Source: Anaeromyxobacter sp.
GTDB taxonomy: Bacteria > Myxococcota > Myxococcia > Myxococcales > Anaeromyxobacteraceae
Reading direction: 5' to 3'
Length of the DNA: 38,136 bases
Assembly (NCBI GenBank): GCA_025360965.1
Contig: JANYBC010000032.1
Span: 1 to 38,136, forward strand
Of this stretch, positions 1 through 38,136 are shown piece after piece. The notes beneath the pieces were generated by a model, which saw only the letters and a list, made by a program, of their open reading frames with translations, ran no database searches and was not told the DNA's origin. The translations under genes and the position numbers were made by a program. Numbering within the stretch: position 1 is the stretch's first letter; each line of letters starts with the position of its first letter.

Positions 1-788
1 GCGGCGGCGGGCGGCGCGATCGTCCGGGGTGCGGCCGGAGCCGGCGGCGGAGGCGGGGCCGGTGGCGGAGCGGCGCGCGGCGGTCCCACCGGGAGGGGCG
101 TCAGCTCCAGCTCCTCCGGCGTGTCGCGGTGCGAGAAGCCGCCGCGGGGCACCGAGCCGAGCAGCTCGCTGCGGCCAGCGTAGGCCTGCTCGGCCGTCGC
201 GGCCGGCCGCTGCGCGCTCGATGGCGGCCCGCGCTCCATCTGCCTCTCGAGGTGATCGGAGTCTCCGCCGCCGAAGGGGTCGGCCAACGGCGGCAGGAAC
301 TCGCCGCTCACCTCGGTGTCGAGCGAGATGGCCTCGAGCTGCATCGGCTCGGAGGACGGGTAGTGGGTGCGGATGGCCTCGGCGATCTCGCGGTCTCCCC
401 CGATGCAGACCTTGACCCGCTTGTTGTAGCGGAAGCGCAGCTCGTCGGTGATGCCGAGGTTGGTCGGGTCGGCCATCGCCACCGTGAGGGTCGAGTGGTC
501 GGTGGCCATGGGGAAGATGTTGTGCTTCTCGGAGAACTCCCGGCCCACCAGCTTGAGCGCCGCGCCGAGCGACTGCTGCTCCAGCGCCCCCAGCCTGGCG
601 ACCTCGAACCCGAGCTTGCGCGCCAGCGCCTGGACGATGGTGGCCTCGTTGGTGAGCTTCAGGTCGAGCATGGCCTGGCCGATCCGGCCACCCCACCGCC
701 GCTGGTGACCCAGCGCCGACTGGAGCATGGCCTCGTCGATCACGCCTGCTTCGATGAGCAGCTCTCCCAACCGCTTCCTGGACGACAT
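1..788 (-). CDS. GspE/PilB N-terminal (MshEN)-domain protein, partial
   Basis: The gene runs off the left edge; 262 codons are visible and the C-terminus is missing. Residues 1-60 (beginning MSSRKRLGELLIEAGVIDEA) have the 'LGELL..AG.IDE..L..AL..Q' pattern of the GspE N-terminal helical module. Residues about 85-150, with 'VAMADPTN' and 'EIAEAIRTHY', match the MshEN/T2SSE_N domain, which binds c-di-GMP in some family members. From about residue 205 it becomes a Pro/Ala-rich linker. No Walker motifs are visible, so it may be a stand-alone MshEN adaptor, common in myxobacteria, rather than a type II secretion/pilus ATPase. The ATG at 788 has only a poor, close purine run (GAAGGGG). It is the last visible gene of the minus-strand run and lies 74 bp after exbD. 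Confidence 0.75.
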   Translation of the reverse strand, partial: MSSRKRLGELLIEAGVIDEAMLQSALGHQRRWGGRIGQAMLDLKLTNEATIVQALARKLGFEVARLGALEQQSLGAALKLVGREFSEKHNIFPMATDHSTLTVAMADPTNLGITDELRFRYNKRVKVCIGGDREIAEAIRTHYPSSEPMQLEAISLDTEVSGEFLPPLADPFGGGDSDHLERQMERGPPSSAQRPAATAEQAYAGRSELLGSVPRGGFSHRDTPEELELTPLPVGPPRAAPPPAPPPPPAPAAPRTIAPPAA

Positions 789-862
789 CCCCTTCAATCT
801 AGCTCCCCACCCCGGCCGGGTCGAGCCGGCGACCGATCCGATATCGGTAACGTCCCGCCCCG

Positions 863-1321
863 CTACTTGGCGCCCTCCCCTCGCGTGGCGATGGCCAGCC
901 GCTGCAGCCCGAGCCGGCGTGCCAGGTCCATCACCGCCACCACCTTCCCGTGCACCACCCCCTCGTCGGCCTGCACCAGCACCAGGGTGTCCGGGTTCCG
1001 CTCCGCCGAGGCGCTCAGCATCGACCGCAGCTCCGCCTCGTCCACCACCTTGCCGCCCACCACCACGCGGCCGTCGGAGAGGATGGCGATGGAGAGGTCG
1101 CGCGCCGCCACCGCGTCGCCCTTGCCGCCCTTGGGCAGCGTCACCTTGAAGCCGCCCTTGTCGGCCCCGGCCTCGGTGATGGCGGTGGTGGTCACCATGA
1201 AGATGATGAGCAGCACCAGGAAGATGTCGGTGAGCGGCGTGATGTTGATGTCGGAGAAGATGGCGCCCTCGCCCTCACCCTCGCCCTCGCTGGCGCCGCC
1301 GCTCGGGCCTCCCATCGCCAC
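863..1321 (-). CDS. exbD: ExbD/TolR-family biopolymer transport protein
   Basis: This is a proton-channel partner subunit for an ExbB/TolQ-type complex that energises outer-membrane processes from the inner membrane. About 152 residues: a short Gly/Glu-rich cytoplasmic N-terminus (an EGEGEGEG run), then 'NITPLTDIFLVLLIIFM', a single TM helix at about 29-45 holding the conserved channel Asp (D32), then a periplasmic domain with the usual C-terminal 'LA' fold. It starts 2 bp after the exbB stop. GTG at 1321 is chosen because GGGAGG lies 7 nt upstream; the in-frame ATG at 1315 is the alternative, with worse spacing. The partner it energises (TonB or TolA type) is not in the window, so ExbD and TolR cannot be separated. 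Confidence 0.9.
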   Translation of the reverse strand: MAMGGPSGGASEGEGEGEGAIFSDINITPLTDIFLVLLIIFMVTTTAITEAGADKGGFKVTLPKGGKGDAVAARDLSIAILSDGRVVVGGKVVDEAELRSMLSASAERNPDTLVLVQADEGVVHGKVVAVMDLARRLGLQRLAIATRGEGAK

Positions 1322-1323
1322 GG

Positions 1324-2025
1324 TCAGCCCTCCCCGCCGGCGGGCCGCGCCGGGGCGCCGGCGCGCAGCGACGGCAGCAGTTCCTTCACCAGCTCGAGGT
1401 ACTCCTCGGTGAGCAGGCGGAGCTGCAGGGTCAGCTGCTGGGCGTGGGTGTTGAGCACGTTGAAGAGGACCACCGCAAGCACGGCCACGGCGATGCCGGC
1501 CGCGGTGGTGATGAGCGCCTCGGAGATGCCGGCCGAGACCACCGCGAAGCCGCCCTGCCCGGTGTGCGCCATGTCGTGGAAGGCGTTCATGATGCCTACC
1601 ACGGTGCCGAACAGGCCGATGAACGGGGCGGTGGCGCCGACGGTGCCGAGGATCCAGAGGCCGCGGCGCAGCCGCAGGTTGACCCGCTGCCGCTCGCGCT
1701 CCACCGCCGCCGCCAGCCGCTCGGGGTTGGGCTCGGCCGTCGGCCTGCCGGCCAGCGTCCCGCCCTTGGCCGAGAGCGCCACCAGCGCGGCCAGGAAGAC
1801 CTCGGCGGCCATCGACCCGGAGCGCTCGCACTGGGCCCGGCCGTCGTCGAGGTCGGCGCGGTAGAGCGCCCGGCCGACCGCGTCGGCCAGCGACCGCGCC
1901 TTCTCGCCGAAGCCCCACAGGGCGAAGGTCCGCTCCACCGCCACGGCCACGGCGATGACCGAGCAGGCGATGATCAGCCAGAGCGAGAAGCTCGCCTTGA
2001 CGAGGTTGAGGAGGTTCTGGTCCAC
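1324..2025 (-). CDS. exbB: MotA/TolQ/ExbB-family proton channel protein
   Basis: Inner-membrane subunit that forms the proton-driven motor with ExbD, encoded just downstream. 233 residues with TM helices at about 12-32, 125-150 and 160-188. The segment 'GTVGATAPFIGLFGTVVGIMNAF' followed by 'GISEALITTAAGIAVAV' is the MotA/TolQ/ExbB signature. The start is GTG at 2025, with GGAG five bases upstream. The exbB-exbD order and 2-bp spacing indicate translational coupling. The 33-bp gap to the upstream lipoprotein gene suggests that lipoprotein is part of the same envelope unit. Assignment to ExbB rather than TolQ is not certain. Confidence 0.92.
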   Translation of the reverse strand: MDQNLLNLVKASFSLWLIIACSVIAVAVAVERTFALWGFGEKARSLADAVGRALYRADLDDGRAQCERSGSMAAEVFLAALVALSAKGGTLAGRPTAEPNPERLAAAVERERQRVNLRLRRGLWILGTVGATAPFIGLFGTVVGIMNAFHDMAHTGQGGFAVVSAGISEALITTAAGIAVAVLAVVLFNVLNTHAQQLTLQLRLLTEEYLELVKELLPSLRAGAPARPAGGEG

Positions 2026-2058
2026 GATGGCTCCGATGCGCGACGGTGAGGGGGAATC

Positions 2059-2856
2059 CTAAGGCGGTGAGGCGTCGAGATCCACGACGCGCGCCCCGGC
2101 CGGCGGCGTGAGCCTGAAGAGTGAAGGATCGACCAATGCATTGACCTCCAGCTCACGCCAGTGGAGCGTCAGGGCGACGCCGGCCTCGGGGATCCGCGCC
2201 GAGAGGTCGGTGGGCACACGCTGGCCGGCGCGGGTGCGATGGACCGAGAACTCGGCGTCGAGACCGACCTGCACCTCACCGCCCGCGGTGACGCGCCGCT
2301 GCCGCGCCGTGAGCAGCGCCGCGCCGGGTCCGACCTCGAGCCGCTGCACCAGGTCACCGGCCCGCAGGGTGAGCAGGACGCTCCCGTCGGCCGGCTCGGC
2401 GGAGACCGGCGCGCCCTGCAGCAGCGGCGCCGACCCGCAGAGCAGGGTCACCAGGTCCTCGGGCGTGATCGCCACCGGCAGGAGCCGGGCCAGGTTGGCG
2501 GGCGTGGCGGCGCCGCGAAGGAAGGTGCGCGTGCGGGCGTCGTAGAGCGCCAATCGGCCCTCGTCGACCGCCAGCGACGCCACCACGTTGCCGAAGAAGT
2601 CCTGGACCTCGATGCGCAGCCGGGCCGGCCGCTCGGCCACCAGGAACTGCTCGGTCCCGCCCGCGCCGCCCGGCGCATCGACCCCGACCCGGGCCCGCCC
2701 TTGCACGCTCACCACCCGCGCCTGCGCCGCCTGCACCTCGGCCAGCAGCGCGGCCGGGTCGAGGGAGAGGTCGGGCGGCGGGAGCCGCGGGTGGCAGGCG
2801 GCCAGCGCCAGCAGGGCGCCGGCGGCCAGCCCGCGGGCGGCGGGCCGGAGGATCAC
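2059..2856 (-). CDS. LolA/LolB-like (DUF4292-type) lipoprotein
   Basis: Predicted outer-membrane or periplasmic lipoprotein of 265 residues. The signal peptide ends in a lipobox 'LLALAAC' (Cys about 20). The body has alternating hydrophobic/polar strands with 'VSVQGRARVGV', 'RIEVQDFFGNVVASLAVDEGRLALYD' and 'LVTLLCG', the beta-barrel pattern of LolA/LolB and DUF4292 proteins, which bind lipid tails of lipoproteins. GTG at 2856 overlaps the TGA of the upstream PLP-enzyme gene (GTGA), so translation is probably coupled. Exact function is unproven; a role in lipoprotein or lipid trafficking next to ExbBD is inferred. The lipobox and overall fold are fairly secure, the family name less so. Confidence 0.65.
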   Translation of the reverse strand: MILRPAARGLAAGALLALAACHPRLPPPDLSLDPAALLAEVQAAQARVVSVQGRARVGVDAPGGAGGTEQFLVAERPARLRIEVQDFFGNVVASLAVDEGRLALYDARTRTFLRGAATPANLARLLPVAITPEDLVTLLCGSAPLLQGAPVSAEPADGSVLLTLRAGDLVQRLEVGPGAALLTARQRRVTAGGEVQVGLDAEFSVHRTRAGQRVPTDLSARIPEAGVALTLHWRELEVNALVDPSLFRLTPPAGARVVDLDASPP

Positions 2857-4028
2857 GCCTGCTCCAGCGCCTGGGTGAGGTCGGCCAGCAGGTCGTCGGC
2901 GTCCTCCAGCCCCACCGAGACCCGCAGCAGCCCCCGGTCGATCCCCTGGGCCGCGAGCTCGGCGTCGCTGGCGTTGCGGTGGGAGGAGATGACCGGGATG
3001 GAGGCCAGGCTCTCGACGCCGCCCAGCGAGGAGGCGCGAGCCACCAGGCGGAGCGCGTCGTGGACCCGGCAGCAGGGCTCGAAGCCGCCCTTCACGGAGA
3101 GCGAAAGGACGCCTCCCCCGCCGCGCAGCAGCCGGCGGGCCAGGGCATGGTCCGGGTGGGAGCGCAGGAACGGGTAGTGGACGCGGGCCACCCTGGGGTG
3201 GCCCTCCAGCGCCTCGGCCAGGCGCAGCGCGGTGGCGTTCTGCCGTTCGATGCGGATCTCCAGGGTCTTCATGCCGCGGATCAGGTCGTAGGCCACGGCC
3301 GGGTCCATGGTGCCGCCGGCGGTGCGGCGCACCTCCAGAACCGGCGCCAGCACCGCCTTGTTCCCGGCCACCACCCCGGCCAGGTGGTCGCAGTGGCCGT
3401 TCAGGTACTTGGTGGCGCTCTGGATCACCAGGTCGACGCCCAGCTTGGCCGGCCGCAGGTTGATGGGCGTGGCGAAGGTGGCGTCGACCATCGAGAGGAT
3501 GCCCCGCCCCCGGCAGGCCGCCGCCACCGCGGCCACGTCGACGACCCGCATGGTCGGGTTGGTTGGGGTCTCGAAGAGCAGCGCCCGGGTCCGGGGCGGC
3601 GCGGCCGCGGCGGCCTCGGCCAGCCGCTCCAGCGGCACCTCCACCACCGTGACGCCGAAGCGGGTGAGGATGGTCCGGGCCAGGCGGGTGGTCTGGCCGT
3701 AGATGGTGTCGGCGATGAGCAAGGTGTCGCCGGCCGCCAGGTGGGCGATGAGCGCGGCGTGGATGGCCGCCATGCCCGAGGCGAAGAGGGCGGCCTGCTC
3801 GGTCCCCTCCAGCAGCGCCAGCTTGCGCTCGGCGGCGATGACGGTCGGGTTCTCCAGCCGCGAGTAGAGCCACTTGCCGTCGGGCGCGTCGAGGTAGGCG
3901 GCCGCCGCCGCCGCCGAGTCGAAGCGGTAGGTGGTGGTCTGGTAGATGGGCGTGTTGACGGCCGGGACGTTCCAGACCTCGTCCTCGCCACCGTGGACAG
4001 CCAGGGTGCCGAGCTTCTCGTTGGACAT
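2853..4028 (-). CDS. Cys/Met metabolism PLP-dependent enzyme (cystathionine gamma-synthase/beta-lyase family)
   Basis: 391 residues, the full length of the trans-sulfuration family. It shows the family's PLP sites: 'YSRLENPT' with Tyr55 and Arg57 that bind the neighbour's phosphate, 'ASGMAAI' (84-90), 'DTIYGQT' with Tyr110, 'ETPTNPTMRV', Asp182 and the Schiff-base lysine K207 in 'SATKYLNGH'. The C-terminal domain carries 'SLGGVESLASIPVISSHR', typical of enzymes that bind a substrate carboxylate. Methionine gamma-lyases usually have Cys after 'YG' in the Tyr110 loop; here it is Gln, so gamma-synthase or beta/gamma-lyase is more likely. ATG at 4028 has GGAGAAG 6 nt upstream. It sits between two lipoprotein genes, so a dedicated methionine-pathway role is not shown by context. 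Confidence 0.88.
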   Translation of the reverse strand: MSNEKLGTLAVHGGEDEVWNVPAVNTPIYQTTTYRFDSAAAAAAYLDAPDGKWLYSRLENPTVIAAERKLALLEGTEQAALFASGMAAIHAALIAHLAAGDTLLIADTIYGQTTRLARTILTRFGVTVVEVPLERLAEAAAAAPPRTRALLFETPTNPTMRVVDVAAVAAACRGRGILSMVDATFATPINLRPAKLGVDLVIQSATKYLNGHCDHLAGVVAGNKAVLAPVLEVRRTAGGTMDPAVAYDLIRGMKTLEIRIERQNATALRLAEALEGHPRVARVHYPFLRSHPDHALARRLLRGGGGVLSLSVKGGFEPCCRVHDALRLVARASSLGGVESLASIPVISSHRNASDAELAAQGIDRGLLRVSVGLEDADDLLADLTQALEQA

Positions 4029-4071
4029 GGTGGCTTCTCCAGGTTGCCGTCGGCGCGGCGGCCGGCGACGC

Positions 4072-4920
4072 TTAGAACAGGCGCGCCCGCTTGTCGAGCA
4101 TGGTGCGGGCTCGCCGCCTGGCCGCGGCCTGCTCGGCGCCGCGCTCCACCGAGGGAGGCGCCGCCAGCACCTCCTCGAGCAGCCGCTCGAAGGCGGCGCG
4201 ATCCTGCAGCAGGACCGCCAGTGTCCTGGCCTCCTCGACGCGCCGCCAGGGCTCGTCGGGGAAGAGCTCGGCGGCCCGGGCGAACCTGGCCCGCGCCGCC
4301 TCGACGCCGCCGCCGGCCGCCGCCGGCAGCAGCGCCGACCAGGCGCCCAGCGCCCGAAGCGGCCCGCCGGCCTCCAGCCGCTCGTCGAGGGCGGCGGCGC
4401 GCAGCAGCAGGGGCAGGGCGAGGTCCTTGACCGCCAGCACCGCGGCCGGCCCGGTCCCTTGCGCCACCCCGAGCCGGCCCACCGCCAGCCAGTAGAGCGG
4501 CTCGGCGCCGGGCACCTCGACCAGCGCCGCCGCCTCGGCGACCGGCCTCCCATCGCGGAGCGCCTCGGTGAAGCGGGGGGCCAGCGCGGCCAGCGCCCGC
4601 TCGGCGGCGCGGGAGGAGGCGTCGTGCGCGGCCAGGGCCTCGCTCGGAAGGTCGGCGGCGAGCGCGCGGAACCCTTCGCCGCGGGCCAGCCGCAGCTGGA
4701 GCTCCGGCTGGCCGGGCCGGGCGGCGGCGGCGCGGCGCCAGGCCGCCAGGGCGGCCACCAACTCGGCCGGTTCGCCGCGCCGGGCCCAGGCGGCGTCCCC
4801 CTCGGCGACCATGGCCTGCACCGCCTCGTTGCTGGCCGCCGCCGGCGCGGCCGGTCCGCCCGGGCAGCCTGCCAGCGCCAGCAGCAGGCAGAGCGCCAGC
4901 CCTCGGGGACCTCGGGCCAC
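4072..4920 (-). CDS. TatT-like (TRAP transporter T-component family) lipoprotein
   Basis: 282-residue helical lipoprotein. Signal peptide 'LCLLLALAGC' gives a lipidated Cys at about 19. The rest is TPR-like: 'LYWLAVGRLG', 'RALGAWSALLPAAAGG', 'ARARFARAAELFPDEPWRRVEEARTLAVLLQDRAAFERLLEEVL'. This follows the TatT family (Treponema TP0956 type), in which a lipoprotein of fused TPR-like helices works with a TRAP substrate-binding protein. No TRAP P, Q or M gene is in the window, so it looks like an orphan T-component, or its partners lie elsewhere. GTG at 4920 begins 5 bp after the upstream stop; GGAAG overlapping that stop could serve as its ribosome site. Confidence 0.72.
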   Translation of the reverse strand: MARGPRGLALCLLLALAGCPGGPAAPAAASNEAVQAMVAEGDAAWARRGEPAELVAALAAWRRAAAARPGQPELQLRLARGEGFRALAADLPSEALAAHDASSRAAERALAALAPRFTEALRDGRPVAEAAALVEVPGAEPLYWLAVGRLGVAQGTGPAAVLAVKDLALPLLLRAAALDERLEAGGPLRALGAWSALLPAAAGGGVEAARARFARAAELFPDEPWRRVEEARTLAVLLQDRAAFERLLEEVLAAPPSVERGAEQAAARRRARTMLDKRARLF

Positions 4921-4925
4921 GACCG

Positions 4926-5777
4926 CTACTTCCGCTTCTTGCTGGCGGGCATCCTTGGCGGCGCCTTCTTCGGCGCAGGCCTGCGGGCCGGCTTTCTCGC
5001 CGGCGCCTTCTTCGGCGCCGCCTTCCGGGCCGGCTTCCTCGCCGGCGCCTTCTTCGGCGCAGGCTTCCTGGCCGCCGGCTTGGCCGCGGGCTTGCCGGCC
5101 GCGGACCTGGCGCCGCCGGCCGGCTTCGAAGCCGGGCGGGCGGCCTGGACGACCCGGGCCACCGCGGCCAGCGGCGGCGGCGTGGGCGGGGCGAGTGGCC
5201 GGGCCGGCTGGAGCGGGCGCGACACCGCGGGGGTCCGCTGTGGCTGGGCCCGGCTGAGGCGGGCCAGGCGCGTTTCCTCCTCCGCCTGGGTGACGTGGAG
5301 CGGCGGCTGCCCGGCGCGCTGCCGGGTCTCGTCGTCCGCCGAGTAGAAGAGCTGGTAGGTGGCCAGCCCGCGGGTCACCAGCTCGCCGCGCTGGTTCTCG
5401 GCCCAGACCTCGAGGTCCATGGTGTAGGCGTCGCCGGCCTCGAACCGCCGCTCCACCACCCGGCCGCGCGCCGTGAGCACGTCGCCGGGCCAGATGAACT
5501 TGACGAGCCGCGACTGGAGCCGCTTGAGGCGGGCGCCGCGGGTCCAGTCGGTGGCCAGCTCGGCGAGGAAGCCCATGCCGATGGTGCCGGGGGCGAAGGC
5601 GCTGGGGAACCCGGAGGCGCGGGCGTGCGGCTCGTCGATGTAGAGCGGATTCCAGTCGCCGGCGGCGCCGACGTAGCGGGCGATCTGGAGGCGGTCGACC
5701 GGCGGCTTGACGAGCGGCGGCAGCTCGTCCCCCACCTTGACGGCCTCGAAGTAGAGCTGGCGTACGTTGAGCGTCAT
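4926..5777 (-). CDS. MaoC-like hot-dog protein with Lys/Ala/Pro histone-H1-like C-terminal tail
   Basis: 283 residues in two unlike halves. Residues 1-145 form a MaoC/acyl-dehydratase hot-dog domain: 'GAAGDWNPLYID', 'GFPSAFAPGTIGMGFLAEL', 'FIWPGDVLTARGRV'. The hydratase Asp is kept (D41), but the catalytic His position reads Tyr46 (NPLY instead of NPLH). Residues about 150-215 are a Pro/Ala linker, and 216-283 are a highly basic tail of 14-residue repeats of the type PKKAPARKPARK ending in SKKRK. Such tails resemble histone H1/HU-type DNA-binding extensions. It follows a second hot-dog gene by 6 bp, suggesting a heteromeric pair. Tail function (nucleic acid, polyanion or acyl-carrier binding) is unknown. 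The reading frame is continuous, so the fusion is real in this sequence. Confidence 0.8.
   Translation of the reverse strand: MTLNVRQLYFEAVKVGDELPPLVKPPVDRLQIARYVGAAGDWNPLYIDEPHARASGFPSAFAPGTIGMGFLAELATDWTRGARLKRLQSRLVKFIWPGDVLTARGRVVERRFEAGDAYTMDLEVWAENQRGELVTRGLATYQLFYSADDETRQRAGQPPLHVTQAEEETRLARLSRAQPQRTPAVSRPLQPARPLAPPTPPPLAAVARVVQAARPASKPAGGARSAAGKPAAKPAARKPAPKKAPARKPARKAAPKKAPARKPARRPAPKKAPPRMPASKKRK
4957..5085 (-). repeat. 42-bp tandem repeat encoding the basic tail
   Basis: Within the hot-dog gene's 3' end the 17-base core ggcgccttcttcggcgc (plus strand) recurs exactly at 4960-4976, 5002-5018 and 5044-5060, a 42-bp period, with partly matching sequence between. It encodes the 14-residue Lys/Ala/Pro/Arg unit. 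In-frame copy-number change is possible. Confidence 0.9.
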
Positions 5778-5783
5778 GGAGGA

Positions 5784-6221
5784 CTACCCCCGCCGGAGGA
5801 TGAAGGTGGCCCGCGACCGGAAGACCAAGACGCCCTGCTCGTCCCGCCCCTCGTCCTCGATGGCGATCACGTCCATCGGGCCGCTGGCGCCGGAGCGCTC
5901 CTGCACGTCGGCCACCTTGCTGCGCACCGTGAGCCTGTCTCCGGCCACGATGGGACGGCCGAACTCGAAGGACTGCTCGCCGTGGAGCATGGAGCGGGTG
6001 CCGAGGTCGAGGGAGTGGCGGAAGCGCTCGCCCCAGCCGAGGGTGAGCGCGAAGGTGGGCGGCGCCACCAGCCCCGGGTAGCCGGCGGCGCGGGCCGCCG
6101 CCTCGTCGAGCGCCAGCGGGTTGGGATCGCCGAGCGCCTCGGCGAAGCGCCGGATGGCCCCCTTCTCCACCTCGTGGAGGACGGGCTCGCTGACTCTGCC
6201 GATGAGCGACTTGTCGAGCAT
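5784..6221 (-). CDS. FAS1-like/MaoC N-type dehydratase-domain protein
   Basis: 145-residue single hot-dog domain. It begins MLDKSLIGR and contains 'RRFAEALGDPNPLALDEAAARAAGYPGLVAPPTFALTL', the pattern of the MaoC_dehydrat_N/FAS1-like family (HadA/HadC-type subunits), and ends with 'VFRSRATFILRRG'. The position of the catalytic His in hydratases is Ala37, which is normal for the structural subunit of HadAB-like heterodimers. The following gene (6 bp away) encodes the likely partner hot-dog. In such pairs substrates are usually acyl-CoA or acyl-ACP thioesters, but neither protein here has the His, so dehydratase activity is uncertain. ATG at 6221; 13 bp separate it from the oxidoreductase gene upstream. 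Confidence 0.82.
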   Translation of the reverse strand: MLDKSLIGRVSEPVLHEVEKGAIRRFAEALGDPNPLALDEAAARAAGYPGLVAPPTFALTLGWGERFRHSLDLGTRSMLHGEQSFEFGRPIVAGDRLTVRSKVADVQERSGASGPMDVIAIEDEGRDEQGVLVFRSRATFILRRG

Positions 6222-6234
6222 CTGGCTCCCTGGC

Positions 6235-7212
6235 CTAGCGCCCTGCCGGCAGGTCGAGGACCGTGATCAGGCCTCGCCGCTCGGTGATGGCCAGCGCCGC
6301 GTGCACCACGGCGTTGGCGGTGGCCGCCTCGCCCGGGATTCCCCCGGGCACCACCGCGCGCAGCGGCGGATCGGCGTCGATCTCCACCTCGTCACGCGGA
6401 TCTTCCGCGCCGAGGGTGAACTGCAGCTCCAGCCGGACCACTTCCCGGCCCTCGGCGAAGGCGCGCGCCACCTGCTGGACGCCGGCCACCTGCCCGGCCT
6501 TGATCCCGTGGCCGTCCTCGTCGGCCAGTAGCGGCGTCAGCTCCTCGTCCACCTCGTCGAACTCCAGCCCGCAGCCGACCGCGGCCAACGCCGCCGACTC
6601 GGCCAGCCCGACGTGGCCCACCTCGCCGCGCTGGTCGGCCGCCTCGAAGGCCTCGGGCGAGAGGCCGACGCCGAGCTTCTGGCGCAGCCGATCGCGCCGC
6701 CCGGCCAGGTCGACGACCCGGAGCCCGCGGACGTGGCGCACCTCGCCGAGCACCTGCGCCAGCACCGCCGGCAGCCTGTCGAGCGCGAAGCCCGGGTTGA
6801 CGCCGGTGCCGACCACCGCCACGTCGTGGGCCTCGCAGAAGAGGTCGAGCGCGTCGGCCTCGGACTCATGGTGAAGCCAGGGCCAGGCCAGCTCCTCGCA
6901 GGTGGAGACCACCGAGCAGCCGGCCTTCACGGCGCGTCGCAGGAGCGGGAGCTCGGCCTCGAAGGAGGAGCCGGTGGCGAGGATGACGACGCCGCCGCGG
7001 GCCTCGATGAAGCCGGCCGCCGCGTCGACGCCGACGGTCAGACCTCCGGCGGGGCAGGCCAGCAGTTGGTCGAGCGTGGTGCCGGCCATCCCCGGCGCGG
7101 TGTCGACGACCGACACCAGACGCAGCTCGGGACGTGACAGCAGGGCACGAGCGATCCCTCGCCCGACATCGCCCAGCCCTATGAGCACCACTGGAATGGT
7201 CGTCTCGGCCAC
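6235..7212 (-). CDS. DapB-like / 2,4-diaminopentanoate-dehydrogenase-family oxidoreductase
   Basis: 325 residues. N-terminal Rossmann fold with 'LIGLGDVGRGIARAL' (about 9-23), then 'VILATGSSF', 'CEELAWPW' and the strongly characteristic 'GTGVNPGFALDRLP' followed by 'GHVGLAES'. These are the marks of the DAP_DH_C group, which includes the NAD(P)-dependent 2,4-diaminopentanoate dehydrogenase of ornithine fermentation and many uncharacterised DapB-like proteins. None of the other ornithine-fermentation genes (oraS/oraE, ortA/ortB) is nearby, so the substrate is unknown. GTG at 7212 (VAETTIPVVL) is chosen because GGCGAGG lies 5 nt upstream; a TTG at 7236 is the longer alternative. It is the first gene after the promoter at 7275-7304 and heads the minus-strand run. 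Confidence 0.8.
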   Translation of the reverse strand: MAETTIPVVLIGLGDVGRGIARALLSRPELRLVSVVDTAPGMAGTTLDQLLACPAGGLTVGVDAAAGFIEARGGVVILATGSSFEAELPLLRRAVKAGCSVVSTCEELAWPWLHHESEADALDLFCEAHDVAVVGTGVNPGFALDRLPAVLAQVLGEVRHVRGLRVVDLAGRRDRLRQKLGVGLSPEAFEAADQRGEVGHVGLAESAALAAVGCGLEFDEVDEELTPLLADEDGHGIKAGQVAGVQQVARAFAEGREVVRLELQFTLGAEDPRDEVEIDADPPLRAVVPGGIPGEAATANAVVHAALAITERRGLITVLDLPAGR

Positions 7213-7274
7213 CGCGCCCTCGCCTGTCGACCTCAAGGTCCGGAAATAGCCGGATCTCCGAAGGAGGACGCACC

Positions 7275-7304
7275 TTTATAGGGCATCGGTTGATCCCCTA
7301 TCAA
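7275..7304 (-). promoter_or_regulatory. Sigma70-like promoter with operator-like palindrome
   Basis: Minus strand: -35 TTGATA (7304-7299, 5 of 6 consensus), 18-bp spacer, -10 TATAAA (7280-7275, 5 of 6). Transcription would start near 7268 and lead into the oxidoreductase gene at 7212. An imperfect 24-bp palindrome (7301-7278) with arms ATAGGGGATC and GATGCCCTAT (9 of 10 positions pair) overlaps both hexamers, as a repressor operator would. AT-rich boxes like these stand out in this high-GC window. Confidence 0.7.
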
Positions 7305-7320
7305 GAAAAGGGGACCTCAC

Positions 7321-7345
7321 GCCCCGAGCGGCACCCGCCCGGGGC
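7321..7345 (-). terminator. Hairpin downstream of the TlpA-like gene
   Basis: Stem GCCCCG/CGGGGC (6 bp), an A/C mismatch, then GCGG/CCGC (4 bp) with a 3-nt loop. It lies 87 bp after the tlpA-like stop. On the minus strand a short T-run (CCCCTTTTC) follows about 8-13 nt beyond the stem, so it is an imperfect Rho-independent terminator candidate. It separates the tlpA-like unit from the next promoter. Confidence 0.4.
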
Positions 7346-7431
7346 GTCAACCAGGGACTGCATCGCCCAGTCGCAGCGCGACGCGTCAAGCTGCTGACTT
7401 GCCTGGAACTTATCGAGGTCCGGGGCCTGCG

Positions 7432-8160
7432 TCAGCCGCCGATGAGCCGCTCCAGCAGCGCCCTGGCCGAAGGCTCCGACCAGTCCATGTCACCGATGAC
7501 ATACGCGGCGATTCGACCCGACTTGTCAACGATGTAGCTCTCCGGGAACTTCACGTCGTCGGGCGAGCAGGCGCCCCGACCGACACAGTACCAGGGGCGG
7601 ACGGCCTGCTTGGCCTCCCGGTCGAGCGCCACCGTGACCAGCGGGGGAAGCCGGCCGCCCTGCTCCGGGCTCCTGAAGAACTGCTGAACCAGGTCGGCCG
7701 ACTCGTCGACCGAGACCGCCACCATCTTGAACTTGCCCGGGTAGCGCTCGGACAGCTCGCGTCCGAGCTTCACCATGCTCGGCATCTCGGTGCGGCAGGG
7801 CGGGCACCAGGTGGCCCAGAAGTTCACGAAGACCACCTGCCCCCGGGTCGAGGCCAGCTCGAAGCGCCCGCCATCGACGGTCGGCAGGCTGAGCGGCGGC
7901 GCCAGGGGCGGCGCCTTCGGGAGGATCAGCTGGCCGAAGGCCGGCGCCTCGGCGAGCGGAGCAGCCTGCGGCGCGGCCGGGGTGGGCGGGGGCGGGGGCG
8001 GCCAGGGAGCGACCGGCGGCGGCGCAACCGCCAGGGCCAGCCGCTCCACCTCGCGCGTGGCGTCCCAGGCCTTCCAGCCGGCGAAGGCAAGAGCCACCAG
8101 GAAGATGGCGCCGGCGATCGCCAGCTGCCGACTGGCCCTGGTCGGTTCGGTGTCAGCCAT
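7432..8160 (-). CDS. Membrane-anchored TlpA/ResA-like thiol:disulfide oxidoreductase
   Basis: 242 residues. Residues 13-29 form an N-terminal TM anchor, 45-85 a Pro/Ala-rich linker, and 86-242 a thioredoxin fold of the TlpA/AhpC-TSA type. The active site is 'FWATWCPPC' with Cys119 and Cys122. The domain should face the periplasm and reduce disulfides, for instance in cytochrome c maturation or stress repair. An extra Cys pair (C192 and C198 in 'YCVGRGAC') lies in the insertion before the conserved 'ESYIVDKSGRI' strand and could be structural or a second redox pair. It is divergent from the DUF4388 gene, with 65 bp between the chosen starts. Confidence 0.88.
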   Translation of the reverse strand: MADTEPTRASRQLAIAGAIFLVALAFAGWKAWDATREVERLALAVAPPPVAPWPPPPPPTPAAPQAAPLAEAPAFGQLILPKAPPLAPPLSLPTVDGGRFELASTRGQVVFVNFWATWCPPCRTEMPSMVKLGRELSERYPGKFKMVAVSVDESADLVQQFFRSPEQGGRLPPLVTVALDREAKQAVRPWYCVGRGACSPDDVKFPESYIVDKSGRIAAYVIGDMDWSEPSARALLERLIGG

Positions 8161-8225
8161 GATTGGCGCTTATGCCACGGACCAGTCTCTTGCCGCCACC
8201 GGGGCGAAGGGAGAGACTCTCGCCG

Positions 8226-9344
8226 GTGCGCGGCCTCATCGGCAGCTTCGCGATCCTCCCGCTCGGCGACCTGCTCGAGTTGCTCTCCCGGCGCGGCCTG
8301 GCCGGGACGCTCACCTGCGAGCGCGGCACGGTGCGCAAGATCGTGCAGCTCTCCGGCGGCAAGGCGGTGGGGGCCTCCTCCAACGACACCCGCGACCAGC
8401 TCGGCCAGCTGCTCGTCAACTTCAACCACCTCGACGAGACCGCGCTGCAGCGGGCCATCGAGACCCAGGAGGAGACCCACGTCCGGCTCGGGCGCGTGCT
8501 GACCATGACCGGGCAGGTCAGCGCCGAGGTGCTCCGCGACGTGCTTGCGATCAAGGTCCGCGAGACCCTGCTCGACGTCTTCCTCTGGGAGTCGGGGATC
8601 TTCCGCTTCGACGACGCTCCACCGGCGGCCGTCGACGAGTTCGACGCCGAGGTGACGATCGTCGACGTGCTGCGCGAGGCCGAGTTCCGCACCACCGCCT
8701 GGTCGGCCTTCCGCGGCGAGTTCCCCTCCGGCGCCGGCACGCTCGAGGTGGATGACGCCAAGGTGCCGCCCTCGCTGACGTCCGACACCGTCGACGGCCG
8801 GCTGCTGCAGCTGGCGCGCGAGGGGAGCACCATCGACGACCTCGGGCTGGCGCTGCGCGCCACCGACTTCCACCTCTACCAGCGGCTCTACGCCCTCTCG
8901 CGCCAGGGGATCATCCGGCCGGCGCCGGCCCGCTTCTCGAGCGGCATCCTGGCCCGCAACCAGCTGAGCCTGGCCGAGCTGCTGGAGCAGGCCCGCGGGC
9001 TGCTGGCCGACGGCCTCGCCGACGAGGCCGAGCTGGTGGCCTCCCGCGCCGTGGCCCTGGCGCCCACCTCGGGCGAGGCCCATGACCTGCTGGTCGAGGC
9101 CGAGCGGCTCCTGGCCCAGGCGCTGCGCACCGACCTGCTCGAGCCGGGCCGGGTGGCGCGCCGCTCCATGGACATGCAGGCGCTGGCCGGCCTCAAGCTC
9201 TCCAACGTCGACAAGTACCTGCTCTCGCGCTGCGACGGGCAGCGGACCGTGAAGCAGCTGGCCCAGCTGGCGCCGCTGCGCGAGCTCGACGTGCTCAAGG
9301 CGCTCAAGCGCCTGGCCGACGGCGGCGTGGTCGAGCTGGGGTAG
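8226..9344 (+). CDS. DUF4388 (PATAN)-domain protein
   Basis: About 372 residues. The N-terminus 'VRGLIGSFAILPLGDLLELLSRRGLAGTL' is the DUF4388/PATAN domain, abundant in myxobacteria and thought to act in signalling. It is followed by 'LGQLLVNFNHLDETALQRAIETQEE', resembling the GspE-N helical module of the gene at the left edge. The remainder is helical ('LLEQARGLLADGLADEAELVASRAVALAP', TPR-like) and ends with a winged-helix-like stretch 'LKALKRLADGGVVELG'. GTG at 8226 is chosen because the PATAN homology begins there and AAGGGAGAG lies about 10 nt upstream. ATG at 8172 and TTG at 8163 are in frame but leave no room between divergent genes. Function is not known. Confidence 0.75.
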   Translation: MRGLIGSFAILPLGDLLELLSRRGLAGTLTCERGTVRKIVQLSGGKAVGASSNDTRDQLGQLLVNFNHLDETALQRAIETQEETHVRLGRVLTMTGQVSAEVLRDVLAIKVRETLLDVFLWESGIFRFDDAPPAAVDEFDAEVTIVDVLREAEFRTTAWSAFRGEFPSGAGTLEVDDAKVPPSLTSDTVDGRLLQLAREGSTIDDLGLALRATDFHLYQRLYALSRQGIIRPAPARFSSGILARNQLSLAELLEQARGLLADGLADEAELVASRAVALAPTSGEAHDLLVEAERLLAQALRTDLLEPGRVARRSMDMQALAGLKLSNVDKYLLSRCDGQRTVKQLAQLAPLRELDVLKALKRLADGGVVELG

Positions 9345-9391
9345 GCAGCACGTCCGCGACGATCTCACTGACCAACCCGGGAGTCTGCTCC

Positions 9392-12115
9392 GTGAATCGA
9401 CCGACCAACTTCGTGGCGCTGCTCGCGCTCCTCGCGCCCCTCGGCGCCCCGGCGGCACCCCCGGCCCGGAGCACCCCGCCGCCGCCACTGGAGCTGGTGA
9501 CCTTCTCCCTCCCCAACGGCCTGGCCGTGACCCTGCAGCCCGACCACTCGATCCCGCGCGTGGTCGTCAACACCTGGTTCGGCGTCGGCTCCAAGGACGA
9601 GGCCCGCGGCCGCACCGGCTTCGCCCACCTCTTCGAGCACCTGATGTTCATGGGCACCCGGCGCGTCCCGGGGAACCAGTTCGACATGCTCATGGAGTCG
9701 GGCGGCGGCTCCAACAACGCCAGCACCTCGACCGACAAGACCAACTACTTCTCGGTCGGGCCGCCGTCGCTGCTCCCCACCCTGCTCTGGCTCGACGCCG
9801 ACCGGTACCAGTCGCTGGGCCAGGCCATGACCAGGGAGAAGCTCGACCTGCAGCGCGCCGTGGTCCGCAACGAGCGCCGGCAGACCTCGGAGAACCGGCC
9901 CTACGGCCTGGCCGAACTGGCCATCCCCGAGGCGATGTTCCCCGAGGGCCACCCGTACCACCACCCGGTCATCGGCTCGCACCAGGACCTCGAGGCGGCC
10001 ACCCTGGAGGACGTGGTCGGCTTCTTCGACGCCCACTACGTTCCGGCCAACGGCTCGCTGGTGGTGGCCGGCGACTTCGACCCGGCCGTCGTCCGCCCGC
10101 TCATCGAGCGGCTCTTCGGCGCCATCCCCAGCCGGCCGCACCTCGCCTCGCCACCGGTCCCCCCGGCCCGACTCGACGGCGAGGTGCGCCGGGTGCTGGT
10201 CGATCGGGTCGAGCTGCCGCGGCTCGACCTGGCCTGGCATGCCCCGCCGGCCTACGCGCCGGGGACCGCCGAGTTGGACCTGCTGGCGCTGGCGCTGGCC
10301 GACGGGAAGAGCTCCCGGCTGGTGCGCCGCCTGGTCCTCGAGCTCAAGCTGGCCGAGTCGGTCGAGGCCTCCCTCGAGGCCGGGGAGCTCGGCTCGCAGT
10401 TCCGCGTGCAGGTGCGCTGCGTCCCCGGCACCGACCTGGAGCGGGTCAAGCGCGAGGTGCTCGGCGTCCTCGAAGCCCTCGCGGCAGACGGCCCGACCCC
10501 CGCCGAGCTGGCGACCGCCCAGTCCCGCCAGGAGCTGGAGGTGCGGCGTGGCCGCGAGAACCTGATCCGCCGGGCCGACAAGCTCAACGAGTACCGCTTC
10601 TACCTCGGCACACCGGACGGCTTCGCGCTCGACCTGGCGCGCACCACCGGCGCCACCGTGACGGGCGTGCGGGACGCCGCGCGGCAGCTCGGCGCGGGCC
10701 GGCTCGACCTGCGGGTCCTGCCGAAGGTGGAGCCCGGGACCATCCCCGACGCCCGGCCCGCCGACCTGGCCGGACCTCGCTTCGCCCCGCCGGCCCCGCT
10801 CACCTTCCGGCTCGCCTCCGGCGTCGAAGTCCGCGCCCTGCCGCTGCGGGGCACCGGGCTCTTCTCGGCCCGGCTGCTGGTCCGCGACGCCGCCCTGGCT
10901 GTGCCGGCCGGGCAGGCGGGTGCCGCGGCCCTCCTCGCCAGCCTGCTCACCTCGGGCGCGGCCGGCCGGGACGCCGGCGCCTTCGCCGCTGCGGTCGCCG
11001 CCCTGGGCGGCGAGATCACGGCGCGGGTCGACCGCGGGTCGCTCGCCGTCGACGTCCAGGGGCTCTCCCGCGCCCTCGACTCCATGCTCGACCTGCTGGC
11101 CGACGCCGTGCGGCGGCCGACGCTGGCGCCGGCCGACTTCGCCCGGGAGCGGGCCTTGCTGGCCGCCCGGGTCGAGGCCCGGGCCTCGGAGCCGACGCGG
11201 CTCGGCTCCCTGGCGATGGCGGCGGAGCTCTACGGCCAGGACGACCCGCGCGGCCGGCCCGCCGACGGCACCGCCGCCACGGTGGCCGCCCTGCGGCTCG
11301 ACGACCTGCTCCGGCTGGCCCCGACGCTGCTCCACCCGAAGGCCGCCGTGCTGGTGGTGGCCGGCGACTTCGAGCCGGCGGCGCTGCAGGCCTCGCTGGA
11401 GCGGCGCTTCGGGGGCTGGCGCTCGGCCGGCCTGCCGCCGCCGCCCGCCCCGGCGCCGCTGGGTCAGGCCCGCCAGCGACGCATCGCCCTGGTCGACCGG
11501 CCGGGCGCTCCACAGACGCTGGTCCTCGCCAGCCGACCGCTCCCCGCGCTCGGCGGCCCGCTCGAGGCGGCCCGCGATCTGGTCGACGTGGCGCTGGGCG
11601 GGAGCTTCACGAGCCGGCTCAACCAGAACCTGCGCGAGAAGCATGGCTACACCTACGGCGCCGGCAGCCGCCTCGGCCTGGTCAGCGGCCAGGCCCTGCT
11701 CATGATCAGCACCTCGGTGCAGACCGAGGTGACCGGCGCCGCGCTCGGCGAGCTCAAGGCCGAGCTCGGCCTGCTGGGCTCGGGCGGCCTCCCCGAGGCC
11801 GAGGTGTCCAAGGCGCGGGAGACCGACCAGTCGGGGATGGCCGAGGCGCTCGGCTCCTCGACCGGCCTGGTCGGGCTGCTCTCCGCCGACGTCCAGGCGG
11901 GGCGGCCGGCCTCGGCGCTCCGCGACCGCGTCGCCGCGCTCGAGCTGGCCACGCCGGCGCTGGTGAACGAGGCGGCCCGCGGGGGCGCCTTCGGCTTCGA
12001 CGGGCTCACCCTGGTGCTGGTCGGCGACCGGGCCGCACTCCTGCCCCAGTTGCAGAAGGCCGGGCTCGGCGAGCCGGTGCTGCTCGACGTCGAGGGGCGC
12101 CCCGCCGGCCGCTGA
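9392..12115 (+). CDS. M16-family (insulinase/PqqL-like) zinc peptidase
   Basis: 907 residues, exported (hydrophobic signal segment at about 8-22, cut near the Ala/Pro stretch). The first half is an active M16 domain: the inverted zinc motif HLFEH at 79-83 and the distal zinc ligand Glu161 in 'VVRNERRQ', with 'NNASTSTDKTNYF' lining the cleft. The second half (about 485-900) repeats the fold without HxxEH ('LASLLTSGAAGRDAGAF'), the normal inactive half of fused two-domain M16 enzymes, and has the 'REKHGYTYGAGSRL' Arg/Tyr motif that clamps the substrate. It probably degrades peptides in the periplasm or at the surface. The start is GTG at 9392 with GGGAG about 9 nt upstream. It lies 47 bp after the DUF4388 gene. 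Confidence 0.93.
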   Translation: MNRPTNFVALLALLAPLGAPAAPPARSTPPPPLELVTFSLPNGLAVTLQPDHSIPRVVVNTWFGVGSKDEARGRTGFAHLFEHLMFMGTRRVPGNQFDMLMESGGGSNNASTSTDKTNYFSVGPPSLLPTLLWLDADRYQSLGQAMTREKLDLQRAVVRNERRQTSENRPYGLAELAIPEAMFPEGHPYHHPVIGSHQDLEAATLEDVVGFFDAHYVPANGSLVVAGDFDPAVVRPLIERLFGAIPSRPHLASPPVPPARLDGEVRRVLVDRVELPRLDLAWHAPPAYAPGTAELDLLALALADGKSSRLVRRLVLELKLAESVEASLEAGELGSQFRVQVRCVPGTDLERVKREVLGVLEALAADGPTPAELATAQSRQELEVRRGRENLIRRADKLNEYRFYLGTPDGFALDLARTTGATVTGVRDAARQLGAGRLDLRVLPKVEPGTIPDARPADLAGPRFAPPAPLTFRLASGVEVRALPLRGTGLFSARLLVRDAALAVPAGQAGAAALLASLLTSGAAGRDAGAFAAAVAALGGEITARVDRGSLAVDVQGLSRALDSMLDLLADAVRRPTLAPADFARERALLAARVEARASEPTRLGSLAMAAELYGQDDPRGRPADGTAATVAALRLDDLLRLAPTLLHPKAAVLVVAGDFEPAALQASLERRFGGWRSAGLPPPPAPAPLGQARQRRIALVDRPGAPQTLVLASRPLPALGGPLEAARDLVDVALGGSFTSRLNQNLREKHGYTYGAGSRLGLVSGQALLMISTSVQTEVTGAALGELKAELGLLGSGGLPEAEVSKARETDQSGMAEALGSSTGLVGLLSADVQAGRPASALRDRVAALELATPALVNEAARGGAFGFDGLTLVLVGDRAALLPQLQKAGLGEPVLLDVEGRPAGR

Positions 12116-12248
12116 GCCGGACCATCGGTTGACTGACTCGATACGTCGGCAGGCCTCGGGGCATCGCTTGCGATCTCTCTTTGGATCGTGAAACGCTCCC
12201 CGGCGTCTCTCCAGACGGCACCTCACCCCGCACCCGCCGGAGGTCTCC

Positions 12249-14354
12249 ATGTCACGACCCTGCCCACGACACGCCGTCCTGCTGCTCTCCGCCGTCGCCC
12301 TGGCCACCGCCTGCAGCAGCTCCAGCTCCGCGCCGGCGCCGGCACCCGCCCCGCGGCTGGCGGTCTTCGTCACCACCGACGAGCACTCCCACCTCTTCGC
12401 CGGCTCGCCCGAGCGGGACGACCACCCGCTCCGGCACGCCGCCGGCGCCGGAACCATCAAGGGCGGCGTGGCCCGGCGCCACGCCCTGCTGCAGGCCGAG
12501 CGCGCCGCCGCCGCCGCGAAAGGGATCGACACGCTGACGGTCTCGGCGGGCGACTTCAGCCAGGGGACGCTGGCCGGCGTCCCCTTCTCCGTCTCCGCGC
12601 CGGAGCTGGTCCTGATGGCCCGCATGGGCTACGACGCCGTGGCCATCGGCAATCACGAGTTCGATCTCGGCATCTCCTCGCTGTCGGCCGCCATCAAGGC
12701 CGGCCTGGCGCGCGCCCCGGGTGGCAAGCTGCCGCCGCTGCTCCTCTCCAACGTCACCTTCCCGGCCACCCCAGGCACCGCCGAGGCCTCGCTGCGCGCC
12801 CTCTTCGGCGAGCGCGGCTCCGGCAAGCCGGTGGTCCGCTCCGCCGTGGTCACCACCGCCGGCGGCCACAAGGTGGGGCTGATCTCGGACCTCGGCCCCG
12901 CCGCCGCCTACGTGGCGCCGCTGGCCAGGCCGTTGGCCTTCGCAGGGACGGTCACCGACTACACAGACAAGACCGCCGCCATCTCCGCCATCGCCACCCA
13001 GCTACAGGCCGAGATCGACGGGCTGCGCGGCGCCGGTGGGGCCAGCGTGGTGATCCTGCTCGGCCACGGCGGCATCGCCGCCGACCCGGCCAAGGGCGAC
13101 GACCAGCTGCTGGCCGAGAAGCTTCAAGGGGTGGACCTGGTCCTGAGCGGCCACACCCACCGCCAGCCGGACGTGGTGCTCTGGGCCACCGACGCCGCCG
13201 GGAAGCAGGTGCCCATCCTGCAGCCGGCGCCCTACGGCCTCGAGGTGGCCCGCGCCGAGCTGGTGCTGGAGCCGGGCAAGGCCACGCTCGACACCGCCTC
13301 GGCGGTGACCAGGTTCATGCCCGTTGACGACACCATCGCCCCCACCGTCGACGCCAACGTGCTGACCGAGCTCGACGGGGTCATCTACCTCCTCGAGTCG
13401 ATCCCGGCCGCCATCGGCACCGGTCCGTCCTTCCTGGAGAAGACCCTGACGCTGGTCGAGACGGTGGCCCATGGCGGCGTGGCCACGCCGGTGGTCGACG
13501 ACAAGGCGGTGCTCGGCGACCTCTTCTACAAGACCATCGGCCACACCAGCTTCGATGTGATCGGCCTGCGCCCCGCCGTGGTGGGCGTCCAGTCCGGAGA
13601 GACCTCGGGCCTCAATCTCGACACCGACGCCATGTGGGCGGTTGCCAATGGCTTCTCCAGCACCACCACCACCACCCAGGTGGCGGTGCAGGCCAGCGGA
13701 CCGATGCGCGGCAACCTGCTCCCCGGGGTGACCGGGCAGATCAGCTTCGCCGACGTCTACAACGTGGTCCCGCTCGGCGGCGATCCGCTGGAGGGATCTC
13801 CCGGCTATCCGCTGGTCCGCTTCTACCTCTCGGCGGCCGAGCTCTGGGGCGCCTTCGAGTTCTCGCTCCTCTACTCCACCCAGGACCCCGACTTCTACCT
13901 CTCGCCGGCCGGGCTGAAGCTGGCCTTCGATCGCTCCGGGACCAGGTTCAACCCGACCACCGGAGCGGGCGGCTGGATCACCAAGCTGACGCTGGTCGAC
14001 CGGACCGGGACGCCGGAGGCCATCTTCGACAAGTCGCTCAACCCCACCTCCGGCTGGCTCATCAACCCCCTGACGCGGCTGGTGTCGGTGGTGACCACGC
14101 TCTACGTGGCCGAGTTCGCGCGGGCCGCCGGCGTCAAGCCTCGCGACAGCGTCGGCGCCGAGATCACCGACCTCGCCACCACCATCCTCCCCATCTCCGG
14201 CACCGCCGCCCACTGGAAGGATCACCAGGCGCTGGCGGCCTGGGTCGCCGTCCTCGACGCCACCTACGGGACACTGCCGCCGATCTACGACGAGACCAGC
14301 ACCGCCGGCCGCGTCCCGCAGCGGGTGCTCTGCACCGGCCCGGTCTGTCCGTGA
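12249..14354 (+). CDS. 5'-nucleotidase/UshA-family metallophosphatase lipoprotein
   Basis: 701 residues. The lipobox 'VALATAC' gives lipid-modified Cys22 after a basic N-terminus, so it is a periplasmic or surface lipoprotein. The N-terminal calcineurin-like domain has the two-metal motifs in order: 'TTDEHSH' (D44, H46), 'SAGDFSQG' (about 99-106), 'AIGNHEFD' (N135, H136), 'LLGHGG' and 'LSGHTHRQ'. The C-terminal part (about 400-690) matches the 5_nucleotid_C substrate domain, with 'GPMRGNLLPGVTGQISFADVYNVVPLGGDP'. It probably hydrolyses nucleotides or related phosphoesters outside the cytoplasm. ATG at 12249 has GGAGG 6 nt upstream. It is convergent with fdhE, 26 bp away. Confidence 0.9.
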   Translation: MSRPCPRHAVLLLSAVALATACSSSSSAPAPAPAPRLAVFVTTDEHSHLFAGSPERDDHPLRHAAGAGTIKGGVARRHALLQAERAAAAAKGIDTLTVSAGDFSQGTLAGVPFSVSAPELVLMARMGYDAVAIGNHEFDLGISSLSAAIKAGLARAPGGKLPPLLLSNVTFPATPGTAEASLRALFGERGSGKPVVRSAVVTTAGGHKVGLISDLGPAAAYVAPLARPLAFAGTVTDYTDKTAAISAIATQLQAEIDGLRGAGGASVVILLGHGGIAADPAKGDDQLLAEKLQGVDLVLSGHTHRQPDVVLWATDAAGKQVPILQPAPYGLEVARAELVLEPGKATLDTASAVTRFMPVDDTIAPTVDANVLTELDGVIYLLESIPAAIGTGPSFLEKTLTLVETVAHGGVATPVVDDKAVLGDLFYKTIGHTSFDVIGLRPAVVGVQSGETSGLNLDTDAMWAVANGFSSTTTTTQVAVQASGPMRGNLLPGVTGQISFADVYNVVPLGGDPLEGSPGYPLVRFYLSAAELWGAFEFSLLYSTQDPDFYLSPAGLKLAFDRSGTRFNPTTGAGGWITKLTLVDRTGTPEAIFDKSLNPTSGWLINPLTRLVSVVTTLYVAEFARAAGVKPRDSVGAEITDLATTILPISGTAAHWKDHQALAAWVAVLDATYGTLPPIYDETSTAGRVPQRVLCTGPVCP

Positions 14355-14365
14355 GGTGAAGCCGG

Positions 14366-14387
14366 GGCCTGGGCCCGAGCTCAGGCC
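14366..14387. terminator. Hairpin between convergent genes
   Basis: 8-bp stem GGCCTGGG/CTCAGGCC (one G-T pair) with loop CCCGAG. It lies in the 26-bp gap between the nucleotidase gene and fdhE and overlaps the fdhE stop codon. No T-run follows, so it is only a possible bidirectional terminator. Confidence 0.35.
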
Positions 14388-15295
14388 TCGGCGGAGGCGA
14401 CCACCCCGGCCACCAGGTAGGGGCTCCGGCCGAACCGCAGGAAGCCGCGCTCGCCCACCAGCAGGTCGAGCGCCAGCGTGGCCACGTCGTCGGCGAGCGG
14501 CTCGAGCGCCGGGCCGCGCTCGATGTAGAGCAGCTTGAGGTAGGCGCGGCAGCCCTCGCAGGTCTCGGCCCGGGCCGGCCCGGTGTCGCCGTCGAGCGAC
14601 AGGTAGGCGACTGCCCCGGAGGAGCGGCAGAGCACGCACTGGAGCCGGGTCTGGTGCCACTGGGTCGCGCAGAGGCCGCAGACCAGGTAGCGCAGCTTGT
14701 CGTCGCCCAGCACCACCCCGCAGGTGGGCGAGGAGCCGCAGGCCGGGCAGCCCTCCTCGACGCGGGCCACCGCCGCGGCCTGGAGGCAGGCGGCCTGGGC
14801 GGTGAAGACCACCTGGAGCGCCGCGCCGGCGAAGAGCCCGAGCGGGAGGTCGAGCGGGGTCAGCCCGCCGGCCAGCAGCCGCGACGCCACGCCGTCGAGG
14901 TCGGCCGCCGAGAGCCGGCCGAGCCGCTCCAGGGCGGCCCGCGCCGGGGCCGGCGCCTCGAGTCCGGCCAGCTCGCCGAGGAGGAGGCCGAGCGCCTCGC
15001 GCCAGGGCGGGGGCGGCGCGCCGGCCGCGTCGAGGGGCAAGGCGCCTGCCACCGCTGAGGCCGGCAGCGGGAGCCGGAGCCGCTCGGCCACCGTCTTCTG
15101 CGCCGAGGCCAGCCTGGAGAGCATCGCCAGGTAGTCACCGGCCGCGTGGCCGACCGCCAGGGCCTCGAAGCGTGCGGCGCGCCGCGCGAAGACCGCCGGC
15201 GCGCCGGGGTGAGGGCGCAGGTACGGGACCTCCCCCAGCTCGCCCCCGCCCGTCAGCAGCGTGCTCGATGCACCACCCGGACCGCTTGCGGTCAC
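14381..15295 (-). CDS. fdhE: Formate dehydrogenase accessory protein FdhE
   Basis: 304 residues, close to the E. coli FdhE length (309). FdhE is a cytoplasmic chaperone needed to mature formate dehydrogenase before Tat export. Four CxxC pairs form the rubredoxin-like zinc/iron sites: CPAC 183-186, CGLC 206-209, CVLC 220-223 and CEGC 246-249. The family stretch 'TQWHQTRLQCVLC' is clear. The GTG start at 15295 overlaps the TGA of fdnI (GTGA), so it is translationally coupled and is the last gene of the fdn unit. The reading frame continues upstream without a stop, but that part is the shadow of fdnI. Confidence 0.92.
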   Translation of the reverse strand: MTASGPGGASSTLLTGGGELGEVPYLRPHPGAPAVFARRAARFEALAVGHAAGDYLAMLSRLASAQKTVAERLRLPLPASAVAGALPLDAAGAPPPPWREALGLLLGELAGLEAPAPARAALERLGRLSAADLDGVASRLLAGGLTPLDLPLGLFAGAALQVVFTAQAACLQAAAVARVEEGCPACGSSPTCGVVLGDDKLRYLVCGLCATQWHQTRLQCVLCRSSGAVAYLSLDGDTGPARAETCEGCRAYLKLLYIERGPALEPLADDVATLALDLLVGERGFLRFGRSPYLVAGVVASAEA

Positions 15296-15930
15296 CGGCC
15301 TTCCTTGCGGGTCACTTCGCGCTCCCAGGCCGGGTGGTGGAAGCGGGCCCAGGCCCTGGTCACGGTGCCCCGGATCATCGCGTTGATGGAGCCCGCGGTC
15401 CAGATGGCCGCGTAGACGTGGATGCCGATGCCCACGAACATGATGAAGGCGCAGACCGAGTGGATCAGCCCGGCGGCGCGGCGCGCCCCGGCGGAGAAGT
15501 GCGGGGCGAACCAGGGCTGCCAGAGCAGCACCCCGGTGACGGCCAGCGTGCCGATGATCGGCACCATCGACCAGAACATGAGCTTCTGGCCGGCGTTGTA
15601 CTTGTGGGTCTCGCCGATGTCGGGGTGCTCCTTGCGCATGTACGCCGACATGTGGGCCACCCACCGTGAGTCGTTGGGGAGCCAGCGGTTGTCGCCGACC
15701 AGCAGCGCCGCGTAGGGGTAGAAGATCGCCACCAGCGCCGCGCCCGCCATGGGGTGGAGGAAGCGCATCAGCGCGCCGCCGCCGAGGACGTAGGAGAGCC
15801 AGAAGAAGAACGGCGAGAAGAGCGCCAGCCCGGAGAGGAAGAGGAAGGTGAAGACGATGGCCACCGCCCAGTGGGTGACGCGGGCCCCGTTGCCGTGGCG
15901 CGGGATCAGCTCGCTGCCGGTGGCGCTCAT
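15292..15930 (-). CDS. fdnI: Formate dehydrogenase-N cytochrome b556 (gamma) subunit
   Basis: 212-residue membrane subunit that carries electrons from FdnH to quinone through two b haems. Four TM helices at about 20-38, 50-76, 117-138 and 155-178. The haem-ligand histidines fall at H20, H59, H157 and H171, each two residues beyond the E. coli FdnI ligands (18, 57, 155, 169), so both haems should be bound. 'RVTHWAVAIVFTFLFLSG' and 'FLHPMAG' are family signatures. The ATG overlaps the fdnH TGA (ATGA), and its stop overlaps the fdhE GTG. Confidence 0.94.
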   Translation of the reverse strand: MSATGSELIPRHGNGARVTHWAVAIVFTFLFLSGLALFSPFFFWLSYVLGGGALMRFLHPMAGAALVAIFYPYAALLVGDNRWLPNDSRWVAHMSAYMRKEHPDIGETHKYNAGQKLMFWSMVPIIGTLAVTGVLLWQPWFAPHFSAGARRAAGLIHSVCAFIMFVGIGIHVYAAIWTAGSINAMIRGTVTRAWARFHHPAWEREVTRKEGR

Positions 15931-16802
15931 GGCTTCACCTCCTGGTCACCTTCGGGCGGGACCTCGAGCGGTCCGTGGCGCATGTAGTGGAGGATGCCGG
16001 CCGCCAGCACCGCGAACATGGTGGCCACACCGGCGGCGCGGGCCAGGCCGCTCCGCCAGGCCTGCAGCACCGGGCCGACGCGCGGGTTGGCCGGCAGGCC
16101 GTAGGCCTCGGGCCGGTCGCCGTGCGGCAGCACCAGCACCACGTGGGTGCCCCCCACGCCCTTGGGGTCGTAGATGGCCGCCTTGGCGAAGCCGCGCTCG
16201 ACCAGGTCGACGAGCCGGTGCTCGGCCTGGAAGAGCATGTCCTCCTTCGACCCGAAGCCGATGGCCCCGGTCGGGCAGGCCTTGACGCAGGCCGGCTCCA
16301 GCCCGACCGCGATCCGGTCGGAGCAGAGCGTGCACTTGTAGACCTTCGAGTCCTTGCCGGAGAGGCGCGGGACGTTGAAGGGGCAGCCGGCCGTGCAGTA
16401 GCCACAGCCGATGCAGTGCTCCTGCTGGAAGTCGACGATGCCGTTGGCGTACTGGAGGATGGCCCCGGGCGCGGGGCAGGCCTTGAGGCAGCCGGGGTCC
16501 TCGCAGTGGTAGCAGCCGTCCTTGAGGATCAGCCACTGCAGGCGACCGTAGATGACCTGCTCGTTGAAGCGCATCAGCGTCCAGGACTGATCCGAGAGGT
16601 CGGGCGGGTTGGTGTAGAAGCCCTCCGTGACCCCCACCTCGTCGCGCAGGTCGTTCCACTCCATGCAGGCCGACTGGCAGGCCTTGCAGCCGATGCAGCG
16701 CGAGATGTCGATGAGCTTGGCCACCTCCAGGGTTGTGCGCGCCTGGGGAGGCGTGGAGGTGCTGGCCGACTGCTGCAGGACGTCGAGTGACATGAGTGCC
16801 AT
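15927..16802 (-). CDS. fdnH: Formate dehydrogenase-N iron-sulfur (beta) subunit
   Basis: 291 residues. Electron-transfer subunit with four [4Fe-4S] clusters. The Cys groups are C36/C39/C42/C46, C97/C100/C105/C109, C130/C133/C136/C140 and C157/C160/C172/C176, all complete. A single TM helix near the C-terminus (about 254-272) anchors it at the periplasmic face, as in E. coli FdnH. It has no signal peptide of its own and would be exported with FdnG through Tat. ATG at 16802 has GAGG 7 nt upstream; a second ATG lies at 16793. It starts 8 bp after the fdnG stop. Confidence 0.95.
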   Translation of the reverse strand: MALMSLDVLQQSASTSTPPQARTTLEVAKLIDISRCIGCKACQSACMEWNDLRDEVGVTEGFYTNPPDLSDQSWTLMRFNEQVIYGRLQWLILKDGCYHCEDPGCLKACPAPGAILQYANGIVDFQQEHCIGCGYCTAGCPFNVPRLSGKDSKVYKCTLCSDRIAVGLEPACVKACPTGAIGFGSKEDMLFQAEHRLVDLVERGFAKAAIYDPKGVGGTHVVLVLPHGDRPEAYGLPANPRVGPVLQAWRSGLARAAGVATMFAVLAAGILHYMRHGPLEVPPEGDQEVKP

Positions 16803-16810
16803 GGCGCGCC

Positions 16811-19800
16811 TCAGGCCTTCTGGACGTCGACCAGGAACGCCTTGAACTCCGGCGTCTGGATGTTGGCGTCGCCGACGAACGGCGTCAGGGTGTTGGTCAG
16901 GTGTCCCGGCTTGGTGAGCCCCTCGTACCCCCAGTGGATGGGCAGGCCGACCGTGTGGACGTCCTTCCCCTCGATCTTCAGGGCGTGGATCCGCTTGGTG
17001 ACCAGGGCCTTGACCTTGATGGCCCCCCGCTTCGACTTGATCACCACCCGGTCACCGTTCTTGATGCCCCGCAGGCTGGCCAGCTCCTCGCCGATCTCGG
17101 CGAAGGCCTCCGGCTGCAGCACCGCCGCGATGCGCGTGTGCTTGGTCCAGAAGTGGAAGTGCTCGGTGAGCCGGTAGGTGGTGGCCACGAAGGGGAACTC
17201 GGCGGCCAGGCCGAACTTCTCCCGGTCACCCTTGTAGACCCGGGCCGCCGGGTTGGAGAGGGTCTTCCCTCCGCCCTTGGGCGAGAACGGGTTGGACGAG
17301 AGCGGCGTCTCGAAGGGCTCGTAGTGCTCCGGGAACGGCCCCTCGGCCATGCCGCCGAGCGCGAAGAGCCGGCCCACGCCCTCGTTGGTCATGATGAAGG
17401 GCGACATGCCCTCCTCGGGCGGCGAGTCGACCTTGAAGTCGGGGACGTCGGGGCCGACCCACTTCTTGCCGTTCCAGGTGATGTACTTGCGCTTGGCGTC
17501 CCAGGCCTTGCCGGCCGGATCGGCCGAGGCCCGGTTGTAGAGGATGCGCCGGTTGGCCGGCCAGCTCCAGGCCCAGCCCGGCGTGTTGCCGAGGCCGGTC
17601 GGGTCGGCCGCCTCGCGCCGCGCCATCTGGTTTCCGTTCTGCGTCCAGCTGCCGGTGTAGATCCAGCAGCCGGCCGAGGTGCTGCCGTCGGCCTGCAGGT
17701 GGGCGAAGGTGGCGAGCTGCTCGCCCTCCTTGGCCAGGGTCTTGGTCTTGTCCTTGGGGTCGGGGATGTCGGCCAGCGCCTTGCCGTTGACCTCGCGGGC
17801 CACCTCCTCCGGCGAGGGCGCGCCGGGCTTGGCGTAGCCCCAGGGCAGCTTGACGATGGGATCGGGGAAGGTGCCGCCCTCCTTCTTGTAGAGCTCGCGC
17901 AGGGCCAGGAAGATCCCGGCCATGACGTCGATGTCGGGGCGGGCCTCACCGGGCGGCTCGGCCGCCTTCCAGTGCCACTGCAGCTGGCGGCTGCTGTTGG
18001 TGAGCGAGCCGTCCTCCTCGGCGAAGCAGGTGGCCGGGAGTCTGAAGACCTCGGTCTGGATGGCCTTGCTGTCGACCTCGTTGAACTCGCCGTGGTTCTT
18101 CCAGAAGGTCGAGGTCTCGGTGACCAGCGGATCGATGACCACCATGAACTTGAGCTTGGAGAGCGCCGGGATGAGCTTGCCCTTGTCGGGGACCGAGGCC
18201 AGCGGGTTGAAGCCCTGGCAGAAGTAGCCGTTGATCTTCCCCTGGTACATCAGCTCGAAGGTGGCGAGGATGTCGTAGGTCTTGTCGTTCTTCGGCAGCC
18301 AGTCGAAGTGGAAGTCGTTCTCCTTGGTCGCCTCGGCCCCATAGAAGGCCTTGAGCAGCGAGACGAAGAACTTCGGCGTGTTCTGCAGGTAGTTCATCTG
18401 CCCGGGGCGCACCGCCTTGGGGGTCCGCTTCTCCAGGTAGGTCTTGAGGTCCGGCTCCTTCTCGGTGGGCAGGCCGAGGTAGCCGGGGAGCAGGTGGCTC
18501 ATGACGCCGAGGTCGGTGAGCCCCTGGATGTTGGAGTGGCCGCGCAGCGCGTTGACGCCGCCGCCGGGCAGCCCCATGTTGCCGAGCAGCAGCTGGATCA
18601 TGGCGATGCAGCGGATGTTCTGCGAGCCGACGGTGTGCTGCGTCCAGCCCAGCGCGTAGAGGCTGGTCATCACCTTGTTGGTCGCCGAGGTGGAGCCGAT
18701 GAGCTTGGCGATCTCGATGAACTCCGCCGCCGGCACGCCGGTGACCCGCTCCACCAGCTCGGGCGTGTAGCGGGCGTAGTGGCGCTTCATCGCCTGGTAG
18801 ACGCAGCTCGGGTCCTGCAGCGTCGGGTCGACCTTGGCCTGGCCGTCCTTGTCGACCTGGTAGGCCCAGCTGGCCTTGTCGTAGCTGCGCTTCGCCTCGT
18901 CGTAGCCGGTGAAGAGCCCGTCGTCGAAGCCGAACTTCCCGTCGAGGAGGAAGGCGGCGTTGGTGTAGCTGCGGACGTACTCCTTCTGGATGAGGTCGTT
19001 CTCCAGCAGGTAGCGGATGACGCCGCCGAGGAAGGCGATGTCGGTGCCGGGGCGCAGCTGCGCGAACTTGTCGGCCACCGCCGCGGTCCGCGTGAAGCGC
19101 GGATCGACCACGATGAGGCGGGCCTTGTTCTTGATCTTGGCCTCGATCACCCACTTGAAGCCGCAGGGGTGGGCCTCGGCGGGGTTGCCGCCCATCACCA
19201 GCACCACGTCGGCGTTCTTGATGTCCGCCCAGTGGTTCGTCATCGCGCCACGGCCAAACGAGGGGGCCAGACCGGCCACCGTGGGTCCGTGTCAAACTCT
19301 GGCTTGGTTGTCCAGCGCCGTCATCCCCATGGCGCGGATGACCTTGTTGGTCATGTAGCCCGACTCGTTGGACGAGGCCGAGGCCGCCAGGAAGGCGACG
19401 CTGGTCCAGCGGTTGACGGTGACGTCGCCGCTCTTCTGCAAGAAGTTCTTGTCGCGGTCGTCCTTCATGAGCCGGGCGATGCGCGAGAGCGCGAAGTCCC
19501 AGCTGACCCGCTTCCACTCGGTCTCGCCGGGGCCGCGGTACTCCGGGTACTTGAGCCGGTTCGGGCTGTGGATGAAGTCGAGCAGCGAGGCGCCCTTGGG
19601 GCAGAGCGTGCCGCGGTTGACGGGGTGGTCGGGATCGCCCTCGACGTGGATAATCTCGGTGTGGGCGTTCTTGGCCTTGTCGCCGAGGCCGTAGAGGATG
19701 ATGCCGCAGCCGACCGAGCAGTAGGGGCAGGTGTTGCGGGTCTCGGAGGTGCGGGCCAGCTTGAACTGCCTGACCTCCGCGAGGGCCCGCGCCGGAGAGA

Positions 19801-19876
19801 AGCCGAGGGCGACCAGGCTGGTTCCGGCCAGCCCTCCGGCGGTGACCTTCATGAACTGCCTGCGGGTGACGGCCAT
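16811..19876 (-). CDS. fdnG: Formate dehydrogenase-N catalytic (alpha) subunit, selenocysteine-containing
   Basis: 1021 residues (E. coli FdnG 1015). Molybdopterin enzyme oxidising formate to CO2 in the periplasm. It has a Tat signal 'TRRQFMK' (4-10), a [4Fe-4S] ligand set beginning 'CPYCSVGC' (about 50-57) with the last ligand in 'GTLCPKG', then 'NQARV-U-HGPTVAGLAP', where U195 is encoded by TGA at 19294-19292. The downstream part ('GRGAMTNHW', 'VMGGNPAEAHPCGFKW') reads on in the same frame to the stop at 16811. E. coli FdnG has Sec at 196 in the same context. ATG at 19876 has GGAGG 8 nt upstream. Automatic gene callers would split it at the TGA. A TAGCAT -10-like box lies at 19913-19908. 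Confidence 0.96.
19262..19294 (-). promoter_or_regulatory. Bacterial SECIS element after the fdnG UGA
   Basis: Directly after the UGA (19294-19292) the mRNA can fold an upper stem GG-[U]-GGCC (19280-19274) with GGCCCC, closing on loop GGUCU (19273-19269). The bulged U at 19278 and the GGUCU loop are the elements SelB recognises in E. coli fdhF, and the GGU CUG codons sit at the same +7/+8 position after the UGA. This supports decoding as selenocysteine rather than a nonsense mutation. Confidence 0.88.
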
Positions 19877-20068
19877 GCGCGAGACCTCCGAGGCGACTGG
19901 TTGCCGCATGCTATGCAGGCGCGAGCCGAGATCGGAAGGGGTGACCGGAGAAATCGGCCGACGCGGCGCGGCGTGGAGCCGGCGGCTTCGGGAAGCCCAT
20001 GGAGCTGTCGGCCGCGAGAGCGTCGCTTGCGGCGCATCCTCCGCGCGTGGGACCCTCCGCGGCTGCGC

Positions 20069-21586
20069 ATGGTCCAGCTCACCATCCTGACGGGCGCCCG
20101 CAAGGGCGAGCGGCTCGCGCTGGAGCAGCCGGTCATCCGCCTGGGCCGGTCGGAGGACTGCGACGTCCGCCTCGACGGCGAACACGACCTGACGGTCTCC
20201 GGCCACCACGCCGAGATCATCCTCGAGGGCGGCGTCCACCTGCTCATCGACACCGGGTCGACCAACGGCACCAGCCTCAACGGCCGGCCGGTCGTCAAGC
20301 GGCAGCTCCACCCCGCCGACCTCCTCCGCCTGGGCGGCCAGCACGGGGTCGAGCTGAGGGTCGACGCGCTCGGGGAGGCGCCGCGGGGCCGACTGGCGAC
20401 GCCGGATCCGCGCTACGCCACGCGGGCCATCCTCGGCCAGGCCCCGCCCCAGGCCGCGGCGGCGATGGTCCGGGCCCTGGGCCGCGGCGACGAGGACACG
20501 GCCGCGCAGATGGCCGGAGAGGCGGCGCACCAGGTCGCCGCCGAGCGCGCCAAGGCAGGCGGTCGAAGCTCCGGGCAGACCATGGGGATCATGGCCGCGG
20601 CGGTGGCGGCCGTGCACCAGCGCGCCTGGCAGCGGTCCAGCCGCAGGTGGCTCAAGGTGGTGGCGGCGGTCGCCGGGCTGGGCCTCCTGGTGGCGGCCGG
20701 CATGGGCGTCGTCATCTGGAGGCAGCGCCAGGAGATCGAGGCGCTGTTCTCGAAGAAGACCGCCCTGGACCATGAGATCGCGCAGGTCCAGCGGGCCATG
20801 GAGCTGGAGACCGAGGAGGCGCGGCTGGCCGAGCTGGAGCAGCGGCTGGCCCAGCTCACCGGGAACGCCCAGACCACCATCGGAGAGGTGGCCCTGCAGG
20901 ATCGGTCGCGCGCCGAGGCGCTTCAGAACGAGGGAGACGACCTGGAACTCGCCATCAAGGGGATCCTGGCCAAGTTCGACGCCCCCACCTACGCCATCCC
21001 GCCGCTCTTCCGGGAGACGCTGCAGCGGGAGGTCGACGTGCTGGCCCGCTCCGGCAATCTCAGGTTCGACTGGGGGCGCCGCAACCGGCACTGGCCCGTC
21101 ATCACCGAGGCGTTCTCCAGGTTCGGGCTGCCTGAGGAGATGGCCTACATCGCCTGGGCCGAGACCCAGTTCGACCCCGAGAAGACCTCTCCGGCCGGTG
21201 CTCGCGGCATGTGGCAGATGACGGCCGACACCGCCAGGGAGCTGGGACTTCGGGTCGACGCCGAGGTCGACGAGCGGCTCGACGTGGAGAAGCAGACGCA
21301 GGCGGCCGCCCGCAAGCTGGCCAGCCTGCTCTCGGTGTTCGGCTCCGACTCCTTCATGCTGGCCCTGGCCAGCTACAACAGCGGCGAGGCCGGCGTGCGC
21401 CGGGTGCTGCTCCAGGTGGGCCAGGAGAAGGACGGCTTCCGCAAGGAGAAGCGCGACTTCTGGCACCTCTACCGCCTCCGGCGGCTGCCTCGCGAGACCA
21501 TGGACTACGTTCCCCGGGTCCTGGCGGCGGCCGTGGACTGCGGGAACCCGCGCAAGTACGGGCTGGCGGGTCCGGAGGGCCGGTGA
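20069..21586 (+). CDS. FHA domain - TM - coiled coil - lytic transglycosylase (SLT) fusion
   Basis: 505 residues. Residues 1-100 are an FHA domain with its binding residues: 'IRLGRSED' (G26, R27), 'SGHHAEI' (S44, H47) and 'STNGTSLNG' (N66, G67, T68, N71). Residues 100-190 are an Ala-rich linker, 194-217 one TM helix, 218-265 a probable coiled coil rich in Glu/Gln/Leu, and 330-490 an SLT/MltD-type lysozyme-like domain with catalytic Glu365 in 'AWAETQFDP', then 'SPAGARGMWQMTADTARELGL' and 'LASYNSGEAGVRR'. Topology would put FHA in the cytoplasm and the peptidoglycan-cleaving domain outside, so phosphothreonine signalling could control or localise wall cleavage (inference). ATG at 20069. Divergent from fdnG with a 192-bp gap. 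Confidence 0.88.
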   Translation: MVQLTILTGARKGERLALEQPVIRLGRSEDCDVRLDGEHDLTVSGHHAEIILEGGVHLLIDTGSTNGTSLNGRPVVKRQLHPADLLRLGGQHGVELRVDALGEAPRGRLATPDPRYATRAILGQAPPQAAAAMVRALGRGDEDTAAQMAGEAAHQVAAERAKAGGRSSGQTMGIMAAAVAAVHQRAWQRSSRRWLKVVAAVAGLGLLVAAGMGVVIWRQRQEIEALFSKKTALDHEIAQVQRAMELETEEARLAELEQRLAQLTGNAQTTIGEVALQDRSRAEALQNEGDDLELAIKGILAKFDAPTYAIPPLFRETLQREVDVLARSGNLRFDWGRRNRHWPVITEAFSRFGLPEEMAYIAWAETQFDPEKTSPAGARGMWQMTADTARELGLRVDAEVDERLDVEKQTQAAARKLASLLSVFGSDSFMLALASYNSGEAGVRRVLLQVGQEKDGFRKEKRDFWHLYRLRRLPRETMDYVPRVLAAAVDCGNPRKYGLAGPEGR

Positions 21587-21723
21587 CGGCCGCGGCCGGT
21601 GCCGCGACCCCTCGGCCGCCCGCTCCACGCCCTTGCGGACAGCCCTTCGTGTCTCGGTTAGGCTTGGCCCCGGCTTCAGCCCTCGACAGCCGGGCTGCAC
21701 GCCCCACCACCCGGGAGCTCCCC

Positions 21724-22689
21724 ATGCGCCTCGCCCTCACCCTGCTCATCGCACTCGCCGCCGTCCCCGCCGCCGCCGCCGCGCAGGAGGTGGTCCGGCT
21801 CGGCAACCTCAAGTTCGCCCACTACGGCGCCGTCTCCAACATGCGGGAGGTCTGCAAGAAGCACGGCCTCGACGTGCAGGAGACGGTCTTCCCCAAGGGG
21901 ATCGACATCTTCCCGGCGCTCGTCAAGGGCGAGGTCGACCTGGCCGCCTCGGCCGCCGACGCCGCCATCGCCAACCGCGCCGCCGGCGGGCAGGTCTACG
22001 TGGTGGCCGGCTTCGCCAAGGGCGGCGCCCGGCTGGTCTCGCGCACCGATCTGGCGCTCAAGAAGGTGGCCGACCTCAAGGGACGCAAGGTGGGCGTGGC
22101 CCGCGGCGGCGCCCAGGAGCTGCTGCTGCTGGCCGAGCTGGCCAAGGCCGGCCTGACCTGGTCGGACAAGGAGGGCAAGGACGTGCAGATCGTCTACCTG
22201 CCCTTCGCCGACCTGAACCAGGCGCTGCTGCAGAAGCAGCTCGACGCCATCTGCCAGTCGGAGCCGCAGTCGTCGCAGGCCATCAACAAGGGGTTCGGCG
22301 TCGAGATGCTCAAGCCCTACGACACGCCGCTGGGCGAGCCGGTGCGGGTGCTGGTGATGACCGAGAAGCTCTACCGCGAGAAGCCGGCGGTGGCGCAGAA
22401 GGTGCTCGAGTGCTTCGTCGAGTCGACCCGGGCCTTCATCAAGGACCCGAAGGCGGCCGAGGAGTTCGTGGTGAAGCAGATGTTCAAGGGGCAGATCAGC
22501 GCCGACGACTTCCAGGACGCCATCTCCAACTCGCCCTACACCTACGACGTCAGCGTCGAGCACATCCAGGTGACCACCGACCTGATGGTGAAGTACGGCG
22601 TCGGCAAGATGACCGCGCCGCCGAAGGCGGCCGACTGGGTGAAGCTCGACCTGCTCACGCAGGCCAAGGCCAAGCTGGGCGTGAAGTAG
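21724..22689 (+). CDS. ABC transporter substrate-binding protein (NMT1/TauA/SsuA-like)
   Basis: 321 residues with a cleavable signal peptide (MRLALTLLIALAAVPAAAAA, cut near residue 20). The mature protein is a two-lobed periplasmic binder of the nitrate/sulfonate/taurine/NMT1 class: 'VVRLGNLKFAHYGAV', 'IDIFPALVKGEVDLAASAADAAIANRA', 'DLKGRKVGVARGGAQELLL' and 'LNQALLQKQLDAICQSEPQ'. The ligand cannot be read from sequence; sulfonates, nitrate, bicarbonate or a pyrimidine-type compound are all precedented. ATG at 21724 has GGGAG about 6 nt upstream, and a TAGGCT -10-like box lies at 21659-21664. First gene of a three-gene transporter unit. Confidence 0.88.
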   Translation: MRLALTLLIALAAVPAAAAAQEVVRLGNLKFAHYGAVSNMREVCKKHGLDVQETVFPKGIDIFPALVKGEVDLAASAADAAIANRAAGGQVYVVAGFAKGGARLVSRTDLALKKVADLKGRKVGVARGGAQELLLLAELAKAGLTWSDKEGKDVQIVYLPFADLNQALLQKQLDAICQSEPQSSQAINKGFGVEMLKPYDTPLGEPVRVLVMTEKLYREKPAVAQKVLECFVESTRAFIKDPKAAEEFVVKQMFKGQISADDFQDAISNSPYTYDVSVEHIQVTTDLMVKYGVGKMTAPPKAADWVKLDLLTQAKAKLGVK

Positions 22690-23510
22690 TGGCCTCCGTC
22701 CCCGCGACCCGCCTCTTCCGGTCACTGGTGGTGCCGGTCACGCTGCTGCTCTGCTGGGAGGGGATCTCGCGGGCCGGCTGGGTGACCCCGCTCATCCTCC
22801 CCTCTCCGACCGCGGTGGCGATCCGCTGGGTGGCCTACCTCACGCCGCTGGAGCCGTTCGACGCGGCGGCCGGCCCCTGGTGGCGCTGGGCCCTCTCCGG
22901 GGAGCTGCCGCACGACGTCTTCACCTCGCTGCTGCGCATCGTGGTCGGGTTCGTGATCGGGGCCGGCCTGGCCCTGCCGCTCGGCCTGGTCATGGGAGCT
23001 CGCCCGCTGGTCTACGAGCTCTTCAACCCTGTGCTGCAGGTGCTGCGCCCCATCCCGCCCATCGCCTACATCCCGCTGGCCATCCTCTGGTTCGGCCTCG
23101 GCAACCCGCCCGCCTTCTTCCTCATCTCGCTGGGGGCCTTCTTCCCGGTGCTGATGAACACCATCGCCGGGGTGCGCGCCGTCGACTCCATCTACCTGCG
23201 GGCCGCACGCAACCTCGGCGCACGCGAGGGGACGCTCTTCTGGCGGGTGATGATCCCGGCCGCCATGCCCTACATCCTCACCGGCGTCCGCGTCGGCATC
23301 GGAGTGGCCTTCATCGTGGTGATCGTGGCCGAGATGATCGCGGTGAACACCGGGCTCGGCTACCGCATCCTCGAGGCCCGCGAGTACTTCTGGTCGGACA
23401 AGGTGATCGCCGGGATGTTCACGATCGGGCTGTGCGGCCTCGGCATCGACCTCGGCATGAGCCGGCTCAACAACCGGCTGCTGCGCTGGCACCGCGGGGT
23501 GGAGGGGTGA
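22689..23510 (+). CDS. ABC transporter permease (SsuC/TauC-like)
   Basis: 273 residues, about six TM helices. BPD_transp_1 signature: the EAA loop 'AARNLGAREGTLFWRVMIPAAMPYILTGVRVGIG' (about 175-208), which contacts the ATPase, and 'VLRPIPPIAYIPLAILWFGLG' before it. A longer than usual first periplasmic loop ('AYLTPLEPFDAAAGPWWRW') is present. The GTG start overlaps the last base of the upstream TAG, so translation is coupled to the binding-protein gene. Its stop overlaps the ATPase start. Confidence 0.9.
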   Translation: MASVPATRLFRSLVVPVTLLLCWEGISRAGWVTPLILPSPTAVAIRWVAYLTPLEPFDAAAGPWWRWALSGELPHDVFTSLLRIVVGFVIGAGLALPLGLVMGARPLVYELFNPVLQVLRPIPPIAYIPLAILWFGLGNPPAFFLISLGAFFPVLMNTIAGVRAVDSIYLRAARNLGAREGTLFWRVMIPAAMPYILTGVRVGIGVAFIVVIVAEMIAVNTGLGYRILEAREYFWSDKVIAGMFTIGLCGLGIDLGMSRLNNRLLRWHRGVEG

Positions 23511-24325
23511 GCGCGCCGCTCGACGGGGGCGTGGCCGCGCCGGCCATCCGGGCCCGCGGCGTCCGCAAGGTCTTCTGCGCCGGCGGGCGGGAGGTGGTGG
23601 CGCTCGACGGCATCGACCTCGACGTGGCGCCGGGCGAGTTCGTCTGCCTGCTCGGCCCCTCCGGCTGCGGGAAGTCGACGCTGCTCAACGCCGTGGCCGG
23701 GTTCTCGCTCCCCTCCTCGGGCGAGCTGACCGCGCTCGGCAAGCCGGTGACCGGCCCCGGCCCGGAGCGGGCCATGGTCTTCCAGGAGTACGCCCTCTTC
23801 CCCTGGATGACGGTGGAGCGGAACATCGCCTTCGGGCTGGAGATCGCCGGGGCGGCGCCGGAGCGGCAACGGGAGGTGGTAGACGCCCTGCTGGCCAAGC
23901 TCGGCCTCGGTGACTTCCGCGACCGCTACCCCAAGGACCTCTCCGGCGGGATGCGCCAGCGGGTGGCCATCGCCCGGGTGCTGGCCATCGACTCGCCCAT
24001 GCTGCTGATGGACGAGCCGTTCGGCGCCCTCGACGCGCTCACCCGCCGCTCGCTGCAGGACGAGCTGCTGCGCATCTGGGCCGAGCTGAAGAAGACCATC
24101 GTCTTCGTCACCCACGGCATCGAGGAGTCGATCTACCTGGCCGACCGGGTGGTGGTGATGACCTACCGGCCCGGCACCGTGAAGCGGATCGTGCCGGTGG
24201 GACTGCCGCGCCCCCGCGATCCGTCGAGCGCCGAGTTCAACGCGCTCAAGCGCGAGGTCACCGCCCTGGTGATGGAGGAGCAGGCCCGCCACCAGGCCGA
24301 CGAGGCACACGCGACGGCGGATTGA
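23507..24325 (+). CDS. ABC transporter ATP-binding protein (SsuB/TauB-like)
   Basis: 272-residue ATPase with all motifs: Walker A 'GPSGCGKST' (50-58), Q-loop Gln93, signature 'LSGGM' (145-149), Walker B 'LLMDEPFGALD' with D169/E170, and switch His203. 'VFQEYALFPWMTVERNIAFGLE' is typical of nitrate/sulfonate/taurine importers. The GTG at 23507 overlaps the permease TGA (GTGA). It completes the importer; ligand identity is unknown. Confidence 0.92.
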   Translation: MSAPLDGGVAAPAIRARGVRKVFCAGGREVVALDGIDLDVAPGEFVCLLGPSGCGKSTLLNAVAGFSLPSSGELTALGKPVTGPGPERAMVFQEYALFPWMTVERNIAFGLEIAGAAPERQREVVDALLAKLGLGDFRDRYPKDLSGGMRQRVAIARVLAIDSPMLLMDEPFGALDALTRRSLQDELLRIWAELKKTIVFVTHGIEESIYLADRVVVMTYRPGTVKRIVPVGLPRPRDPSSAEFNALKREVTALVMEEQARHQADEAHATAD

Positions 24326-24378
24326 GGATCATCGGCCTACGCTCTCAGTGCGAGTGAATCGTCGACGCCTCCCTCCGG

Positions 24379-24855
24379 TCAGCGCGCCGCCGGTCCCCCG
24401 GCGAGCGGGGGCGGGGCGACCGTGGTCGGCGCGGCCCCGAAGAGCGCCTTGACCTCGGTCCTGGCCAGGGCCAGGAAGGTGAAGATCCCGAGCGCCGTCC
24501 TGAAGGGGAAGAAGGAGCAGCAGAGCGCCGCCATCACCACGCAGTAGGTCCAGCGCGTGGCCCGCCCCAGGAAGCGGCCGGCCAGGGCGATGAGCACGGC
24601 GAAGCTGAGCCCCATGAGGATGAAGGCCGACCCCATGACGATGAAGATCCAGCCGAAGGCCTCCGGTGGCGGTGTCGCCTTGCCCCCAAAGGGGAACTTC
24701 CCGGTCACCATGGCGACACCGAGACCGACGTGGATGAGCGGGAAGGCCGAGAAGAGGGCGACCACCCCGGCCAGCACGTAGTGCAGGATCGAGAGGAGGT
24801 GCAGGCGCTCGCGGGCCCCGTTCGCGGTGGTCGCTTCGGTCGGCCAGCTCGCCAT
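24379..24855 (-). CDS. Small integral membrane protein, function unknown
   Basis: 158 residues, not a family I can name with confidence. Hydrophobic segments lie at about 20-50, 66-94 and 102-131, giving three or four TM helices; the last region contains 'CVVMAALCCSFFPFRTALGIFTFLAL'. The first segment begins 'LHLLSILHYVLAGVVALFS', a pattern seen in DUF4064-like/uncharacterised four-helix membrane proteins. The C-terminus is Pro/Ala-rich. ATG at 24855 is preferred because AAGGG sits 8 nt upstream; the frame extends to 24948 without family-like sequence. It is convergent with the ABC ATPase gene (53-bp gap). A TAGGCT -10-like box lies at 24925-24920. Confidence 0.7.
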   Translation of the reverse strand: MASWPTEATTANGARERLHLLSILHYVLAGVVALFSAFPLIHVGLGVAMVTGKFPFGGKATPPPEAFGWIFIVMGSAFILMGLSFAVLIALAGRFLGRATRWTYCVVMAALCCSFFPFRTALGIFTFLALARTEVKALFGAAPTTVAPPPLAGGPAAR

Positions 24856-25572
24856 CTGCACGTCCCTTCGTGGTGAGCTCCGCACTGACGGTGCGCCAAC
24901 GACGCCGGGTTGGCCTGGGAGCCTACTCCTCCCCTCGCCGGTGTACACATGGGCGCTGCTGGTGCCGATGGTGATCGGGTGGTTGATATCGTGACCGGGG
25001 GTGGTGGACGAGCGGCGGCCGCTGGTGGGCGAGAGGCGCAGTGAAGGGTGAGCGGGGACGGACGGTGCCGCGGAGACTGCCGGTGCCGGGTCGAGGCCCG
25101 TTCAACATGGATTCGTTGCGACCGTACAGCTTCCGGTCGGGCAGTACCCAAATGGTCGCGCGCAGCTCTGGCCACACTTCGGGCTTGACGCGCTTCTGCC
25201 CCAGTTGACGTTCGGGAACCGAGCCGCTGGGTGAAGGCCTTTCTTGCGGCCGGCATCGCGGTCGGTCGTGACTTCAGCCTGGAGCTCCTGCGAGGGCTGG
25301 GAAGGGCCAGTGCGCGCGGGCTGGAGAAGAGGCCACGGACGACGCTGCCACCGGCGGCAGCCGAGGCGCGACTGTAGCGGCGAAGTCCAAGGCGAGCCCG
25401 AGCAAGAGCGGTCGCCCTGGACCCTTCTCCTCGAAGTCCTGTGTTGCGCGGCCTGAAGGCAGCGCGACTGGCTCGCCGCTCACCCCCTCCCGGCCACCGG
25501 TCACCGCCCGGATGCGACCTCTGACCCGCCCCCGCTACCCCTTCGTCGCCGAGCGTGTCTAGACTTCGGGCC
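24856..25572. other. Gene-poor stretch of atypical composition
   Basis: About 0.7 kb with no gene I can support. Parts (roughly 25080-25260) are visibly less GC-rich and use codons such as aat, aag and tgt more than their surroundings. On the minus strand one frame ends at a TGA (25104-25102) after a Cys-rich stretch 'KCGQSC...GYCPTGSC...NPC' but has no start codon before the in-frame stop near 25480. A short plus-strand frame from GTG 25231 gives 'VKAFLAAGIAVGRDFSLELL' and then stops. These look like remnants of decayed or horizontally acquired genes. Confidence 0.4.
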
Positions 25573-26316
25573 ATGCCCGTGGTCGCCCTCTTCGTGCCCT
25601 GCTACGTCGACCAACTCTACCCCCAGGTGGCCGAGGCGACCTTGCGCCTCCTCGAGCGCCACGGCTGCACGGTCGAGTTCCCCGAGGCCCAGACCTGCTG
25701 CGGCCAGCCCATGTCCAACTCGGGCGAGACGGCCGCGGCGGCGCCGCTCTGCGCGCACTTCCTCGACGTCTTCGAGCGCTTCCAGTACGTGGTGGCGCCG
25801 AGCGGCAGCTGCGTCGGCATGGTGCGCAACCAGTTCGCCGGCCTGGTCCCGGACCACCCGGCCCTCGGCAAGGTCCGGGCCGCCACCTACGAGCTCTGCG
25901 AGTTCCTCCACGACGTGCTCGGCGTGCGCCAGATGAAGGGCAGCTTCCCCCGCAAGGTCGGCCTGCACCGCAGCTGCCACGCCCAGCGCGAGCTCCGGCT
26001 CGCCAGCGGCAGCGAGCGGCAGGTGGCCCCTTTCGACAAGGTCAAGACGCTGCTCGGCTCGCTGCAGGGCATCACCCTGGTGGAGCCGGCCCGCACCGAC
26101 GAGTGCTGCGGCTTCGGCGGCACCTTCGCCGTCGCCGAGGAGGCGGTCTCCTGCCTGATGGGGCGCGACCGGCTCGACCAGCACGCCGCCGCCGGCGCCG
26201 AGGTGATCACCGGCGTCGACATGAGCTGCCTCATGCACCTCGAGGGGCTGGCCCGCCGAGAGCGGCGCCCGGTCAAGATCCTCCACGCCGCCGAAGTGCT
26301 GCTCGGGGAGGGCTGA
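25573..26316 (+). CDS. lutA: L-lactate oxidation iron-sulfur protein LutA (LldE)
   Basis: 247 residues. One of three proteins of the flavin-independent L-lactate dehydrogenase LutABC/LldEFG, which oxidises L-lactate to pyruvate. It has two CCG (cysteine-rich) domains: 'TCCGQPMSNSGE' (C42, C43) and 'DECCGFGGTFAV' (C178, C179), with supporting Cys in 'PSGSCVGM' and 'HRSCHAQRE'. These bind Fe-S clusters. ATG at 25573. No Shine-Dalgarno is visible, and a TAGACT -10-like box ends 7 nt before the ATG, so a leaderless mRNA is possible. First gene of lutABC. Confidence 0.93.
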   Translation: MPVVALFVPCYVDQLYPQVAEATLRLLERHGCTVEFPEAQTCCGQPMSNSGETAAAAPLCAHFLDVFERFQYVVAPSGSCVGMVRNQFAGLVPDHPALGKVRAATYELCEFLHDVLGVRQMKGSFPRKVGLHRSCHAQRELRLASGSERQVAPFDKVKTLLGSLQGITLVEPARTDECCGFGGTFAVAEEAVSCLMGRDRLDQHAAAGAEVITGVDMSCLMHLEGLARRERRPVKILHAAEVLLGEG

Positions 26317-26319
26317 GCC

Positions 26320-27705
26320 ATGTCCCACCTCGCCACGCTCAAGCACCCCGAGGCGGCCGCCCGCTTCGCCGCCGACGTGCCCCGCACCCACTGGCACGAC
26401 GAGTCGCTCTGGTTCATGCGCGTCAAGCGAGACCGGGCCGCCGCCCAGGTGCCGGAGTGGGAGCGGCTCCGCGAGCTGGCCCAGGCCATCAAGGCCTACG
26501 CCCTCGCCAACCTCCCGGCCCTGCTCGAGCAGTTCGAGAAGAACGCCACCGCCGCCGGCGCCACCGTCCACTGGGCCCGCGACGCCGAGGAGCACAACAA
26601 GATCGTCCACCAGCTGCTCTTCGCCAAGGGCGTCACCCGGCTCGTCAAGTCGAAGTCGATGCTGACCGAGGAGTGCGGCCTCAACCCCTACCTCGAGGCC
26701 CGCGGCCTCGAGGTGGTCGACACCGACCTCGGCGAGCGGATCGTCCAGTTCCGCAACGAGCCGCCCAGCCACATCGTGCTCCCGGCCATCCACCTGAAGA
26801 AGGAGGAGATCGGCGAGCTGTTCAGCCAGAAGTTGGGCACGGAGAAGGGCGCCTCGGATCCCAAGTACCTGACCGAGGCGGCCCGCGGCCACCTGCGCCA
26901 GAAGTTCCTCCACGCCCAGGCCGGCCTCACCGGCGTCAACTTCGCCCTGGCCGACACCGGCGCTGTGGTGGTCTGCACCAACGAGGGGAACGCCGACATG
27001 GGCACCTCGCTGCCGCCGCTCCACATCGCCTGCATGGGGCTGGAGAAGATCGTGCCGCACGCCCAGGACCTGGGGGTCTTCCTGCGGCTGCTGGCCCGCT
27101 CCGCCACCGGCCAGCCGGTCACCACCTACTCGACCCACTTCCACGGGCCCCGCCGCGGCTCCGAGCTGCACATCGTCATCGTCGACAACGGCCGCAGCGC
27201 GCTGCTGGGCCGCGACCCGTACCGCCGGGCCCTCTCCTGCATCCGCTGCGGCGCCTGCATGAACACCTGCCCTGTCTTCCGCCGCTCCGGCGGCCACAGC
27301 TACGGCGTCACCGTCCCCGGCCCCATCGGCTCGGTGCTGGCCCCGGCCATCGACGCCAGGGCCCACGCCGCCCTCCCCTTCGCCTCGACGCTCTGTGGCT
27401 CCTGCGCCGACGTCTGCCCGGTCCGCATCGACCTGCACCACCAGCTGCTGGCCTGGCGCGGCGACCTGGTGGCCGCCGGCCACGGGTCCACCGGCAAGTC
27501 GCTGGCGCTCCGCTTCACCGCTTGGATCTTCGCCTCGCCGGCCCGCTACGCGCTGGCCGGGAAGCTGGCGCGCTTCGCCATGCGGGTCCTGCCGGCAGGG
27601 CTGATGCGGCTGCTGGCCGGGGCCTGGGGGCGGCAGCGCGAGCTGCCGGTGGCCCCGGTCGAGAGCTTCCGCGACCGCTACCGGAGGACACATGGCCGCG
27701 CGTGA
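26320..27705 (+). CDS. lutB: L-lactate oxidation iron-sulfur protein LutB (LldF)
   Basis: 461 residues. The central LUD domain (about 80-290) includes 'SKSMLTEECGLNPYLEARGLEVVDTDLGERIVQ', 'PPSHIVLPAIHLKKEEIGELF' and 'ANEGNADM'-type sequence ('TNEGNADMGTSLPPLH'). Two [4Fe-4S] motifs follow: C307/C310/C313/C317 ('CIRCGACMNTCPV') and C359/C362/C366 ('CGSCADVCPV'). This is the electron-transfer subunit of LutABC. ATG at 26320 is 3 bp after the lutA stop, with GGGGAGGG 7 nt upstream. It overlaps lutC by 14 bp. Confidence 0.94.
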   Translation: MSHLATLKHPEAAARFAADVPRTHWHDESLWFMRVKRDRAAAQVPEWERLRELAQAIKAYALANLPALLEQFEKNATAAGATVHWARDAEEHNKIVHQLLFAKGVTRLVKSKSMLTEECGLNPYLEARGLEVVDTDLGERIVQFRNEPPSHIVLPAIHLKKEEIGELFSQKLGTEKGASDPKYLTEAARGHLRQKFLHAQAGLTGVNFALADTGAVVVCTNEGNADMGTSLPPLHIACMGLEKIVPHAQDLGVFLRLLARSATGQPVTTYSTHFHGPRRGSELHIVIVDNGRSALLGRDPYRRALSCIRCGACMNTCPVFRRSGGHSYGVTVPGPIGSVLAPAIDARAHAALPFASTLCGSCADVCPVRIDLHHQLLAWRGDLVAAGHGSTGKSLALRFTAWIFASPARYALAGKLARFAMRVLPAGLMRLLAGAWGRQRELPVAPVESFRDRYRRTHGRA

Positions 27706-28285
27706 GGAGATCCTGACGGCGCTGCGCCGCAACGCCCAGCCCGGCGCCCCGCGCCCGGTGCTCGACGGCGTGGGCGCGAAGTTCCCCGACCTCGCCGCCC
27801 GGATGGCCGAGGCGGTGGGTGCAGTCGGCGGCACCCTGGTGCGGGTCCCGGACCTCCCCGCCGCCGACGCGGCGCTGCGCGCCCTGCCCATCCACCGCGA
27901 CGCCAGGCGCATCGCCTCGCTGGTCCCCGGCGTCGGCGCGGCGACCTTTGACGCCGCCACCGTGAAGGATCCGCACGAGCTGGAGGGGCTCGACCTCTCG
28001 GTCCTGCCCGGCACGCTGGCGGTGGCCGAGAACGGCGCGGTCTGGATCGAGGGGGCGCGCCTGCCGCACCACGCCCTGGTGGTGATCCCGGAGCACGTGG
28101 CGCTGGTGGTGGCGGTCGCCGACATCGTCCCGGATCTCCACGCCGCCTATGCCCGGCTCGACCTGGCCGGCCGGCCGCGCTGGGGGCTCTTCATGGCCGG
28201 CCCGTCCAAGACCGCCGACATCGAGCAGTCGCTGGTGATCGGCGCCCACGGCGCCAGGAGCCTGGTGGTCCTGCTGGTCGGCTGA
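27692..28285 (+). CDS. lutC: L-lactate oxidation protein LutC (LldG, LUD domain)
   Basis: 197-residue LUD/YkgG-type protein, third part of the L-lactate oxidising complex. It ends with the conserved 'FMAGPSKTADIEQSLVIGAHGARSLVVLLVG', and 'GTLAVAENGAVWIE' is also typical. ATG at 27692 lies inside the end of lutB, with GGAGG 5 nt upstream, so the two are coupled. The gene order lutA-lutB-lutC is standard. Confidence 0.94.
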   Translation: MAAREEILTALRRNAQPGAPRPVLDGVGAKFPDLAARMAEAVGAVGGTLVRVPDLPAADAALRALPIHRDARRIASLVPGVGAATFDAATVKDPHELEGLDLSVLPGTLAVAENGAVWIEGARLPHHALVVIPEHVALVVAVADIVPDLHAAYARLDLAGRPRWGLFMAGPSKTADIEQSLVIGAHGARSLVVLLVG

Positions 28286-28310
28286 AGCGCCGACGCCTCG
28301 CCGATCCCAA

Positions 28311-28356
28311 GGGCTCGGGCTCTGAAGGCCGGTGCGCTTCCGGCGCGCCCGAGTCC
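28311..28356 (+). other. Nested hairpin between lutC and dld
   Basis: Outer 10-bp stem GGGCTCGGGC (28311-28320) with GCCCGAGTCC (28347-28356), one G-T pair, and an inner stem GCCGG/CCGGC (28328-28332 with 28340-28344). No T-run follows. It could act as an mRNA processing or stabilising element, a weak terminator or an attenuator in the 217-bp gap after lutC. Confidence 0.4.
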
Positions 28357-28502
28357 GGAGGATCATGGCGCATCGCGGCGTGGCGCTTCGCGGAGGCGCC
28401 GGTTAGGGCACGTTTGAAGCTCGTCAGACGCCCCATTCGACCGGTAGCCTCGTTCGTCCCGCCGTTCCACGTTGGCCGTGCTCCACTGTGTGGCGAGCCG
28501 AA

Positions 28503-31343
28503 ATGACCAACCAGGATCTCGAGGCGCTGCCCCCGCCGTACCGCGCCCTGTTCGACGAGCTGAGCGCCGCCCTGCCGCCCGACCGGCTGGTGGTGGACCC
28601 GCTGCGGCTGCTCGCCCTGGGCACCGACGCCAGCTTCTACCGGCTCACCCCCAGGCTGGCGGTGCGGGTGCGCGACGCCGCCGAGGTGGAGCGGGTCCTC
28701 AAGGCCACCGCCAGCCGGAAGCTCCCGGTCACCTTCCGCGCCGCCGGCACCAGCCTCTCCGGCCAGGCGGTGAGCGACTCGGTGCTGGTGATCCTCTCCG
28801 GCGGCTTCCGCGACCGCGAGGTCCTCGACGGCGGCAAGCGCGTCCGGCTCGGCCCCGGGGTCATCGGCGCCGAGGCCAACGCCCTGCTGGCGCCGCTGGG
28901 ACGCAAGATCGGCCCCGACCCGGCCTCGATCGGCGCCTGCATGGTGGGCGGCATCGTCGCCAACAACGCCGGCGGGATGTGCTGCGGTACCGCCCAGAAC
29001 AGCTACCAGACCGTCACCGCCATGCAGCTGCTGCTGGCCGACGGCACCCGGCTCGACAGCGCCGACCCGGCCTCGCGCGCCGCCTTCCGCGCCTCGCACC
29101 CCGAGATCCTCGACGGGCTCGCCGCCCTCCGCGACGAGCTGCGTGCCGACGCCACGCTGGCCGAGCGGATCCGGCGCAAGTACCGGATCAAGAACACCAC
29201 CGGCTACTCGCTCAACGCCTTCGTCGACTTCGAGGACCCGGTCGACATCCTCCTCCACCTGGTGGTCGGCTCGGAGGGGACGCTGGCCTTCATCTCCGAG
29301 GTCACCTTCGCCACCGTCGAGGAGCAGGCGCACAAGGCCAGCGCGCTCATCCTCTACCCCGACATCGCTCACGGCGCTCGGGCCGTGCAGCAGCTCGACC
29401 GCCAGGTGGTGGCGGCGGCCGAGATCATGGACCGGGCCTCGCTGCGCGCCGTCGAGGCGAGGCCGGGAATGCCGTCCGGCCTGGCCGGGCTGGGGCCGGA
29501 GGCCTGCGCCCTGCTGGTCGAGGTCCGCGCCAGCTCGGCCGCCGCGTTGCCCGTCGCCATCGAGGCCGCGGTGAAGCGCCTCTCCGGTGTGCCCACCCTC
29601 GGGCCGGTGGTCTTCACCGCTGATCGGGCCGCCGCCGACAGGCTCTGGGACGTGCGCCGCGGCCTCTTTCCGGCGGTGGGCGCCGCCCGCCGCATCGGCA
29701 CCACCGTCATCATCGAGGACGTGGCCTTCCCCATGGAGCACCTCGCCGCCGGCACCGGCGAGCTGCAGCGGGCCTTCGCCCGCCACGGCTACACCGAGGG
29801 GATCATCTTCGGCCACGCCCTCGACGGGAACCTCCACTTCGTCTTCACCCAGGACTTCGGCGACCCGGCCGAGGTGGCCCGCTACCAGGCCTTCCTCGAC
29901 GACGTCTGTCAGATGGTGGCCACCCGCTTCGACGGCTCGCTCAAGGCCGAGCACGGCACCGGCCGCAACATGGCCCCGTTCGTCGAGCTGGAGTGGGGCC
30001 CGGCCGCCTTCGCCATCATGAAGCGGGTCAAGGCGCTGCTCGATCCGCACCGCCTGCTCAACCCGGGCGTGATCATCAACGACGACCCGCGCGCCCACCT
30101 CAAGGACCTCAAGCCGCTCCCGCCGGCCGACGCCATCATCGACCGCTGCATCGAGTGCGGCTTCTGCGAGCCCAGGTGCCCGTCGCGCTCGCTCACGGCC
30201 ACGCCGCGCCAGCGCATCACCGTCTCGCGCGAGCTGGCCCGGCTGGGCCGCGCCGGCGACGACGCCCCCCGCCTGGAACGGCTCAACGCCGACTTCCGCT
30301 ACTGGGGCGAGGAGACCTGCGCCACCGACGGGCTCTGCGCCACCGCCTGCCCGGTCGGCATCGACACCGGCGAGTACATCAAGAAGTTGCGCGCCGCCGA
30401 CCGCGGTGGGCTCTCGCGGGCCGTGGCCGGGGCGGTGGCGGCCAACCTCGGCGCCACCAGCGCCACGGTCCGCATCGGCCTGGGGGCGCTGCGCGTGCTG
30501 CGCAAGGGCGGCGTCGGCGGCGGCGGCGCCGCTCCCCCCTACCCCGGCCCGGTCCATGCCGCGCCCTTCCGGGACGTGGTGGCCGGCCAGGGCCGGCGGG
30601 TGGTCTACCTGCCGGCCTGCGTGGCCCGCACCTTCGGCCCGACCGACGGCGACCCCGATGACCGGGCGGTCTCTGACGCGGTCCGCTCGCTGCTCGACAA
30701 GGCCGGCTACGACGTGCGCTTCCCGGCCGGCCTCTCCAGCCTCTGCTGCGGCCTGGCCTTCGAGTCGAAGGGGTTCGCCGAGCTGGGCGACCTGAAGGCC
30801 AAGGAGCTGGAGGCGGCGCTGCTCGCGGCCTCCGAGGGCGGGGCCATCCCGGTGCTCTGCGACACCTCGCCGTGCCTGCAGCGGATGCGCAAGAAGCTCG
30901 ACCCGCGCCTGAAGATGTTCGAGCCGGCCGAGTTCATCCACGACCACCTCCTCGACAAGCTCACCTTCAGGCGCGAGCCGGGACCGGTGGCGCTCCACGT
31001 CACCTGCTCCACCACCAAGCTCGGGCTGGGCGGCAAGCTGGAGGCCCTGGCGCGGCTCTGCGCCAAGCAGGTGGTGATCCCGGCCGGCATCGGCTGCTGC
31101 GGCTTCGCCGGTGATCGCGGCTTCTCCCACCCCGAGCTCAACGCCGCGGCCCTGGCTGGCCTGGCCGACTCGCTGCCGGCCGGCTGCCGCGAGGGCTTCT
31201 CGAACAGCCGCACCTGCGAGATCGGGCTCTCGCACCACGCCCAGCGCCCCTACCGCTCCATCGTCTTCCTCGTCGACCGCTGCACCACCCCCACGACGCC
31301 GTCGCCGCCCACGCCCGTCACTTCCCCCGGAGCCCCCCGATGA
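28503..31343 (+). CDS. dld: FAD/Fe-S D-lactate dehydrogenase (Dld-II/GlcD-GlpC fusion type)
   Basis: 946 residues in three parts. The first is an FAD-binding PCMH domain (about 45-275) with 'RAAGTSLSGQAV' and 'GGIVANNAGGMCCGT'. The second is an FAD-linked oxidase C-terminal domain (about 290-535) with 'FGHALDGNLHFVF' and 'KAEHGTGRNMAPFVELEWG'. The third is a GlpC-like Fe-S part with 'CIECGFCEPRCP' (about 549-560), 'CATDGLCATACPVGID' and two CCG motifs ('SLCCGLAFES', 'GCCGFAGDRGF'). Length and order match Shewanella Dld-II, found with lldEFG and lactate permease as here. It would oxidise D-lactate to pyruvate and pass electrons to quinone. ATG at 28503; no strong Shine-Dalgarno. The stop overlaps the lctP1 start (ATGA). 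A glycolate-type substrate is possible but less likely given the context. Confidence 0.9.
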   Translation: MTNQDLEALPPPYRALFDELSAALPPDRLVVDPLRLLALGTDASFYRLTPRLAVRVRDAAEVERVLKATASRKLPVTFRAAGTSLSGQAVSDSVLVILSGGFRDREVLDGGKRVRLGPGVIGAEANALLAPLGRKIGPDPASIGACMVGGIVANNAGGMCCGTAQNSYQTVTAMQLLLADGTRLDSADPASRAAFRASHPEILDGLAALRDELRADATLAERIRRKYRIKNTTGYSLNAFVDFEDPVDILLHLVVGSEGTLAFISEVTFATVEEQAHKASALILYPDIAHGARAVQQLDRQVVAAAEIMDRASLRAVEARPGMPSGLAGLGPEACALLVEVRASSAAALPVAIEAAVKRLSGVPTLGPVVFTADRAAADRLWDVRRGLFPAVGAARRIGTTVIIEDVAFPMEHLAAGTGELQRAFARHGYTEGIIFGHALDGNLHFVFTQDFGDPAEVARYQAFLDDVCQMVATRFDGSLKAEHGTGRNMAPFVELEWGPAAFAIMKRVKALLDPHRLLNPGVIINDDPRAHLKDLKPLPPADAIIDRCIECGFCEPRCPSRSLTATPRQRITVSRELARLGRAGDDAPRLERLNADFRYWGEETCATDGLCATACPVGIDTGEYIKKLRAADRGGLSRAVAGAVAANLGATSATVRIGLGALRVLRKGGVGGGGAAPPYPGPVHAAPFRDVVAGQGRRVVYLPACVARTFGPTDGDPDDRAVSDAVRSLLDKAGYDVRFPAGLSSLCCGLAFESKGFAELGDLKAKELEAALLAASEGGAIPVLCDTSPCLQRMRKKLDPRLKMFEPAEFIHDHLLDKLTFRREPGPVALHVTCSTTKLGLGGKLEALARLCAKQVVIPAGIGCCGFAGDRGFSHPELNAAALAGLADSLPAGCREGFSNSRTCEIGLSHHAQRPYRSIVFLVDRCTTPTTPSPPTPVTSPGAPR

Positions 31344-31800
31344 ACCCAGCAGCCTGGACACGGAACTACTATCCGCTCGGCAACCTCCTCATCTCGGCGC
31401 TGGTGGCCGCCATCCCCGTGGTGGTGCTGCTCGGCGCGCTGGCCTTCTTCCACGTCAAGGCCCACTGGGCCGCCATCATGGGCCTGGTGCTGGCCTGGGC
31501 CATCGCGGTCTTCGTCTACGGGATGCCGGCCGGCACCGCCACCTCGGCGGCCGTCTACGGCGCCGCCTTCGGCCTGCTCCCCATCGGCTGGATCATCCTC
31601 AACGCCATCTTCGTCTATGACCTCACCGTCAAGACCGGGAAGTTCGAGGTGGTCAAGGAGACCATCGGCGGGCTGGCCGGCGACCGGCGCATCCAGGTGC
31701 TGCTGATCGCCTTCGCCTTCGGCGCCTTCATCGAGGGGGCGGCCGGCTTCGGCACCCCGGTGGCCATCTCGGCCGCCATGCTCATCGGCCTGGGCTTCAA

Positions 31801-31820
31801 GCCGCTGGCCGCCGCTGGCC
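31801..31820 (+). repeat. 10-bp tandem duplication in lctP1
   Basis: gccgctggcc at 31801-31810 is repeated exactly at 31811-31820. Deleting one unit restores 'KPLAAAGLALIGNTAPVAYG', so this duplication causes the +1 frameshift. Confidence 0.92.
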
Positions 31821-32333
31821 GCCGCCGGCCTGGCGCTGATCGGCAACACCGCCCCGGTGGCCTACGGCGCCCTCGGCACCCCCATCATCACGCTGGCCAA
31901 GGTGACCGGCCTCAACGAGATGGCCCTCTCCTCGATGGTCGGCCGGCAGCTCCCCTTCTTCTCGGTGGTCGTCCCCTTCTGGCTCATCGTGCAGATGTCC
32001 GGCTGGCGCGGCATGCTGGAGGTCTGGCCGGCCTGCCTCATCGCCGGGCTGGCCTTCGCCATCCCCCAGTTCGTGGTCTCCAACTACTTCGGCCCGTCGC
32101 TGGTCGACATCTTCGCCGCCGCCTCCTGCATCATCTCCCTCTACATCTTCCTCAAGTTCTGGCAGCCGAAGAACATCTGGCGGTTCCCCGAGGAGCGTGA
32201 CACGCCGCACGTTGTCCACAAGTCCCACGGCTTCGGCTCCGCCTTCATGGGATGGATGCCCTGGATCGTGCTCTCGGTCTTCGTCTTCTTCTGGGGCCTC
32301 CCGGTCGTCAAGACCTGGCTCAACGGCGTCCAC

Positions 32334-32343
32334 AACCCAACCC
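32334..32343 (+). repeat. 5-bp tandem duplication in lctP1
   Basis: AACCC at 32334-32338 is repeated at 32339-32343. Deleting one unit joins 'WLNGVHN' to '[12 protein letters not shown]' and restores the frame. Together with the 10-bp duplication the net change is +15 bp. Confidence 0.85.
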
Positions 32344-32807
32344 GACCTGGGAGTGGTACGGCCTCCACAACCTGGTGAACAAGGCGCCGCCGGTGGCCAA
32401 GGCCATCTCGGCGGAGGGGGCCAAGTACAGCCTCAACTACCTCTCGGCCACCGGCACCGGCCTGCTGCTCTCCGGCCTGGTGGCCGGCCTCTGGCTCAAG
32501 CTCAGCCCGGTCGAGCTGCTCAAGGTCTACTTCAACACCTTGAAGCGGGTCCGCTTCACGCTGCTCACCATCGCCGCCATGCTGGCCCTCGGCTTCACGA
32601 CCCGCTACTCGGGCTCCGACTCGACCATGGGCCTGGCCTTCGCCTCCACCGGCTGGATGTTCCCCTTCTTCTCTCCCTTGCTCGGCTGGCTCGGGGTGGC
32701 CCTGACCGGCTCGGACACCTCCTCCAACGTGCTCTTCGGCAACCTGCAGGTGGTGAGCGCCAACGCCATCGGGATGAACCCGGTGCTGGCGGCCGCCTCC
32801 AACTCCT

Positions 32808-32850
<43 letters not shown>

Positions 32851-32976
32851 GGTGGCCGGGGTGGCCACCGGCCAGCACGGCAAGGAGGGCGAGATCCTGC
32901 GCTACGTCTTCTGGCACTCGCTGGCCCTGGCCGCGCTGGTCGGCCTGGTGGTCTTCCTGCAGGCCTACGTCTTCAC

Positions 32977-33066
32977 CTGGATGGTGCCGGGGTAGCCGCG
33001 GGAGGCTTCGCCTCGGGTCTGACGCCGTCCTCGTCCCCGCCCGCCACCCGGCGCGGCGGGGACGCC
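32977..33066 (+). repeat. Direct repeat copy A: lctP1 3' end plus terminator
   Basis: About 90 bp starting at ctggatggtgccggggtag, the last codons (WMVPG) and stop of lctP1, and running through the terminator hairpin. It is about 85-90% identical to copy B at 35021-35108, so lctP2 is flanked by direct repeats. Confidence 0.88.
33033..33063 (+). terminator. Terminator after lctP1
   Basis: Stem GTCCCCGCC/GGCGGGGAC (9 bp) with a nested CGCC/GGCG and loop ACCC. It lies 38 bp past the lctP1 stop. The T-run is weak (gcctcgttgg). Confidence 0.6.
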
Positions 33067-33069
33067 TCG

Positions 33070-33098
33070 TTGGAGCCTCGCCCGGGATCGGGTAGCGT
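33070..33098 (+). promoter_or_regulatory. Possible lctP2 promoter
   Basis: TTGGAG (33070-33075), 17-bp spacer, TAGCGT (33093-33098). This resembles a high-GC sigma70 promoter just after terminator A and about 100 bp before lctP2. It would give lctP2 its own transcript. Confidence 0.4.
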
Positions 33099-33195
33099 TC
33101 GCCTCGTCGCCAACCAGCCCGTGAAGCCAGCCGTTCCAGCCCGTGAAGGTGACCCCCAGCTGCTGCCGTGAACTCCTCACCCAAGGAGCAACAGC

Positions 33196-34989
<1,794 letters not shown>

Positions 34990-35020
34990 GGCGTCACCCA
35001 CCACCGGCCCGGATCTCAAG

Positions 35021-35108
35021 CTGGATGGTGCCGGGGTAGCCGCGGGAGGCTCCGCCTCGGAGAACGCCGTCTTGGTCCCCGCCCGCCTCACGGCGCGGCG
35101 GGGACGCT
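35021..35108 (+). repeat. Direct repeat copy B: remnant lctP 3' end plus terminator
   Basis: Begins ctggatggtgccggggtag, which encodes the WMVPG-stop end of lctP1 although lctP2 has already ended at 34989. It continues through a hairpin nearly identical to the one after lctP1. It looks like a leftover 3' end of an lctP1-type gene. Confidence 0.88.
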
Positions 35109-35113
35109 TCTTT
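35075..35113 (+). terminator. Rho-independent terminator after lctP2
   Basis: Stem GTCCCCGCC/GGCGGGGAC with nested CGCC/GGCG and loop TCAC (35075-35105), followed closely by a T-rich run (cttcttt, 35107-35113). Stronger than the copy after lctP1. Confidence 0.75.
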
Positions 35114-35163
35114 GTATCGACCCTCCATCCGGCTACGGTGGCCCGTCACCCCGGAGGTCACCC

Positions 35164-35578
35164 GTGCCCAGCCTCAACCGGCTCTCGCTCGCCCTGCTCC
35201 TCTCCGCGCTGGCCCCGGCGCAGGCCGCCGCCGAGTGCGCGCTCTCCGGCGTGCTGCCGCCCCACCGCAAGGCCGGCGTCGCCGAGGTGAAGGTGACCGG
35301 CAGCCGCACCGCCCAGGGGAAGTTCCCGGCCGTCTGCGGCGCCTACTTCGTCCTCGACGCCAAGCCCATGGGGCTGGCCGGCGACGGCATGGTCTTCGAG
35401 ACCTGCCTCCCCGGCATCGGCAAGCTCCAGGTCAGCGGCGGCTCCGGCAAGCGCAAGGCCGGACCGGTGAAGGAGTTCGGGCTGGTCGTCAACACCGACA
35501 CCGCCTCGCTGATGGGGAGCGCCGGGCCACCCGTCCGAGGAGCTGGTCCTCGACGTCAGGTTCAACTGCAGCAAGTAG
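35164..35578 (+). pseudogene. Small secreted four-cysteine protein, apparent 1-base frameshift
   Basis: GTG 35164 with GGAGG 7 nt upstream opens a signal peptide (about 1-22, 'LALLLSALAPAQAAA'), then a small exported protein 'ECALSGVLPPHRKAG', 'VCGAYFVLDAK', 'ETCLPGIGKLQV'. At about 35524 a GGG run shifts the frame. If one G is removed, the protein continues 'SAGHPSEELVLDVRFNCSK' and stops at 35576-35578, giving about 137 residues with four Cys, enough for two disulfides. Without the correction the frame runs on as arginine-rich nonsense through the next gene. No known family recognised. It may be a sequencing or assembly error rather than a true mutation. Confidence 0.65.
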
Positions 35579-35612
35579 TGGCGGCGCCGCCCCGGGTCGC
35601 TATGAACCGGGG

Positions 35613-36095
35613 ATGCACCCGAACGCCCTGCTCATCCAGGAGTTCTACGCGGCCCTCGACGCCCACGACGCCGGGCGGATGCTGGCCTGCTACGGGCCGG
35701 GGATGCGCTTCTCCGACCCGGTCTTCCCCTGCCTGCGCGGCGAGGAGGTGCGCGCCATGTGGGGCATGCTCTGCGCCCGGGGCAAGGACCTGCGGGTCAC
35801 GGCCAGCCGCATCGAGGCCGACGACCTGACCGGCGGCGCGCACTGGGACGCAGACTACACCTTCTCCGGGACCGGGCGGATCGTGCACAACCAGATCGCC
35901 GCCAGCTTCCAGTTCCACGAGGGCCGAATCGTCGAGCACACCGACCAGTTCGACCTGTGGCGCTGGGCCGGCATGGCGCTCGGCCTCAAGGGCCGGCTGC
36001 TGGGGTGGCTGCCCCAGGTGCAGGGCGCGGTCCGCAGGCAGGCCGACGCCAGCCTGCGGGCCTGGATGAAGAAAGCTGGCGCGCCCGGCGGGTGA
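35613..36095 (+). CDS. SnoaL/NTF2-like protein
   Basis: 160 residues. 'LIQEFYAALDAHDAGRMLACYGPGMRFSDPVFPCLRGEEVRAMWGML' and the later 'DYTFSGTGRIVHNQIAASFQFHEGRIVEHTDQFDLWRW' are the pattern of SnoaL-like/NTF2-fold proteins, a cone-shaped fold used by isomerases, cyclases and binding proteins. The usual Asp of catalytic members may be D38, but the reaction cannot be inferred. ATG at 35613 follows a weak GGGG; 34 bp separate it from the previous stop. It ends 3 bp from the convergent malate-synthase-like gene. Confidence 0.82.
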   Translation: MHPNALLIQEFYAALDAHDAGRMLACYGPGMRFSDPVFPCLRGEEVRAMWGMLCARGKDLRVTASRIEADDLTGGAHWDADYTFSGTGRIVHNQIAASFQFHEGRIVEHTDQFDLWRWAGMALGLKGRLLGWLPQVQGAVRRQADASLRAWMKKAGAPGG

Positions 36096-36098
36096 CCC

Positions 36099-38136
36099 TC
36101 AGGAGCCGTGGGGGTAGATGTCGTGCACCTGGTCGTGGGCCGCCAGCTCGGCCGCGGTGAGGGTTCCGGCCTTGACCCGCTCCACCACTGCCTCCCGGGA
36201 CGGGCTGAAGAGCGCGTCGAGGAGCGAGGCGCGCCGGGCCGGGCCGGCCTGCGCCGCGGCGAAGAGGGCGCGGGCGCTGTGCTGGATGTAGCGCGGCGAG
36301 AGCAGCTGCCGCCGCAGCAGATCCATGATGAGCGGCGCCTTGCTGCGGTCGAAGCGGCCGGGGTCGCCGCGGCGATCGAGCTCGGCGAAGAAGGCCGCCG
36401 TCCACTCGTTGTGCGCCTCCCAGACCTCCTCGAAGAGCGCTGGCGTGAAGCGGGTGCCGGCCTTGATCTCCCGGGCCTTGGCCCCCAGCACCACCCCGTC
36501 TTCGGTGAGCGCCTGGCGCAGCAGGTGGCCGTCGCGGGTGATGGGCGCCTGGTGGTGGAGCAGCGCCCAGAGCCAGGAGACGTTGATCCGGTAGGTGGCC
36601 AGGTCGTTCATGAAGCGCAGCCCCTGCTCGTAGTCGTCGATGGCCGCCGCGAAGTTCCCGTTGAGGATCTGGAAGCCGTAGTTCCCGGCCATGTAGAGGG
36701 CGTGCTGGATGTGCTCGATGGTGATCTCGCCCTTGGGAACCGCGTAGATCGCCTCCCAGCGCTCCGGCGAGAGCAACTTCTCGGGCGTGTCGAGCTGCTC
36801 CCGGACCAGCACCATGGGCGTGATCTGCCCGCCTGCACCGAGCAGGCCGCGCGACTGCAGCAGCGCCCGCTCGGCGTCGCTCAGGCCGCTCTGCGGCGTC
36901 GGCACCGGTTTCCCCTTCACTTCCACGGTGGCGCGCGGCGCGTCGAGGAGCGCCTGGAGCCGGCCCACCTCGGCCTGCAGCGGCAGGTTGCCGGACTTGA
37001 CGTACTCCGGCTCGGGGCTGGCGACCCAGCTCTGCCGGTAGGCGTCGTGGAGCGTCCCCTTCACCTGCCCGGCCAGGATCTCCGCCAGGCTCGGCTGCTG
37101 GCCGGGCGCCAGCGGGGCCTCGGGCACGAAGAAGAGCCCGAGCAGCCGCTCCCGCAGCTTGTCGATGACCATGGCGCGGAGCGCCAGCGGGTTGTAGCGG
37201 TCCCGGCCGTACGGATCGCTGGACGGGTAGATCATCACCGCCGCCATCCCGCCGATGGGCGCGGCGTTGGAGAGCTCGCCGTTCTTCATGCCGGCCATGA
37301 GCATGAGCAGCGCGTTGTAGCGCTGGTAGGCGATCATGTTGGGCGTCGCCATTCCGATGCCCTGCGGATCCGGGAAGGCGCCCTCGGGATCGTCCTTCCA
37401 GAGCTCGATGAGGCTGCCGAGGTAGTCCCAGCGCCCCACGTTGGTGCCGAGCAGGCGCCGGCGCAGCACCCAGGCGATGGCGGGGAGCTGGCGGCCGGCG
37501 TTCCCCTCCTCGTAGAGCATCTTGACCTTGATGGTGCCGGCCGGGATGCCGATCAGCCCCTCGAGCCGGGCCAGCAGCCGCTCCACCACCAGGGCCTCGC
37601 GCGGGGTCTGCAGCTTGGGGATGTAGAAGTAGACGCCGCTGCCGGCCCGGACCAGCGCGTCGAAGTTGTTGAAGGCCCAGAGCGTGGTGACCACCACCAG
37701 CCCGGGGGCCGGCTTGCCGTCGACGGTGACCTGGTCGTAGCGGACGTGGAGGCTGGGCGGCCGCGCCAGCCGCGTCGGCCACCTCGCAGGCGGGGTGGTG
37801 ATCCGGTAGCTGCGAGTCTTCCCCTTCTTCACCACCTCGTAGGGCGTGCCGGTCCAGCGCCCCTCGAAGATCTCCTTGGCGTTCCGCAGGGCCGAGAAGA
37901 CGCCCACCGGCTGGGTGGCCGGGGCGCCGTCGGGGCGGAAGTGCGGCGGCGAGGCGTCCTCGAAGTCCGGCATGTTCATGGGGGCCGGGCTGTTGAGCGC
38001 GTTGAAGGCCATGTCGAGCGGGTCCCACGGACCGGTCAGCTCCAGGCCGGGGTTGCGCGAGGGGTGGACGTGGGCCGGGATGGCCACCTGGTCGTTGAGC
38101 CGCCAGCGCAGCGGCGTCTCCCGCCCCAGGAAGTTG
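36099..38136 (-). CDS. Divergent malate synthase family protein, partial (5' end outside window)
   Basis: At least 678 residues; the frame is open to the right edge, so the start is missing (the GTG at 38087 is internal). Malate synthase condenses glyoxylate and acetyl-CoA. Family landmarks are 'NDQVAIPAHVHPSRNPGLELTGP', 'NALNSPAPMNMPDFEDASPP', 'LHVRYDQV' (Arg kept), 'GVYFYIPKLQTPREAL', 'IGIPAGTIKVKMLYEE' (Mg-ligand Glu position), 'NVGRWDYLGSLI' (Mg-ligand Asp), 'ATPNMIAYQRYNALLM', 'PIGGMAAVM' and 'MNDLATYRINVSWLWALL' (catalytic Asp position). It departs from the usual RPRGWH (RYDQVT here) and VAHP (VASP here) motifs and is over 100 residues longer than malate synthase A (about 530). It could be a true malate synthase or a related acyl-CoA/oxoacid condensing enzyme. 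Confidence 0.78.
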   Translation of the reverse strand, partial: NFLGRETPLRWRLNDQVAIPAHVHPSRNPGLELTGPWDPLDMAFNALNSPAPMNMPDFEDASPPHFRPDGAPATQPVGVFSALRNAKEIFEGRWTGTPYEVVKKGKTRSYRITTPPARWPTRLARPPSLHVRYDQVTVDGKPAPGLVVVTTLWAFNNFDALVRAGSGVYFYIPKLQTPREALVVERLLARLEGLIGIPAGTIKVKMLYEEGNAGRQLPAIAWVLRRRLLGTNVGRWDYLGSLIELWKDDPEGAFPDPQGIGMATPNMIAYQRYNALLMLMAGMKNGELSNAAPIGGMAAVMIYPSSDPYGRDRYNPLALRAMVIDKLRERLLGLFFVPEAPLAPGQQPSLAEILAGQVKGTLHDAYRQSWVASPEPEYVKSGNLPLQAEVGRLQALLDAPRATVEVKGKPVPTPQSGLSDAERALLQSRGLLGAGGQITPMVLVREQLDTPEKLLSPERWEAIYAVPKGEITIEHIQHALYMAGNYGFQILNGNFAAAIDDYEQGLRFMNDLATYRINVSWLWALLHHQAPITRDGHLLRQALTEDGVVLGAKAREIKAGTRFTPALFEEVWEAHNEWTAAFFAELDRRGDPGRFDRSKAPLIMDLLRRQLLSPRYIQHSARALFAAAQAGPARRASLLDALFSPSREAVVERVKAGTLTAAELAAHDQVHDIYPHGS

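Follow-up and report, generated by a model that had tools for sequence, protein, structure and literature searches.

Histone-H1-like tails have, in the papers found here, been described on bacterial nucleoid proteins, granule-associated proteins, and a topoisomerase. PhaF, which bears a tail of this kind, has a phasin as its N-terminal part and not a hot-dog domain. DNA binding by HbhA needs its Lys-Pro-Ala tail, which also suffices for it (PMC10665949); HupB associates with the nucleoid by virtue of a required PAKK/KAAK tail (PMC5676037); and the KPAA tail of AlgP is required for the spacing of polyphosphate granules, with KPAA peptides also binding DNA (PMC9239181). As regards hot-dog proteins, mycobacterial HadB is described as the subunit that holds the catalytic residues, which HadA and HadC do not (PMC11321319).

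Here we analyze a protein that joins these two themes, encoded in a 38,136-nucleotide stretch of Anaeromyxobacter sp. (contig JANYBC010000032.1; this whole stretch is called the window). The open reading frame lies at 4926-5777 on the minus strand, starts with ATG, and encodes 283 amino acids; the features of the locus are collected in Table 1. By analogy with the tails above, we consider, with a probability of roughly one half, that its tail would act as a polyanion tether on an acyl-thioester-binding hot-dog pair of the HadA/HadB type, the polymer being most likely nucleic acid and possibly polyphosphate.

Table 1. Features of the hot-dog locus and the evidence for each (positions in the window).
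Feature	Position	Strand	Evidence
HadB-like (MaoC) hot-dog domain, aa 1-165	5283..5777	-	PF01575; HadB 4rlj_B alignment; AlphaFold model; Foldseek
C-terminal extension, aa 166-283 + stop	4926..5282	-	pI, charge count, pLDDT
42-bp tandem array, 3.1 copies, 14-residue unit APKKAPARKPARKA	4944..5074	-	Tandem Repeats Finder
HadA-like partner subunit, 145 aa, motif GDPNPLA	5784..6221	-	PF13452 E 6e-38; PDB HadA chains and two-domain MaoC dehydratases
Native-amine-dehydrogenase/2,4-diaminopentanoate-dehydrogenase-like protein	6235..7236	-	PF19328 E 1.8e-21; 7xdu_A E 1.8e-40
TAtT-family protein, downstream	4072..4920	-	PF16811 E 8.4e-25

The Pfam family MaoC_dehydratas matches residues 26-110 with an E value of 9.3e-10 and 38.6 bits, against a gathering cut-off of 27. 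The single-chain AlphaFold model has 10-residue block means of 88-97 across residues 11-160, and its top Foldseek match in the PDB is the HadB subunit of M. tuberculosis (E 3.8e-11); two-domain MaoC dehydratases and HadB are also the top PDB sequence matches of the domain. With the gathering score passed and the fold matched, the protein belongs to the MaoC/hot-dog superfamily. The NCBIfam HadB equivalog model gives 36.8 bits, below its curated cut-off of 203. At an E value of 0.1, Pfam finds only two MaoC/FAS1-dehydratase families in the protein, and neither a phasin nor an AlgP N-terminal domain. A plasmid search gave no match.

The C-terminal extension begins within a predicted helix (residues 164-177), which is followed by a Pro/Ala-rich linker and then by the Lys/Ala/Pro tail. 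From residue 181 on, the pLDDT block means are 46-74 and the model contains neither helix nor strand, so that the long disordered Lys/Ala/Pro-repeat tail of AlgP/PhaF-type proteins is present here. The extension has a pI of 12.0, with 16 Lys and 17 Arg against 3 Glu, while residues 211-283 contain 16 Lys, 10 Arg, and no Asp or Glu; the net charge of the tail is +26. Tandem Repeats Finder scores the 42-bp array at 185, with 85% matches, and the three in-register copies of the unit read APKKAPARKPARKA, APKKAPARKPARRP, and APKKAPPRMPASKK. In the tail DNA, the identity at lag 42 is 0.655. Shuffling of these codons gives 0.407 on average, and none of 2000 shuffles reaches 0.655, whether at this lag or at any other codon lag between 12 and 87. 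The Pfam match, the repeat array, and the codon-shuffle test thus bear out the preliminary description of a MaoC hot-dog protein with a Lys/Ala/Pro tail encoded by 42-bp repeats.

Lysine makes up 22% of residues 211-283. In 202 other predicted genes the figure is 2.6%, so that the tail exceeds the genome average roughly eightfold. Within 305 kb of the same genome, a comparable 50-residue Lys/Ala/Pro segment occurs in two of 203 predicted genes, the present gene included; the gene set is approximate, having been called by GC phase, and an overlong start assigned to a gene at 2853-4553 caused the TAtT gene to be missed. By the softer measure of a net charge of +4 or more over the last 15 residues, 18 of the 203 genes qualify, and a modestly basic end by itself is not rare in this genome. 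The possibility that such tails are a general habit of the genome was rejected, as the best further match of a tail-only search is weak (E 0.0046) and the census holds one other similar segment.

Among 17 draft genomes of the family, 10 have a contig that terminates within the tail or directly at its edge, against 0.55 expected; this count leaves out the genome studied here, which is unbroken, and G023, which had no match. Tails are accordingly under-represented in the sample, and short-read assemblies give uncertain repeat numbers. An inverted repeat, GGCGCC-TTCTTC-GGCGCC, lies within the repeat codons at 5002-5019 and is a possible cause of assembly breaks in the gene.

Homologues were collected at several depths. 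A protein search matched 57 of 60 genomes, the source genome included, with weak matches in a few. GTDB genomes yielded 289 loci; among the best 80, which were kept, the closest come from Myxococcales MAGs and Anaeromyxobacter. When a profile was run across the phylum, 81 of 97 genomes had matches at E 1e-8 or better, some of the matches being other MaoC proteins, and 29 further loci were hand-picked from this search. In a quick tree, the proteins from myxobacteria group in a single clade (99 rows) with an SH-aLRT value of 88, which lies below the 95 mark and is suggestive support, the tree having many open forks. Two pairs of rows (L081/L229 and L096/L222) have identical cores and possibly represent the same genomes counted twice.

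Once the 12 clade rows cut by a contig end are left out, 82 of 87 complete members continue for 20 or more residues past the domain, and 81 of these 82 extensions end in a basic stretch, with a net charge of +3 to +10 over the last 15 residues. The preliminary description had named a uniform absence of the tail from homologues as counting against it; the reverse is seen. Under an alternative definition (20 or more residues, with a net charge of +4 or more in the last 25), the basic end is partly a matter of definition. The 81 basic-ended tails are 29-219 residues long and have total charges from -5 to +58, 13 of them at zero or below. The six complete proteins without a basic tail are L135 and L136, by title from termite-gut Cystobacterineae (L044, on a contig of the same length as that of L136, comes from a genome listed at 2.7 Mb); L207, L219, and L225, from family f26 with genomes listed at 1.7-1.8 Mb; and L202, the only extension without a basic end, whose lysine-rich stretch is interrupted by a run of N, beyond which the frame is apparently shifted. 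All complete homologues outside the clade, which comprise rokubacterial sequences (L139-L144) and distant homologues (L220, L221, L226-L228), are tail-less, and the five complete rokubacterial ones stop at the end of the domain. Tail presence requires three changes, both on the full quick tree and on a second tree without 12 rows, mostly long branches. Three changes would fit one gain and two losses, the losses lying in small-genome lineages where the size is known, with a direction that the tree itself does not give.

The tail evolves fast: across 10 selected pairs of relatives, identity is 62-98% in the core and 35-77% in the tail, so that composition and basic end are kept while the sequence drifts. 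The repeat unit and the tail length differ between lineages, the unit being APKKAPARKPARKA in the window, KKKVA in L208, KKKPAA in L218, PEAKKPEPKK in L204, and KPAPA in L203. Extreme cases are the (KPKPVKK)n tails of L096/L222 and the (KPAPA)n tail of L203, which runs off the contig inside the repeat. At least five Lys are found in the last 25 residues of 52 of 62 HadB-like proteins, against two of 202 background genes, and the HadA partners at the same 62 loci have at most three. In Myxococcus and in Corallococcus and its kin, the tails are short and overall neutral, with only a terminal basic cluster; the M. xanthus orthologue (L109), for example, has a shorter tail than the window protein. 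The core of L110, from a record titled Comamonas sp. KCTC 72670, groups with Myxococcus on a zero-length branch, and this record is probably mislabelled or a contaminated assembly.

The residues that carry out catalysis in HadB are only partly retained. The GDxNPxH motif of HadB reads GDWNPLY in the window protein (residues 40-46), where Asp41 is kept and Tyr46 replaces the catalytic His, while the partner has Ala at the same place. The His is absent in 22 of 50 first-round loci and in 17 of 23 within the family of the window; over the 99-row clade, it is kept in 74 and absent in 25, and Asp41 is kept in 96. Neither subunit has the His at 20 of the 79 loci with letters on both sides. The split between His and non-His requires at least eight or at least seven changes on two larger trees built without the catalytic column, and a minimum of five on a smaller tree in which that column was kept. 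Position 63 is Pro in 85 and His in 12 of the 99 rows, the AHG of Rokubacteria and HadB being APG in most of the clade. Long tails occur both with and without the catalytic His.

Since the His is replaced in both the HadB-like protein and its partner, an ordinary (R)-hydratase/dehydratase function is probably not to be expected for the pair in this lineage, judging from the motifs, although most relatives, which keep the His, may be active enzymes. Of the metabolic-type hot-dog domain previously proposed, the fold holds, and is HadB-like, while ordinary catalysis has become doubtful.

The gene for the HadA-like subunit lies upstream and ends 6 bp before the HadB-like gene, so that a HadA-type partner stands alongside, as for HadB. 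A HadA match was found at all 75 non-rokubacterial loci of the first locus set, the window included, and a separate one at 27 of the 29 loci from the phylum search. At the tail-less, small-genome loci L207 and L219 of family f26, the HadA query matched only the HadB-like gene itself, with no separate adjacent partner, and tail and partner may have been lost jointly there. The amine-dehydrogenase-like gene was found at 70 of the 75 loci of the first set and at five of the 29 from the phylum search (L222-L224, L229, L230), all from the order of the window, and is thus a neighbour in near relatives only; the genes around the pair appear to differ in other families, as judged by eye from their first residues. 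The TAtT gene is near the pair in some relatives only, and is perhaps in one transcription unit with it in the window.

The genome was also surveyed for possible targets and roles. The PHA synthase model PhaC_N has no match in the source genome, whose completeness is listed as 100%, and among 14 control genomes matches Caulobacter only; PHA granules, one of the targets proposed at the outset, are accordingly unlikely. A polyphosphate kinase gene is present, which leaves polyphosphate a possible target. The pair was rejected as a replacement for FabZ, as the genome has a gene of the FabA/FabZ family (PF07977, E 3.2e-34) and the pair is therefore probably not needed for ordinary fatty-acid synthesis. 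It was likewise rejected as a missing 3-aminobutyryl-CoA ammonia lyase, for which the genome has a dedicated enzyme above the curated cut-off. That enzyme is part of a lysine-degradation cluster on contig C184 (L171, 8712-12825), together with lysine 5,6-aminomutase subunits and a protein similar to the 3-keto-5-aminohexanoate cleavage enzyme, which is below the curated cut-off. The KamB model NF052386 had no match here, and the controls were likewise blank, which makes this search uninformative. Elsewhere in the window, a formate-dehydrogenase-like alpha subunit, recognized by eye, is encoded at 16811-20101 on the minus strand with one in-frame TGA at 19292-19294. The Rfam element SECIS_3 at 19239-19297 (76.9 bits, gathering 63) encloses this TGA, so that the product is very probably a selenoprotein, which simple lists of open reading frames break up.

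On the basis of gene pairing and homology, the protein would be the HadB-like subunit in a hot-dog heterodimer of the HadA/HadB type. In the tether reading, Lys and Arg would make many weak, sequence-independent contacts with an abundant anionic polymer and so hold this dimer there; the polymer would most likely be the nucleoid or RNA, and possibly polyphosphate. The hot-dog pair would presumably still bind an acyl thioester, and in the lineage of the window catalysis would have been lost. Given the Lys/Pro/Ala tails of HbhA, HupB, and AlgP, an anionic-polymer tether, with nucleic acid first, appears the likeliest reading, and polyanion binding by the tail would fit these well-studied analogues. 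The chief difficulty is posed by the short, overall neutral tails of Myxococcus and Corallococcus, those of Corallococcus and its kin fitting a histone-like mode poorly; such tails could represent either a weaker tether or an ancestral short contact that was amplified later in some lines. The interpretation first offered is thus partly upheld: the tail is widespread in the clade and binding to polyanions agrees with the analogues, whereas the PHA granules have lost ground and ordinary catalysis is in doubt.

The main rival, which we regard as unlikely, is a docking arm that would bind an acidic protein, such as acyl carrier protein or the amine-dehydrogenase-like neighbour, and thereby help the dehydratase to capture its substrate. 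Acyl-ACP is the substrate of HadAB enzymes, and acyl carrier proteins are acidic. The neighbour is acidic as well (net charge -21, pI 4.7), opposite to the tail, and the C-terminus is basic in all 60 complete proteins beside which its gene was detected; of nine without it, seven are non-basic and the remaining two are located at contig ends. A coupling of the tail to this gene was dropped, however: in other families the gene is missing next to 13 complete tailed proteins whose loci cover 1.3 kb or more upstream of HadA (for a fourteenth, L211, the sequence ends too soon to decide), and the link between tail and neighbour looks therefore like descent. Moreover, the longest and most highly charged tails seem beyond the needs of docking, and the loss of the catalytic His from the window protein argues against a role in dehydratase capture. 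Distinctly less probable is binding specific to polyphosphate, with the pair placed on polyphosphate granules in the manner of AlgP. This would agree with the polyphosphate kinase gene of the genome, with the location of AlgP on such granules (PMC9239181) and with the mapping of polyphosphate binding by E. coli YihI and Rnr to lysine-rich sequences (PMC12345225). The kinase is widespread, however, being present in seven of 14 control genomes, and nothing favours polyphosphate over nucleic acid.

Two further explanations dispense with a polymer. The pair may be an enzyme with altered chemistry, such as an aminoacyl-thioester lyase next to the amine dehydrogenase, the tail serving only stability or solubility. 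Asp41 is indeed almost always retained, and the neighbour is akin to native amine dehydrogenases, of which a group G1 enzyme from Myxococcus llanfairpwll... is reported to be active on 2,4-diaminopentanoate, the ketone substrates of G1 being unknown (PMC11164908). The locus from the same Myxococcus species, L088, has the same gene order as the window. We consider this very unlikely, as the ammonia lyase of the lysine-degradation cluster already fills that role and the dehydrogenase was not found beside the pair outside near relatives. The most improbable reading is that the tail is of low complexity and without function, having arisen merely as replication slipped in GC-rich DNA. Slippage would give lineage-specific repeat units such as those observed, and the excess of contig ends at the tail marks the DNA as awkward, but slippage alone would hardly keep the basic end through 81 of 82 extensions or yield successive lysine repeats, and lysine, with its AAA and AAG codons, is strongly enriched here despite the GC-rich DNA.

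A tail common to most of the clade, and basic despite the turnover of its repeats, suggests that the positioning of a lipid-metabolism fold on an anionic polymer has been selected for. As a speculative extension of the tether reading, and a rather improbable one, the myxobacterial heterodimer might be an acyl-thioester binder held on the nucleoid (or polyphosphate) by the tail, which would couple chromosome organization to the lipid or CoA status, with the Anaeromyxobacter branch having become a pure binding protein after the His was lost in both subunits.

Comparison with the known systems shows that the parts have precedents. AlgP and PhaF of Pseudomonas share the long disordered Lys/Pro/Ala-repeat C-terminus and the histone-H1-like composition, the repeat number of AlgP being variable, but the N-terminal part of AlgP is predicted to be helical and not a hot-dog domain. 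HupB and HbhA of mycobacteria have Lys/Pro/Ala tails with AKKA or PAKK motifs that carry DNA binding there; their carrier domains are HU-like and a coiled coil, respectively, whereas the carrier in the window is an enzyme-type fold. No paper pairing MaoC proteins with the nucleoid or with lysine-rich tails was found among open-licence papers, and the combination of a hot-dog dehydratase fold with a histone-H1-like tail was likewise not found in this literature. With mycobacterial HadB of HadAB/HadBC (4rlj, 5zy8), the window protein shares the hot-dog fold, the HadA-type partner gene, and the Asp and Asn of the motif; it differs in the Tyr at the place of the catalytic His, the equivalog score below the cut-off, and the 118-residue basic extension. 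The steroid hydratase ChsH1-ChsH2 is also a MaoC heterodimer, in which ChsH2 lacks the catalytic His; it is described as an efficient hydratase, whereas in the window both subunits are without the His (PMC11321319).
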